NCBI RefSeq assembly: GCF_028281305.1
Contig: NZ_JANQKD010000087.1
Location: 1-64,000 of the forward strand
Origin: Pelagibius sp.
GTDB taxonomy: Bacteria; Pseudomonadota; Alphaproteobacteria; Kiloniellales; Kiloniellaceae
Reading direction: 5' to 3'
Length of the DNA stretch: 64,000 nucleotides
Made by a program: the position numbers and the translations under genes. Of the stretch, positions 1 to 64,000 are shown piece after piece. The notes below the pieces were generated by a model. That model did no database searches. It was not told where the DNA came from and saw only the letters and a program-made list of their open reading frames with translations. Position 1 is the stretch's first letter; each line of letters opens with the position of its first letter.

Positions 1-161
1 TGGGTGAAGTAAGCCACGACGTCATAGCCATGCACGGCGTAACCTTCCACGATGTTGACCTCGGTCTCTGCCGCTGCCAGCTCTACCGTCGCCGGCACCA
101 TCGCGAGAGCCAGGCCTGCGGACAGCAGAGCATTGCGAAGTGTTTTGGTGACAATCGACAT
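1..161 (-). CDS. YHS-domain-like secreted protein, partial (runs off window start)
   Basis: Minus-strand translation MSIVTKTLRNALLSAGLALAMVPATVELAAAETEVNIVEGYAVHGYDVVAYFT...: signal peptide followed by a GYDVVAYF motif typical of YHS-domain proteins; truncated by the window edge. Confidence 0.6.
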   Translation of the reverse strand, partial: MSIVTKTLRNALLSAGLALAMVPATVELAAAETEVNIVEGYAVHGYDVVAYFT

Positions 162-264
162 TGCATTTTCCTTTGAGTGGGTTCATTGACCGATAGGTCG
201 GAGAACGCGCCGGGGCGCCAGAGTCCGTCCTTCACAGAAGAGTTAAGCTGTCGGGTGTGATCAT

Positions 265-1140
265 TTGTCCGAGAAAACACGCAGTCCGTCCGAAGACCCG
301 GACCTCTTTTCCTTGCTGAACCGTCGAAGCCTCAGTGCCAGCGTCTTCTTCTCCGGTTCTCTCTGCGGGCGTTCGGACCACAGCGCGAAGGATGCCCAGA
401 TGCACCTGCATCTGCTGCGTCGCGGATCGCTGAACCTCCGTACCCGGAACGGTGCTGTCAGGCACATCGACGGGCCGAGCCTCATCTTCTTTCCCCGCAC
501 CCAGGATCACCGGCTGGACGCCGGAGAACCACCGGGCGCCGAACTGGTCTGCGCGCGCCTGACCTTCACCGGCCCCGAAGCCGACCTCCTGCTGCTCGGC
601 CTACCCGAACTGCTGGTCATCCCGCTCGATCGTCCAAGCGGCTTCGGCCCGGTCGTCGAGCGCCTGTTCGATGAAGCCTTCACGCCCGCCTTCGGCCATG
701 GTGCGGCCGTCGATCTGATCGCCGAACTGTTGCTCGTCATGTTGCTGCGGCACTGCATCGCAGAAGGCCTGACCGAAGGCGGACTGCTGGCCGGCCTGGC
801 GGATGGCAAGCTCGCCCGAGCGCTCGTCGCGATGCATGGCCGCCCGGCAGAGGATCTGAGCATCGAGCAGTTGGCAGGGATTGCGGGCATGTCCCGGTCC
901 AACTTCGCCGCCGCGTTCAAGCATCGGGTCGGTACGTCGCCCGGCGACTATCTCACCAGCTTGCGCTTGGCCCTGGCCAAGCAAGCCCTGCTGCAGGGCA
1001 AACCCCTGAAGACGGTGGCGCCGCTGGTCGGTTACAAGAGCGCCACCGCTTTGGCCCGGGTCTTCCAGCGGCAGCTCGGCTGCGGGCCGCGTGACTGGCT
1101 GGCGCAGCAGCAAGAACGCGCCGAAGCTGACGACACCTGA
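265..1140 (+). CDS. AraC family transcriptional regulator (N-terminal cupin, C-terminal HTH)
   Basis: 291 aa; C-terminal HTH_18 pattern LSIEQLAGIAGMSRSNFAAAFKHRVGTSPGDYLTSLRLALAKQALLQ...VGYKSATALARVFQRQLGCGPRDW. Confidence 0.9.
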   Translation: MSEKTRSPSEDPDLFSLLNRRSLSASVFFSGSLCGRSDHSAKDAQMHLHLLRRGSLNLRTRNGAVRHIDGPSLIFFPRTQDHRLDAGEPPGAELVCARLTFTGPEADLLLLGLPELLVIPLDRPSGFGPVVERLFDEAFTPAFGHGAAVDLIAELLLVMLLRHCIAEGLTEGGLLAGLADGKLARALVAMHGRPAEDLSIEQLAGIAGMSRSNFAAAFKHRVGTSPGDYLTSLRLALAKQALLQGKPLKTVAPLVGYKSATALARVFQRQLGCGPRDWLAQQQERAEADDT

Positions 1141-1558
1141 CCGGGCCTGGCCGTCCGGGTCAGCCCCTTCCCCTTGAGTGCACCGATTCATTGAAGACGA
1201 CCACCGGGACCGACCGATCAGGCTGGCCTGCGGTCGAGACCGGCAAGGGCCGAACAACCGCGCCGGATCGGCTTCAGTCTCTGGCCGCGGTCTGAAAACA
1301 GCCAGAGGCCGTCTTTGTATCGTCCCCGCAAGCGGCACTTTTGCGCAGACCGCTGCCGCTTGACCATCGTGCCGCTGGTTGCCACTTCTAGGACGCGCCG
1401 ACGCAACAAACGAAGCACCCCGAGGGGGCTTTCGTGACGATGGAGGAAGGAACGGCAGGATGAGCCCCGAAGCAGCCAAAGGTGAAGCAGCCGAGGGTTC
1501 GGCCTACTGGTCGGCACAAGCCCGGACGCGCGTAACGGAGAATCCAAGGCTCGAGGTC

Positions 1559-2044
1559 ATGGCGCGGCGGTCATTCGTCCTCGAACATGCTGTCGAGGTT
1601 GTTTGGCGGGTGATCGCCGACCCGCTGCACTGGGAGGCTGACGCCTTCCACAACGAGATCGTCGACATGAATGATGCAGGCGGTATCGGCACCTACTTCG
1701 AGATGCTCCACACCAATCATCCGATCATACCTTGGCCGATGCCCGATCAGCGCTTCGTAGGGGTGATCATGGACTGGGAGCCGCTGAAGCGCCAATCCGT
1801 GGCCGAGCTGAACATCGACGTCAGCGCCGGCTCGAAGCGTACGCCGGACCACAAGCAGTTGATCGAGTTGGAACCGCTGGACCCGGCGCGCACGCGTCTC
1901 ATCTACACGGTCGCCACAATCCGGATGGAGGGCATCAGCGAGGTGACCCGTTTCTTCTTTCGCCCCTGGGCGCGGCTCCAGTTGCGCCGCGCGATCGGCA
2001 AGAAACTCTCCCACATCCGCAAGGATCTCGCCCGCAACGCTTGA
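1559..2044 (+). CDS. SRPBCC-like / polyketide cyclase-like protein
   Basis: MARRSFVLEHAVEVVWRVIADPLHWE... resembles the START/SRPBCC fold; start chosen after a GAGG SD; alternative upstream start at 1460. Confidence 0.55.
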   Translation: MARRSFVLEHAVEVVWRVIADPLHWEADAFHNEIVDMNDAGGIGTYFEMLHTNHPIIPWPMPDQRFVGVIMDWEPLKRQSVAELNIDVSAGSKRTPDHKQLIELEPLDPARTRLIYTVATIRMEGISEVTRFFFRPWARLQLRRAIGKKLSHIRKDLARNA

Positions 2045-2117
2045 GGAGCGCTTCGGGGCCGTCATACGAGCAACATATCGTTGGACCGTTTCTTCCGGGC
2101 GAAGGTAGTATCGGCGC

Positions 2118-2909
2118 ATGCACAAGTCCGTTCGCCATCGCACCGTGATCCCGGGTGTCGAAGCCATCTCGATTCTGTCGGACCGGACCTTTCCGCGTCA
2201 CACACATGACGAGTTTGGCTTGGGCTACCTTGTCGACGGGGGCCAGGAAAGCTGGAGCGGCCGCGGCCTCGTCGAGGCAGAGGCCGGTGACATTATCACC
2301 GTGAACCCGGGTGAACTGCATGATGGCATCGGCCGAAAGGGCGCGGCACGGCATTGGCGTATGCTGTTTCTGACAGCGAGCGCGGTCGAAGCTTTCACGG
2401 ATCTCCCTGCATCCGAACTTGAGCTGCAGAAGCCTGTCGTGCGCAATCCGCAGAAGCTGTCGCTTGTCGCACAGACGATCTCCGCCGTTTCCTGCGATGA
2501 GCCTGATCCGGACCGGGTCGAAGAGCTGTTGCTGCTGGCGGTCAGGAGCATCGCCGAGACGTCGCAGCCGGTGTTGAAGGGACAGGCGCGCTCAATGGAG
2601 GTCACGACCGTGCTGGACAGGATCGAGACGGACTTTGCGCTCAGGCTGACGCTCTCCGACCATGCGGCCAGCACAGGGATGAGCCGTTATCAGATCCTCC
2701 GCCAGTTCGCCAAGGAAGTCGGAACCACGCCGCACGCCTACCTGACCCAGCACCGTGTCAAGAAGGCGCGCGGGTATCTTCGGGCGGGTCTGCCCCTCGC
2801 CGAAGCGGCCGTCGCGTCAGGGTTCTCCGACCAGAGCCACATGACCCGCGCGTTCGTCAGGCAACTCGGGATCTCCCCCGGCCGCTACAGAGCAGCGGAC
2901 CCCGTCTGA
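2118..2909 (+). CDS. AraC family transcriptional regulator
   Basis: 263 aa; AraC cupin motif FPRHTHDEFGLGYLVDGG and HTH YQILRQFAKEVGTTPHAYLTQHRVKKARGYL...GFSDQSHMTRAFVRQLGISPGRYR. Confidence 0.92.
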   Translation: MHKSVRHRTVIPGVEAISILSDRTFPRHTHDEFGLGYLVDGGQESWSGRGLVEAEAGDIITVNPGELHDGIGRKGAARHWRMLFLTASAVEAFTDLPASELELQKPVVRNPQKLSLVAQTISAVSCDEPDPDRVEELLLLAVRSIAETSQPVLKGQARSMEVTTVLDRIETDFALRLTLSDHAASTGMSRYQILRQFAKEVGTTPHAYLTQHRVKKARGYLRAGLPLAEAAVASGFSDQSHMTRAFVRQLGISPGRYRAADPV

Positions 2910-2987
2910 AGCTGCAATTCCGTTCAAGACTGGCAGAGGACCTGTATCTAGGCTTTCCGCCAATAGCAGCGCGTTTTCGGGGCTTTC

Positions 2988-3695
2988 ATGCGGTTCTCCT
3001 ATTCACAGCACATGCAACAGACCTTTCCGGGCCGAGTGTCTGGAATCATGACACTCGACCACGTTCACGATCAGGCCGAGGTCTCGGAGGACGTCGCGAG
3101 GTTCTCGGGCCTTGCGGCCCAACGGCTGGAGAGAGCCAGCGAAGGCGAGTTTCCGGAAATCAGGGCGTGGCGCAGGGCGTACTCGGCCATGGGGCTGAAG
3201 CCTACGCAGTACAGGTGCGCTGCCGAGGCGCTTCTGCGGCGCTTCCGAAAGGATGGCAGCCTGCCGCGCATCCACCCGCTGGTCGACCTGTGCAACGCGG
3301 TCTCGATGGCGTCCGCCACCCCGATTGCCGTTTTCGACCGCGACAGGATCAGCGGCGATCTGACCGTCCGCCAGGCAGTGGGGAGCGAGACCTATCTGAC
3401 GTTCGGTGGCGACACCGAACACCCGGACCCGGATGAGGTTATCTTCGCGGACGCGGCAGGCCACGCGCACGCCCGCCGATGGGCCAACCGTCAAAGCCGC
3501 CTCTCCGCCGTTTCGGCGGAAACGGTTCGCGCGATCATCGTGGCGGAGTCCCTGCACGATACCGCAGAGGAAGACATGGACCGTCTGGTCACGACACTCT
3601 CGAATGCCTTGAGCAACGCCTTCGAGACGGAACCGCAGACTGCGTTTCTGCTGGACCCCGCCGCGGCCTTCCTCCAGCCGAGCGAGGCTCAATAG
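2988..3695 (+). CDS. B3/B4 (tRNA synthetase beta-subunit-like) domain protein
   Basis: 235 aa; EIRAWRRAYSAMGLKPTQYRCAAEALLRRFRKDGSLPRIHPLVDLCNAVSMASATPIAVFD is characteristic of stand-alone B3_4 domain proteins. Confidence 0.85.
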   Translation: MRFSYSQHMQQTFPGRVSGIMTLDHVHDQAEVSEDVARFSGLAAQRLERASEGEFPEIRAWRRAYSAMGLKPTQYRCAAEALLRRFRKDGSLPRIHPLVDLCNAVSMASATPIAVFDRDRISGDLTVRQAVGSETYLTFGGDTEHPDPDEVIFADAAGHAHARRWANRQSRLSAVSAETVRAIIVAESLHDTAEEDMDRLVTTLSNALSNAFETEPQTAFLLDPAAAFLQPSEAQ

Positions 3696-3791
3696 GCCGA
3701 TATGGTCTGAGATTTCGGCCAAGACCTTCGTCACCATTATCGGATCCGGCTGGGTGTTCCGGAGCACGGTATAGCGCGGTGCAGCCCCGTG

Positions 3792-4400
3792 CTACCGGTA
3801 CTCCATGACGACGATCGCCGTCGTCCCGGCCTCCAGTGCTTCGTAAATGTGCTGCGTGTTTGCGGCGAAGGTCACATAGTCTCCGGGACCCAAGATCTTG
3901 GCGGTCCCGACCGGGCCTACCCTCGCCTTGCCGCTCAGCAGGATCACGTGCTCGACCGTCCCCTCGGCGTGGGGCTCCGAGAGCCTTGCCGGGCCCGGTT
4001 CGAAGGCAGCGCGGTAAAGATCGCGCATCGCACCGGCCGGACAGGTGGACAGCAGCGTGACGCCGAACCTGGCCGCCTCGGCCTGGGCGTCCAACCCCTG
4101 CTGGAAGTCGGTTCCCTGCGGGGCGGGCACCAGGCGCAGGCCGGCGGCCTGCGGCTCGATCATCTCCCGCACGTTGATGCCCAGCGCATCGCTGAGCGCC
4201 CACAGGGTTTCCAGGCTCGGATTGCCGTCACCCGCTTCAAGGCGGGCCAGATTCGATTTTGCGACCCCGGCCTGCCGCGCCAGTTCGTTGATCGAAAGGC
4301 CCTTCTCGAGCCGCCGCGCTTTCAGCCGTTGGGCAACGGCCTGCCGCCGCCCGTCATCGACGTCAGCGGCGGAGGTCGGCTGCGTTTCCTGTGAAGACAC
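3792..4400 (-). CDS. XRE family transcriptional regulator with C-terminal cupin domain
   Basis: HTH VAQRLKARRLEKGLSINELARQAGVAKSNLARLEAGDGNPSLETLWALSDALG plus cupin C-terminus; GTG start at 4400 preceded by AAGGAGAGG SD (ORF track extends to a TTG at 4445). Confidence 0.88.
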   Translation of the reverse strand: MSSQETQPTSAADVDDGRRQAVAQRLKARRLEKGLSINELARQAGVAKSNLARLEAGDGNPSLETLWALSDALGINVREMIEPQAAGLRLVPAPQGTDFQQGLDAQAEAARFGVTLLSTCPAGAMRDLYRAAFEPGPARLSEPHAEGTVEHVILLSGKARVGPVGTAKILGPGDYVTFAANTQHIYEALEAGTTAIVVMEYR

Positions 4401-4426
4401 TTCCTCTCCTTGACGCGAGCCTCTGC

Positions 4427-4444
4427 TGTCCCATATAAGGGACA
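4427..4444. promoter_or_regulatory. Candidate operator palindrome TGTCCC-ATATAA-GGGACA
   Basis: Perfect 6-bp inverted repeat in the divergent promoter region between the XRE-cupin regulator and the racemase gene. Confidence 0.55.
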
Positions 4445-4473
4445 AATAGTCGATTTATGGGAAAGACTAGAGG

Positions 4474-5211
4474 ATGTCGGAAGCCCTGTCCACGCGGCTC
4501 ACGATCGGGATTGCCGCCTGTTCATCGGAGGGCGCGGCACTTTGCTACAGGACCATCTGCGCGTGTGCGCCGGCCCGTCTCGGCCCCTACGACCACCCGG
4601 AAATCGTGCTGCATGCCCCCTCCCTGGCGGGCTACGTCGCGGCCCTCGAGGACGGCGACCTTGAGGCTGTCGCCGCACTGATGCTGCGCTCCGCCGGTCG
4701 TCTGAAAGCGGCCGGCGCCGACTTCGTCATTTGTCCGGACAATACGATCCACGCCGCTATGCCCCTGGTGCGCGATGCCTCCCCGCTGCCCTGGCTGCAC
4801 ATCGCAGAGACGGTCGCGGAAGAAGCCCGGCGGCGCGGGGTCACGCGGGCGGCGATCCTGGGAACGAAATGGCTCGTCGACAGCGATGTCTACCCGGATG
4901 CGCTGGTCCGCAACGGTGTCGGCTTCCTGCGCCCGGAGCCGCGGGAGCGCGACGAGATCAACCGGATCATCATGGACGAACTCGTCAACGACATGCAGGT
5001 GGAAAGCTCTGTCCGTTACTTTCAGGCCCTCATCGAAACAATGAAGGAGCGCGGCTGCGATGCGGCCATCCTCGGCTGCACGGAGATCCCGATCATCATA
5101 AGCGACGCCAACGCGGCCCTGCCGGTCCTCGACTCCACCCGCCTGCTCGCCGATGCAGCGCTGAACCACGCCATCGCGCAGAGCAGAGGCCCAGCCGGTG
5201 TGCCGGCATGA
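4474..5211 (+). CDS. Aspartate/glutamate racemase family protein
   Basis: 245 aa; motifs CPDNTIH, LGTKWLVDSDVY, GCDAAILGCTEIPIIISDANAALPVLDSTRLLADAAL typical of aspartate racemases. Confidence 0.9.
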   Translation: MSEALSTRLTIGIAACSSEGAALCYRTICACAPARLGPYDHPEIVLHAPSLAGYVAALEDGDLEAVAALMLRSAGRLKAAGADFVICPDNTIHAAMPLVRDASPLPWLHIAETVAEEARRRGVTRAAILGTKWLVDSDVYPDALVRNGVGFLRPEPRERDEINRIIMDELVNDMQVESSVRYFQALIETMKERGCDAAILGCTEIPIIISDANAALPVLDSTRLLADAALNHAIAQSRGPAGVPA

Positions 5212-5292
5212 AAGCCAGGAACACGTCCTGACACTGCGTTGTCAGGAGCATCGCGCTAGACTTCCACAGATGAAGGCCGGCAACCCTGCGCC

Positions 5293-5979
5293 GTGCCGCC
5301 GGATGATGAGGAGTCCCGTGTGCCGCTGCAGAACCGCGTGACGCCCTTCTCCACCATCGAGGCCGCTGACAGCCGCGGCCTCGTCATGGGCAACCGCGGC
5401 TGCCTGCACGACAGCAACCGCGCGCTGCGCAGCCAAGGCTGGCGGACCAAGTCGTGGATCATCTGCCGTCTGGACTGGAAAGGCCGGCGCCGGCCGCTCA
5501 TGACGCCAGGGACCTGGACCGAACTGTTCTTCCTCGACGAGGCCGTGGCGCTGGCCGCGGGCCATCGCCCCTGCGGCTACTGCCGGCGCGAGGACTACCG
5601 GGAATTCCTCGCCTGCTGGGCCGCCGGGACCGGCTGGGACCAGACGCGGCCGCTGCGGCAACCGGACGTCGACGCCAGGCTCCATGCCGAGCGCATCGGC
5701 CGGCAGGGACGGCAGCGCTACCATGACGCCAGGCTCGACCGCCTGCAGGACGGTTGCTTTGTGCTGCTATCCGATGATCCGACACCATACCTGGTCTACG
5801 GCGCCGACCTGTATCCCTGGTCCCACAGCGGCTACGGCCCGCCCGTCCGGCAACCGGCCGGAGCCACCGTCTCTGTCATCACGCCCGCCCCGACGGTCGC
5901 AGCGCTCGCCGCCGGCTACAGCCCTATCGTTCATTCCAGCGTAGCCGAAGGCGGCGGCCTGGTCGGGCCGTCACCATGA
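5293..5979 (+). CDS. Conserved uncharacterised protein with cysteine motif (ALAAGHRPCGYCRRED)
   Basis: 228 aa ORF with cysteine-rich N-terminal half; weak resemblance to Ada-type zinc domains. Confidence 0.6.
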   Translation: MPPDDEESRVPLQNRVTPFSTIEAADSRGLVMGNRGCLHDSNRALRSQGWRTKSWIICRLDWKGRRRPLMTPGTWTELFFLDEAVALAAGHRPCGYCRREDYREFLACWAAGTGWDQTRPLRQPDVDARLHAERIGRQGRQRYHDARLDRLQDGCFVLLSDDPTPYLVYGADLYPWSHSGYGPPVRQPAGATVSVITPAPTVAALAAGYSPIVHSSVAEGGGLVGPSP

Positions 5980-5993
5980 GCGCCACCCCGCCT

Positions 5994-6131
5994 AGAGCAG
6001 ATCCGGGTTTGATGGAATCGCGCAGGCGATCCATCAAACCCGGTGAATCTGCTCTAACTCTTAGGTGTAGAGCGGATTCACATGCTGAGACGCAAACACG
6101 AGAGGGTTTTCGTCTCAGCATGATCCGCTCT
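5994..6131. repeat. Two adjacent imperfect palindromic intergenic repeats (AGAGCRGATY...RATYYGCTCT)
   Basis: 5994-6056 and 6069-6131 each form a long hairpin and share the terminal AGAGC(A/G)GAT; located between convergent genes. Confidence 0.85.
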
Positions 6132-6888
6132 AGCGGATCCAGTCGATCACCAGCGGCACCAGGAAAGCCGTCAGCAGACCGTTCAACCCCATGGCGATGC
6201 CGGCGAAGGTGCCCGCCACCTCGCTGACGTGAAAGGCCCGCGCCGTGCCGATGCCGTGGGCGGCCACACCGGTGGCGAAGCCCCGCGCCTTCCAGTCGCG
6301 GATGCCCAGGGCGTTCAACAGCGGGGTTGCCAGCATCGCCCCCAGAATGCCGGTCATGATCACCAGCATCGCGGTCAGCGACGGCAGGCCGCCGATCTGG
6401 TCGGAGATGCCCATGGCAATCGGCGTGGTCACCGACTTGGGCGCCAGGGAGGCCAGGGTCTCGAAGCTGGCGCCCAGCAGGTAGGCCGTGCCGATGGCGG
6501 TGACCACCGCCGTCACCGCACCGCAGACCAGCGCCACCGCCATGGGCAGGAAGACGGCCTTCACCTTGCCGAAGTGACTGTAGAGCGGTACCGCCAGGGC
6601 CACCGTCGCCGGGCCGAGCAGGAAATGAATGAACTGCGCCCCCTCGAAGTAGGTCTGATAGTCGGTGCCGGTGAGGACCAGGACGGCGGCGAGCATGGCA
6701 ACGGCGAGCGCGACCGGATTCAGCAACGGATTGAGGCCCGCGCGTTCGTAGATGAACTGGGCCAGCAGATAGGCGACCAGGGTCACCGTCAGCCAGAGCA
6801 GCGGGCCGGCCCTCAGGTAGACCCAGATGTCGCCGAGTTCCCCCGTCATGCCTCCGTCATCCCGCTTTCTCTTCTTCTGCCGCCTCAT
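6130..6888 (-). CDS. lrgB: LrgB/CidB family protein
   Basis: 252 aa multi-TM; SVTTPIAMGISDQIGGLPSLTAMLVIMTGILGAMLATPLLNALGIRDWKARGFATGVAAHGIGTARAF. Confidence 0.93.
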   Translation of the reverse strand: MRRQKKRKRDDGGMTGELGDIWVYLRAGPLLWLTVTLVAYLLAQFIYERAGLNPLLNPVALAVAMLAAVLVLTGTDYQTYFEGAQFIHFLLGPATVALAVPLYSHFGKVKAVFLPMAVALVCGAVTAVVTAIGTAYLLGASFETLASLAPKSVTTPIAMGISDQIGGLPSLTAMLVIMTGILGAMLATPLLNALGIRDWKARGFATGVAAHGIGTARAFHVSEVAGTFAGIAMGLNGLLTAFLVPLVIDWIR

Positions 6889-7231
6889 CCAGCTTCATCA
6901 GCCGGATCATGGCGCGCATGACCACGGCGGTGACGACGATGGTGGCCACGGCGCTGACCAGCAGCGCCGCCGCGATGGCGAGCCACTCCGCGGAGATCCG
7001 CTGGAGGTGCTGCAGCACGCCGACACCGGCGGGAACGAAAAGCAGGGAGAGATGGTGCAGCAGTCCGCCCGCGGTCTGGTTCAAGGGACCGGGAACCGCG
7101 CGCCGCACGGCGAGGAACGCCAGCAGGAAGGCGAGCCCCAGCACCGGGCCCGGCACCGGAAGCGCCAGAAGCCTCACCACGCCCTCCCCCAGAAGTTGGC
7201 AGAGCAGCAGCGCGGTCAGCGATGCAAGCAT
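6857..7231 (-). CDS. lrgA: CidA/LrgA family protein
   Basis: 124 aa; LLCQLLGEGVVRLLALPVPGPVLGLAFLLAFL...LSLLFVPAGVGVLQHL; upstream and overlapping lrgB. Confidence 0.9.
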   Translation of the reverse strand: MLASLTALLLCQLLGEGVVRLLALPVPGPVLGLAFLLAFLAVRRAVPGPLNQTAGGLLHHLSLLFVPAGVGVLQHLQRISAEWLAIAAALLVSAVATIVVTAVVMRAMIRLMKLDEAAEEEKAG

Positions 7232-7258
7232 GAAACCGGGACAGCGCCGATGGACGGC

Positions 7259-8647
7259 TTACTCGGCACCGGCGGACCCGGCGCGCCGCAACTTTGCGGG
7301 CTTGTCGCCGGCCCGGGCTTCGATGATGTCGCAGATCTCCGCCACGACCTCCTCGACAAGGGCATCGTCCTCGCCCTCGGCCATCACGCGGATCAGCGGT
7401 TCGGTGCCGGACTTGCGGATCACCAGGCGTCCGCCGGCACCCAGCCGCTCCTCCCCGGCGCGGATCGCCGCCTGCACGGCCTCGTCTTCCAGCGGCGCAC
7501 CGCCGTTGAAGCGCACGTTGCGAAGCAACTGCGGGAAGGGATCGAAAAGCTGCGTCACCTTCGACGCCGGGCGGTCCGACTGCACCACCACGGCCAGGAT
7601 CTGCAGGGCGGCGATCAGCCCGTCGCCGGTGGTGGCGAAGTCGCTGAGCACGATGTGGCCGGACTGTTCGCCGCCGACGTTGTAGCCGCCGGAACGCATG
7701 CGCTCGACCACATAGCGGTCGCCAACCGGCGTGCGGATGAGGTCCAGGCCGATGCCCGTGAGGTAGCGCTCCAGGGCCAGGTTCGACATCACCGTCGCCA
7801 CGATGGCGCCGCCGGCGAGACGCCCGGACTCCTGCCAGGAGCGGGCAATCAGGGCCATCACCTGGTCGCCGTCGACCACGTTGCCCTTTTCGTCGGCCAG
7901 GATCGCCCGGTCGGCGTCGCCGTCCAGAGCAATGCCGAAGTCGGCACCATGGGTGACCACGGCCTCCTGCATGCGGCCGGGTTCGGTCGCACCGCAGCGC
8001 TGGTTGATGTTGAAGCCGTCGGGATAGACGCCGACCGGTACCACCTCGGCGCCCAGTTCGTAGAGCACCTTGGGGGCGACGCGATAGGCGGCGCCGTTGG
8101 CGCAGTCGACCACCACCTTCATGCCGTCGAGGCGCAGGCCGCGCGGGAAGCTGCTTTTGACGAACTCGATGTAGCGCCCGAAGGCACCTTCCAGCCGCTC
8201 TGCCCGGCCGAGCTGATGGGCCGGAGCCAGCTTGGCATCGCCGCTGTTGATACGCGCCTCGATGGCTCTCTCCACTTCATCGGAGAGCTTGTAGCCGTCC
8301 GGCCCGAAGATCTTGATGCCGTTGTCCTGGTAGGGATTGTGGGAGGCCGAGATCATCACCCCCAGGTCGGCACGCATGGACCGCGTCAGCATGCCAACAG
8401 CCGGAGTGGGCACGGGGCCCAGAAGCACGACGTCCATTCCGACCGAGATGAAGCCCGCCATCAGCGCGGACTCCAGCATGTAACCGGAGAGCCGGGTGTC
8501 CTTGCCGATCACCACGGTGTGGCGATAGTCGCCGCGGACGAATTCGCGGCCAGTGGCCTTGGCGATTGCCAGCGCGGTTTCCGCGGTCACGGGCTCCTGG
8601 TTCGCGGTGCCGCGAATACCGTCTGTTCCAAATAGCTTTCGAGACAT
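7259..8647 (-). CDS. glmM: Phosphoglucosamine mutase
   Basis: [26 protein letters not shown]..., catalytic [20 protein letters not shown] motif. Confidence 0.97.
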
Positions 8648-8708
8648 GGATAGGTCCTTCTTGCGGATCGGGGCGCCGCCCGACGGCCCCCGAGTCCCGC
8701 TCAATTCC

Positions 8709-9902
8709 TTATACCAGAGGCGGGGCGGCGCTGTCCGGTGCTTCAAAACCGCTGGGCGCCAGGGTCATGGCCTGCCAGACGTCCACCGCCTGGCGGGTTT
8801 CGGCGACATCGTGGACCCGCAGGATCTGCACCCCCCGCTGCAGGGCGAAGAGCACGGCGGCCAGGGAGCCGGGCAGCCGCGCCTTGGCCGGCTCGCCGCG
8901 GGACAGCTTGCCGATGAAGCTCTTGCGGCTGGCGCCCAGCAGGACCGGACAGCCGAGCCCCTGGAACAGCGCAATCTGTTCCAGAAGTTGCAGGTTGTGG
9001 GTGACGGTCTTGCCGAAGCCGATCCCGGGATCGACCACCACCTGCTCGGCGGCGATGCCGGCCGCCACGCAGGCTTCCAGCCGCGCTGCCAGGTAGTCGT
9101 AGATGTCCAGCGCCACGTGATCGTAGCGCGGGGCCTGCTGCATGGTCTGCGGGTCGCCCTGCATGTGCATCAGCACGACCGGGACCCCGGCCTCCGCGGC
9201 GGCAGCCAGGGAGTCCGGATCGCCGCTGAGGGCCGTGACGTCGTTGATGATCCGCGCGCCGGCGGCGACCGCCTCGCGCATGATCGCCGCATGGCGGGTA
9301 TCGATGGAGACACGGGCACCCGCCTCGGCCAGCGCGCGCACCACGGGAAGCACGCGGGCGCGCTCTTCTTCCAGGGTGACGGACCGGGCCCCGGGCCGTG
9401 TCGACTCGCCGCCGACATCCAGAATGTCCGCGCCCTGTTCCAGCATCGCCAGACCGTCACGAACGGCCACGGCGGGATCGGCCCGGTCACCGCCGTCGGA
9501 GAAGGAGTCCGGCGTGACGTTGAGAATCCCCATGATGCGGGGACGATCGAGGCTGAGCCCCGCCAGCGGCGGACGCGGCCGGGACAAACGCTCGAGCAAT
9601 GCCGCGGCAGCCCGGCCCTGACCGGGCGCCTGGCGCTCGGCCCAGTCCGGCAGATCGGCCAGCGGCAAGACCGCCCGCTCCAGTACCGCCCGCTCCGGAA
9701 CCACCTGCTCCAGGGCGCCCTCGCCGCGCCACACGGCCTCGCAGTGGCTGAAGACCAGCGGTCCGCCGGCCAGGGGTCTGAGGGTGGTCTGCTGTATTCC
9801 GTTCGTCGGTGCCCCTGGAACCGCACCACGACCTCCGGCTTCGCCGGGCCCCTGCAGGCCGAGCGGCCGCAGCGTCAGGGTTCCGGGTGCGGTGCTGGTC
9901 AT
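8709..9902 (-). CDS. folP: Dihydropteroate synthase
   Basis: [51 protein letters not shown]. Confidence 0.95.
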
Positions 9903-10003
9903 AAGGGCTGCTTATAGCGCCCGTCCCCCAACCTTGAAAGTCCGGGGCTGGGAATGTCGGGGGCTTGGAAAGACGGGGGCATAGGAAGTCCGGCAAACAG
10001 AAA

Positions 10004-10025
10004 GGGCGGCCCCAACGGGCCGCCC
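10004..10025 (-). terminator. Rho-independent terminator downstream of ftsH
   Basis: Minus strand GGGCGGCC-CGTTGG-GGCCGCCC followed by TTTCTGTTT. Confidence 0.75.
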
Positions 10026-10056
10026 CCTGATTTCGGCTTGCACGCGCCGATGCGGA

Positions 10057-12003
<1,947 letters not shown>

Positions 12004-12113
12004 GATGATGTTCCCTGTTGTCTGCAGGCCTGTCGGTTCTCGCACACGTGCCCAGGAACCCGGCATTGCAGATGACTGCCCGGTACTGAGCTAAAGATAA
12101 TGTGCGCCGCGGT

Positions 12114-13511
12114 CTAAACAACCGTAAATGCGGCGGCCGTTAACCCATTTAAGGGTGCAAAACGGCAGAAGTTCAACCTCTTGGCCGCCCTTTGGTCAGC
12201 ATAATAGCCCAACAGTGGAACCGCCAGGAAGCCCCCGGGGCCGCTCAGGGCCGGCAGGGCGGCGCGGGCCGGGGCGGGAATACGGTCGGCCCGCACCACC
12301 TCGTCCCCGGGCAGAGCGGCCTTCAGCCGCTGCCAGCCGGCGGTTCCCAGGGCGGAAACCTGCAGCGCGCCAGCCCCTTCGCAGGGCTGCCCCTGGTCCC
12401 CCCGGTGCCCCCCCAGGCGGGGCCGCCTGATCTCGAAGCGGCCATCCCAGAGCAGGCGGCCGCCGGGCTCCAGCAGCGCGCCGGGACAGCGCCCGGCCTC
12501 GCGGACCAGCAGCCAGTGCGCGCCGCGCTGGAGCACCCGGCAGCCGCCCAGCGTGGCACCCCGCGGCAATTCGTCGCCCAGCATTCTGTGAAGGCGCAAC
12601 AGGCGGTCCAGACGCGGTGTGTAGCGCCCGCCGCCCACCGTCATCAGGCAGTGGGCCAGCGTCCGCAGCGAGACCTCGTCGCTGGCCGTCGCCAGAAGCT
12701 TCGGCGAGAGAATGAGAAACCCCGCCGGGTCCGGCCGCACTGCGCGGGCCATCAGGGCCGCCACCTCACCCTCCAGAGCCGCACGGGCCCGCCCGAGGTG
12801 CCCGCAGGCCGTGGCCAGCCGGTCTGCCGACAGCCCCTCGCGGGCGAGCGCGGGCATCAGGCGGCGCAGCCGCACCCGGGCAAAGTCTGCGCGCTCGTTG
12901 CTGGGATCCTCGACCCAACCCTGCCGCCGCGCCTTCACGGTCTCCAGCAGCCGCGCCTTCGGCATTGCCAGGAGCGGGCGCAGCAGGCGCAGCTCCGCCG
13001 TCTCCGTCAGCGGCGCCATGCCGGCGAGCCCCTCCAGGCCGCTGCCGCGGCCAAGGCGCAGCAACAGCGTTTCTGCCTGGTCTTCCAGGTGATGGGCGAG
13101 GGCCAGATGCAGGATGCCGTGGCGGCGGCAGGCCGCGGTCAGCAGCGCATAGCGGGCATCGCGCGCCGCGGCCTGCGGCGAACCTTCGGGCTTCGGCCCG
13201 CGCCAGCGCAGCACCCTGTGCGCAATGCCGAGACGCCCGGCCTGCGCGTGAACACGCCCCGCTTCGGCAGCGGAGCCGCGGCGCAGACCGTGGTCGACGG
13301 TTACCGCCAGCAGACTGCCGCCCCGGCGCTGCACCCAGCGCTTGAGCAGAAGGGTCAGGGCCAGACTGTCACCACCGCCGGAGAGCGCGACGGCCACTGC
13401 CGGCTTGGGCTCGAAAGGCCCGAGCGCCGCCATGGCGCGGTCGAACTCTTCAGCGGAAACCGGCGCAGTCGCGATGTCCGGCATGGCCGACCCCACCACT
13501 TCTTTCAGCAT
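12114..13511 (-). CDS. tilS: tRNA(Ile)-lysidine synthetase
   Basis: PP-loop AVALSGGGDSLALTLLLKRW, VDHGLRRGSAAEA, ALAHHLEDQAETLLLRL. Confidence 0.93.
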   Translation of the reverse strand: MLKEVVGSAMPDIATAPVSAEEFDRAMAALGPFEPKPAVAVALSGGGDSLALTLLLKRWVQRRGGSLLAVTVDHGLRRGSAAEAGRVHAQAGRLGIAHRVLRWRGPKPEGSPQAAARDARYALLTAACRRHGILHLALAHHLEDQAETLLLRLGRGSGLEGLAGMAPLTETAELRLLRPLLAMPKARLLETVKARRQGWVEDPSNERADFARVRLRRLMPALAREGLSADRLATACGHLGRARAALEGEVAALMARAVRPDPAGFLILSPKLLATASDEVSLRTLAHCLMTVGGGRYTPRLDRLLRLHRMLGDELPRGATLGGCRVLQRGAHWLLVREAGRCPGALLEPGGRLLWDGRFEIRRPRLGGHRGDQGQPCEGAGALQVSALGTAGWQRLKAALPGDEVVRADRIPAPARAALPALSGPGGFLAVPLLGYYADQRAAKRLNFCRFAPLNGLTAAAFTVV

Positions 13512-13558
13512 GACCGGCGGACGGCGCGCCTGCGCGGCGTGGCATGCCCGGCCCGCCT

Positions 13559-14659
13559 TCAGCAGCCGATGCGCTGCGCTTCCTGACGGGCTCTTTGGAT
13601 GATTGTGGCGGAGGCGTCGGCATAGCGCTGCTGCAAGACCTCGAAAGTACCGCAGGCATCGTCCTTGCTGCCGAGCGAGGCCAGGGACATGCCGAGCTTC
13701 AGGAGGTTGTCGGGCGCTTTCGGATTGTTGGGATAAGCCTCGAAGCCCTCGGCGAAGGTCACCGCCGCCTGCTGGTAGTTGCCCCGCACATAATACGTTT
13801 CGCCGAGCCAGTACTTGGCATTGCCCGCCAGCGGATCCTGCGGATGCTGTGCCAGGAAGGTGCTCAATGCCTGTTCGGCGCCGTCATAGTTCGCCTGCCG
13901 CAGCAGACCGAAGGCGTAGTCGTACTGCTCACGCGGCGTGGATCCGGGCAGGGCCGCTGCTTGCGCAGGGGCGGACGCGGCGGGGGCGCCCTGCGGTGCG
14001 GGGGCCGCTGCCGCCGGCACGTTTTGCTGCTGGCGGCGGAAGTTCTGCAGATCGGTCTCCGCAACGGTGCCCAGCGTGCCCGGTGTCGGGCTGCTCGCGG
14101 TTCCGGACGGCAGGCTTTGCGCCGGGGCAGCCGCCAGGGAGTCGGATGGCGCAAAGCCCTGGCCGGTGCCGGCAGCGGCCGGCGCCTGGCCTGGAAGTTG
14201 GCCCGAAAGCGCACCCGCGCCACCGCCGGTCGGTGCCGCCCCGCCTTCGAGCTGCTGCAGGCGCAGATCGACATCGGCCACCAGCCGGTCGAGACGCTCC
14301 GTCACGCTGTCGGTCTGGAAGCGCATCTCCTCGACCTGGCCGGTCAGGCTGCGCAGCTCGGCCTCAAACTGGTTGAGGCGCAGCTCGATCCGCGCCGCCT
14401 GGGTGGGGCTGACGCCGGCGCCGGTCCCAGTGGCCGGTGCCTCTCCGCCGTAGACCTGCCGCTGAAGGTCGGAGAGCTCGCGCTGCAAACGCTGGATCTG
14501 ATCGTCGACGGACTGGGCGGCCAGACTCTGTGGATTGCCGACAACAAGAACCGCTGCCAGCAAGGCTGCCGGAACTGCCGCCGAAATGAAGCCTGCCGGG
14601 AAGCACCCCCGGGACCGGACCCCATCTTCGCGCCTTGCCCACAGTGTTGCGGTGGTCAT
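13559..14659 (-). CDS. cpoB: Tol-Pal system protein CpoB/YbgF
   Basis: Coiled-coil N-terminus plus TPR C-terminus (YDYAFGLLRQANYDGAEQALSTFLAQHPQDPLAGNAKYWLGETYYVRGNYQQAAVTF...); adjacent to pal; start at 14659 is one option (ORF extends to 14800). Confidence 0.9.
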   Translation of the reverse strand: MTTATLWARREDGVRSRGCFPAGFISAAVPAALLAAVLVVGNPQSLAAQSVDDQIQRLQRELSDLQRQVYGGEAPATGTGAGVSPTQAARIELRLNQFEAELRSLTGQVEEMRFQTDSVTERLDRLVADVDLRLQQLEGGAAPTGGGAGALSGQLPGQAPAAAGTGQGFAPSDSLAAAPAQSLPSGTASSPTPGTLGTVAETDLQNFRRQQQNVPAAAAPAPQGAPAASAPAQAAALPGSTPREQYDYAFGLLRQANYDGAEQALSTFLAQHPQDPLAGNAKYWLGETYYVRGNYQQAAVTFAEGFEAYPNNPKAPDNLLKLGMSLASLGSKDDACGTFEVLQQRYADASATIIQRARQEAQRIGC

Positions 14660-14720
14660 TGCTTCATCCTCCGCCCAAATCATCATCGCGCCCAAATCGC
14701 CGACCCAGCGCGCCCTCGCC

Positions 14721-14776
14721 GCCCATAGGACCCGGCCCATAGACCTCGGCCCATCGAACGCGGCCCATAGAGTTCG
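14721..14776. repeat. Four tandem 14-bp repeats, consensus GCCCATAGNNCNCG
   Basis: gcccataggacccg / gcccatagacctcg / gcccatcgaacgcg / gcccatagagttcg, period exactly 14. Confidence 0.85.
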
Positions 14777-15050
14777 GGCGGTGATGCCGTGCCTAGCCAT
14801 ACTCCCGCAGGAGACCGGTCTGCCAGCGCTTCATGTCATTATTATGGCGCCGTTACGAAAACCCTTATAAGCCCTGGCCCTTGCGCCGAAAAGGGCAGCC
14901 CTCAAACGAAATGCCAAAAGAAAAGGCCCCTTCGGTCATCGCGGTCGCCCGCCCAACCGAAGGGACCTCTTCAAAGACTGCGTTTCCGTCGCCCTGGAAC
15001 CCGCTTCCGGAAAGCAGGTCCAGACCATGGGGAAACCCGGACCGAAGTCC

Positions 15051-15575
15051 TTAGTTCACCACAAACGCACCGCGACGGTTCTGAGCCCAGGCCGACTCGT
15101 TTGAACCCAGCACGGCCGGGCGCTCTTCACCGAAGCTCACCGTGCTGAGGCGGCCGGGGTTGATGCCGAGCGCAATCAGATAATCACGCACCGAATTGGC
15201 GCGGCGCTCACCCAAAGCCAGGTTGTACTCGCGGGTACCGCGTTCGTCGGCATGGCCTTCGATCGTCAGGGTCGTCGCCGGATTGGTATCCAGCCAGACG
15301 GCAAGCGCTTCCACCGTGCCGCGCTGGTCGGCGCGGATGTTGAACTGATCGAAGTCGAAGAAGACGCGGTCGCCGACCTCCACGGTCAGATCTTCCTGCG
15401 TACCGGCAGCCGGGCCGGGAATCGTGCTGGACTGGGTCGTATCGCCGGAGGAGCTGGACGTCGTCGACCCGCTACCGGCGCCGCCGCCAGACGTGGTCGC
15501 GCCCTCTTCGGACGGGGTTGAACAAGCCGCAAGCAGCATCGCCGCGAAGACGGTCGTAACTAGGGAAAAGCGCAT
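15051..15575 (-). CDS. pal: Peptidoglycan-associated lipoprotein Pal
   Basis: MRFSLVTTVFAAMLLAACSTPS lipobox; OmpA domain VFFDFDQFNIRADQRGTVEALAVWL...IEGHADERGTREYNLALGERRANSVRDYL. Confidence 0.95.
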   Translation of the reverse strand: MRFSLVTTVFAAMLLAACSTPSEEGATTSGGGAGSGSTTSSSSGDTTQSSTIPGPAAGTQEDLTVEVGDRVFFDFDQFNIRADQRGTVEALAVWLDTNPATTLTIEGHADERGTREYNLALGERRANSVRDYLIALGINPGRLSTVSFGEERPAVLGSNESAWAQNRRGAFVVN

Positions 15576-15722
15576 AATCTGCCCTCTCAAACACATCCCC
15601 GGATTTTATGGATTGAGGCAGACCTGCCACCGGTGATTTCACAGGTCATGCCTGCTTGATATGCCCCCCCAACGACGGCCCCTAAAGGCCGAAAATGGTT
15701 AACGGACTATACCGATGCCCCC

Positions 15723-17117
15723 CTAGGGAATCAAGGGGGACCAAGCCGGATCAGAGCCGTCCAGAGGCGTCACAAGCTCACGTTCATTGAACCCTGTCAG
15801 ATCAATCGTAAAGATCTTGCTAGTGATGCGTCCCTGCGAATCCGCCCGTGTGGTTCGGAAGTAGGAAAGCACCCTCCCATTCGGCGCCCAGGTGGGCGCC
15901 TCGACGTTGTAATCACGCACCAACATCCGCTCGCCGCTGCCGTCGGCACGCATGATACCAATGTAAAACTCCCCTGCGTGCTGGCGCGTGAAGGCGATCA
16001 GGTCGCCGCGCGGCGACCAGACCGGCGTGAAGTAATTCCCCTTACCACGACTGATTCGGCGCACGTTACTTCCATCGCGATTCATCACATAGAGTTGAGG
16101 CCGCCCGCCGCGGTCGGAATTGAAGACGATTTGACTCGAATCCGGTGAAAAGGACGGGGAGGTGTCGATCCCCGGATGGTTGGTCAGCCGCTGCTGGCGC
16201 CGGGTGCGCAGGTCGATGGCGTAGACCTCCGAATTGCCGTCCTTGGCCATCGACAGCGTCACGGTGTTGCCGTCGGTGGAGAACCGAGGAGCGAATGTCA
16301 TTCCCGGAAACTCGCCCAGCACCTCCTGCTGACCGGTGTCCAGGTTGAAGAGATAGACCCTGGGCACCTCGCGTCCGCCGGTCCGCTGGAAGGCGAGGTA
16401 GGTGATCTCCCGCGTGGAGGGCGAAAAGCGCGGCGTGAGGACGATTTCGTTGCCGGCCGTCAGGAATCGGTGGTTCTCGCCGTCCTGATCCATGATCGCC
16501 AGACGCTTGATGCGCCGGTTCTGCGGCCCCTGCTCGGCGATGTAAACGATCTGCGTGGTGAAGTAGCCGGATTCTCCGGTCAGGCGCTGATAGATCTGAT
16601 CGGAGATGCGGTGGGCGATGTTGCGCCAGTTGGTCACCGTCGTGGTGTACTGCAGGCCGGTCATCTGGGCTTCGGAGAACACGTCCCAGAGGCGGAACTG
16701 TACCCGCATCCGTCCGTCGGCCTGCATCTGGACGTTGCCGGCCACCAGCGCCTGGGCATTGATCAGGCGCCAGTCGCCGTAGCGCGGCCCGTTGCGCAGA
16801 CTGGAGGCGTCCTGAATGAAGGCGCGCTTGTCGACGGGCCTGAACAGGCCGCTGCGCTCCAGGTTGGCGGCAACCACCCGCGCGATGTCGCCGCCCAGCT
16901 TCTGCTCGTCGGCGACTTCACCGAAGAGGTCGGTGATGGCGATCGGCAGGGGCTCGACGAAACCCCGGGTGATGTCCACCTGGAGCTGCGCCTGCGCCGG
17001 GCCCGGCACCGTAAAGACCGCGGCGACAAGGCTCGCCGCCAGAAGCGCCGGGACCAGGAAAAGGCTGCGGCAGACCCCCGCCGCGGAACGGGATTTGGAG
17101 CGCTGCATCGACGTCAT
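15723..17117 (-). CDS. tolB: Tol-Pal system beta-propeller protein TolB
   Basis: [22 protein letters not shown], repeated WD-like [38 protein letters not shown] overlap with the tolA stop. Confidence 0.96.
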
Positions 17118-18034
17118 GATCCGAACATCTCTCTCGGGTTGAAGGTCAGGTTCATCTGCTTCCATTCTGAATACTGTGCGACCGGCAGCTCGAAGGGGCT
17201 GCAGCGCAGGATCGCCCGGACGGCGGCCTCTGCGGCGGTGCGGAAGTAGGCGTCGCGGCCCATGCGCCGAAGGTCGACGACCTTGGGCTGGCCGATGACA
17301 CGGCCGTCGGGGGCCAGGTTGACGATCACCTCGACGATCAGATCCTCGGCCTGCAGCGCGCCGGCATCGGGGCTCCAGCAGCGCTCGACCTGACCGCGGA
17401 TCGAGTTTTCGAGCTGCAGGCGCTGCACCGCCGAGACCCGCGCCTGCGGCGCCTGGGTCGGTGCCGCCGCGGTCTGCTGCTGACGTTGCGGAGTCTGCTC
17501 TGCCAGTTTCTCCACATTGCGCAGGATCGAGGACATACGATCCTCCGGCTTCGGCTCTTCCTCCTTCGCCGGCTCCTCGACCTTTTCGGCCACCTGGATC
17601 TCAGGTTTGCGCGGCGGCTTGGGCGGCAGCCTCGTCTCGGGTTCGGGCTCCGGCTCGGGTTCCGGCTCAGGCTCAGGCTCGGGTTCGGGCTCCGGTTCCG
17701 GCTCGGGCTCGGGCTCGGGTTCCGGCACGGGCACAGGCTCCGGTTCGGGCTCAGGCTCAGGCTCAGGTTCCGGGATCGGCTCGGGCTCCGGCGGCGGCGC
17801 TTCGGCAATCTCCGGCTCCGGCTCGGGCGCCTGCTCAGGCGCCTCCGGCGGCTCCGGTTCCGGGTCCGGCTCGATCTCCTGTTCGATGCGCGCCGCTTCC
17901 TCCGGCAGCGTGACCAGCTGGACCGGGATCGCATCGAAATCCGTCAGAGGCTCGTGGAACACGGGCAGCCCGACCACCAGCGCGACGATCACCGCCAGGT
18001 GCAGAAGTCCGGAAAAAATGGCTGCCTTGACCAT
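17114..18034 (-). CDS. tolA: TolA-type energy transducer with Pro-Glu-rich linker
   Basis: N-terminal TM anchor, (PE)n linker, C-terminal TonB/TolA-like domain; position between tolR and tolB. Confidence 0.9.
17639..17872 (-). repeat. Low-complexity Pro-Glu hexanucleotide-type repeat inside tolA
   Basis: Runs of ggctcg/ggttcc/ggctca units encoding PEPEPEPE. Confidence 0.9.
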
Positions 18035-18078
18035 GCCTCAGTCGAACCGCGTCTTTCTCTTATCGTCCGTTTGGGGCG

Positions 18079-18576
18079 CTAGTTGCCCTGGGCGTCATCC
18101 GCGGCGGGTGCGCCTTCTGCCGGCGCCACGGCTTCGTCGCCCTTGGGCAATTCGGCGATCAGCGCCACGCGCTGGAAGCCGGCGGTATTCACCGTTCCCA
18201 TCACCTGCATGATGCGGCCATAGGCGATCGCCCGGTCGCCACGCACGAAAATGCGGGTGTCGGGCTTGCTTTCGGTAATCGCGCGCAGGCGCGGGACGAG
18301 CTGTCCGATGTCCACCGGCGAATCCTGGATGTAGATGGTGCCTTCTGAGTTGACGGAGATGACCAGCGGTTCATCCGGATCGGCGATCGATTGGGCCTGG
18401 GTCTTGGGCAGATCGACCGGCACGCCCACGGTCAGCAGCGGCGCCGTGACCATGAAGACGATCAGGAGCACCAGCATCACATCGACGAAGGGGGTGACGT
18501 TGATCTCGCTGAGCGGCCTGTAGCGCCCGGCTTTGCGGCCGCGCCCGCGGGCCGCCGGCACAAGGGTGGCTGCCAT
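18079..18576 (-). CDS. tolR: Protein TolR (ExbD/TolR family)
   Basis: [43 protein letters not shown]. Confidence 0.96.
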
Positions 18577-18579
18577 GGC

Positions 18580-19308
18580 TCAGGCCTTCTCGTCGAGTTT
18601 GCGGGACAGGATGGCGCCGAACTCGCCGGCGAAGGCCTCCAGACGGCCGGCGTAGCGGCCCAGGTCGTTGGACAGCTTGTTGTAGCCGATGACCGCCGGG
18701 ATCGCCGCCACCAGGCCGAGCGCGGTGGCGAAGAGCGCCTCGGCGATGCCCGGCGCCACCACCGCCAGGCTGGTGTTCTTGGCCGCGGCGATGGAGGTGA
18801 AGGCGTTCATGATGCCCCAGACCGTGCCGAAGAGGCCGATAAAGGGCGCCGCCGACCCCACCGAGGCGAGGAAGGTCATGTGGCGCTCCAGGCGCTCCAT
18901 CTCCCGCCCCAGGGCGATTTCCATCACCCGTTCGATGCGCTGCTGCAGGCTGGCCTTGACCTCCGACGCGCTGCTGAGGCCGCGCGCGGAAGAGCGGCGC
19001 CACTCCCGCATTGCCGAAACGAAGACCGAGGCCATGGGGTCGGGCGGGCGGTTGTCGAGGCGGTCGTAGAGATCGTCGAGGGAACCGCCGGACCAGAAGG
19101 CCTCTTCGAACTGCCCGGCCCGCTCCTTCAGCCGGCGCATGCGCAGGACCTTCTCGAAGATGATCGCCCAGCTCCAGAACGAGGCCAGGATCAGGAGGAC
19201 CATGACCGCCTGCACGACGATATCGGCCTCCAGGAAGAGCCCCCAGACCGAAAGGGTCGGATCGACCGATCCTTCGAGTTCCAACGAGTTAATGGCGTCC
19301 TGTTCCAT
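18580..19308 (-). CDS. tolQ: Protein TolQ
   Basis: MotA/TolQ/ExbB family: [65 protein letters not shown]. Confidence 0.96.
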
Positions 19309-19311
19309 GGG

Positions 19312-19794
19312 TTACCCCTGCTCCATCGGCATCAAGTAAGGCTGCAAGGCGGCGCGGACCGTCTCCGGAATGCGGGTCGGGCGGCCGTCGTTGCGAACCG
19401 AAGCAACTTCTACCTCCAGGCGCACTAACACTTCGTCAGCGCGCCAGATCGATTGATCGGCGACCAGGCTGGCGCCCTTCAGCGCGGTGAAGCGCGACCG
19501 CACCTCGACAAGGTCGTCGAGGCGCGCCGGGCGGCGGAAGTCCAGACTGCAGCGCCGGAGTGCGAAGACAACGCCGGAACGGTCGCGCAGCTCGGTCTGC
19601 TCGATGCCCAGAAGGCGCAGGACCTCGGTGCGGGCGCGCTCGGCGAAGTTCAGATAGCGGGCGTGGTAGACGACGCCGCCGGCGTCGGTGTCTTCATAGA
19701 AGATCCGCAGGGGATAGCGGTGCTCGCCATCGACCAGACTGCCGGAAAGGCTGCCGGGGAAGCCGGCCGCGATGGTGCCGGAAAGCGCGGTCAA
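19312..19794 (-). CDS. ybgC: Tol-Pal system-associated acyl-CoA thioesterase
   Basis: [31 protein letters not shown]. Confidence 0.95.
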
Positions 19795-20876
19795 GCCGAG
19801 GCCTCCCCATCGCCGTCCAGGCCTTCACCCGCGTCGTCGCCCAGCAGGTCGAGCTGCTCCAGCCCGCGCGGCGCCTCCAGGCCCAGGTAGGCGAAACCGC
19901 CGCGCGAGAGCACGCGTCCGCGCGGCGTGCGCTGCACCAGGCCCTGCTGGATCAGGTAGGGTTCGATGACCTCTTCCAGTACATCGCGCTGCTCCGAGAG
20001 GGCGGCCGCCATGGTCTCGACACCAACCGGCCCGCCGCCGTAGTTGTCGGCCATGCAGCGCATGTAGCGGCGGTCCATGGCATCCAGGCCGCGCTCGTCC
20101 ACGTCCAGGCGCTTGAGCGCGCCGTCGGCCTGCGGCGCGGCGATCACCTCCACCCCCGCCACGGCGGCGAAGTCGCGCACCCGGCGCAGCAGCCGCCCGG
20201 CAACGCGGGGCGTACCGCGCGAGCGCCGCGCGATCTCCGCGGCCCCGTCCTCGGTCAGCTGCATGTCCAGCACCTTGGCGCCGCGGCTGACGATCTGCTG
20301 CAGTTCTTCCGGCTCATAGAACTGCAGACGCAGGGGGATGCCGAATCGTTCCCGCAAAGGCGTGGTAATGAGCCCGGAACGGGTCGTCGCCCCGACCAGG
20401 GTGAAGGGCGGCAGGTCGATGCGGACCGACCGCGCCGCCGGCCCCTCGCCGATGATGAGATCCAGGTGGAAGTCCTCCATCGCCGGGTAGAGCACCTCCT
20501 CCACGGCCGGGGAAAGGCGGTGGATCTCGTCGATGAAGAGCACGTCGTGGGGCTGCAGGTTGGTCAGGATCGCGGCCAGGTCGCCGGCCTTGGCGATGAC
20601 CGGGCCGGAGGTGGCCCGGAAGCCGACCCCCATTTCCCGGGCGACGATCTGGGCCAGGGTGGTCTTGCCGAGCCCCGGCGGGCCGAAGAAGAGGACATGG
20701 TCCAGGGCATCGCCGCGCCCGCGCGCCGCCTGCACGAAGACCCGCAGGTTCTCCCGCACCGCGCGCTGGCCGATGAAGTCGTCGAGATGGCCGGGACGCA
20801 GACTGAGCTCGCCGCCGTCCTCCTCGCGGAAATTGGGGGAGATCACCCGTCCGTCGCTGGCGCTGCTGTCGCTCAC
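19791..20876 (-). CDS. ruvB: Holliday junction branch migration ATPase RuvB
   Basis: [54 protein letters not shown]. Confidence 0.97.
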
Positions 20877-20889
20877 GCGGGCCCCTCCG

Positions 20890-21495
20890 TCATTGCGCCA
20901 GCTCCTTCAGCCCGGCCTTGATCAGCGCCTCGACCGGCGCCTCGGCGCCGAGATCGCCCATGGCCTTGGCGACCGCCGAGAAGGCCTCGGCGCGGCGATA
21001 GCCCAGATTGACCAGCGCCGAGACAGCGTCTTCGGAAACGCCGGGGACCGCCTTGCCGCCGCCGTTGGCGAGCGCTACCGGTCCCAGGGCCATGCCCCCG
21101 GCCTTGTCCTTCAGTTCCGCGGCGATGCGCCCGGCCAGCTTGGGCCCGACGCCGCTGGCCCGTGCCAGCGCCGCCTTGTCCTGGGCGGCGATGGCCTGGA
21201 CCAGATCCGCGGGCGGCAGCACGGAGAGGATGGCCAGCGCCATCTTCGCGCCGACCCCCTGGACTCCGTTCAACAGGCGGTACCAGTCACGCTCGGCGGC
21301 ATCGGCAAAGCCGAAGAGGTGGATGTGGTCCTCACGCACATGGGTTTCGATCAGCAGGCTGGCCGCGCCGCCGGGGGGCGGCAGCATGCCGAGGGTCCGG
21401 CCCGAGCAGTACACCAGGTAACCGACGCCGCCGACGTCGAGGATCGCCCAGTCCTCGCCGCTGGAATCGACGACGCCGGTGAGCTTGCCGATCAT
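20890..21495 (-). CDS. ruvA: Holliday junction branch migration protein RuvA
   Basis: [31 protein letters not shown]...[21 protein letters not shown] overlap with the ruvC stop. Confidence 0.96.
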
Positions 21496-22025
21496 GCGGC
21501 GCCTCCCGAAGAGGCGGCACGGAGCGGGTCTTCGCGCCCGCCCGCCCAACGCTGGCCGGTCGCATGGTGGTGGCTGTGACAGATAGCTACCGCCAGGGCA
21601 TCGGCGGCATCCGGCGCGGAAACGGCGCAGCCGGGCAGCAGCCGGGCGACCATCATCGCCACCTGCTTCTTGTCGGCATGACCGGTCCCGACCACCGCCT
21701 TCTTGACGATCATCGGCAGATACTCGGCCACGGGTAGACCGCTCAAGGCCGGGGTCAGCAGCGCAATGCCGCGGGCCATGCCCAGCTTGAGGGTGGAGGA
21801 AGGGTTCTTGTTCGCCAGGGTCACCTCGACCGCCGCGGCGTCGGGGGCATGCTCCGCCACCACGGCGGCAAGGCCGCGATGGAGCTGCAGCAGGCGCTCC
21901 GAAAGCTCGGCAGCAGTGTCGGAAACGACAACGCCGTTGGCCACGTGGCGCAGATGGTTGCCCTCCGCCTCGATCACTCCCCAACCCGTGTGGCGCAACC
22001 CGGGATCCAAACCAAGAACTCGCAT
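21492..22025 (-). CDS. ruvC: Crossover junction endodeoxyribonuclease RuvC
   Basis: [23 protein letters not shown]...[21 protein letters not shown]. Confidence 0.96.
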
Positions 22026-22148
22026 CGCGATCGCTTCGCTTTCTCCTCTTTCAAAAGCCCCCGGTCCCCGGTCTCGTGAGTCCCGGCCCCTTGCGCGGTG
22101 CATCCCCCGGCGCACCCCGGCCTCTACAACCGGCCCTGGCCCGCGTGC

Positions 22149-22898
22149 CTATGCCGTCAGACGCGCCATGACGTCGTCGCTGATCTCGAAATTCGCCGAA
22201 ACCCTCTGGACATCGTCGCTTTCATCCAGCACGTCCAGCATCTTCAGCATGGTCTGCGCCTTGTCCTCGTCGATGGCCACGGTGTTCTGCGGCCGCCAGG
22301 TCAGCTCGGCTTCGCTGGGGTCGCCGAAGCGCTCCGTCAGCGCGTCGCGGACCGTCGAGAAATCGTCCGGGTCGCAGGTGATCTCATGGGCTTCGGCGCC
22401 GCTCTCCACGTTGCTGGCCCCGGCCTCGACACCGGCCTCGAAGACGTCGTCGGCCGAGCCGATCGCGGCCGGGTAGGTCACCACGCCGACGCGGTCGAAC
22501 ATGAAGGACACCGAGTTGGTTTCCCCCAGGCTGCCGCCGTGCTTGCTGAAGGCGGCGCGCACTTCGGAGGCCGTGCGGTTGCGGTTGTCGGTCAGCGCCT
22601 CGACGATGACGGCGACGCCACCGGGGCCGTAGCCCTCGTAGCGCACCTCTTCGTAGTTGGTATCGTCCTCGCCGCCGGCCGCGCGCTTGATGGCCCGCTC
22701 GATGTTGTCTTTGGGCATGTTGGCCGCCCGCGCCGCCTGGATCGCGCCCCTGAGGCGCGGATTCTTGTCCGGCTCCGGCAGCCCGGATTTGGCCGCGACC
22801 ATGATTTCCCGGGTCAGCCGGGCGAACTGCTTGGCGCGCTTCTTATCCTGCGCGCCTTTGCGGTACATGATGTTCTTGAACTGTGAATGGCCCGCCAT
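22149..22898 (-). CDS. yebC: YebC/PmpR family DNA-binding regulator
   Basis: [39 protein letters not shown]. Confidence 0.96.
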
Positions 22899-23054
22899 AA
22901 TCAGACGATCCTATCCTACATAGTGGGTCGATTTTTGGTAAAGCCTACCACATTTTGAGGTTAAGCGGGGCATTCGACCCTCAGCGATAATCTCGCAATA
23001 TGGCGACAATAGGGCGGCTTCTATCAGGTCGCGGGCCGAACCAAAAGCCTGTCT

Positions 23055-23141
23055 GCCCCAGTTTCCGCCCCAGTTTCCGCCGCAGTTGGCGCCCGGTTGG
23101 CGCGGCCGCCCCGGACCTGCCCCGCCGGCCTGCCCCGCCGG
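23055..23141. repeat. Short tandem repeats (12-bp GCCCCAGTTTCC and 13-bp CCTGCCCCGCCGG)
   Basis: 23055-23090 two exact and one degenerate copy; 23116-23141 two exact copies. Confidence 0.75.
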
Positions 23142-23253
23142 CCCACCCGGAACGCCGGTTAACGGCTCCTTAAACCCCTTGGGCGAGACTGACGCCCAGC
23201 GACGATTCCGGGCAGAGGCCCGGATCCCTTGGACAAAGAGGACCTGCGCCGCA

Positions 23254-23547
23254 ATGCCGCTGCCTTTGAACATCATCGATCTGGCGATCACCGAGGAGAT
23301 TTCGGCCGATACGGCAGAGGTTGCGCGCCGCCTGGAGCAGGCGGCCGAGTTGGTCGAAGGCTTTGCGCAGCAGACCGGCCTCGAGGCTCTGGACAGCCTG
23401 CTCATCATGGCCGACGAGGCAGCCACCGAGGGGCCCACCAAGGACGTGGTCGAGGAGGTCCGCAGGATCGCCGGCGACATCGAAGACCAGAGCGGCATCC
23501 TGCTCTGCGAAGTGGAGCGCTTCGTCTCCGTTTCCACCGAGCGTTAA
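23254..23547 (+). CDS. Small conserved hypothetical protein
   Basis: MPLPLNIIDLAITEEISADTAEVARRLEQAAELVEGFAQQTGLEALDSLLIMADEAATEG...; ORF with sensible start in an otherwise minus-strand block. Confidence 0.5.
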   Translation: MPLPLNIIDLAITEEISADTAEVARRLEQAAELVEGFAQQTGLEALDSLLIMADEAATEGPTKDVVEEVRRIAGDIEDQSGILLCEVERFVSVSTER

Positions 23548-23601
23548 CGCCCGGCCAACACCCCATCTCTGCCAATCCGGCCCCCTTACCAAGCGGGGGC
23601 G

Positions 23602-24417
23602 CTACCAATCGGGCAGGAATTCCCCCAGGCGCCCGCCCAGGCGCAGCGGGGCAACCCGCGCGGCCAGACCGCTCGCCTCATCGGTCTCCACCAGGACCCC
23701 GCAAAGCGTCCCCTCCCCGCCGGCGACCGACAGGCGCTCGCCCCGCACCTTCTTGACGAAACGGTCGATCGGCACCTTTTTGTCCATGCCGATCACCGAA
23801 TCATAGTCACCGCACATGCCGGCATCGCTCTGATAGGCCGTGCCGCCCGGCAGGATCATGCTGTCCGCCGTCGGCACATGGGTATGGGTGCCGACGAAAA
23901 GAGAAACCCGGCCGTCGACGAAGTGGCCGGCGGCCATTTTCTCCGAGGTGGCTTCGGCATGGAAGTCCACCACCGCCGCGTCGACGCTGGCGCCCAGGCG
24001 ATACTGGGCCAGCAGCCCTGCGATGGCGGCAAAAGGATCGTTCAGGTCTTCCATGAAGAGCTGGCCCATGACGTTGATGACCAGCACCTTCTTGCCGCGC
24101 GCGGTGGTGTAGACCCCCACACCGCGCCCCGGCGTCCCCTCCGGATAGTTGTGCGGCCTCAGCAGGCGCGGCTCGCCGCCGATGTAGGCCATCACCTCGC
24201 GCTGGTCCCAGCTGTGGTTGCCGCCGGAGATCACGTCCACCCCGGCCTCGAAGAGCTGGCGGCAGATCTTCTCGGTGATGCCGAACCCGGAGGCCGCGTT
24301 CTCGCCGTTGGCGATGACGAAATCCAACTTCAACTGCTTACGCAGGCCGGGCAGACGCGCCAGGACCACGTCACGACCTGGGCGCCCGACAATATCGCCG
24401 CAGAACAAGAGTCTCAT
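23602..24417 (-). CDS. YmdB family metallophosphoesterase
   Basis: MRLLFCGDIVGRPGRDVVLARLPGL...FVIANGENAASGFGIT...GNHSWDQRE...DFHAEATSEK. Confidence 0.93.
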   Translation of the reverse strand: MRLLFCGDIVGRPGRDVVLARLPGLRKQLKLDFVIANGENAASGFGITEKICRQLFEAGVDVISGGNHSWDQREVMAYIGGEPRLLRPHNYPEGTPGRGVGVYTTARGKKVLVINVMGQLFMEDLNDPFAAIAGLLAQYRLGASVDAAVVDFHAEATSEKMAAGHFVDGRVSLFVGTHTHVPTADSMILPGGTAYQSDAGMCGDYDSVIGMDKKVPIDRFVKKVRGERLSVAGGEGTLCGVLVETDEASGLAARVAPLRLGGRLGEFLPDW

Positions 24418-24504
24418 AGAATCAATCGCTTTCCACTTGAGAGCGGACCGCCGCCTGACGGCGACCCAGCCCAACACGGCGCCGCTTTCGGATCCGCCGG
24501 CGCG

Positions 24505-25134
24505 TCACGGCGAAGGCGGACCGAACCGGAGAACCGCTGCCTCGGTGACCACCGCATCAAGCCGCTGGTCGTTGCCGTCGTGCGGGACCGCGGCGACCTG
24601 CTGGGCGGCATAGGCGACGCCGACGGCGAGGATATCGCTCCTGCCGCGCAGCAAGGCAAGGCTGCGGTCGTAGAATCCGCCGCCATAGCCCAGGCGATAG
24701 CCTTCCCCATCGAAGGCCAGAAGCGGCACCAACAGCACCTGCGGCTCGAACACCGGTTTCTCCGGCAGCGGCTCCTGGGTGCCGAGCGCGGCGGGCAGGA
24801 GGGTATCGCCAGGGGCCCAGACGCGGAATTCCAGAGGCCGCCCCTTCCCTGCCAGGGCCGGCAGGGTGAGCCGGCAACCGGCCTCGCCAAGGGCCTGGAG
24901 CAGCGGGCGGGGATCGATTTCGTCGGCCATGGGCCAGTACCCGGAGACGACAGTGCCGGGCCCGGGCGCGAAAGCGGAGAGAAACTGCGCACAAAGAGCC
25001 GCTGCAGCCCGCTGCCCGGCCGCGGTATCGGCGGCGGCGGCACTGGCACGGACCGCCCGGGCCGAGCGGCGCAGAGTGCGCTTGGCCGCCGCAGGTTCGG
25101 TGGCGCCTCCGGCGTCAGGCGCTTTGGCGCTCAT
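24505..25134 (-). CDS. 5-formyltetrahydrofolate cyclo-ligase
   Basis: KRTLRRSARAVR..., VLLVPLLAFDGEGYRLGYGGGFYDRSLALL; start MSAKAPD at 25134 rather than the ORF-track start at 25350. Confidence 0.92.
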   Translation of the reverse strand: MSAKAPDAGGATEPAAAKRTLRRSARAVRASAAAADTAAGQRAAAALCAQFLSAFAPGPGTVVSGYWPMADEIDPRPLLQALGEAGCRLTLPALAGKGRPLEFRVWAPGDTLLPAALGTQEPLPEKPVFEPQVLLVPLLAFDGEGYRLGYGGGFYDRSLALLRGRSDILAVGVAYAAQQVAAVPHDGNDQRLDAVVTEAAVLRFGPPSP

Positions 25135-25199
25135 AGCGTTCCGGCGCGCTGGAACGCGGCTCCAGAGGCACGCTGGTGCAGGCAGCTTACTTGGGGGAA

Positions 25200-25372
25200 A
25201 GGTCGGGCGGCGCCGCGGTGGCCGTTGGTAGCATGGGATCCTCTGTGGCCTGCCAAGCAGGTGGGCGCCATATACCGAGGCCAGGGCCCCGGCAGGGACA
25301 GCTCCCGAGAGGTTCGGTATTGGCCCCAGGGATCGCGAAACCTGACGCACCCCGCAGCGCCGCCCGCCAAAC
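25200..25372 (-). ncRNA. ssrS: 6S RNA candidate
   Basis: Between zapA and 5-FCL (conserved zapA-ssrS-ygfA order); 5' CGGGCGGCGCUGCGG pairs with 3' CCGCGGCGCCGCCCG (14/15 plus a G-U), leaving a long interrupted hairpin of about 170 nt. Confidence 0.72.
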
Positions 25373-25382
25373 CTTGGATTAT

Positions 25383-25775
25383 CTATGCCTCCTGCAGGCG
25401 GGCGGCAATAGCCTCGATGCGCTGGGCACAGGCCTCCAGCGCCTGAGTGGCCCTCTCATCGCCGGCTCCGGGGCCGGCTCCGGGGCCGGCTCCGGGCGCT
25501 GCGCCTGCGCCGACGCCGTAGCTGGCCGCCTGGCTCAGCGGCACTTCGCCGGTCTTCAAGCCGTCGATCTGGCGGCGGGCGTCGAACAGTTCGTCGGCCA
25601 CCAAGAGGCAGGACATAAACAAAAGGCGCTGTTCGCCGACCTGCCCGACGCTGCCTTCCAGCTCCCCGACCTTGCGGTCGATGTACTCGGCCAGCTTCAG
25701 CAGGTGGCCCTCCTGCCCGTCGTCGCAGGTGACCTGATAGGAGCGGCCATGAACCATCAGGGAAATCTGTGCCAT
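25383..25775 (-). CDS. zapA: Cell division protein ZapA
   Basis: MAQISLMVHGRSYQVTCDDGQEGHLLKLAEYIDRKVGEL...RLLFMSCLLVADELFDAR. Confidence 0.93.
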   Translation of the reverse strand: MAQISLMVHGRSYQVTCDDGQEGHLLKLAEYIDRKVGELEGSVGQVGEQRLLFMSCLLVADELFDARRQIDGLKTGEVPLSQAASYGVGAGAAPGAGPGAGPGAGDERATQALEACAQRIEAIAARLQEA

Positions 25776-25814
25776 CGTGACGTCCTAACCTATCCGCCTG
25801 TCTACCCGGCTGTC

Positions 25815-26036
25815 CTAACCCGCCAGGCGGCGCAGCCGCAGGATGGCCGAGTCGAGACGGGTCGAAACGGTGCTGGCAAGCTGCTGCAGGACCGCGTTCT
25901 CACGCTGCGCAGCCTTCAGGGCGTCGCGCAGCGCCTGGTCGTCGCCACCGCCTGCCGAAGCGCGCGCCGCAACAACCTGCTCCAGGTTGTCGATCGCCTG
26001 TTGCAGTCGCTTGCTGGCTTCGTCCAACTGTGCCAT
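25815..26036 (-). CDS. Small coiled-coil protein (DUF4164-like), zapA neighbour
   Basis: 73 aa predicted coiled coil MAQLDEASKRLQQAIDNLEQVVAAR...; immediately upstream of zapA. Confidence 0.7.
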   Translation of the reverse strand: MAQLDEASKRLQQAIDNLEQVVAARASAGGGDDQALRDALKAAQRENAVLQQLASTVSTRLDSAILRLRRLAG

Positions 26037-26314
26037 CGGCTTTCCGTCCAGTCTTCGTCGGCCAACCCAAAAGGTGACAGTCTACCGTCTGCCACCATGT
26101 CAACGGCTGTCACCATAGGCGTGCGTCCCGTGACCGGTCAACCTGGGAGCCCTAGGCTTCCATGCCACTGCGCGGCCTGACGAAATGCCCGGAGATTCGC
26201 TCCCATTGCGGCCAGATGCCGGTTGACCTTGGCCAGCCGTGTCGGCATGTTGCGCCCACCTAGGCCGCGCAGCGCTCTGCGCCGCCTTCTTGTTCCCCAA
26301 CAGGTGGACTTTCG

Positions 26315-28363
26315 ATGGACGCCGTCACGTCGTCTGCGCCGCAAGACAGCAGCAACGCCCCCATGGACCAAGCCAACACGCCCCATCGAGACATGGCCCC
26401 CCATCGCGACATGGCCAACGCCATCCGCGCCCTGGCCATGGATGCCGTACAGAAAGCGAACTCCGGCCATCCCGGCATGCCCATGGGCATGGCCGACGTG
26501 GCAACGGTACTCTTCACCCGTTTCCTGAAGTTCGATCCGGCAACGCCCGACTGGGCGGACCGTGACCGTTTTGTGCTCTCGGCCGGGCACGGCTCGATGC
26601 TGCTCTACGCGCTTCTGCATCTGACCGGCTACGAAGACATGACCATGGACGAGCTGCGGTCTTTCCGCCAGCTCGGCAGCCGCACCGCGGGGCATCCGGA
26701 GTACGGCCATGCCGCCGGGATCGAAACCACCACCGGCCCGCTGGGCCAGGGCCTTGCCAACGCGGTGGGCATGGCGCTTGCCGAACGTCTGCTGAACGCC
26801 CGCTTCGGCGACGACCTCGTCGACCACTACACCTATGTCATCGCCGGCGACGGCTGCCTGATGGAAGGGGTCAGCCACGAAGCGGTCTCTCTGGCCGGCC
26901 ACCTGAAACTCAACAAACTGATTGTCCTTTTTGACGACAATGCCATCTCGATCGACGGCAGCACCGACCTCGCCGTCTCCGACGATCAGTTGAAGCGTTT
27001 CGAGGCCTCGGGCTGGGCGACCAGCAGAGTGGACGGCCACGATCCGGAGGCGGTTGCGGCGGCCCTGACCACGGCGCAGGCCAGCGACCGGCCGAGCCTC
27101 ATCGCCTGCAAGACCACCATCGGCTATGGCGCCCCCAACAAGCAGGGGACGGCTGCCACCCACGGCAGCCCCCTGGGCGAGGACGAGGTGGCCGGCGCCC
27201 GCAAGGAACTGGGCTGGCCCCATGCGCCCTTTGAGCTGCCCGAGCAGGTGCTTTCGGCCTGGCGCGCCGCGGGCGCCCGCGGCGGCGAAGCGCTTGCGGC
27301 CTGGCGGCAGCGCCTGGACGCGGCCCCGGCGGAGCGGCGCCAGACCTTCGAGCGGCAGATGGCCGGCAAACTGCCCGAGGGCTGGAAAGAGGCCGTGGCC
27401 GCCTTTAAGGCCGAGGTGGTGGCCGAGGCGCCGAGCGTTGCCAGCCGCGTCTCCTCCCAGAAGACCCTGGATGTGCTCACCGCCGCAGTTCCCGAGTTGG
27501 TCGGCGGCTCCGCAGACCTGACCGGATCGAACAACACCAAGACCAAGGTCCAGGGAATCGTCTCCGCCGACGATTTCTCCGGCAGCTATCTGCACTACGG
27601 CGTGCGCGAGCACGGCATGGCCGCGGCGATGAACGGCATCGCCCTGCATGGCGGCCTCATCCCCTACGGCGGGACCTTCCTGGTCTTCACCGACTATTGC
27701 CGGCCCTCGATGCGCCTCTCGGCACTGATGAAGCAGCGGGTCATCTACGTCATGACCCACGATTCCATCGGGCTCGGCGAAGACGGCCCGACGCACCAGC
27801 CGGTCGAGCATCTGGCGGCGCTGCGCGCCATTCCCAACCTGCTGGTCTTCCGCCCGGCGGATATCGTCGAAACTGCGGAGTGCTGGGAACTGGCGATCGA
27901 GGCCGAGGAAACGCCCTCGGTGCTGGCGCTGACCCGCCAGGGGTTGCCGACGTTGCGCAAGGACAGTTCGGAAAACCATTCGGCCTATGGGGCCTATATC
28001 ATGGTGCCCGCAGACAGCGAGCGGCAGGTGACCCTGCTGGCCTCCGGCTCCGAGGTGCAGATCGCCGTCGAGGCGCAGAAGATGCTGCGCGACGAGGGTA
28101 TCTCCGCCGCCGTGGTTTCCGTGCCCTGCTGGGAGCTCTTCGAACAGCAGCCGCCGCACTACCGCGACGAGGTGCTGGGCCCGGGCACGCTGCACATCGC
28201 CATCGAGGCCGCCAGTTCTTTCGGATGGGAACGCTGGATCGAGTCCGGCGGCGGCTTCGTCGGCATGCGGTCCTTCGGGGCCTCGGCGCCGGCCAAGGAT
28301 CTCTTCAACCATTTCAACATCACCGCCGAAGCCGTTGTGGAGGCCGTCAAGACACGTTTTTGA
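26315..28363 (+). CDS. tkt: Transketolase
   Basis: [34 protein letters not shown]..., [13 protein letters not shown]. Confidence 0.97.
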
Positions 28364-28422
28364 CCACTCCAAAGCGGAGCGGCCTTCCTATATAGATGCG
28401 CAAAAAAACGGAGGGCTCAGCC

Positions 28423-29421
28423 ATGACTTCTGCACAGCTCGCGGACACTGCCAACGCGCTCGTCGCCGACGGCAAGGGCATTCTTGCCGCCGACGAGAGT
28501 TCACCCACAATCAAGAAGCGCTTCGACAGCATCCAGATCGAATCGACCGAGGAGAACCGCCGCGACTACCGCGACATGCTGTTCTCCACCCCCGACGCCG
28601 GAGAATTCATCTCCGGTGCCATCCTCTTCGACGAGACCATTCGCCAGACCGCAGCCGACGGCACCACGCTGGTGAAGAAGCTGGAGAGCGCCGGCATCAT
28701 TCCCGGCATCAAGGTCGACATGGGGGCCAAGCCCCTGGCCGGACATCCCGGCGAGACCGTCACAGAGGGGCTTGATGGCCTGCGTGCCAGGCTGGAGGAC
28801 TACGCCAAGCTGGGCGCGCGCTTCACCAAGTGGCGCGGCGTCTACTCAATCGGCGAGGCCATGCCCAGCGCCGCCTGCATCACCGCCAACGCCCACGCGC
28901 TCGCCCGCTACGCCGCCCTGGCCCAGGAAGCCGGCCTCGTGCCGATCGTCGAGCCCGAAGTGCTGATGGACGGCGACCACAGCATCGACGACTGCGAAGA
29001 GGTGACCGAAGAGGTGCTGCGCAGCGTCTACAACGAGTTGGCAATCCAGGAGGTTTCGCTGGAAGGCAGTCTCTTGAAACCCAATATGGTGATTTCCGGT
29101 CAGGACTGTCCGGAGCAGGCCGGCGTGGCGGAGGTGGCGGAGCGCACAGTGCGCTGTCTGAAGCGCACCGTACCGGCGGCGGTGCCGGGGGTTGTCTTTC
29201 TTTCCGGCGGACAGAACGACGAGTTGGCGACCGAACACCTGGACGCCATGAACAAGCTCGGCGATCTGCCCTGGAAGCTGAGCTTCTCCTATGGCCGTGC
29301 GCTGCAGGCAGCTCCGCTCAAGGCCTGGTCGGGACAGGCGGCCAATCTGGCGGCCGGTCAGGCGGCGTTCCTGGAGCGGGCGAAGGCGAACAGCGCCGCG
29401 GCCACGGGCACCTACGCCTGA
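28423..29421 (+). CDS. Fructose-bisphosphate aldolase class I
   Basis: MTSAQLADTANALVADGKGILAADESSPTIKKRFDSI...PIVEPEVLMDGDHSI...SLEGSLLKPNMV...FSYGRALQ. Confidence 0.96.
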   Translation: MTSAQLADTANALVADGKGILAADESSPTIKKRFDSIQIESTEENRRDYRDMLFSTPDAGEFISGAILFDETIRQTAADGTTLVKKLESAGIIPGIKVDMGAKPLAGHPGETVTEGLDGLRARLEDYAKLGARFTKWRGVYSIGEAMPSAACITANAHALARYAALAQEAGLVPIVEPEVLMDGDHSIDDCEEVTEEVLRSVYNELAIQEVSLEGSLLKPNMVISGQDCPEQAGVAEVAERTVRCLKRTVPAAVPGVVFLSGGQNDELATEHLDAMNKLGDLPWKLSFSYGRALQAAPLKAWSGQAANLAAGQAAFLERAKANSAAATGTYA

Positions 29422-29534
29422 CGGGGCGCCCGACAGGCAGCTGAACGGCTACCGGTAGCGCATCGAAACGGCAGACAGTCACCAAACGCGGTTCCCCGGA
29501 AGGGGGTGCAATCAATAAGAAGGGAAGCAGGACC

Positions 29535-30545
29535 ATGGCAATTAAGGTTGGCATCAACGGCTTCGGCCGGATCGGACGGCTGGTGTTCCGCGCGGCGATG
29601 GAAAGCAAGCGCAAGGACGTCGAGTTCGTCGCCATCAACGACCTGGGCACGCCCGAGGCCAATGCCCACCTGCTGAAATACGATTCGGTCCACGGCACCT
29701 ACCCCGGCAAGGTCGAGGCCATGAAGGACGCCATCAAGGTCGACGGCAAGAAGGTGAAGGTCTTCGCCGAGCGCGACCCGGCACAGCTGCCCTGGGGCAA
29801 GCTGGGCGTCGACGTGGTCATGGAGTGCACCGGCATCTTCAACAGCAAGGACGCGGCCAGCAAGCATCTGGAAGCCGGCGCGAAGAAGGTGCTGGTCTCG
29901 GCCCCCGCTTCCGGCGCCGACATCACGGTGGTCTACGGCGTCAATCACGACAAGATCAAGAAGAGCCACCACGTCGTCTCCAACGCCTCCTGCACCACCA
30001 ACTGCCTGGTTCCGGTGGCCCACGTGCTGGAGCAGACCGTCGGCATCAAGCACGGTTTCATGACCACGGTGCACTCCTACACCGGCGATCAGCCGAGCGT
30101 CGATACGCTGCACAAGGACCTGCGGCGTGCCCGCGCCTCGGCGCTGTCCATGATCCCCACCTCCACCGGCGCCGCGCGCGCGGTCGGCCTGGTGCTGCCG
30201 GGACTGAAAGGCAAGCTGGACGGCACCGCCATCCGGGTGCCGACCCCCAACGTCAGCCTGATCGACCTGACCATCGAGGCGAAGAAGAAGACCACGGCCG
30301 AAGCCGTGAACAACGCCATGATCAAGGCCTCCAAGGGCAACCGCCTGAACGGCGTGCTGGCGGTCAACGAGGCGCCGCTGGTGTCGACGGACTTCAACCA
30401 CTCCAACGCCAGCTCCACCTTCGATGCCACCCAGACCCAGGTGCTCGACGACACCTGCGTGCGGGTGCTGTCGTGGTACGACAACGAATGGGGCTTCTCG
30501 AACCGCATGAGCGACACCGCCGTGGCGCTCGGCAAGCTCATTTAG
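29535..30545 (+). CDS. gap: Glyceraldehyde-3-phosphate dehydrogenase, type I
   Basis: MAIKVGINGFGRIGRLVFRA, VSNASCTTNCLVPVAHVL, SWYDNEWGFSNRM. Confidence 0.97.
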   Translation: MAIKVGINGFGRIGRLVFRAAMESKRKDVEFVAINDLGTPEANAHLLKYDSVHGTYPGKVEAMKDAIKVDGKKVKVFAERDPAQLPWGKLGVDVVMECTGIFNSKDAASKHLEAGAKKVLVSAPASGADITVVYGVNHDKIKKSHHVVSNASCTTNCLVPVAHVLEQTVGIKHGFMTTVHSYTGDQPSVDTLHKDLRRARASALSMIPTSTGAARAVGLVLPGLKGKLDGTAIRVPTPNVSLIDLTIEAKKKTTAEAVNNAMIKASKGNRLNGVLAVNEAPLVSTDFNHSNASSTFDATQTQVLDDTCVRVLSWYDNEWGFSNRMSDTAVALGKLI

Positions 30546-30569
30546 CAGACACTGAAGAAACAGCGGCGG

Positions 30570-30600
30570 AGGGCGGGGCCTCGAGGGCTCCGCCCTTTCT
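30570..30600 (+). terminator. Rho-independent terminator downstream of gap
   Basis: agggcgg(g)gcc-tcga-gggctccgccct followed by ttct. Confidence 0.75.
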
Positions 30601-30701
30601 CATGCCCGGATTCCAGCTATCGGGGGCGCCCGATCCAAGGCAAAGCGGCAACCGCGAAATATCGTCCCCTTCCGCCCGATCCGGCTCTATCATGACCGGC
30701 C

Positions 30702-31109
30702 ATGCAGGGCAGAACGATCATCATCCACTCCCTCGAACATGCCGTCGCCGCGCTCCGCGCCGCGCGGGAGGTGGGCTGCGCGGTCACCCTGGCCTCGCCC
30801 CCTGGCGCCGCGGCCTATACCGGCGCGCTGTGGTTCCGCGAGGTGGTGAAGGAAGCCGCGCGCGAGGTGCCGGAGGCGGAGTTCACGGCGATCCTGGACT
30901 GCGGCGACAAGCCGGGGCTGGTGATGGCGGCTTTCCGCCAGGGCGTGCGCTCGGTGCGCTTCACCGGCGCCAAGGTCGAGCGCGACAAGCTGGAGGCGCT
31001 GGCCGAGCAGGAAGGCTATCACCTGATCACCGGGGCTCTGGACAGTCTGGACCTGGCGGCGGAAGACGATCTGACCGCCGCCTGCCGGGCCTGGCTGGGG
31101 GCACAATGA
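30702..31109 (+). CDS. Conserved hypothetical protein
   Basis: 135 aa MQGRTIIIHSLEHAVAALRAAREVGCAVTLASPPGAAAYTGALWFREVV...; ATGA overlap with the downstream AAA gene. Confidence 0.75.
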   Translation: MQGRTIIIHSLEHAVAALRAAREVGCAVTLASPPGAAAYTGALWFREVVKEAAREVPEAEFTAILDCGDKPGLVMAAFRQGVRSVRFTGAKVERDKLEALAEQEGYHLITGALDSLDLAAEDDLTAACRAWLGAQ

Positions 31110-31612
31110 ATCACCCGAAACAAAACCGGCAGACGACACGGCAAGCCCTTGCGGACAGCCAGCGCCGCAGCCTGACCCACCTGACCAAGGACGTCAAAGC
31201 GGCGAAGGGCGGTATGCTCTGCCTCTTCACCGGGCCGTCCGGCAGCGGGAAGGCGCTGGCGGCCAAGACCGTGGCGTCCGACCTCGGGCGGCCGCTTCAC
31301 CGCGTCTCGCTGAAGGCCCTTCGGACCAAGTACATCGGTGAGACGGAGAAGAACCTGAAAGAGGTTTTCGCTCGGGCAGAGAGCGCAAGCGCCATCCTCC
31401 TCTTCGACGAGGCCGACGCGCTCTTCGGCAAGCGCAGCGACGTTGAGGACGCTCACGACCGCTATGCCAACCAGGAGGTCAGTTATCTGCTCGATGCGTT
31501 GGAGCGCTTCGGCGGCCTGGTGATCCTGACGGCCAACCGGAAAGACGCGCTCGACGAGGCCCTGGCCCGCCGGCTGCGCCACATGGTCGACATTGCGGAC
31601 AACGAAGACTGA
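31106..31612 (+). CDS. Small AAA ATPase, phage/contractile-injection-system-like, with non-canonical Walker A
   Basis: 168 aa in the frame of the 29825-31612 ORF: FTGPSGSGKALAAKTVASDLGRPLHRVSLKALRTKYIGETEKNLKEVFARAESASAILLFDEADALFGKRSDVEDAHDRYANQEVSYLLDALERF. Confidence 0.85.
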   Translation: MNHPKQNRQTTRQALADSQRRSLTHLTKDVKAAKGGMLCLFTGPSGSGKALAAKTVASDLGRPLHRVSLKALRTKYIGETEKNLKEVFARAESASAILLFDEADALFGKRSDVEDAHDRYANQEVSYLLDALERFGGLVILTANRKDALDEALARRLRHMVDIADNED

Positions 31613-31624
31613 GCGGCGGCATCG

Positions 31625-32275
31625 GTGGCAGACGGTCTTCAGTTTCTCCTGGTTTCGCCGCCCTTGGATGCGGAGCCTTGCCGCGACGGCGGGTTCCTCG
31701 CCGGCCTCACGGCGGTGCTCCAGGCCCACGACGATGCGCCCGCCGCCGGCCTCTCGGCGCTGCTGCTGCGCGACGGCACGCTGGACGATACCGCGCTGCT
31801 GGAAACCGCCGCGCCGATCATCCATGCCGGCCAGGACGCCGGTCTCGCAGTGCTGCTGGAGAACAGGAGGGAGCTTGTCGACGCGAGCGGCTGCGACGGC
31901 CTGCATGTCAATGCCGAGGCCGAAGGAAAGGCCTTCGCCGGCTTGCGCCGCCACCTGGGCGATGACCGCATTCTCGGCGCCGGCTGCGGGGCCTCGCGCC
32001 ACGCCGCCATGCTGGCCGGCGAAGCGGGCGCCGACTACGTCGCCTTCGGCGGCCTGGAGGCCGGCAGTGCCGCGGACCCGGCGCTGGTCGCCTGGTGGGC
32101 CGCCTGCATGACCCCGCCGGTGGTCGCCCTCGGCGCGGGAACGCCGGAGGAGGTGGCCGCCCTGGCCACCGCCGGCGCCGACTTCGTCGCCCTCGCCCCG
32201 GCCCTCTGGCTCGAAGACACCAACCCCGCCGCCGCTGTGACGACGCTGATCGCCGCTGCCTCCGGCAAGGCCTGA
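31625..32275 (+). CDS. Thiamine phosphate synthase-like protein
   Basis: TIM-barrel pattern [50 protein letters not shown]...[26 protein letters not shown]. Confidence 0.85.
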
Positions 32276-32385
32276 AAGGCCGCGCTTCCGCGCTCCCTCG
32301 GGCACCTCGGGCGTTGCCACCCCAGGGGCAAGCTGGTAGCTTCCGCGCGCTTTCCAGAACTGCCATTTTCCCGGACCCTTCGGCC

Positions 32386-32952
32386 ATGAAGATCAACGGC
32401 AATGCCATTCGCCCCGGCAACGTCATCGAGCACAAGAACCGCCTCTGGCGGGCGGTGAAGATCCAGCACACCCAGCCCGGCAAGGGCGGCGCCTATCTGC
32501 AGGTGGAGCTGAAGGACATTCGCGACGGCACCAAGCTGAACGACCGCTTCCGCGCCAGCGAGGACGTCGAGCGCGTCCGCCTGGACCAGAAGGAGTTTCA
32601 GTTCCTCTTCGCCGAGGACGAGATGCTGACCTTCATGGACAACGAGACCTACGAGCAGATCAGCCTGCACAAGGACATGGTCGGCGAGCCGGTGGTCTAT
32701 CTGCAGGACGGCATGACGGTGACCATCGAGTCCTACGAAGGCGAACCGATCTCGGTCATGCTGCCGGACACGGTGATCATGGAGATCGTCGAGGCCGACG
32801 CGGTGGTGAAGGGGCAGACCGCCTCCTCCTCCTACAAGCCGGCGAAGCTGGAGAACGGGGCCCGGGTCATGGTGCCGCCGCATATCGAAAGCGGCACCCG
32901 CATCGTCGTGAACACCGCCGATTCAACCTATGTGGAGCGGGCCAAGGGCTAG
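32386..32952 (+). CDS. efp: Elongation factor P
   Basis: [67 protein letters not shown]. Confidence 0.97.
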
Positions 32953-33070
32953 CCCCGCCGCTTCTCCGAGGCCACAGCCGGGGCGCTTTTCGGGGCGCCC
33001 GCCGCCCGCAACACGTTTCGACCCGCAGTCCGTTTCCGTCCGCAGTCCTCCAACGAAGGCATCCTCCGCC

Positions 33071-33886
33071 ATGGCCACCCGCTCCGCCCTTATCAACGTC
33101 ATGGTGAAGGCCGCCAACAAGGCCGCGCGCGGGCTGAAACGCGACTTCGGCGAGCTGGAGAACCTCCAGGTCTCCCGCAAGGGACCGGCGGACTTCGTCT
33201 CCGCCGCCGATCTGAAGGCGGAGAAGACCCTTAAGGAGGAATTGTCCCACGCCAGACCGGGATACGGCTTCCTGATGGAGGAGTCCGGCAGCCAGGCACC
33301 CAGCGACGGCAACACCCGCCGCTGGCTGGTCGATCCACTGGACGGCACCACCAACTTCCTGCACGGCCTGCCGCAGTTCGCCATCTCCATCGCCCTGGAG
33401 GAGCGCGGCGAGGTCATCGCCGGGGTGGTCTACGACCCGATCAAGGACGAGCTCTTTCACGCCGAAAAGGGCGGTGGCGCCTTTCTTAACGACCGGCGCC
33501 TGCGGGTTTCCGCCCGCAACCGCCTGGGCGAGAGCCTGATCGGCACCGGCGCCCCCTTCCTGGGCCGCGGCGACTCCGAGCGTTTTCTCGGCGAGATCGA
33601 CGCCGTCATGCAGAACACGGCGGGAATCCGCCGCTGGGGCTCGGCTTCCCTGGACCTCGCCTATGTCGCCGCCGGACGTTTTGATGCCTTCTGGGAGTGG
33701 GGCCTCTCCGCCTGGGACATCGCCGGCGGAATCATCCTGGTGCGCGAGGCCGGCGGCTACGTGAGCGAGGTAAACGGCAAGCAAATCAACCTGGATAGCC
33801 CAAGCATTCTGGCCAGCAACAACAATATCCACAGCGATCTGATGAAGCTGCTCCGCAAACCTTTGAGTAACCAAAGGGCGCAATAA
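33071..33886 (+). CDS. suhB: Inositol monophosphatase family protein
   Basis: MATRSALINVMVKAANKAARGLKRDFGELENLQVS..., WLVDPLDGTTNFLHGLPQFAISIAL, SAWDIAGGIILVREAGG. Confidence 0.95.
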   Translation: MATRSALINVMVKAANKAARGLKRDFGELENLQVSRKGPADFVSAADLKAEKTLKEELSHARPGYGFLMEESGSQAPSDGNTRRWLVDPLDGTTNFLHGLPQFAISIALEERGEVIAGVVYDPIKDELFHAEKGGGAFLNDRRLRVSARNRLGESLIGTGAPFLGRGDSERFLGEIDAVMQNTAGIRRWGSASLDLAYVAAGRFDAFWEWGLSAWDIAGGIILVREAGGYVSEVNGKQINLDSPSILASNNNIHSDLMKLLRKPLSNQRAQ

Positions 33887-34032
33887 TAGGGGCGTGGTAG
33901 TCCCCCCGGCCCTGCGGCCGGCGGGAATGAAGGCTGCTGCCGGCGTCCGTAAAGCGGTTGTCGCCGGTCGGCCGGCGGAATACTGTTAACCAAAAGGGTT
34001 GCCTTAGGGGAATGGGGCATCAGGGGCCGCAA

Positions 34033-35589
34033 ATGAAGAGATTTGCAGAGCGGAGTGGTCGGATGGGCTTCGAGCAGCGTCACCCGGTGTCGGGTTCGCG
34101 GTCAGGAAAGCTGGCAGCCGGGCTGCTGGCCGCCACGGCTGTGGTGGCGCTCCTGGGTGCCGCGGCCCTGACTGCCGGGCCGGCTTCGGCCCAATCCCGG
34201 TCGAATTCCGGCATTACCGTCAACACCGACGTGCTGGACAGCCTGGGCCCGGGCCCGCAGCCCCTGACGCCTTTGCCTCTTGCACCGCTGCCCCAGGCTG
34301 CCCCCACGCCCCTCGGGCCCGGCGCCTCTGCGCCGGCCGGCACCGAAATGCGCCTGCTGCCGCCGGCCTCCGGCACCCGGCAGACCCGCGGAATCGTGGT
34401 CACCCGGCCTTCGACCCTGCTGTTTCCGCCGCTTCAGGACCCCTCGAGCACCCTGACGCCCGGCTTCTCGGCCGACGTTGCCCGCGAGCAGCGCAAACAG
34501 GCCTTCGACAACGCCTTCGCCAATGGCCCGGAACCCCAGTCGCAGCTGCTGCTGCCGCTTGCCGAGAACGGCGGCGCCGCGCCGCAGGACGACGGCGAGT
34601 GGGTCTTCGAGACGGTCATCATCGAATCCAGCCCGATCCCCGAGATGCCGGGGCGCAAGCCTGCGCCGACGCCCGCCATGCTGGCCGCCCTGACCGAGGC
34701 GATCATGGCCGATGCGGCAGCGCAGGAGCCGGGCCTGGAAGAGACCCTGAAAGGCTCGCTGCCCGCCGTCGCGGTGACGCCGGTGGAGACCGTGGAGCTG
34801 GAGCCGCAACTGGCACCGGAGTTCCGCACCCCGCCGGCCGCCGAGGACGCGAATTCCGAAGCCGGCAGCGAAACGGCGCCGGACCAGGTTGCAGGGCTGA
34901 CCCCTTCGGATCTGCGGGCGGAGCCGGGTCACGCGGTCGCAGAGACCCAGATAGTCGAAGAGATTGGGGAAACGGATCCTGCGGCTCCGGCTGAGGCCCA
35001 GACCCAGACCGAGCCTGCCGGCAAGACGGTTGCGGTCGCTGCCGTGCCCGCCGAGGACGCCCCGGCAGCAGCGGCTCCGAACGCTCCGGTCAGCCTGTTG
35101 CCCCAGAACCTCGCGGAGAACAGCGCCACGCCGGCAGCGGCGAGCCCGGAAACGCAAAGCGCTGCTGAAGGCTCCTCCACCGCGCCGGTCGCCGCTCCCG
35201 CGCTCGCCGAGGGCACGACCCAGGTTGCCAGCCTGCCCCACTCTCCAGAGGTTGTCGGCTCCGCGGCCGCGCCAAGCCTGAAGGATGTGACCTTCACCTT
35301 CGCGGCGGATTCAGCAGAGCTGAGCACCACCGCACAGGCGGTGCTGCGCTCGCTGGCGGACGATCTGCGGGACCAGGGCGACGACCGCATTCAGGTGCTC
35401 GGCTACGCCGCCGATGAGGGCGGGTCGCCCGAACTGGCCCGCCAGCTTGCCCTCTCCCGCGCCCTGAAGGTCCGGACGTTCCTGATGGATGCCGGCATTT
35501 CCTCCGCCCGCATCCAAGTGCGCCCGCCCAGGGGCACCGCCGACAGCGGCCCGGCCAACCGGGTCGACATCAAGCCGATCGGCAGCTAA
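34033..35589 (+). CDS. OmpA-family protein with long Pro/Ala-rich region
   Basis: Signal peptide (KLAAGLLAATAVVALLGAAALTAGPASAQ), low-complexity middle, C-terminal OmpA-like DVTFTFAADSAELSTTAQAVLRSLADDLRD...VLGYAADEGGSPELARQLALSRALKVRTFLMDAGI. Confidence 0.85.
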   Translation: MKRFAERSGRMGFEQRHPVSGSRSGKLAAGLLAATAVVALLGAAALTAGPASAQSRSNSGITVNTDVLDSLGPGPQPLTPLPLAPLPQAAPTPLGPGASAPAGTEMRLLPPASGTRQTRGIVVTRPSTLLFPPLQDPSSTLTPGFSADVAREQRKQAFDNAFANGPEPQSQLLLPLAENGGAAPQDDGEWVFETVIIESSPIPEMPGRKPAPTPAMLAALTEAIMADAAAQEPGLEETLKGSLPAVAVTPVETVELEPQLAPEFRTPPAAEDANSEAGSETAPDQVAGLTPSDLRAEPGHAVAETQIVEEIGETDPAAPAEAQTQTEPAGKTVAVAAVPAEDAPAAAAPNAPVSLLPQNLAENSATPAAASPETQSAAEGSSTAPVAAPALAEGTTQVASLPHSPEVVGSAAAPSLKDVTFTFAADSAELSTTAQAVLRSLADDLRDQGDDRIQVLGYAADEGGSPELARQLALSRALKVRTFLMDAGISSARIQVRPPRGTADSGPANRVDIKPIGS

Positions 35590-35700
35590 GCAGCCGTTTC
35601 GCGGCCCGCGGGCCAGCGGGTTGGTGCAGGCGCCGGTCGGATCGATCGGCGCCCCTCACTGCGATTCGCCCAATCAAATCCATTCCCAATGACCGGAAGA

Positions 35701-35740
35701 TGCTCTAACCCTTAGGACATGCTATGTAGAGGGCGAATCT
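35701..35740. repeat. Degenerate copy of the TGCTCTAACYCTTAGG intergenic repeat
   Basis: tgctctaacccttaggacatgctatgtagagggcgaatct compares with tgctctaactcttaggtgtagagcggattcac at 6050-6081. Confidence 0.55.
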
Positions 35741-35772
35741 GGCGCGTCTAGGCGTGCCGGAGAGGGTGCCCG

Positions 35773-36984
35773 GTGACCGACAGCGCCGCTCCGGACCGCG
35801 GGCGGAGACGAGGATTAAGACCTTTTCGCATGTCCTTCCTGCAGACTTATCTCCTGCGCATGGTGCTGTTCCTGGCCGCTGTCCTCGTTGCCGGCGCCTT
35901 TATCGCCCCGCAGTTGCAGGACGCCTTCCTGGCCAACTGGCTTCTCAACGGCCTGATCATGCTGATCCTGCTGTTCGGCATAGGGCTCAGCTTCGTGCAG
36001 GTGCTGGGCCTGCGCGGCGAGATCTACTGGCTTGAGACCCTGCGCCGGGAAAGCCGCGGCGGCCTGATCTTTCCAGGCACGCTGTCGCAGGATTCACCGC
36101 CGCGCCTGCTGGGGCCCATGGTCACCATGATCGGCGACCGCGCCGGTCGGCTGTCCCTCTCGACCATGTCGATGCGCACGCTGCTGGACACCATCGCGGC
36201 GCGGATCGAGGAATCCCACGAGATTTCCCGCTACATCATCGGCCTGCTCATCTTTCTCGGCCTCTTGGGCACCTTCTGGGGCCTCTTGGACACGGTGAAC
36301 GCCGTGGGTCAGACCATCGGCGGCCTTTCCGGCGGCAGCGGCGACCCGGTGGTCCTCTTCGAGGAACTGAAAGGCGGGCTGGAGGCCCCGCTGTCGGGCA
36401 TGGGCACGGCCTTTTCCTCCTCCCTGTTCGGCCTCGCCGGATCGCTGGTGCTCGGCTTCCTGGAACTGAATTCCAGCCAGGCCCACAACCGCTTCGTCAA
36501 CGAACTCGAGGAGTGGCTTTCCAGCGTCACCAAGCTCGGCAGCGCCACCGCGACCGGCGAAGGCGAGCAGCCGGTCTCGGCCTACGTCCATGCACTGCTG
36601 GAGAAAACGGCCGACAGCCTGGAGCAGCTCCAGCGTACCGTCGCACGCGGCGAGGAGGACCGGGCGGCGATCAACCAGAACCTCGCGGCGCTCACCGAAC
36701 GACTCAGCAACCTCACCGACCATATGCGCACCGAGCAGTCGGTCATGCTTTCCATCGCCGAAACCCAGGCGAGCCTGAAACCTCTGCTGACCCGCATCGC
36801 CGATGCCAGCGGCGAAGAGGCCGGGCTGGACAAGGCCACGAAGGGGCATATCCGCAACCTCGACCTGCGGCTGGAGCGCATGGCGGCGGAGATGGCCGGC
36901 GGGCGCGAGCAGGCGGTTGAGGAACTGCGCAGTGAGATCCGCCTGCTGACCCGCACCCTCGCCGCCATGGCCGAGGAAGGCTAG
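35773..36984 (+). CDS. MotA/TolQ/ExbB proton-channel family protein
   Basis: 403 aa; TM segments, IIGLLIFLGLLGTFWGLLDTVNAVGQTIGGLSGG...GLEAPLSGMGTAFSSSLFGLAGSLVLGFLELNSSQAHNRF. Confidence 0.9.
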   Translation: MTDSAAPDRGRRRGLRPFRMSFLQTYLLRMVLFLAAVLVAGAFIAPQLQDAFLANWLLNGLIMLILLFGIGLSFVQVLGLRGEIYWLETLRRESRGGLIFPGTLSQDSPPRLLGPMVTMIGDRAGRLSLSTMSMRTLLDTIAARIEESHEISRYIIGLLIFLGLLGTFWGLLDTVNAVGQTIGGLSGGSGDPVVLFEELKGGLEAPLSGMGTAFSSSLFGLAGSLVLGFLELNSSQAHNRFVNELEEWLSSVTKLGSATATGEGEQPVSAYVHALLEKTADSLEQLQRTVARGEEDRAAINQNLAALTERLSNLTDHMRTEQSVMLSIAETQASLKPLLTRIADASGEEAGLDKATKGHIRNLDLRLERMAAEMAGGREQAVEELRSEIRLLTRTLAAMAEEG

Positions 36985-36988
36985 GTAA

Positions 36989-37252
36989 GGACCCACTATC
37001 AGGATTAGGTGCACAATGAGATCGACTTTTCGACCGCACCTGGCAGGCGCCGCGCGCAGCACGATGTGGTGCATCGGGCAAGCGTGGCAACGCCGCGGGT
37101 GCGGAGCGAAAAGCGACCCCGCGGGCGGCCGGGAACGCTCCGTGGACGTTGTCGCACCGGCTTGCCGATGGCCCACATCGCCTGCACCGGTGCTCCTAGC
37201 CACGGGGGGTTCCCGAGCGTCTCATGGCGCACACAATCCTGGTAGTGGGTCC
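36989..37252. mobile_element. Putative 264-bp MITE / non-autonomous element with 32-bp TIRs
   Basis: 36989-37020 GGACCCACTATCAGGATTAGGTGCACAATGAG vs reverse complement of 37221-37252 GGACCCACTACCAGGATTGTGTGCGCCATGAG (27/32 identical); flanked by TAA on both sides. Confidence 0.82.
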
Positions 37253-37254
37253 TA

Positions 37255-38766
37255 ATGTACGCGCTCGGCCGCGGCGGCTCGCGGCGCTCCATCAACATCT
37301 GGCCCGGCTTCGTCGACGGCCTCGCCACCCTGCTGCTGGTGGTGATCTTCGTCCTCATGGTTTTCATGGTGGCGCAGTTCTTTCTCTCTATCGCCATCAC
37401 CGGCAAGGACGAGGCGCTCCTGCGCCTGGAAAACGAGATCAACGAACTGGCGGACCTGCTGGCGCTGGAGCGCAGCGCCAATGCCGATCTGCGGGTCAAT
37501 GTCGCCCAGCTCTCCTCGGAACTGCAGTCGTCGCTGGCCAATCGGGAGGCCCTGACCAGTCAGCTTGCCGCCCTGACCGAGCAGCGCGAGTCCCTGGCCG
37601 ACCAGCTTGCCGCCCTCGCCGACGAGCGTGACGACCTGGCAAACCTGCTGGCCGCCGAACGGGAAGAAAGCAGCCGCCTCGCCGCCCTTCTCAGCAGCAA
37701 CGAGGAGGAACTGGCGACGCTGCGCGGGCAGGCCGACGAGCGCGAACAGGCCCTGACGGTGAGCCAGGCCGAATTGGCGGCGGTGCGCGAGGCCCTGGCG
37801 CGGCGCGAGGCCGAGTTGGAGGAAAGCCGCCAGGCGCTCACCGAGAGCCAGGCCGAGCTGGATGCGGAACGCGCGCGCCTGGAGGCTGCCTTGGCGCGCC
37901 TCAACACCGACCAGGAGAAGCTCGAGGAGGCGCTCGCCGCCATCGCCGCCGGCCAGGTGGAACTGGAGGATGCCTTCAAGACCATCGAAGCGGACAAGGA
38001 GACGATCGAGGCACAATTGGCGGAACTCGCCATCCTGCGCTCCCTGCGCGACGACCTGGTGAAAAAACTGCAGGCGGCGGAGGCCGCAGGGCGCGAACAG
38101 ACCGCCGCCCTCGCCGAGCAGGAAGAACTTTCCGAAGAGGCACAGATCCAGATCACACTGCTGAACCAGCAGCTCGCCGCGCTGCGCCAGCAGCTCACCA
38201 CGCTGTCCGAGGCGCTCGACCTGGCGGAGTCCGAGAACGAGGCGCAGCAGGTGCAGATCGCCGACCTCGGCCGGCGCCTGAACGTCGCGCTGGCCAGCAA
38301 GGTGCAGGAGCTGGCGCGCTATCGCTCAGAGTTCTTCGGGCGCCTGCGCGAGGCCATCGGCAACCGCCAGGACATCCGTGTCGTCGGCGACCGCTTCGTT
38401 TTCCAGTCGGAAATCCTGTTCCGCAGCGGCTCGGCCACCATCGGCGAACCCGGCCAGGTGCAGCTCGCACGCCTCGCCGAGACCCTGCAGGAGATCGCGG
38501 GGACCATCCCCGACGAACTGGACTGGGTGCTGCGGGTCGACGGCCATACCGACCGCGCGCCCATCAGCACGTTCCAGTTCCCCTCCAACTGGGAGCTTTC
38601 CTCCGCGCGTGCCATCGCCGTTACGAAGTTCCTGATTGCCCAGGGCATTCCCCCGACCCGCCTGGCCGCCACCGGCTTCGGCGAGTTCCAGCCGCTGGAC
38701 TCCGGCAGCGACGAAATCGCCTTCCGCCGCAACCGCCGCATCGAGTTCAAACTCACCCAGCGCTAA
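37255..38766 (+). CDS. MotB/OmpA-like peptidoglycan-binding protein with long coiled coil
   Basis: TM with conserved Asp (WPGFVDGLATLLLVVIFVLMVFMVAQFFLS), about 250 aa coiled coil, C-terminal OmpA-like domain (LDWVLRVDGHTDRAPIS...ARAIAVTKFLIAQGIPPTRLAATGFGEFQPLD). Confidence 0.92.
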   Translation: MYALGRGGSRRSINIWPGFVDGLATLLLVVIFVLMVFMVAQFFLSIAITGKDEALLRLENEINELADLLALERSANADLRVNVAQLSSELQSSLANREALTSQLAALTEQRESLADQLAALADERDDLANLLAAEREESSRLAALLSSNEEELATLRGQADEREQALTVSQAELAAVREALARREAELEESRQALTESQAELDAERARLEAALARLNTDQEKLEEALAAIAAGQVELEDAFKTIEADKETIEAQLAELAILRSLRDDLVKKLQAAEAAGREQTAALAEQEELSEEAQIQITLLNQQLAALRQQLTTLSEALDLAESENEAQQVQIADLGRRLNVALASKVQELARYRSEFFGRLREAIGNRQDIRVVGDRFVFQSEILFRSGSATIGEPGQVQLARLAETLQEIAGTIPDELDWVLRVDGHTDRAPISTFQFPSNWELSSARAIAVTKFLIAQGIPPTRLAATGFGEFQPLDSGSDEIAFRRNRRIEFKLTQR

Positions 38767-38800
38767 TCAATAACCGAGTTCAGTGATAGCAGGGGGGACG

Positions 38801-40126
38801 ATGGCGGCGACGGCTGAGCAAAGAAAGACGCAGATCGTGGTTGTCGGCGGCGGGGCCGGCGGCCTCGAACTGGTGCGCCGTCTCGGCACCCGCTTCGGGC
38901 GCGACGCCTACGACATCATCCTGGTCGAGCGCAACCGCACGCACATCTGGAAACCCCTGCTGCACGAAGTCGCCGCCGGCTCGCTGGATGCCAACATGGA
39001 CGAGGTCGGCTACGGCGGCCACGGGGTGCGCTGGGGCTACCGCTTCTTCTACGGCACCTTTGCCGGTATCGACCGGGAACGGCAGGTGGTGCGCACGGCG
39101 CCGCTGCTGGACGAGGACGGGAAGGAGGTCATCGGCGCCCACGACATCCGCTACGACTATCTGGTGCTGGCGGTTGGCGGCGTGTCCAACGACTTCGGCA
39201 TCCCGGGCGTCGCGGACTACGCCCTGTTTCTGGAGGACCGGCAGCAGGCCGACCAGTTCCGCTCGAAGCTGCTGAACGCCTGTCTGCGGGTCACCCACAA
39301 GGTCGCGCAGGGCGAGACCGACGCCATGGTCAGGATCGCCATCGTCGGGGCCGGGGCCACCGGCGTCGAACTGGCGGCGGAGCTCTACAACGCCGCCCAC
39401 GCGCTGCGCCACTACGGCCTGGAGGTCTTCGACGAAACGCGCCTCAAGGTCACCATCCTCGAGGCCGGGCCGCGCATCCTGCCCGCCCTGCCGGACAAGC
39501 TCGCCGAGGCGGCGGCAGCGGAACTCGAAGCCCTCGGCGTCGAGATCCTGACCGGCACCGCCGTCGAAGCGGTGGAGCCCTCAGCCGTCAGGACCGAGAG
39601 CGGACGGACCATCGCCGCCGACCTGACCCTCTGGGCAGCGGGCGTGAAGGCCCCCGACTACCTCTCCGGCCTGGCAGGCCTCGAAACCGACCGAGCGCAC
39701 CGGCTGGTCGTTCGCCCCAGCCTGCAGACGACCGCCGACGACCGGATCTTCGCCATCGGCGACTGCTGTTCCTATACCCCGGCCAACGAGGAGCGGCCGA
39801 TCCCGCCGCGCGCCCAGGCAGCGCACCAGATGGCGAGCCTGGTCTTCGAGAACATCGTGAACCTCACGGAAGGCCGTCCGCTGAAGGACTTCGTCTACAA
39901 CGACCGGGGGTCGCTGGTCGCCCTCAGCCGCTTTTCGACCGTCGGCAGCCTGATGGGCAATCTGGTGGGTGGGCGCATGGCGGTGGAGGGGCGCTTGGCG
40001 CGGATCGCCTATACCTCGCTCTACCGCATGCATCTCATCGCCATTCACGGCTGGTTCAAGGGCCTGGCCATGATCCTGGTGGGCCACGTCAACCGGATCG
40101 TCCGGCCCAAGCTGAAGCTGCACTGA
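38801..40126 (+). CDS. NAD(P)/FAD-dependent oxidoreductase (type II NADH dehydrogenase-like)
   Basis: QIVVVGGGAGGLELVRRLGTRFG, IAIVGAGATGVELAAEL, IFAIGDCCSY. Confidence 0.93.
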   Translation: MAATAEQRKTQIVVVGGGAGGLELVRRLGTRFGRDAYDIILVERNRTHIWKPLLHEVAAGSLDANMDEVGYGGHGVRWGYRFFYGTFAGIDRERQVVRTAPLLDEDGKEVIGAHDIRYDYLVLAVGGVSNDFGIPGVADYALFLEDRQQADQFRSKLLNACLRVTHKVAQGETDAMVRIAIVGAGATGVELAAELYNAAHALRHYGLEVFDETRLKVTILEAGPRILPALPDKLAEAAAAELEALGVEILTGTAVEAVEPSAVRTESGRTIAADLTLWAAGVKAPDYLSGLAGLETDRAHRLVVRPSLQTTADDRIFAIGDCCSYTPANEERPIPPRAQAAHQMASLVFENIVNLTEGRPLKDFVYNDRGSLVALSRFSTVGSLMGNLVGGRMAVEGRLARIAYTSLYRMHLIAIHGWFKGLAMILVGHVNRIVRPKLKLH

Positions 40127-40153
40127 AGCCCTTCTTGCGTGCCTGGCCAGGCG

Positions 40154-41380
40154 TCACGCAAAGGCCTTCCGCGGCTGCGACGGCCGGTCATCCATGGAAA
40201 GCTGGATCACCGCGGCGAGCACGCCGACGATGACCAGTGACAGCCAGGCCATGGTGTAGCTGCCGCTGACGTCGTAGGCGAGGCCGCCGAGGTAGGCGCC
40301 CAGGAAGGCACCGACCTGGTGGCTGAAGAACATGACGCCGAAGAGCGCCCCGAAGTTTGTCGGTCCGAACATCGCGTTCAAAAGGCTGCTGACCGGCGGA
40401 ATGACGCTGAGCCAGAGAAAGCCCATCGCCGCGCCGAAGGCCAGGGTGCTTTCCATCGAGACCGGGAGAAAGGCGTAGCAAGCGATGGCGACGGTGCGGA
40501 ACACGTAGATCAGGGCGAGGATCAGCTTGTTGCCGTAGCGCTCCCCCAGTCGTCCCACCACCAGCGTGCCGACCGCGTTGAAGATGCCGATCAGGGCGAT
40601 GGCGTTGGCGCTGACCGAGGGCGCCAGGCCGCAGATCGCAACGAACTTCGGCAGATGGGTCGCCACGAAGATGAGCTGAAAGCCGCAGGCGAAGAACGCC
40701 AGGGTCATGGCCACGTAGCCCGGATGGCGCAAGGCTTCGCCGACGGCGCGCCGGGCATCCGGACGCTCGGCCGGACCGGCGGAACCTGTGCCGTTGCGTT
40801 TGAAGAAAACCGCCAAGCAGGCCATGGCGGCAGCCAGGGCCGCCAGCAGCAGGAGGGTTGTGTCCCAGGAGATCCGGTCGAGGAGGCCCTGGGACGCCGG
40901 GGCGATGACGAAGGTGCCGAGCGATCCGGCAGCCGCCAGGATGGAGATCGCCAGAGCGCGCACGCCGGGCGCGGCAAGACGCGACAGGATGCCCACCAGC
41001 ACGCCGTGGGAGGTGCCTGCCACCGCCAGGCCGATCAGCACGCCGCCGCCGAAGAACAGACCGAAGCCCGTTCCCAGACTCATCAGCCAGAGACCGAGTG
41101 CGAAGCAGAGCGCCGCCAGGAGGACGACGATCCGTCCGCCATAGCGGTCCGACAGCGCGCCCATGGCCGGCTGACCGATCCCCCAGGCCAGGTTCTGAAG
41201 CGCCATCGCAAGACCGAAGGTGGCAACGGAAACGCCGGCGCCGCGGACCATGGGATCGAGAAACAGCCCGAGGCTCTGACGGATGCCCATGGAGGTCGAG
41301 AGGATCAGGCTGGAGACCACCAGAACGACGAGCAGCGCCGGCGTCCAGTCCGCTGATCTTGCAAAGCGCCGATGCGGCAT
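40154..41380 (-). CDS. MFS transporter
   Basis: 12-TM pattern; MGIRQSLGLFLDPMVRGAGVSVATFGLAMALQNLAWGIGQPAMGALSDRYGGRIVVLLAAL. Confidence 0.92.
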   Translation of the reverse strand: MPHRRFARSADWTPALLVVLVVSSLILSTSMGIRQSLGLFLDPMVRGAGVSVATFGLAMALQNLAWGIGQPAMGALSDRYGGRIVVLLAALCFALGLWLMSLGTGFGLFFGGGVLIGLAVAGTSHGVLVGILSRLAAPGVRALAISILAAAGSLGTFVIAPASQGLLDRISWDTTLLLLAALAAAMACLAVFFKRNGTGSAGPAERPDARRAVGEALRHPGYVAMTLAFFACGFQLIFVATHLPKFVAICGLAPSVSANAIALIGIFNAVGTLVVGRLGERYGNKLILALIYVFRTVAIACYAFLPVSMESTLAFGAAMGFLWLSVIPPVSSLLNAMFGPTNFGALFGVMFFSHQVGAFLGAYLGGLAYDVSGSYTMAWLSLVIVGVLAAVIQLSMDDRPSQPRKAFA

Positions 41381-41482
41381 GTCCGATCCTTCCGGTCGTT
41401 TCACAGACAACCGAGAAAGACCGCATCGCCGCGAAGAGTAAACTCACTAGTCGGTATACATGGGCCTGGTGGACTGCGCCGC

Positions 41483-42061
41483 TTAGCCCGTAGAGCGCAG
41501 CCTGTGCGACTCGGCCGCCTGCAGCAGCAGGCTGGCCGCCCGGCCCGCTTCGAGCGCATAGTCCGGATTGCGGTGCACCAGCATGCGGGCCACGGCACCG
41601 TCCAGCAGCACCAGGATCATGCGTGCCAGCGAGGCCGCATCCGCGTAACCCGCATTTTCCAGATCGCGCTGCAGCCAGGTCTCGAAGGATTCCTTGTGGC
41701 TGCGGGCCACGTCCAGGGCCGGATGGCCGGGGCTGTCAGCCAGTTCGACGGCGGCGCGTATGAACCCGCAGCCCCGCCATTCAGGCTGCTTCGCGGCCTC
41801 GGCCAAGGCCGCGAACATCCGCTCCATGCGCTCAGCCATCGCGCCGCGGCTGCCGGCCCAGTTCTGGTAGCGCTCAAGCGTGCGCAGCTGGCGTGCGTCG
41901 AGGTAGGCAGCGACGAGGTCGTCCTTGGAGCGAAAGTGATAGTAGAGCGTCTTCTTGGTCACGCCCGCCTGCTCGGCGACGCGCTCGACGCTCACCTCGC
42001 GGATGCTACCCGCATAGAACAGTGCATCGGCGGCTTCGAGAATGCGGTCGCGTGTGCCCAT
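41483..42061 (-). CDS. TetR/AcrR family transcriptional regulator
   Basis: RDRILEAADALFYAGSIREVSVERVAEQAGVTKKTLYYHFRSKDDLVAAYL. Confidence 0.93.
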   Translation of the reverse strand: MGTRDRILEAADALFYAGSIREVSVERVAEQAGVTKKTLYYHFRSKDDLVAAYLDARQLRTLERYQNWAGSRGAMAERMERMFAALAEAAKQPEWRGCGFIRAAVELADSPGHPALDVARSHKESFETWLQRDLENAGYADAASLARMILVLLDGAVARMLVHRNPDYALEAGRAASLLLQAAESHRLRSTG

Positions 42062-42150
42062 GCGGCCAGGGTGGGACGGATTGCGCCTTTGCGCAAGGCT
42101 GGATACCGCACCCGCAGCGCGATCCGCCCCTTCGCCCTGGGACCGCAGCC

Positions 42151-43431
42151 TCAGGGTGCTTCGTTCAGAGGTTCGCCATCGCCGGGGCCGGTCGCATCAC
42201 TGCCCATACGCAGGCGGTGGCCGTCCAGGTCTTCGACGTTCATCTCGCGCACGCCCCAGGGAAAGTTGGTGGGCGCCTGGCGGATGGTGGCGCCAGCCTT
42301 CTTGTACTCTTCGTGGAGAGCATCGACATCGCGGATGAAGATCGAAATCCACATGCCCCCATTTCCCTCCTGCCCTCTTGCACCCTGGGCGTCCTGACAG
42401 AGGAAGATCCGCACGTCATCGCGCAGAACGCAGGCAAAGTCCGGCGGCGTGCCCCAGTCCCACTCCTTCTCGAACCCCAGTTTGTCGACGTAGTAGGCGA
42501 TGGCATTGGGAACCGACTTCACGTTGAGAATCGGGATTGCGGATTCAAAACGGTTCGGACTGCGCTCCGCCGGGTCCGCGCCGGCATCGACAAGCAGGTC
42601 GACCACGGCCGTGTCGGTTTTCGGCGCGGCGTAGCCCAGGGGGGTCACGCCGCGGCTGTCCTTGGCGCTCGGCTCCGCCCCAAGGTCGAGCAGAAGCTCG
42701 ACCATCTCGGCCCGGTCCTTCTGTACGGCAAAGTGCAGCGGCGTGCAGTGGTGCTCGAAGCGACTCATCGGCCGCTGGAGTTCCGCCGGATCGTCTTCCA
42801 CAATCGTCTCGACCAGGTCCCTGCGGCCGAGCGCGATGGCGGTAAAGATGCCCGGCTCCACACCCCGGGCCATCAGGTAGTCAACGACATCGCGGTGAAC
42901 CTGCCGGAAGCCAGTCGCCCAGCCGATGACACCCATCTCGTGTGCATCGCCGTCACCCCGGACGTCTGCGCCGGCCGCGACGAGGCGTTTTACCACCGGG
43001 AGCTGGCCGGCCATGGCTGCCCAATGCAGGGCATAGGCCCGGTCCAGCCGGTCGCGCCGGTTCACGTCGACCCCGAGGTCGAGCAACAGTTCGACGCAGT
43101 CCAGATGCCCCTCCTCGGCGGCCAGATGCAGAAGCGGCCGGTTCCAACGGCCGCCGGTGATCCCGGTCTTGCCCGGGTTCTCCCGCAGCAGGCGGGCCAG
43201 GTCGGTCGCCCTGCCCTCGACCGCGGCGGCGATGATCTGGCCGTCCGGGCTGACGGAATCGACATGGGCCTTCAGCGCGCGCCAGCTGGCGAAGCCGTAG
43301 CGCCGCGCGACCTCCAACTGGGCCTGGTGCAGCCTGGCGGCAGGGTCTTCGGCGCGCAGTGCCGCAAGGTGCTGCTTGGCGGTCTTGCGCAGCCAGGTGA
43401 GGTCGGGGCGTTGGGGAAGGGTTTCGGTCAT
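42151..43431 (-). CDS. Ankyrin repeat protein fused to C-terminal glyoxalase/VOC domain
   Basis: Ankyrin repeats (NRPLLHLAAEEGHLDCVELLLDLGVDVNRRDRLDRAYALHWAAMAGQLPVVKRLVAAGADV...) then VOC-like AIPILNVKSVPNAIAYYVDKLGFEKEWDWG...VREMNVEDLDGHRLRMG. Confidence 0.88.
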   Translation of the reverse strand: MTETLPQRPDLTWLRKTAKQHLAALRAEDPAARLHQAQLEVARRYGFASWRALKAHVDSVSPDGQIIAAAVEGRATDLARLLRENPGKTGITGGRWNRPLLHLAAEEGHLDCVELLLDLGVDVNRRDRLDRAYALHWAAMAGQLPVVKRLVAAGADVRGDGDAHEMGVIGWATGFRQVHRDVVDYLMARGVEPGIFTAIALGRRDLVETIVEDDPAELQRPMSRFEHHCTPLHFAVQKDRAEMVELLLDLGAEPSAKDSRGVTPLGYAAPKTDTAVVDLLVDAGADPAERSPNRFESAIPILNVKSVPNAIAYYVDKLGFEKEWDWGTPPDFACVLRDDVRIFLCQDAQGARGQEGNGGMWISIFIRDVDALHEEYKKAGATIRQAPTNFPWGVREMNVEDLDGHRLRMGSDATGPGDGEPLNEAP

Positions 43432-43722
43432 GGGACACCTTCTTTCTTTAGGCCCGGCGTCCGCAACTCACGGGCAGAAAGAAGATGTGGAACACATCGC
43501 GAGTGGAGGTGGGTTCAACCCTTTACGCGGACCGTCGGCCGCCCTCACGGCCAGGGCGGCATTATGAAGCGCCCGGCGGCGAAGTCAAACGGGTCAGGCA
43601 GCACCGCCGGCCGCGCGGGCTTCGCTTCCCTGGACGGCTGCCGTGGCGCATGCGAGGCTTGGCAGCGACGAACGGAGAACGACCGCTTGGGACCAACCCG
43701 AAGCAAACGTGGGAGACGCAGG

Positions 43723-44109
43723 ATGACAGCAAAGATGACGCTGCGCACAGTTGCACTGATTGTCGGCGTGCTGAGCGGCACAGCGGCCGCCGGGGCGGCG
43801 GAAGGACCGGTCAGGATTCTTCACGGGGCCGCGACGACAGAGGCATCGGTGGTCACACAGAACGAGGGCGGCACGGGCCTGACCGTCCATCGCGGCCCGC
43901 CGAAGCTCCTGCCGCGCGGACCGGCGGCTGAGCCCCCACGGCGCGCGCGGATCGGACGCAATGCCGTCGGCATCGACAACCTGGAGCCGGCCGGCGCATG
44001 GTTGCTCGACCGCTCCGGCGAGCATCTGGTGGTCGTGCACTGCTATACGCGGGAGTCGGTTATGGTCGGCGGCAATCGGAAGATCCGCTGCAGTTCCCGA
44101 AGGTTCTAA
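43723..44109 (+). CDS. Small secreted hypothetical protein
   Basis: MTAKMTLRTVALIVGVLSGTAAAGAAEGPVRI... signal peptide; GRNAVGIDNLEPAGAWLLDRSGEHLVVVHCYTRESVMVGGNRKIRC. Confidence 0.6.
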   Translation: MTAKMTLRTVALIVGVLSGTAAAGAAEGPVRILHGAATTEASVVTQNEGGTGLTVHRGPPKLLPRGPAAEPPRRARIGRNAVGIDNLEPAGAWLLDRSGEHLVVVHCYTRESVMVGGNRKIRCSSRRF

Positions 44110-44121
44110 AGCGGCGACGCC

Positions 44122-45942
44122 TTAGGCCGCCGAGGTGTCCAGGGTCGCCGCCTCGCCGAACTGCAGGGCGGCCAGCCGGGCGTAGAGACCCCCGCCGGCC
44201 ACAAGTTCGTCGTGGCTGCCGCTTTCGACGAGCTGGCCCTGATCGATCACCAGAATGCGGTCCGCCTTCAGGACGGTGGCGAGGCGGTGGGCGATGACGA
44301 GGGTCGTGCGCTCGGTCATCAGCCGTTCGAGGGCCTGCTGCACGGCGCGCTCGCTTTCGGCGTCCAACGCGCTGGTCGCCTCGTCGAGCAGCAGCAGCGG
44401 CGGGTCCTTCAGGATGGCCCTGGCAATGGCCAGGCGCTGGCGCTGACCGCCGGAGAGACGCACGCCCTTCTCTCCGAGATAGGTGTCGAAGCCCTGGGGA
44501 AGCTGTTCGAGGAATTCCAGCGCCCCGGCAGCGGCCGCGGCGGCGCGCACCTCCGCGTCGCTGGCCTCCGGGCGGCCGTAGCGGATGTTCTCCCAGGCAT
44601 CGGCGGAAAACACCACCGGCTCCTGCGGGACCAGGCCGATGCGCGCGCGCAGATCGGCGGGATCGGCCTCCGGCAGCGCCACCCCGTCGACGCGGATGCA
44701 GCCGTTCTGCGGATCGTAAAAGCGCAGCAGAAGCTGGAACACCGTCGTCTTGCCGGCGCCCGAGGGACCGACGATGGCCACCTTCTCGCCCGGCTCGATG
44801 GTGAAGCTGAGGCCCTGCAGGGCCGAGCGGTCGGGGCGCGAGGGATAATGGAAAATCACGTGGTCGAAGCTGACGGCCCCGCGCGCCGGATGTGGCAGTG
44901 CTTTGGGCGCGGCAGGCGACGTGATTTCCGGCTCGGCGGCCAGCAGGTCCATCAGCCGCTCCGTCGCCCCGGCAGCGCGCTGCAGGTCGCCGATCACCTC
45001 GCTCACCGCACCGGCAGCCCCGGCCACGACGATGGCGTAGAAAACAAAGGCCGAAAGCTCGCCGGCGCTGATTCGCCCGCTCAGGACGTCGTGGCCGCCG
45101 ATCCAGAGGATCACGCTGACCGCGCCAAAGACCAGCACGATGACAACGGCGGTCAGCATGGCCCGCGCGGCGATGCGCCGCCGCGCGGTTCCGAAGGCTT
45201 CTTCCACCCGTGCCGAGAACCGACGCCGGTCCTCCCCCTCATGCACGAAAGCCTGTACCGTGCGGATGGCATCCAGGGTCTCGCCCGCATAGACCCCGAG
45301 ATCGGCGATGCGGTCCTGGCTGTCGCGGCTGAGACGCCGCACGCGCCGGCCGTAGGTCAGGATCGGCAGCAGCACCAGGGGGACCACCAGAAACACCAGG
45401 GCGGTCAGCCGCGCCGAGGTGATGATCAGCAGCACCGAGCCGCCTGCCAGCAGCAGGGAATTGCGGATCGCCACCGATACGGAGGAGCCGACCACGGTCT
45501 GCAGCAGCGTCGTGTCGGTGGTCAGCCGTGAGAGCACCTCTCCGGTGCGGGTGACCTCGTAGTAGGCCGGCGAGAGGGTGACGATGTGATCGAAGACCCG
45601 TTTGCGGATGTCCGCCACCACCCGTTCGCCGATCCAGGAAACCAGATAGAAGCGGACGTAGCTGGCCACCGCCAGCAAGATGACGACACCGAAGAGGACC
45701 AGGACCGCCTGGTTCAGCAGGGCGGCATTGCCGGCCGAGAACCCCTCGTCCACCAGCCGCCGCAGGCCCATCCCCAGGCCCAGCACCGTGGCCGCCGCCG
45801 TCAGCAGCGCCGCCATGGCCCCGACAAGCTGCAGCTTGTAGGGCCGCACGAACTGCCAGAGCTCGGCGAGCAGCTTCAGGCTGCCGCGGGCGGGCGCGTC
45901 ACTGCGCAGGCCGCTCGGGGCGGGAGAGGAGATTCGCATCAA
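44122..45942 (-). CDS. ABC transporter, fused permease/ATPase (MsbA-like)
   Basis: VAIVGPSGAGKTTVFQLLLRFYDP, LSGGQRQRLAIARAILKDPPLLLLDEATSALD. Confidence 0.95.
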   Translation of the reverse strand: MMRISSPAPSGLRSDAPARGSLKLLAELWQFVRPYKLQLVGAMAALLTAAATVLGLGMGLRRLVDEGFSAGNAALLNQAVLVLFGVVILLAVASYVRFYLVSWIGERVVADIRKRVFDHIVTLSPAYYEVTRTGEVLSRLTTDTTLLQTVVGSSVSVAIRNSLLLAGGSVLLIITSARLTALVFLVVPLVLLPILTYGRRVRRLSRDSQDRIADLGVYAGETLDAIRTVQAFVHEGEDRRRFSARVEEAFGTARRRIAARAMLTAVVIVLVFGAVSVILWIGGHDVLSGRISAGELSAFVFYAIVVAGAAGAVSEVIGDLQRAAGATERLMDLLAAEPEITSPAAPKALPHPARGAVSFDHVIFHYPSRPDRSALQGLSFTIEPGEKVAIVGPSGAGKTTVFQLLLRFYDPQNGCIRVDGVALPEADPADLRARIGLVPQEPVVFSADAWENIRYGRPEASDAEVRAAAAAAGALEFLEQLPQGFDTYLGEKGVRLSGGQRQRLAIARAILKDPPLLLLDEATSALDAESERAVQQALERLMTERTTLVIAHRLATVLKADRILVIDQGQLVESGSHDELVAGGGLYARLAALQFGEAATLDTSAA

Positions 45943-45943
45943 C

Positions 45944-45996
45944 CGGGCTCTTCCATGTAACCGGGCTTCTCATGACCGGGCTTCTTATGACCGGGC
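45944..45996. repeat. 15-bp tandem repeat CCGGGCTTCTCATGA
   Basis: ccgggctcttccatgtaa / ccgggcttctcatga / ccgggcttcttatga / ccgggcatcccag. Confidence 0.7.
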
Positions 45997-46326
45997 ATCC
46001 CAGCCGGGCGGGCCGCGCCGGGCAGCCGATCGGCAGGGACCTTTACCTGGGCCCGATCCTCCCTGACGCCTAGGACAAAATCCAGCAAATACGGGGCTCC
46101 CGGCCCGGTCTGCGGCCTTTCGTCCGCCCGCGGGCCGGAAATAGCCGCCCCCGCGCGGCCGCCGCTTCCTGACCGCCGCGAGGCAAATGAGAACAACACC
46201 ATGAAATCGCTAGATTTATTGGCGCTTGCAGGGCCGGAACAAGCGGCGGCCCGTCACCCTCGGACGGGGTTGCGTCCGGGCCCGCACTCGGGTATATACC
46301 GCCGCGCTTTATCGAGGATCATGGCC

Positions 46327-46551
46327 ATGAAAAAAGACCTGCACCCGGAGTACCACGAGATCACCGTGGTGATGACCGACGGCACCGAGTTCAAGACCCG
46401 CTCCACCTATGGGGCCGCGGGCGACACCATGCGCCTGGATATCGACCCCAAGACCCACCCCGCCTGGACCGGCGAGCACCGCCTGGTCGACAGTGGCGGC
46501 CAGGTGGCCAAGTTCAACAAGCGCTTCGGCGGTTTCGGCCTGAAGTCGTAA
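46327..46551 (+). CDS. rpmE: 50S ribosomal protein L31
   Basis: [49 protein letters not shown]. Confidence 0.96.
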
Positions 46552-46611
46552 GGATCCCGGCGCCGCCGGTGGAGCGAGGCTCCCGGCGGTTATACCGAAG
46601 GTCCGATAGCA

Positions 46612-46637
46612 GGGCGGCCGTTGCGCCGCCCTTTTTG
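46612..46637 (+). terminator. Rho-independent terminator downstream of rpmE
   Basis: gggcggc-cgttgc-gccgccc followed by ttttt. Confidence 0.85.
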
Positions 46638-46682
46638 TCTGAAACCCCTTTATCCGCGAGAGACCCTGGAGAACCGGGACGG

Positions 46683-47105
46683 CTATCCCTGCAGGCTGGG
46701 CCGGCTCGGGCGGTCCTGCATGGCATCGAGGCGGGCCACGCGCTGATAGAGCTTGTGGGAGCGCTCGAGAAGATCCAGCAGGCGCGGCTGAAGCTGCGCT
46801 CCTTCGACCGGCGGTGCCGTCTCCTCGCAGACCTCCTTACCGGACAGGCGGTACTCTTCCGCGGCGGCCTCCTCGCGGGTCATTTCGCCCGCATGCACCG
46901 CTTTCTGGACCAGGAGCCAGGCCATAATCTGGGTCAGCCGTGCGGTCAGCCGCATGGTCTCGCAGCTCATCGCCATGCGTTCGGCCGGCGACATCTTCTT
47001 GCGCTCTTCGGGCTCGCGATGGGTCAGATAGTCCCGCGCTTCGCGGGTCAGCGCCAAGGCCTCGTCGAAGGTCGAATCAAAGAAGGCAACGGTCTGGTCC
47101 TTCAA
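46683..47105 (-). CDS. DUF1465 family protein
   Basis: FFDSTFDEALALTREARDYLTHREPEERKKMSPAERMAMSCETMRLTARLTQIMAWLLVQKAVHAGEMT. Confidence 0.82.
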   Translation of the reverse strand: MKDQTVAFFDSTFDEALALTREARDYLTHREPEERKKMSPAERMAMSCETMRLTARLTQIMAWLLVQKAVHAGEMTREEAAAEEYRLSGKEVCEETAPPVEGAQLQPRLLDLLERSHKLYQRVARLDAMQDRPSRPSLQG

Positions 47106-47410
47106 GACGGATTCCTCAAGACGGGCTCCTGGGCAGGACGGCCTGTTGCGAGCGGCCCCCGGCTGGCGGGCCCGGGATCGCTGAACGGCGAAAAACGTCC
47201 GATGCTAACCCCTTCCGGCTTAACAATCCCTTGGAAATGAACGCCGCAGAGATCAGGAATTATTTCATATCCAGCAGAGACCGCAAGCCTTGAATCGGAA
47301 CCGCCAGCTTCCAATATCCAAGGGGCCGCAGAGGGGTGCCTTCTAAAAGGGCCTCTCAGAACGGCGGCTTATGACGAGGGTCCGACCATCCGGTGGGCCC
47401 GTTGACCAAC

Positions 47411-47439
47411 CATATTGCTCATGCAAGGAGAATGTGGAC
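47411..47439 (+). promoter_or_regulatory. ROSE-type RNA thermometer hairpin upstream of hsp20
   Basis: CCAUAUUGCU-CAUGCA-AGGAGAAUGUGG: UUGCU (47415-47419) opposite SD AGGAG (47426-47430) with the ROSE-type G-G mismatch, 9 nt before the ATG. Confidence 0.72.
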
Positions 47440-47901
47440 ATGCGCAGTCTTGATCTTTCCCCCCTTTTCCGTGCCACCGTCGGTTTCGACCGTCTCGCCT
47501 CCGCGCTCGACGCCGCCAGCCGGCTGGACGACAGCGCCTACAGCTACCCGCCCTACAACATCGAGAAGACCGGTGACGACAGCTACCGGATCGTGATGGC
47601 GGTGGCAGGCTTCGGCGAAGACGAATTGGACGTCACGGCAAAGGAGAACAGCCTGACCATCACCGGCAAGAAGGCCGCTGAGGGCGAAGAGCCCAAGTAC
47701 CTCCACCGCGGTATCGCCGCGCGCGCCTTTGAGCGCCGCTTCGACCTCGCCGACTACATCAAGGTGAGCGGTGCCAAGCTGGAGAACGGCCTGCTGTCGG
47801 TCGACCTGGTCCGCGAGATTCCCGAGGCCAAGAAGCCCCGCTCCATCAAGATCACTTCCGGCGTCGGCAGCGCCAAGGTGATCGAGAGCGAAGCGGCCTG
47901 A
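47440..47901 (+). CDS. Hsp20 family small heat-shock protein
   Basis: MRSLDLSPLFRATVGFDRLASALDAASR...YPPYNIEKTGDDSYRIVMAVAGFGEDELDVTAKENSLTITGKK...YLHRGIAARAFERRFDLADYI. Confidence 0.96.
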   Translation: MRSLDLSPLFRATVGFDRLASALDAASRLDDSAYSYPPYNIEKTGDDSYRIVMAVAGFGEDELDVTAKENSLTITGKKAAEGEEPKYLHRGIAARAFERRFDLADYIKVSGAKLENGLLSVDLVREIPEAKKPRSIKITSGVGSAKVIESEAA

Positions 47902-47937
47902 CGCGGCCTCTCCAGTCTTCACAAGACCTGTGGCAAG

Positions 47938-47967
47938 CGGCCGGGCGGCAAACAACCGCCCGGCCGC
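47938..47967 (+). terminator. Terminator-like hairpin downstream of hsp20
   Basis: cggccgggcgg-caaacaa-ccgcccggccg followed by a weak T tract (cattttg). Confidence 0.6.
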
Positions 47968-48062
47968 CTGCATTTTGAAGCGGCTGGGCGTCTCCTGCAC
48001 GCTCGCTGCAACGCCCTGATCGTCACCCGCCTGCGCTTCGACCGGCTGGCGGGGGAGTGATC

Positions 48063-48246
48063 CTCCTCACCCTCCCGCTGCGCGGCACCGGTCTTCCCCC
48101 TCACCCAGCTTCGCCTAAGCGCGCTCCGCTTGCTAAGGCTGCGCAGCCCTCTCCCACGAGGGGAGAGGATTTCTCGTCGAGGCACTCTAACGTTCCCTCT
48201 CCCCTCGTGGGAGAGGGAGGGGCCCGCGCAGCGGGAGGGTGAGGGG
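48063..48246. repeat. Nested inverted repeat (ctcaccctcccgctgcgcgg / ccctctcccacgaggggagagg and reverse complements)
   Basis: ccctctcccacgaggggagagg pairs with cctctcccctcgtgggagaggg; outer arms caccctcccgctgcgcggc / gcccgcgcagcgggagggtg. Confidence 0.85.
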
Positions 48247-48257
48247 GAACGGCGCCG

Positions 48258-48695
48258 TCAGACGTTGGAGGGCACCACCTCAGCGGCAATCGGAAAGTCC
48301 TTGCGGCGGATCACGAGTTCCCAGTCTTCCTTGCCGTTCGAGCGGACCCAGGCGTGGCGCGTACCGCGTTTCTGTAAGTGCGAGTGGATCTTTCCGATCA
48401 CTTTCCGCGAGCCGGCCTCGCGATAGAAGACGGTGCGCTCATAGGCCGCCCCCAGGCGTGCCATCACCGCCTCCACTGCGGCGTCCAGTTCGCGTTCCGA
48501 CTCCAGGTGGGCAAGGAAGATGTGATCTTCATCGACCCGCCCGTCCTCCAGCTCCGGGCAGGACCCTTCCGCCTCGTAAGCGAAGAGATCAAGGCCGCCG
48601 CCGCGCCGATGATAGGCGACGAATTCCACAGTGTAGGATCCGCTGGGATGGGTGTGATCGTCGGTATAGGCGGTCCAATCCATCGGCCCATCCAT
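48258..48695 (-). CDS. Conserved hypothetical protein
   Basis: 145 aa ORF MDGPMDWTAYTDDHTHPSGSYTVEFVAYHRRGGGLDLFAYEAEGSCPE... Confidence 0.65.
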   Translation of the reverse strand: MDGPMDWTAYTDDHTHPSGSYTVEFVAYHRRGGGLDLFAYEAEGSCPELEDGRVDEDHIFLAHLESERELDAAVEAVMARLGAAYERTVFYREAGSRKVIGKIHSHLQKRGTRHAWVRSNGKEDWELVIRRKDFPIAAEVVPSNV

Positions 48696-48705
48696 GCAGA
48701 ACGCC

Positions 48706-49158
48706 CTAGACCACCACCTGCAGGCGCGCCAGCGCCGCCCGCAGACTATCAGGAATCGGCACGGCCTTCATGGTCGCGCGCTCGACGAAGACATGGACGA
48801 AGCTGCCGGTCGCCGCCGCGTCCTCCCGGCCTTCCCTGAAAAGACCGATCTCGTAGCGCACCGCGCGGTTGCCCAGATGGCCGACGCGCAAACCCGCCTC
48901 GACGTTTTCCGGGAAGGCGAAGGCGGCCTTGTACTGGCAGGCGCTCTCGGCGCAGACGCCGATCACCCCGCCGTCGTGGATGTCCAGCCCGCCTTCGCGG
49001 ATCAGGTATTCGTTGATGACGGTGTCGAAGTAGGAGTAGTAGACCACATTGTTCACGTGGCCGTAGATGTCGTTGTCCATCCAGCGCGTCGGGATGGTCA
49101 GGAAGTGCATGTAGTCCGCACGGCGCGCGGCACGGGTCTCGGCAAGAGTATCGGTCAT
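48706..49158 (-). CDS. Acyl-CoA thioesterase (hot-dog fold)
   Basis: [30 protein letters not shown]. Confidence 0.92.
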
Positions 49159-49167
49159 CGGCTCACG

Positions 49168-49956
49168 TCACAGGATCGTTCGCAGGGCATCCAGGCTTTC
49201 GTCAGGCTTCTCGGCCAGCATCATGTGGCCGCAGGCGGGGATGGTGACCTGGCGGGCGCCGTCGACGGCGGCGACCAGCTTGGTGCCGGCGCGCGCCGGG
49301 GTCATCTTGTCGTGCGTCCCCATGATCATCAGCAGCGGACAGGCCACCTTGGCCGCGGCCTCCATGGCGCCCTGATAGGCATTGCAGGCCGCAAGGTCGG
49401 CATGCAGCACGCCGGGCCTGACGCGCTGCAGCAGGCGCTCGCCGCCGCCCATCATCCAGGCGCCGGGCAGGCGCGCGCCGCCGTAGTGGCCGCTCGGCCC
49501 GAAACCCCAGGAGGTCATCAGCTCGAAGGCCAGGGGATCGTCGGCCTCCGCCGCCGCCAAGAGGTCCGGATGCACCGGCATCTTCGGCGCCGCCCCCATC
49601 AACGCCGCGGCGCGCACCCGGCCCCCGTGGCGCCCGGCACAGTCGAGCGCAACCAGCGCCCCCATGGAGTGGCCGACGAGCGCCGCCGTCTCCAGCGCCG
49701 CTTCGTCCAGCAGCCGCACGACCCAGTCGGCCATGGCCTCAATGGAGGTCAGCGGCGCGCCCTCCGAGCGGCCGTGGCCCGGCAGGTCGACCGCCAGCAC
49801 GCTGCGGTCGCGGTGGGCGAAGTAGCGCGCGGGCAGCGCCCAGACCGTGTGATCGAGACCGGCGCCGTGCAGAAACACGATCACAGGCAGGTCGGGGTCG
49901 AAGCTGCGTCCGCCGGTCGCGGCATAGACCCGCGCACCGTCCACTGAGAGGTCCAT
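49168..49956 (-). CDS. Alpha/beta hydrolase
   Basis: PVIVFLHGAGLDHTVW, ALVGHSMGALVAL, ACGHMMLAEKPDE. Confidence 0.92.
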   Translation of the reverse strand: MDLSVDGARVYAATGGRSFDPDLPVIVFLHGAGLDHTVWALPARYFAHRDRSVLAVDLPGHGRSEGAPLTSIEAMADWVVRLLDEAALETAALVGHSMGALVALDCAGRHGGRVRAAALMGAAPKMPVHPDLLAAAEADDPLAFELMTSWGFGPSGHYGGARLPGAWMMGGGERLLQRVRPGVLHADLAACNAYQGAMEAAAKVACPLLMIMGTHDKMTPARAGTKLVAAVDGARQVTIPACGHMMLAEKPDESLDALRTIL

Positions 49957-50010
49957 GCCGGTTAATCCATCCTTCGGGGTGTTCGGCGGCTGAAGCCGCG
50001 GCGGTTGCGG

Positions 50011-51306
50011 TCAGACTTTCTGGGATACACGGAGCGCCTGGCGCAGATCACCGATGATGTCGTCCGGGTCCTCCAGGCCGACGGAGAGGCGCACCATGTC
50101 CTCGCCGACGCCTGCGGCGGCCAGCTGCTCCGCGCTCATCTGCTGATGGGTGGTGCTGGCCGGATGGATCACCAGGGTCTTGGCGTCGCCCACGTTGGCG
50201 AGGTGGGAGGAGAGCTGGCAGGCCTCGATGAACTTCGCCCCAGCCTGGCGGCCGCCCTTCACGCCGAAGGAAACGATGGAGCCGCAGCCGCGGGGCATCA
50301 GCTTCTGGCCGAGGGCGTGGTCGGGATGGTCCGGCAGGTCCGGGTGGATGACCCAGGAGACGGCATCCTCGCGCTGCAGCGCCTCCAGCACCTTATGGGT
50401 GTTGGCCATGTGACGTTCCATGCGCAAGGGGAGAGTCTCCACACCCTGAAGAATGTAAAAAGCGTTCTGTGGGCTCATCGTGGCGCCGAAATCGCGCAAG
50501 CCCTCCGCCCGCGCCCGCATGGCAAAGGCCTGGGGGCCGAACTCCTCGGCGAAGTCGATGCCGTGATAGCCCGCGTAGGGCTCGGTCAGGGTGTCGAAGC
50601 GGCCGCTGGCCTCCCAGTCGAAACGCCCGCCGTCGACCAGCAGCCCGCCCAGGGCCAGGCCGTGACCGCCGAGCCACTTGGTGGCGGAGTGCATGACCAG
50701 ATCGGCGCCCAGTTCCACGGGGCGGCAGAGGTAAGGCGTGGCGAAGGTGCTGTCGATCATCAGCGGCAGGCCGGCGTCGTGCGCCACCTCTGCCACCGCG
50801 GGGATGTCCAGCACCTCCAGGCCCGGATTGCCCAGACCCTCGGCGAAGACCAGCCGGGTTTCCGGGCGAATGGCATCGCGGAAGGCGGCGACGTCGCGCG
50901 GATTGACGAAGCTGGTGGTGATGCCGAAGCGCGGCAGGGTGTGGGTGAAGAGGTTGATGGAGCCGCCGTAGAGCGATGCCGAGGCGACGATATGCCCGCC
51001 CTGGCCCATCAGGGTGGCGACCGCCAGATGCAGGGCGGCTTGGCCGGAGGCGGTGGCAATGGCGGCCACCCCCAGTTCCAGCGCGGCAACCCGTTCCTCC
51101 AGCACCGCGACGGTGGGGTTGGAGATGCGGCTGTAGATATGGCCGGCGCGCTCCAGATTGAACAGCGCTGCCGCCTGGTCGGTGTCCCGGAAGACGTAAG
51201 AGGTGGTCTGGTAGATCGGCACCGCCCGTGCGCCGGTCACCGGGTCGGGCTGCTGACCGGCGTGCAGGGAGAGGGTGTCGAACTTGAGGAACTTTGGATC
51301 TGCCAC
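50011..51306 (-). CDS. O-acetylhomoserine aminocarboxypropyltransferase (Cys/Met metabolism PLP enzyme)
   Basis: FDTLSLHAGQQPDPVTGARAVPIYQTTSYVFRDTDQAAALFNLERAGHIYSRISNPT..., LVMHSATKWLGGHG. Confidence 0.93.
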   Translation of the reverse strand: MADPKFLKFDTLSLHAGQQPDPVTGARAVPIYQTTSYVFRDTDQAAALFNLERAGHIYSRISNPTVAVLEERVAALELGVAAIATASGQAALHLAVATLMGQGGHIVASASLYGGSINLFTHTLPRFGITTSFVNPRDVAAFRDAIRPETRLVFAEGLGNPGLEVLDIPAVAEVAHDAGLPLMIDSTFATPYLCRPVELGADLVMHSATKWLGGHGLALGGLLVDGGRFDWEASGRFDTLTEPYAGYHGIDFAEEFGPQAFAMRARAEGLRDFGATMSPQNAFYILQGVETLPLRMERHMANTHKVLEALQREDAVSWVIHPDLPDHPDHALGQKLMPRGCGSIVSFGVKGGRQAGAKFIEACQLSSHLANVGDAKTLVIHPASTTHQQMSAEQLAAAGVGEDMVRLSVGLEDPDDIIGDLRQALRVSQKV

Positions 51307-51887
51307 GGTGAGGGACTCCGGTTATGCGCCCGCAACCTTATACCAAGCCGCGGCGATCCTGACCCCCTCTTGCGCCGCATGCGGAAGCGCAAGGGGCACC
51401 CTGCGGCAGTGCAAAAGAACAGACGCGCGAAACACCGTCGATATAACGGTTCGCGCGCCTTTCTCCGCAAGCAGCGGAGCGGCTTCATCTGCAGCGCTGG
51501 AAGTAAAAAAAGCAGGGCCCAAAATTGAAGGAGGGCCTTCGATCCGGATGGATCGTGGCCCCTCCCCTTGTTTACGTTCTACCCTGTCAACTTGCCGTCC
51601 CGAACACTACCAATGTCCTGCCGACGGTCAAGCGGAGAATCATTAACGTCTTGAACGCGGGGGCTTTCCTTGGAGTCCTGCGCGCTTGAAGTGCCGCCGA
51701 CTGCAAGAACCGTTGCCGCAATCTGCAACGCGGTCCGGTAAGCGGGCCCACCACCATCGCGGAGCGCCGACAGCGCTCCACTGTCGCCATGCATGAATCA
51801 CAATCATAAGAAGAGACGCACTGCCGACTTGCAGCTTCGGTGTCGTAGGATGCTCTCGTACAGACCGCCAAGACGGCACGCGGCGCA

Positions 51888-52050
51888 GAAAGAAAAACCG
51901 CCGGGCGAACCCGGCGGCAAGTTTAACAGGGAGGCGTTACAAGGAACGGATAAACATCCGAAAGACGACCCGGGAGGACCCGGGGAGGGTGCCAGGCCGT
52001 CTATGGTTCAAATTAGCCTCGAATTCCTAAAGAATAGTTAAGACTCTGGT
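51888..52050 (-). ncRNA. Orphan sRNA candidate with anti-Shine-Dalgarno motifs and Rho-independent terminator
   Basis: Minus strand contains CACCCUCCCC, GUCCUCCCGG and GCCUCCCUG, hairpin CGGAU-GUUU-AUCCG, and terminator CCGCCGGG-UUCG-CCCGGCGG-UUUUU (51898-51917); no minus-strand ORF supports it. 5' end is a guess. Confidence 0.6.
51893..51917 (-). terminator. Rho-independent terminator
   Basis: Perfect 8-bp stem CCGCCGGG/CCCGGCGG with UUCG loop and U5 tract on the minus strand. Confidence 0.85.
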
Positions 52051-52246
52051 TAAAACTTTCTGTATGACCGAGATCGGAACCGGGAAAAACGGCGGAAATC
52101 CGCGGATCTTCCATTTGGAGCTCGATCCCGGGAAAGCGGCGCCCACATCTTTTTTGGTTAAGAAGCGCGGCTTTCACCCGCGAACCCAGCCGCCCGCCGG
52201 GCGGCATAAGCCATCGAACAGCGGAACGAACGGAGGCGAAACCATC

Positions 52247-52651
52247 ATGACAACGCGGCGCAGGTTCCTGATCTCCAGCAGCCTTGTCTTGTCGGCGGGC
52301 GTTCTCGTTACGGGGCTAGCCGCAGGGCTCGGCACCCGGCCGGCGCGCGCGCACCACGGCTGGCGCTGGACCGAGGACGGCAACTTCGAGCTTACGGGCC
52401 TGATCCAGACGGTGCGTCTGGGCAATCCGCACGGGCTTCTCACCGTCGATGCCGACGGCGAGATCTGGACCGTCGAGGTCGGACAGCCCTGGCGCAACGA
52501 GCGGGCGGGCCTCACCGACGACATGCTGACCCCGGGGACGGAGATCAAGGCCATCGGGCAGCGCGCCGCCGATGAGGCCGACAAGCGGGTCAAGGCGGAG
52601 CGCGTCAGCATCAAAGGTCAGCTCTACAACCTTTACCCGAACCGGGACTGA
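52247..52651 (+). CDS. Tat-exported DUF6152-like protein
   Basis: MTTRRRFLISSSLVLSAGVLVTGLAAGLGTRPARAHHGWRWTEDGNFELTGLIQTVRLGNPHGLLTVDADGEIWTVEVGQPWRNERAGL. Confidence 0.8.
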   Translation: MTTRRRFLISSSLVLSAGVLVTGLAAGLGTRPARAHHGWRWTEDGNFELTGLIQTVRLGNPHGLLTVDADGEIWTVEVGQPWRNERAGLTDDMLTPGTEIKAIGQRAADEADKRVKAERVSIKGQLYNLYPNRD

Positions 52652-53153
52652 GGGCGCGATCTTCGACGCCCCAATCGTCGAGGCGCTGGCAGCGCTTCAG
52701 GACATGGCGCTGCCGAGCGCCCTGCGCGCCTCGCGCTGGGTCTATCCCGTCGTCAACGCCGGCCACATCGTCGGTCTGGCGCTGCTGTTCGGCGCCATCG
52801 TACCGCTCGACCTCAGGCTCCTGGGGGCCTGGGCCGACCGCCCCATCGCACCGATGGCCCGGGTCCTGGTCCCGGTCGCCCTCTGCGGCCTGGTTCTGGC
52901 GGTCGTCTGCGGGCTGCTGCTGTTCTCGGTCCACGCGGTCAAGTACGCGGGCACGACTCTTTTCCAGGTCAAACTGCTGTTGATCCTCGCGGCCATCGCC
53001 AATGCCCTGCTGCTGCGCCGCGCGGCCGACTGGACCCTGGCCCAGGTGCCGGAGATGGCGGTAAACAGCCCGCGCCTGCGCCTGGCCGGCGCCCTCTCGC
53101 TCGGTCTCTGGCTGGCGGTCATCCTCTGCGGCCGCTTTATTGCTTACCTGTGA
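52572..53153 (+). CDS. DUF6644-like integral membrane protein (start uncertain, possibly 52704)
   Basis: LRASRWVYPVVNAGHIVGLALLFGAIVPLDLRLLGAW...LFSVHAVKYAGTTLFQVKLLLI; multiple TM segments. Confidence 0.75.
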   Translation: MRPTSGSRRSASASKVSSTTFTRTGTEGAIFDAPIVEALAALQDMALPSALRASRWVYPVVNAGHIVGLALLFGAIVPLDLRLLGAWADRPIAPMARVLVPVALCGLVLAVVCGLLLFSVHAVKYAGTTLFQVKLLLILAAIANALLLRRAADWTLAQVPEMAVNSPRLRLAGALSLGLWLAVILCGRFIAYL

Positions 53154-53689
53154 GCGGCCTTGGGCTTACCGGCGAAGGGAAACACGGCCAGGTCACGGAT
53201 CGTCCCGTCATCGGCGGCCACCCAGGTCAGGGCGGGCAGAACCGCGGCGATCCCCCGTTCCGGCAGGGTGAGCGATGCGATCAGGGTCTCGATGGCGGCC
53301 CGGCTCCGGCTGCGCGCCAGGGTGACGTGCGGAACGTACACCGGTGCGCCGAACTTCTCGTCTGCCAGAACGCCGCGGTGAAGCTGGTCGTGCAGAGCGG
53401 TCAAGGCGATGCGGCCGCGCGCCGGCATCAGATAGGCGTAGTAGGCCTCCTCCCGGACCCCTTTGTGGCACTCGAGGGCGGAGAAGGTCGCGGCAATGGG
53501 CGCCTGCACGGCGGCCCGCTCTCGCAGGTGTTCTTCCAGGCTCTCCCGCTCCACCTCGGTGAAGCCGAAGACGAGTGTCACATGCGGCGCGATGGCCTCG
53601 GCCTGGGGGTCGTTGTTCCGCCGGACCCGGTCGATCCACTGGCGGTTGCGGGCGCTGAGCTGGGGGTAGCAGACGATGAAGTTGGTCAT
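53144..53689 (-). CDS. 2'-5' RNA ligase family protein
   Basis: APHVTLVFGF and VYVPHVTLARSRSRAAI: two HxTL motifs. Confidence 0.88.
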   Translation of the reverse strand: MTNFIVCYPQLSARNRQWIDRVRRNNDPQAEAIAPHVTLVFGFTEVERESLEEHLRERAAVQAPIAATFSALECHKGVREEAYYAYLMPARGRIALTALHDQLHRGVLADEKFGAPVYVPHVTLARSRSRAAIETLIASLTLPERGIAAVLPALTWVAADDGTIRDLAVFPFAGKPKAAHR

Positions 53690-53701
53690 CGCGTTCCCGC
53701 C

Positions 53702-54658
53702 TCAGTTCCCTGCCAGCCAGGCTTTGAGAACCGCCAGCAGAATGGAGAGAGTAACCACCGAAAGGGCGGTGGAGATGAGCACCGCCGAGGCCGAGCGCGC
53801 CAGGTAGATGTTGTACTGCCGGGCCATGATGAAGACGTTGGCGCCGGAGGGAATGGCCGCGGTGAGGATCGCCACCACCGCCGCCAGCGGCGGCAGCTCG
53901 AAGACGTAGAAGGCCATCACCGCCATGATTGCCGGATGGACCAGCAGCTTCATCACCACGATGGCCAGGGTCTCTTTCAGATCGCCGGCGATGGTGAAGC
54001 CGGTCAGCGAGGCGCCGAGGGCAAAGAGCGCGCAGGGTGCCGCCGCACCGCCCAGCAGCACCAGAAAGCGGTCCGCAGGCGCCGGGAGCGCGAGATCCGA
54101 AGCGCCATAGGCGATGCCGGCGAGCAGGGCCAGGATGATGGGGTTGACCGCCAGGGCCTTGGCCGCATTCGCCATCATGGTCCCCCAGCCCGCCCCGCCT
54201 TCGCCCCGCGCACTGCGGCCCAGTTCGATCAGCACGGTGATGACCGGAAAGATCAGGATCGCATGGAAGGTGATGATCAGCATGAGCTGCAGGCCGCCCT
54301 CCTCACCCAGGGCGGTGAAGATCAGCGGAATGCCCAGCAGCACGGTGTTGGAGAAGATCGAGCCCATGCCGAAGAGGGTGCGCTCGGCAAGCCCGGTGCG
54401 GAACAGCAGCAGGGCCAGGCCCCAGGCCAGGATGAAGGTGACGAGCACCGCACTCAGGTAGGCGCCGGCGATGGTGAACTCGATCGGCCCCAGCCCGCGC
54501 GCCATGGAGCGAAACAGCAGGGCGGGAATCGCGAAGTAGAAGACAAAGGTGTTGAGGCCCTTGATCGCCTCCTCGCTCATCCAGCCTTTGCGCCCGACCA
54601 GATAGCCGCAGAGGATCAGGCCGAAGATCGGCAGAACCGTTTCAAGAATGCTTTGCAT
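53702..54658 (-). CDS. AEC family transporter (auxin efflux carrier-like)
   Basis: MQSILETVLPIFGLILCGYLVGRKGWMSEEAIKGLNTFVFYFAIPALLFRSMA. Confidence 0.92.
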   Translation of the reverse strand: MQSILETVLPIFGLILCGYLVGRKGWMSEEAIKGLNTFVFYFAIPALLFRSMARGLGPIEFTIAGAYLSAVLVTFILAWGLALLLFRTGLAERTLFGMGSIFSNTVLLGIPLIFTALGEEGGLQLMLIITFHAILIFPVITVLIELGRSARGEGGAGWGTMMANAAKALAVNPIILALLAGIAYGASDLALPAPADRFLVLLGGAAAPCALFALGASLTGFTIAGDLKETLAIVVMKLLVHPAIMAVMAFYVFELPPLAAVVAILTAAIPSGANVFIMARQYNIYLARSASAVLISTALSVVTLSILLAVLKAWLAGN

Positions 54659-54798
54659 GGGCTGAAGGTACGGGTGGGGACATAGAGGGGGTGTCGGCCT
54701 CTGCAGGGCGGGCCTTGCGAAGGACCCATGGAACAGGCTGGCGGCTGGGAGTGCGATGCGGCTGGAGCCGGAACCGGCGATGCGCCAAGATAGCACCC

Positions 54799-55008
54799 AT
54801 GGATCCAAAACTCACGGCCTGGCTGATTCTGGGTTTCGGCTATCTGCTGCCGCTGGCCCATGTGCTGATCTCGCCGCGCTCCGGCGGCTGGCGCCCGCCG
54901 CCGGGCAGCGGCTGCCCGCTGGGGCCGCGCGCCGGCTGGATCGTGCTGGTGCTGCTACTGGGGCCGATCGGCTGGCTGATGTTCTGGCGCAGCCGGCGGC
55001 GCGCCTAG
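54799..55008 (+). CDS. Small membrane protein (two predicted TM helices)
   Basis: MDPKLTAWLILGFGYLLPLAHVLISPRSGGWRPPPGSGCPLGPRAGWIVLVLLLGPIGWLMFWRSRRRA. Confidence 0.55.
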   Translation: MDPKLTAWLILGFGYLLPLAHVLISPRSGGWRPPPGSGCPLGPRAGWIVLVLLLGPIGWLMFWRSRRRA

Positions 55009-55072
55009 GCAGGCCGGCCAACCCCCCTCAGGACCCTTGCGGCGAATCGCGTTTTTGTCACAGGCTTGCGGG

Positions 55073-55259
55073 CGATGGTTCCGCCAGGCCGAACGCACGG
55101 CGGATGAAAAGGGAACACGGTGAGGCGTACCCATCAGGGACCGAGACCGTGGCTGCCCCCGCAACTGTAAGCGGCGAGCGATACCCGAAGCGCCACTGGC
55201 CCGCTAAAGGCCGGGAAGGCGGGTAGAGCGTCAAGCCGCAAGCCAGGAGACCTGCCATC
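55073..55259 (+). ncRNA. Cobalamin riboswitch
   Basis: GGGAACACGGTGAGG...CGTGGCTGCCCCCGCAACTGTAAGCGG...CCACTGG...GGGAAGGCG...AAGCCGCAAGCCAGGAGACCTGCC. Confidence 0.96.
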
Positions 55260-55326
55260 ACCAAGCCGGCGCTACGGGCGCCTCGAACCAACGACTCCGC
55301 ACGGTGGGTGCGGATGGGGGAAAACC

Positions 55327-56010
55327 ATGCATATCGAACTGGGCATCGTCGACGGTGCCAAAATCGTTCTCAGCTACGCAACCGCGGCAGCGGCCTTTGG
55401 CTTGGCCGGCAAACTCGCGGTGGACACGATCCGCCGCGACGGCGGCATCAGCGCGCTCACCCTGCGCAGCGTCGTCACCACCGCCTTGGTGTTCTGCTTC
55501 TTCGAGGTCCTGCCGCACTATCCCGTCGGGGTGTCCGAGGTCCACTTCATACTCGGATCGACGCTCTACCTGATCTTCGGCGCCGGCCCGGCGGCCATAG
55601 GGCTGGCCGGGGGCCTGCTGCTTCAGGGACTGCTCTTTGCGCCCGCCGACCTGCCGCAGTACTTCATCAACGTTACCACGCTGATCGTGCCGCTCTGGGC
55701 CATCAGCCTGTTGGCCAAGCGCATCATCCCGGCCGACACACCTTACGTCGAGGTAAAGTACTGGCAGGCGTTGGCGCTCTCCACCGCCTACCAGGGCGGC
55801 ATCGTCGCCTGGGTTGCCTTTTGGGCCTTCTATGGGCAGGGCTTCGCGGCGGCCAACGTCGCAGCGGTGACCTCCTTCGGCGGCGCCTACATGCTGGTGA
55901 TCATTCTTGAGCCGCTGGCCGATCTGGCGGTGCTGGCTGCGGCGAAGGCGCTGGCTCCGCTCAGCCGGAGCGGCCTGCTCTACAACCGCCTGCATCACCC
56001 GGCGACCTGA
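55327..56010 (+). CDS. CbiM-like energy-coupling-factor transporter permease
   Basis: MHIELGIVDGAKI N-terminus with His2; multi-TM; directly downstream of the cobalamin riboswitch. Confidence 0.82.
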   Translation: MHIELGIVDGAKIVLSYATAAAAFGLAGKLAVDTIRRDGGISALTLRSVVTTALVFCFFEVLPHYPVGVSEVHFILGSTLYLIFGAGPAAIGLAGGLLLQGLLFAPADLPQYFINVTTLIVPLWAISLLAKRIIPADTPYVEVKYWQALALSTAYQGGIVAWVAFWAFYGQGFAAANVAAVTSFGGAYMLVIILEPLADLAVLAAAKALAPLSRSGLLYNRLHHPAT

Positions 56011-56124
56011 CGCGGCAGCCCGGCGGTCCCCCCTGAGCGGGGCCGCCGGGTCCGCAGGTCGGCTGGCGAGCCAACACCTGCCCCGGGGGCACGGCAAAAC
56101 GTCAGAGGAGCAGCACTGGGTCTG

Positions 56125-58362
56125 TCAGTCGGGGCCGCGCACGGGCATGATGGCACCGGGCGCCGGCTTGACGAACCGCTGAATCAACAGCGTTCCAGCG
56201 GCCAGGCCGATACCGATGATGTCGGACACAATTCCCCCTTCGATCATGAAGAGTGCCGCAACGATCAGCGACACGCGCAGGAACCAGACCGTGCGCGCGC
56301 CCAGGAACCAGCCCTGCACACCGGATGACAGCAGGAACACGCCGGCCACCGCCGTTATGAACGCCCGCCCCACTTCGAAAGTGCTGCCCTCCATCAGGAT
56401 CGCCGAGTTGTAGAAAAACATGAAGGGCACGATGAAGGCGGCAATGCCGATCTTGAAGGAGGCGACGGAGGTCTCCATCGGGTTGGCGCCGGAGATCCCG
56501 GCGGCCGCATAGGATGCCAAAGCGACCGGGGGCGTGATGGCCGAAACGACGGCAAAGTAGAAGACGAAGAAGTGTGCTGTCAGTGCCGGAATGCCCAGCT
56601 CGATCAACCCGGGCGCCACGACCGATGCGGCCACCGCGTAGGCCGCGGTTGTCGGCATGCCCATGCCAAGCAGAATGGCGATGCACATGGCGAAGAACAG
56701 GGCCAGGAGCTGGGAGGCCTCGGCAAGCCCCAGCAGCAGGTTCGAAAACCGCGCCCCGACCCCGGTCAGTGAGATCACCCCGACGATGATGCCGGCACAG
56801 GCGCAGACGGCGATGATCTGCACCGACATCATGCCGGCGATCTCGAACGCCTTGGCGATGGATCGCGGCCCCATGCGATAGGGCGTGAGCCAGCTCACCA
56901 CCGCGGCTGCGGCGGTCGCAAGCGTGCCGGCACGGATCACCGAATAGCCCATGAAAAGCGCCGCGATCAGAATGATGATCGGCAGGAACAGGAAGACCCG
57001 CCGCGACATCTCGCGCAGCTTGGGCAGTTCGTCATCGCGCATGCCGCGCATGCCGAGCTTTGCGGCCTCGAAATCGACCATGAAGTAGATCGACACGAAA
57101 TAGAGGATCGCCGGGATGATCGCAGCGACCGCAATCTCGGTGTAGGGAATGCCGGTGATCTCCGCCATGATGAAGGCGCCGGCGCCCATGATGGGGGGCA
57201 TGATCTGCCCGCCGGTCGAGGCCGCGGCCTCGATCGCCCCGGCAGTCTTGCGGTGATAACCGACCTTCTTCATCAGCGGGATGGTGAGCGAGCCCGTGGC
57301 GACAACGTTGCCGGCCGAGGTCCCGTTGATCATTCCCATCAGGCCGCTGGCGAAGATCGCCACCTTGGCCGGGCCGCCGCGCGCCCGGCCGGCTGCCGCA
57401 AAGGCAAAGTTGACGAAGTAGGCGCCAACCTTGGAGGCCTGGAGAAACGCGGCGAAGATAATGAAGAGAATGATATAGGTTGAGGAGACCGCGGTCGTCG
57501 GTCCAAGAATGCCCGCGTCCGTGTAGACTTGGCTAAAGAACCGCTGCCAGGTGATCGCCGGTGCACTGAGAAAGCCCGGCAGGTACTGCCCGGTGAAGAC
57601 GTAAACCAGAAAGATGCCGGCGATGATGACCAGCGCCAGCCCGGCGACACGACGGGTCAGTTCCATGATCAGGATCGTGCCCGCGACCGCTGCAATAGAG
57701 ATGCCGATGGGCGCAAAGGGCGTTCCCGTGGAGTTGCGCATCAAGGTGCCGTAGATCGCGATCAGGTAGGTGGCCACGGCGACGCCGCAGACCGCGAGAA
57801 CGATGTCCGGGAAAGCAAAGTGGCTGCGCTCGCGTCGGTCAGCCCAGGAGAGCAGGACAGCCCCGACCGTCGACAGCATCAGCGGCAGACCGAAAAGCCA
57901 GGTCTCCTTGAACTTGATGCCTTCATCGATGCCGTTCCACATCACGCCGTTGGCGATATCGACAGCGAAGGAGAGCGCCATGCCAAGGGCAAAGAGCGCC
58001 GGCAGGATCAGGACATAGGACAGGTAGTCCAGCAGCCGGGTTTCGTTCGCGGCACCACTGGCGAAGCCGCGCGCCGAAAAGAGTACGAAACCGAGACCCA
58101 ACGCCCCGGCGATATGCACGATGCGGAAGTTCCAGGTTTCCATGGGGAAAACCGGAAGGAAGGGAAGATCCACCAGGCCACCGGTCATGGCGCTGAGCGA
58201 CAGACCGTTCAGCGCGGCCATGTGGAAACCGGCATAGACCGCGGCCAAGGCAGCGACCACAAGATGCGCGCGGCCCTCGAACAAGCGCCGATTGCTCTCG
58301 ACGGTCTCTTCGTCGACCCCTTTGACTGTGATTGGGCTCTCGGTTTCGGCTTGATTTGTCAC
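56125..58362 (-). CDS. TRAP transporter permease, fused small and large subunits (TAXI type)
   Basis: 745 aa; FASGLMGMINGTSAGNVVATGSLTIPLMKKVGYHRKTAGAIEAAASTGGQIMPPIMGAGAFIMAE. Confidence 0.95.
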   Translation of the reverse strand: MTNQAETESPITVKGVDEETVESNRRLFEGRAHLVVAALAAVYAGFHMAALNGLSLSAMTGGLVDLPFLPVFPMETWNFRIVHIAGALGLGFVLFSARGFASGAANETRLLDYLSYVLILPALFALGMALSFAVDIANGVMWNGIDEGIKFKETWLFGLPLMLSTVGAVLLSWADRRERSHFAFPDIVLAVCGVAVATYLIAIYGTLMRNSTGTPFAPIGISIAAVAGTILIMELTRRVAGLALVIIAGIFLVYVFTGQYLPGFLSAPAITWQRFFSQVYTDAGILGPTTAVSSTYIILFIIFAAFLQASKVGAYFVNFAFAAAGRARGGPAKVAIFASGLMGMINGTSAGNVVATGSLTIPLMKKVGYHRKTAGAIEAAASTGGQIMPPIMGAGAFIMAEITGIPYTEIAVAAIIPAILYFVSIYFMVDFEAAKLGMRGMRDDELPKLREMSRRVFLFLPIIILIAALFMGYSVIRAGTLATAAAAVVSWLTPYRMGPRSIAKAFEIAGMMSVQIIAVCACAGIIVGVISLTGVGARFSNLLLGLAEASQLLALFFAMCIAILLGMGMPTTAAYAVAASVVAPGLIELGIPALTAHFFVFYFAVVSAITPPVALASYAAAGISGANPMETSVASFKIGIAAFIVPFMFFYNSAILMEGSTFEVGRAFITAVAGVFLLSSGVQGWFLGARTVWFLRVSLIVAALFMIEGGIVSDIIGIGLAAGTLLIQRFVKPAPGAIMPVRGPD

Positions 58363-58466
58363 AGTCCCCTCCCTCTTTTAGCCGTCAGTCTGCCTGAGCG
58401 GTTTCAGAATACCAGCGCTTATTCCCCTCGCCGGGTGCGGGTAAGCCCATGTGGCGGCTGAAAAAA

Positions 58467-58495
58467 GGGGCCGCCTCGCAGAGCAAGGCGGCCCC
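58467..58495 (-). terminator. Intra-operon terminator-like hairpin between TAXI SBP and permease genes
   Basis: Minus strand GGGGCCGCCTTGCTCTGCGAGGCGGCCCC followed by TTTTTT. Confidence 0.75.
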
Positions 58496-58518
58496 CAACC
58501 GCTGTCGGAAAACGAGGC

Positions 58519-59499
58519 TCAGCCGCCGTGGACCATGTCCCCGGCAATCGAGGCGCCGTTCTCGTTGAACCACTTGGCCGCACCCGGATGCCACTTCATC
58601 ACTTCGTTCTTGTCCCAGTTCTCGGGCAGCGTCGAACGGGCGGCACGGTGGATGGTGACCATACGATCGTTGTCGGACATCACCACATTGACAACCGCAT
58701 AGACGAAGTCTTCCGGCAGATCGCAGTTGGCAATCGCGAAGTTCCACATGGAAACCGAACGCGCATCGCTGTCCAAGGTGGTGTAGGTATCAGCGGCGAT
58801 GTCGAAGGAGGAGACGGGGAAGGTCTCGAGAATCTTCGCCTGTTCTTCCGCCGTGAACTCGATGATGTTCACATCGGTTTGCACTTCGAGCTGGCTGACG
58901 GCAGGCACCGGCACGCCGGCTGCAAAGGCGATCACGTCGAGCAGACCGTCCTGAAGCTGGCCACCCAGATCCGACCAGCCGCCGTTGCGGCGATCGAAGT
59001 TGACGCCGAGCGTCTCCATCATGCGCGGGAAGTAGGTGTCCGATGTCGAACCCGCCGGGCCGAAACCGATGCGGGCACCGTCAGGAATGTCCTTGACGGA
59101 CGCAATGCCGGACGACGACAGGGCGGTGATCGAAAACGGCGTCTGATACATCGGGAACATCGCGCAGGCATTGGTCATCTGCAGACCCGGGGCGATGGGG
59201 TTGGTGCCCTGAATCGACTCCGCCGCAGGGCCCATGGTCGTCATGCCAAAGGCTGCATCGCCGGTGTGCACCAGCGCCATGTTCTGCATGGGGCCGCCGG
59301 TGACCTCGCCACCGCCGGAGATGCCCAACTCTTCCGCTACGAGGTTGGCCCAGCCCGAGCCGTAGGCGAAGTAGGTCCCGCCTTGTGAGGCCGTACCAAC
59401 GGTGAAGCTCTCCGGCCAGCCCGCGCGATCCTGGGCAAAGCCCGTTGTTGCGGTGAGGGCGATGGCAACGGCAGTGCCAGCGAATACCGAAAATCTCAT
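58519..59499 (-). CDS. TAXI family TRAP transporter solute-binding subunit
   Basis: Signal peptide; FTVGTASQGGTYFAYGSGWANLVAEELG...MALVHTGDAAFGMTTMGPA. Confidence 0.94.
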   Translation of the reverse strand: MRFSVFAGTAVAIALTATTGFAQDRAGWPESFTVGTASQGGTYFAYGSGWANLVAEELGISGGGEVTGGPMQNMALVHTGDAAFGMTTMGPAAESIQGTNPIAPGLQMTNACAMFPMYQTPFSITALSSSGIASVKDIPDGARIGFGPAGSTSDTYFPRMMETLGVNFDRRNGGWSDLGGQLQDGLLDVIAFAAGVPVPAVSQLEVQTDVNIIEFTAEEQAKILETFPVSSFDIAADTYTTLDSDARSVSMWNFAIANCDLPEDFVYAVVNVVMSDNDRMVTIHRAARSTLPENWDKNEVMKWHPGAAKWFNENGASIAGDMVHGG

Positions 59500-60076
59500 T
59501 TAGAACTCCCTATACGGTTTTGCACAGCTCGCAAGCTGAGCGGTTTGATTGATACGGTTGGTGTAGGTACCGGTTTCTCAGACTGCTGGTTGTTGATGAT
59601 TTATGCCCGCAGCCGACAAACTCCACTCATGGCGGAGCGATTCCAGAGCCTTGCAGGCTTCAGAGGACCGCTTCGTTCAAGGTGTCCTGAAGAAGTCGAC
59701 GCCGTCATGGCGCCGCGCCAACGTCCAGGGCGCAGCGGCGCTCTCTAAGATGGGGTCCGTACGCTTGGCGGGGCTGCGGCGCAAGCCACGGCAGCCGCCC
59801 TGGCAGTCGGATGAGTCTTCACTGGTTTCCTCCCGTTTCGTGTTTCGCGCCGGGATTGATTGCCCGAAGACCGGCACGTTGACCGGAGTTCTGCAACCGG
59901 CATGCCAAACCTCTGGTCACCGCCACAGCGCGTTTAAGTCGTTGATGATTAAACAGGACATCGGCCCCCACCGCCACCCGGGCCGATGCGCCATGTTACC
60001 CGGCCTACCCAAGGCCGGCTATGGGTGTGTGGATTTCTACACATCCGGCCACATTCGGTCACTTCTGGCGGCTGGC

Positions 60077-61483
60077 CTAGCTTTCGTAGCGGGTGTTGCC
60101 CCGGCGCTTGGTGTCGATGGGCAGTTCGATGAACAGCGGCTGGTGGGCGCGCTGGGAGCAGGCCTGGCGGGGGCAGAGGTGGCAGTTAATGCCGATCGGG
60201 CTGAACAGCCCCGCCTCCTCCGTATTGAAGGGCGCGGCGTAGGCCAGGCGGTGGGCATGGCGCATCTCGCAGCCCAGCGAGAGCACGAGGCGGCGGTCCT
60301 GGGTATCGCGGCTGAAAACCGGGCGCTCGGTCGTGCGGCTGATGGTGAAGAAGCGCTCGCCGTCGGGCAGTTCGACGAACTGCGGCACGATCACGCCCGG
60401 CGTGCGAAAGGCGGTGTGGATGTTCCAGACCGGGCAGGCGCCGCCGTGCTCGGCGATCTGAAAGGAGGTGGCGTTGAACCGCTTGGTGACGTTGCCTGCC
60501 TTGTCGACGCGCAGGAAGAAAAACGGCACGCCCCGCGCGCCCTCGCGCTGCAGCGTGGTCAGGCGGTGGCAGACCTGCTCGAAGGACACGCCGAAGGCCG
60601 CGGCGAGACGGTCGATGTCGTAGTGGCTCTCCTCGGCAGCGGCATGGAAGGGCGCATAGGGCATCAGAAAGGCGGAGGCGAAGTAGTTCGCCAATTCGAC
60701 ATGGCAGCGCGCCAGCCCGACCTCGGAGCGGACCGCGCTGCCGGCGGTCAGCCCCTCCAGCACATGCGGCAGTTCCACCAGGCAGAGCACGTGGGCCAGC
60801 TGGAACACCCGATTCTGGTGGTCGAGCGCCTCCGAAAGCCGGACGAGGCCCGCCGCCTCGTCGTGGATGCGCAGCGCCTGGCTCATCTCCTCGACCGGCG
60901 CGGTCTGGACGGAGATGCCGTGGACCTTGCGCAGGCGGGCCTTCAGGACTGCATAGACATCGTCGACGTCGCAGGGCTCGGCGGCGCGCAGCTCCTCCGC
61001 CGCGCTCTCAAGCTCGGCGAAGTGGTTGGCATGATCGCGGAAGAAATCGTGAATAATGGTCTCCGGCGAGGTGGCCAGGATGTCGTCGGGCATCCGCTCG
61101 TTGCCGAGACGCATCATCTTCTCCAGCGCCGTGCGATGGCTGCGGTAGAGCTGGAGGAAGCTCTCGACCAGACGGGGCGCGTGGTCGATGGCGGCGCGCA
61201 GTTCCTGCAGGTCAGGTGGCGCCGCGCCGAAGGCCGGGTCCTGCAGGGCGCTGCGCAGATCGGCCAGGCGGGTCGAGGACTCGTCCTTGATGAGATCGCG
61301 CCAATCGACGCCGTAGGCATCCGAGAGCGCCATCAGCATCTGCACCGAGAGGCTGCGCTGATTGTTCTCCAGCAGGTTCACGTAGGCGGTGCTGACGCCC
61401 AGCGCCCCGGCCATCTCGGCCTGGGTCTGACGGTGGTCGCGGCGCAGCCGGCGCAGCCGCGGGCCGATCAGGGTTTTTCGCAT
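60077..61483 (-). CDS. XRE-family regulator with IrrE-like and ScfR/DUF2083-type domains
   Basis: MRKTLIGPRLRRLRRDHRQTQAEMAGALGVSTAYVNLLENNQRSLSVQMLMALSDAYGVDWRDL; C-terminal LGCEMRHAHRLAYA...PIGINCHLCPRQACSQRAHQP. Confidence 0.92.
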   Translation of the reverse strand: MRKTLIGPRLRRLRRDHRQTQAEMAGALGVSTAYVNLLENNQRSLSVQMLMALSDAYGVDWRDLIKDESSTRLADLRSALQDPAFGAAPPDLQELRAAIDHAPRLVESFLQLYRSHRTALEKMMRLGNERMPDDILATSPETIIHDFFRDHANHFAELESAAEELRAAEPCDVDDVYAVLKARLRKVHGISVQTAPVEEMSQALRIHDEAAGLVRLSEALDHQNRVFQLAHVLCLVELPHVLEGLTAGSAVRSEVGLARCHVELANYFASAFLMPYAPFHAAAEESHYDIDRLAAAFGVSFEQVCHRLTTLQREGARGVPFFFLRVDKAGNVTKRFNATSFQIAEHGGACPVWNIHTAFRTPGVIVPQFVELPDGERFFTISRTTERPVFSRDTQDRRLVLSLGCEMRHAHRLAYAAPFNTEEAGLFSPIGINCHLCPRQACSQRAHQPLFIELPIDTKRRGNTRYES

Positions 61484-61650
61484 GGCATGATCGCTATTAA
61501 CAATTTTACATATTTTGACAAATGTTGTGCCGACTGACAACACATAAACCCGAAAGTTGACGTCTCCGGCCCGCCTCGCGGTTAAAGTGTTTGTCTTCGT
61601 GCAATTCCAAAGACCGCCCTTCAGGCGGCCGAACACAGGCGGACCTCCCA

Positions 61651-62703
61651 ATGGCTTACAAAATCCTCATCCTCGGCGCTTCCTACGGCTCGCTGCTCGG
61701 CACCAAGCTGCTGATGGCCGGGCACGACGTGACCCTGGTCTGCCGCAGCCAGACGGCCCGGCTGATCAATGCCGAGGGCACGGAGGTGCGGCTGAAGCTG
61801 AAGGGCGAGGAGCAGCATCGGACGATCCGCTCCGGCGATCTGCCGGGCCGGCTCGATGCCAAGGCCCCGGAAGAGGTCGATCCGGCGGTCTACGATCTGG
61901 TCGCCCTGGCCATGCAGGAGCCGCAGTACAGCGCTCATGCGATCTGGACGCTGATGGTGCGCATCGCCGATGCCCATGTGCCCTGCCTGTCGATCATGAA
62001 CATGCCGCCGCTGCCCTACCTGAAGCGCATTCCCGGCCTCGACGCGGCGCAGCTTCAGGCCAGCTACACCAACGCCCATGTCTGGGACCGCTTCGATCCG
62101 GACCTGATGACCCTCTGCAGCCCGGACCCTCAGGCCTTCCGTCCGCCGGAAGAGCAGCCCAACGTGCTGCACGTGGGCCTGCCGACCAACTTCAAGGCCG
62201 CCGCCTTCGCCGACCCTGCGCACGACAAGATGCTGCGCCGCCTGGAGGCGGATATCGACGCGGTGCGCCTCGACGGCAAAGAGGTCCCGGTGAAGCTGCG
62301 GGTCTTCGACTCCCTCTTCGTGCCCCTGGCCAAGTGGTCGATGCTGCTGACCGGCAACTACCGCTGCATCACGGCGGGCGAGCCGCGGCCGATCCGCGAG
62401 GCGGTGCATGCGGACCTGGAAGCTTCCCGCACCATCTACGCCCACGTCGATGCCATCGCCCGGCGCCTGGGCGCCGACCCCGCCGACCAGGTGCCCTTCG
62501 AGAAGTACGCCCGGGCCGCGGAAGGGCTGCTGAAGCCCTCCTCCGCCGCGCGCGCGGTGGCGGCCGGCGCGCCGGCCATCGAGCGGGTCGACCGCCTGGT
62601 CCAGCTCATCGGCCGCTCGCTCGGAATGGACAGCGCCGCCGTCGACTGGGTGGTCGCCACGGTCGACGCCAAGCTCGCCCAAAACCAGCGCCTCTCGGCC
62701 TGA
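61651..62703 (+). CDS. Ketopantoate reductase family protein
   Basis: MAYKILILGASYGSLLGTKLLMAGHDVTLVCRSQTARLINAEGTEVRL: Rossmann/ApbA-like. Confidence 0.85.
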   Translation: MAYKILILGASYGSLLGTKLLMAGHDVTLVCRSQTARLINAEGTEVRLKLKGEEQHRTIRSGDLPGRLDAKAPEEVDPAVYDLVALAMQEPQYSAHAIWTLMVRIADAHVPCLSIMNMPPLPYLKRIPGLDAAQLQASYTNAHVWDRFDPDLMTLCSPDPQAFRPPEEQPNVLHVGLPTNFKAAAFADPAHDKMLRRLEADIDAVRLDGKEVPVKLRVFDSLFVPLAKWSMLLTGNYRCITAGEPRPIREAVHADLEASRTIYAHVDAIARRLGADPADQVPFEKYARAAEGLLKPSSAARAVAAGAPAIERVDRLVQLIGRSLGMDSAAVDWVVATVDAKLAQNQRLSA

Positions 62704-62890
62704 TTCTCCTTCACTCCGAGGGAAGGCTCTGCCTCGACCTCTGCCGCCGGGAGTAGCGCTGCCCCGGCGGCTTTTCTTATGGCACCGGCTCGGTGCCGTG
62801 CAGGCCGCGTCCCCTTTCTGACCGTCGACCTTTCACCGCCGACGCCCTAGGTTTCATAGCGGGGCGAGGAAGCAACGGAGGAGCATCAGG

Positions 62891-63439
62891 GTGACGGAGA
62901 GCCAATTCTTCAAGGGCGCCCTGCGCGCCATGGCGGTTGGCCTGGTGCTGCTGCAGGGCGCAGCGGTCGCGGCCGAGCCGCTCAGGGCACCGCTGCAACT
63001 GGCACAGACTCAGACCGACACCGCCATCGTCCGGGGCATCCAGCGCGAGCTGCTGGCCCACGGCTATCCGGCCGGCCCGGTGGACGGCATCATGGGGCGG
63101 GAGACCCGCGCGGCGATCCGCGCCTATCAGGGCGACGCCGGCCTGACGGTGGACGGCGCGGCCAACCGCGCACTGCTGGACCACCTGAAGTTCGCGCTGC
63201 CCAAGGTCACCCGCTTCGGCGAGCCGGTGGTCGGCACCGTACTCAGCGTCCAGCGCGAACTGGCCGCGCGCGGCTATTACCTGGGCCCGCACGACGGCCT
63301 GGCGGGCCCGGCCACCTACCGCGCGCTGGACCGCTTCCAGGCCGATGCCGGCCTGCCCCTCGACACCGCCCTCGACTCCCGTCTGCTGCAGGACATCCGC
63401 GACGCCCCGCCGGAGATCAAGGCCGACCCTGCGTTCTAA
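62891..63439 (+). CDS. Peptidoglycan-binding protein with two PG_binding_1-like repeats
   Basis: VRGIQRELLAHGYPAGPVDGIMGRETRAAIRAYQGDAGL and VLSVQRELAARGYYLGPHDGLAGPATYRALDRFQADAGL. Confidence 0.9.
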   Translation: MTESQFFKGALRAMAVGLVLLQGAAVAAEPLRAPLQLAQTQTDTAIVRGIQRELLAHGYPAGPVDGIMGRETRAAIRAYQGDAGLTVDGAANRALLDHLKFALPKVTRFGEPVVGTVLSVQRELAARGYYLGPHDGLAGPATYRALDRFQADAGLPLDTALDSRLLQDIRDAPPEIKADPAF

Positions 63440-63455
63440 AGAGCCGACGATCCTG

Positions 63456-63504
63456 GATACTCAAACCTGGCTTCGCTACTCAAGCCCGGCTTCGCTACTC
63501 AAGC
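63456..63504. repeat. 19-bp tandem repeat CYGGCTTCGCTACTCAAGC
   Basis: Adjacent copies ctggcttcgctactcaagc / ccggcttcgctactcaagc with a partial leading unit. Confidence 0.7.
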
Positions 63505-64000
63505 AATGAGCGGATCATTTCGCTGAATGCGTCGCGCATAGGCAGATCAAGATCGAGGGCGAGTTGACGGCGCTCGACTTCGATGGCTTCACCGGTGTTC
63601 GGGTCGGCGGCTTGTTTCGTGATCGGCACCCAGCGCAAGACCCAACCGCGTTTCTCCCACTGTGGAAGGTCATTGAAATTGATCCCGCCCTTCTGGAACA
63701 GCAACTCGTTTTTGGCAGCAACCGATAGGCCGTCCAATGCTTGTTGGGCCTGCTTTGGATCCTGCCCCTTTTTGCGCAGCAGCCAGAAGCAATGAGCGTT
63801 GAGCGCGTTGCGGTGAGCGTCCTCGTTCCGCCAGCGGAAATAGTCGACGACGTCGACCGCGCGTGGCAGTTGGCTGATCCTGCAATCGAAACTCGCAGTA
63901 TCTTCAAGCAACAAGGAGAATTTCGCGCTGGCCTCTCCGGCAAGCACTGAGTTCAGCTTCCGAAGCTTACGCCCGAAGCTGCCTTCATCCGGATGAAACA
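63495..64000 (-). CDS. Thg1 family (tRNA-His guanylyltransferase-like) protein, partial (runs off window end)
   Basis: Minus frame stays open to the edge: FHPDEGSFGRKLRKLNSVLAGEASAKFSLLLEDTASFDCRISQLPRAVDVVDYFRWRNEDAHRNALNAHCFWLLRKKG; matches the conserved C-terminal part of Thg1/TLP proteins. Confidence 0.82.
   Translation of the reverse strand, partial: FHPDEGSFGRKLRKLNSVLAGEASAKFSLLLEDTASFDCRISQLPRAVDVVDYFRWRNEDAHRNALNAHCFWLLRKKGQDPKQAQQALDGLSVAAKNELLFQKGGINFNDLPQWEKRGWVLRWVPITKQAADPNTGEAIEVERRQLALDLDLPMRDAFSEMIRSLLE

Follow-up and report, generated by a model that had tools for sequence, protein, structure and literature searches.

Question and setting

What is transcribed, and for what purpose, upstream of metY on the minus strand of a Pelagibius sp. 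contig, where a terminator is found without a gene to terminate? The window, meaning the whole stretch of 64,000 nucleotides that was analysed (contig NZ_JANQKD010000087.1; source genome of 4.97 Mb), contains a minus-strand stem at 51918-51897 that was located by scan (GCCGCCGGG-UUCG-CCCGGCGGU, then the U-run UUUUCUUUC), in agreement with the preliminary description of this DNA. The nearest downstream minus-strand gene is metY, which starts at 51306. The three anti-Shine-Dalgarno (anti-SD) stretches and the small hairpin CGGAU-GUUU-AUCCG that the same description had placed on this strand are all present, the former as CACCCUCCCC (51991-51982), UCCUCCC (51978-51972) and GCCUCCC (51935-51929). 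Three copies of CTCCC fall within 70 nt of each other at no more than three sites on the window's minus strand, and at none on its plus strand.

Among congeners, two conserved islands (52046-51887 and 51646-51507) stand in sequence that is unconserved between and around them. The first contains the terminator and is termed RNA1 here; from 52006 to 51887 its identity to six congeners is 0.77-1.00, versus about 0.1-0.5 outside. The locus is carried by relatives at the genus and family level, Pelagibius litoralis, P. marinus, Denitrobaculum, and Tistlia among them, and RNA1 homologues were found throughout the order. The second island, RNA2, which the preliminary description does not mention, lies ~300 bases beyond RNA1 on the same strand, with a predicted start at about 51599 (Table 1). 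The label of orphan first given to RNA1 is thus not supported, since a conserved antisense partner adjoins it and a sibling sRNA is encoded elsewhere in the genome. Because the first 16 bases of RNA2 mirror the active site of RNA1, a regulator and its antagonist are the most likely reading of the pair: RNA1 is probably a stand-alone anti-SD sRNA, and RNA2 a linked sponge for RNA1 and for the AbcR-like sibling.

Table 1. Coordinates of the features discussed, in window positions, with the evidence for each.
Feature	Position	Strand	Evidence
RNA1, ~115-nt small RNA	51890..52004	-	covariance model 108 bits; conservation island; fold z -4.4
CtrA-like box TTAACTATTCTTTAG in RNA1 promoter	52027..52041	-	TTAA-N7-TTAA with one mismatch
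Probable -10 of RNA1, TAATTT	52010..52015	-	sequence; TANNNT-like hexamer at similar distance in relatives
RNA1 5' hairpin; encloses first anti-SD stretch, flanks second	51962..52001	-	consensus outer stem
RNA1 second hairpin, CGGAU-GUUU-AUCCG	51947..51960	-	paired in 95% of cells, 25 sequences
RNA1 active core GCCUCCCUGUUAAACUUGCC, anti-SD; predicted to pair with RNA2	51916..51935	-	
RNA1 intrinsic terminator and U-run	51890..51918	-	scan; stem intact in 25/25 sequences
RNA2, undescribed small RNA, ~80-93 nt	51507..51599	-	island 51646-51507; model R2 85 bits; no Rfam match
RNA2 sigma70-type promoter, CTTGACC-N16-TAGTGT	51604..51632	-	TTGAC...TANNNT conserved upstream in relatives
RNA2 5' pairing segment CGGCAAGUUGACAGGG, antisense to RNA1 core	51582..51597	-	
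RNA2 terminator-type hairpin	51530..51567	-	compensatory changes at 4/13 pairs
metY, O-acetylhomoserine aminocarboxypropyltransferase; first gene 3' of RNA2	50011..51306	-	NCBIfam NF006004, 776 bits (cut-off 636)
DUF1465 (RcdA-like) gene; synteny anchor common to BjrC1505 loci	about 46683..47105	-	Pfam PF07323, E 2e-35

Structure, conservation and promoter of RNA1

The minus strand between 51890 and 52025 folds at -54.3 kcal/mol (z = -4.4), and none of 200 shuffled sequences was equally stable. The plus strand of the same stretch is also stable (z -3.4), as expected because of the inverted repeats, and the minus strand is favoured because of the promoters and the U-run of the terminator. The primary sequence of the 5' hairpin is not conserved, yet all five pairs of its outer stem show compensatory changes among 25 sequences, which is the covariance across relatives that had been proposed as a check. 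The sequence UUCCUUGU-A-GCCUCCCUGU, which includes the GCCUCCC of the core, is almost invariant across the order. Of the three anti-SD loops initially proposed, this third one alone is general, and it is not a hairpin loop but single-stranded, the core being largely unpaired except for a weak local helix. The other two are features of the genus and show no conservation beyond it. Loss of the terminator and of the CCUCC motif in relatives would have spoken against a regulatory RNA, and both are conserved. Order-wide conservation, a covarying stem and an invariant CCUCCC core together lend good support to the original suggestion of a trans-acting anti-SD sRNA that is a divergent member of a known family.

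The AT-rich stretch that had been suspected to be a promoter holds two predicted elements. These are TTAACTATTCTTTAG, at 52041-52027, and a TAATTT (52015-52010) from whose position the 5' end of RNA1 was placed. The first element resembles TTAA-N7-TTAA, the recognition pattern of CtrA known from Caulobacter. When the 90 nt upstream of 46 RNA1/BjrC1505 loci were searched with at most one mismatch allowed, 41 carried such a box, versus 6.2 expected from shuffles, and most boxes lay 87-109 nt 5' of the RNA1 core. The promoter of RNA1 thus carries a CtrA-like box of the kind that marks a CtrA regulon, which suggests CtrA control.

Assignment of RNA1 to a family

An Rfam search of the window RNA1 returned no family at its cut-off, so that the covariance check proposed for the locus gave only sub-threshold matches, among them one to BjrC1505 (RF02356; 25.7 bits, gathering cut-off 50). 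RNA1 of close relatives scores 30-37 bits against the same model, with full-length alignment in many. The best four sub-threshold matches are all alphaproteobacterial sRNAs that share a CUCCCU-ACUU module. Three families were rejected as identities of RNA1: alpha-R8/mmgR (24.6 bits, cut-off 41), because true copies above the cut-off (RF00519; 56.7 and 52.0 bits) are located elsewhere in the genome, at C91:62249-62343 and C92:3902-3971; SorY (RF02651; 27.8 bits, gathering 111); and SorX (RF02784; 21.8 bits, gathering 46.6). In a class-wide scan, BjrC1505 members above the cut-off (51-73 bits) were found directly 5' of RNA2 in families f48, f9, f74, and f120. The genomes with an above-cut-off BjrC1505, the same core and RNA2 downstream are G206 (73 bits), G080 (68), G302 (65), G041 (57), G395 (54), and G152 (52). 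The DUF1465 family, to which RcdA belongs, the Caulobacter protein that regulates the degradation of CtrA, was matched (PF07323) in the window and in six scanned family loci. Its gene lies directly downstream at several BjrC1505/RNA1-type loci, including several BjrC1505 loci without RNA2; in the window, metY and other genes intervene, those between metY and DUF1465 being an alpha/beta hydrolase, a thioesterase-like gene and hsp20. RNA1 is therefore treated as a divergent member of BjrC1505 although its own score falls below the cut-off, because above-cut-off members share its arrangement and core and because the RcdA-like synteny agrees; homology through relatives and synteny thereby strengthen the divergent-family suggestion.

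RNA1 has the ACGCCUCCCUGUU core, the terminator and the DUF1465 neighbourhood in common with BjrC1505, but the sequence of its 5' hairpin diverges and it has a linked RNA2, which is seemingly absent from Bradyrhizobium-like members: at the Bradyrhizobium-like and several other BjrC1505 loci examined, no clear RNA2 was found. With alpha-R8/MmgR (RF00519 suhB) it shares the succession of CUCCCU core, ACUU and terminator, whereas the flanks of the core differ. SorY and SorX of Rhodobacter resemble it in a CUCCCUGUUGGACUU-type core that adjoins the terminator. AbcR1 and AbcR2 of Sinorhizobium, anti-SD sRNAs of the Hfq type, repress the mRNAs of ABC transporters, using CUCCUCCC and UUCCCCUC in S. 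meliloti (PMC8844928); RNA1 differs from them in locus, promoter and 5' part. As separate observations, two BjrC1505-like copies of RNA1 lie in tandem ~200 nt apart, 5' of an RcdA-like gene, in family f111 (loci L117 and L118), and a BjrC1505 locus elsewhere (L197) is followed by an RcdA-like gene and an ABC exporter similar to that of the window.

RNA2, a second small RNA, and its relation to metY

Searches of Rfam with the window stretch 51500-52260 (E up to 10) and with the loci of 20 relatives (E up to 0.3) gave no match to RNA2, and a known riboswitch or another Rfam family was rejected on this basis. All 27 aligned members of the order have GGCAAGUU and ACAGG unchanged at the 5' end of RNA2, with a spacer that varies, and the exact copy of CGGCAAGUUGACAGGG occurs once in the genome. 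The covariation of the RNA2 hairpin (Table 1) comes from a subset alignment; the first alignment misplaced the hairpin arms and gave no consensus structure. U-rich tracts follow the hairpin at ~51526-51520 and 51512-51506, the first of which is weak in the genus of the window, where RNA2 may end at either of the two.

The main rival to a free-standing RNA2, in our judgement an unlikely one, treats RNA2 as the metY 5' leader with an attenuator hairpin, to which RNA1 binds so as to repress or attenuate metY, as in an ordinary pair of neighbouring sRNA and mRNA. Such a role would fit the usual neighbourhood, in which metY directly follows RNA2 (f48, f9, and f129 as well as most Kiloniellales), and the position of the RNA2 promoter as the nearest conserved promoter 5' of metY in the window; yet the gap from RNA2 to metY (51506-51307) is unconserved among congeners, and the hairpin is followed by strong U-runs in most relatives, closing RNA2 as a terminator would. 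RNA2 is moreover retained without an adjacent metY in Kiloniella, in the prpE locus of f23 and in the rcdA-adjacent locus of f120, and its 16-nt pairing segment is at the extreme 5' end, distant from the metY start codon.

Linkage and complementarity of RNA1 and RNA2

About 10 other families also have RNA1 and RNA2 in tandem. Separate covariance-model scans for each RNA recovered both in tandem, on one strand and within ~250 nt, in the unrelated families f44, f47, and f48; more tandem pairs were found in f129, f23, f9, f74, and f120, and in f64 with a spacing of 1.1 kb. Two genomes (G032 and G213) carry RNA2 without an adjacent RNA1. Across 25 loci the predicted RNA1:RNA2 duplex reaches -24 to -47 kcal/mol, and in 11 genomes the mean for shuffled RNA2 is -15 to -19 kcal/mol; the values for the window are -32.7 kcal/mol versus a shuffled mean of -18.5. 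In the genus of the window the pairing is broken by a 1-nt bulge and holds a mid-table rank relative to other RNA2s. The paired segments co-vary between families, reading GUCUAACUUG in RNA1 and CAAGUUAGAC in RNA2 of f44, GUUGAACUCG and CGAGUUCAC in f9, and UUAAACUUUC and GAAGGUUUAA in f120.

Cognate duplexes were stronger than non-cognate ones (permutation p = 4e-5, one per family, n = 10) in a comparison that is biased by four distant RNA2s having been chosen by complementarity. Because those four had been located in this way, the test was repeated on loci found by covariance model only, where the exact p was 0.0018 (n = 7) and rose to 0.0125 once f23 was left out (n = 6); a test of this kind removes shared ancestry only partly. 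By predicted pairing, RNA2 is thus complementary over an extended stretch to the active site of at least one sRNA, as a sponge would be.

An AbcR-like sibling as a further partner

The genome encodes a sibling sRNA (C126:5242-5347) with the core GCCUCCCUGUUCAACUUGCC, located after a LysR-type gene and in this respect resembling AbcR beside lsrB (PMC8844928). Its predicted duplex with RNA2 (-35.8 kcal/mol) is at least as strong as that of RNA1, and RNA2 with a true alpha-R8 copy reaches only -20.0 kcal/mol. Over 11 genomes, the sibling:RNA2 duplex is equal to or stronger than the RNA1:RNA2 duplex in nine. RNA1 may therefore not be the main partner of RNA2, because the sibling fits equally well and because RNA2 occurs without RNA1 in two genomes. 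Taken further, RNA2 could chiefly sponge the LysR-adjacent AbcR-like sRNA while RNA1, sharing the core, acts as a decoy that titrates RNA2. We regard this as quite unlikely: the genetic linkage of RNA2 is to RNA1 and not to the sibling, and RNA1 has a conserved promoter box of its own, even though the duplex strengths and the two genomes named above would suit a decoy. Individual families point both ways, the sibling core of f47 (CCCUGUUCAACUCGC) being the exact complement of f47 RNA2, and f44 RNA2 matching RNA1 in full but the sibling with one G-U.

The sibling pairing, the poor pairing with alpha-R8 and the two genomes that lack an adjacent RNA1 together fit a predicted role of RNA2 as antagonist to all sRNAs of the BjrC1505/AbcR type, with its gene beside that of one of them. 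A precedent for such a mode of action is CrfA of Caulobacter, a sponge of the alpha-R8 siblings SisA-D that pairs with their CCUCCCU core through a stem loop rich in G and A, in which residues G49-C63 are protected (PMC12559287). By analogy, RNA2 is also predicted to pair with the anti-SD cores of a group of sibling sRNAs, but it would do so with its 5' end and on BjrC1505/AbcR-type cores, it adjoins the gene of one target, and it pairs poorly with the alpha-R8 copy present here; CrfA may thus serve as a working precedent in mode, though not in the site of pairing, the group of targets or the linkage. In f48, two loci (L131 and L132) hold arrays of about three tandem CCUCCCUG sRNAs with terminators, the L131 array after a LysR-type gene, which suggests a local expansion of AbcR-like siblings.

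Proposed mechanism and significance

The sequences show two conserved units whose structures covary, which are linked in many families and whose complementarity is strong and co-varies. In the regulator-and-sponge reading, RNA1 would be transcribed alone from the promoter with the CtrA-like box. Its core GCCUCCCUGUUAAACUUGCC, immediately 5' of the terminator, would pair with SD regions such as AACAGGGAGG and so block translation of its targets, probably on Hfq. RNA2 would be made separately from its own sigma70-type promoter, and its 5' end would bind the core of RNA1 and, equally well, that of the AbcR-like sibling. When made, RNA2 would remove these repressors, the presumed direction being that RNA2 inhibits RNA1.

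The C/U core, the terminator with its U-run and the candidate SD sites are sequence features in keeping with a putative Hfq-type anti-SD repressor, the best reading of RNA1. In a target search limited to exact sites, ACAGGGAGG-N-ATG gave four candidates versus none for the reversed control. They include an exact ACAGGGAGG 5 nt 5' of the start codon (ATG) of a gene for an ABC substrate-binding protein and a site at a urease alpha-type gene, both names being taken from reading of the sequence. A view of RNA1 as a plain anti-SD sRNA whose complementarity to RNA2 is mere SD mimicry without physiological pairing is very improbable: a C/U-rich core, an ACAGGG in RNA2 that any SD-like site could match, and the bulge in the genus of the window would allow it, but the pairing reaches far past the SD on the GGCAAGUU side, co-varies between families, and involves a segment whose exact copy is single in the genome and 300 nt from RNA1.

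A broader proposal, to which we give slightly better than even chances, is that the locus represents an ancient alphaproteobacterial two-RNA cassette, consisting of a BjrC1505-type sRNA with a CtrA-like promoter and a dedicated, co-evolving antisense sponge, that links a cell-cycle-type promoter to nutrient-uptake genes. If so, the sponge would co-evolve with the core of RNA1 and with those of the AbcR-like siblings. Sponge RNAs are usually discovered singly in model species, through sequencing of the RNA interactome; here, a linked pair of sRNA and putative sponge was seen from sequence alone in many alphaproteobacterial families, with compensatory intermolecular changes. The proposal offers a candidate function for BjrC1505, a family that the open-access literature searched mentions only once and in passing, together with predicted cross-talk with AbcR-type sRNAs and an sRNA promoter suggested to answer to the cell-cycle regulator CtrA. 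The pair could be tested in the culturable Pelagibius litoralis, Tistlia consotensis, and Kiloniella.

Other features of the window

A search of plasmid records with the window locus gave no match. The DUF1465 (RcdA-like) gene of the window forms a cluster with hsp20 and an ABC exporter (44122-47901). Two further structured RNAs were recognised in the window: a 6S RNA (RF00013) on the minus strand at 25206-25363 (68.7 bits, exceeding the cut-off), and a cobalamin riboswitch (RF00174) on the plus strand at 55059-55273 (118.6 bits), located 5' of an open reading frame (55327-56010) that reads as a CbiM-type permease.
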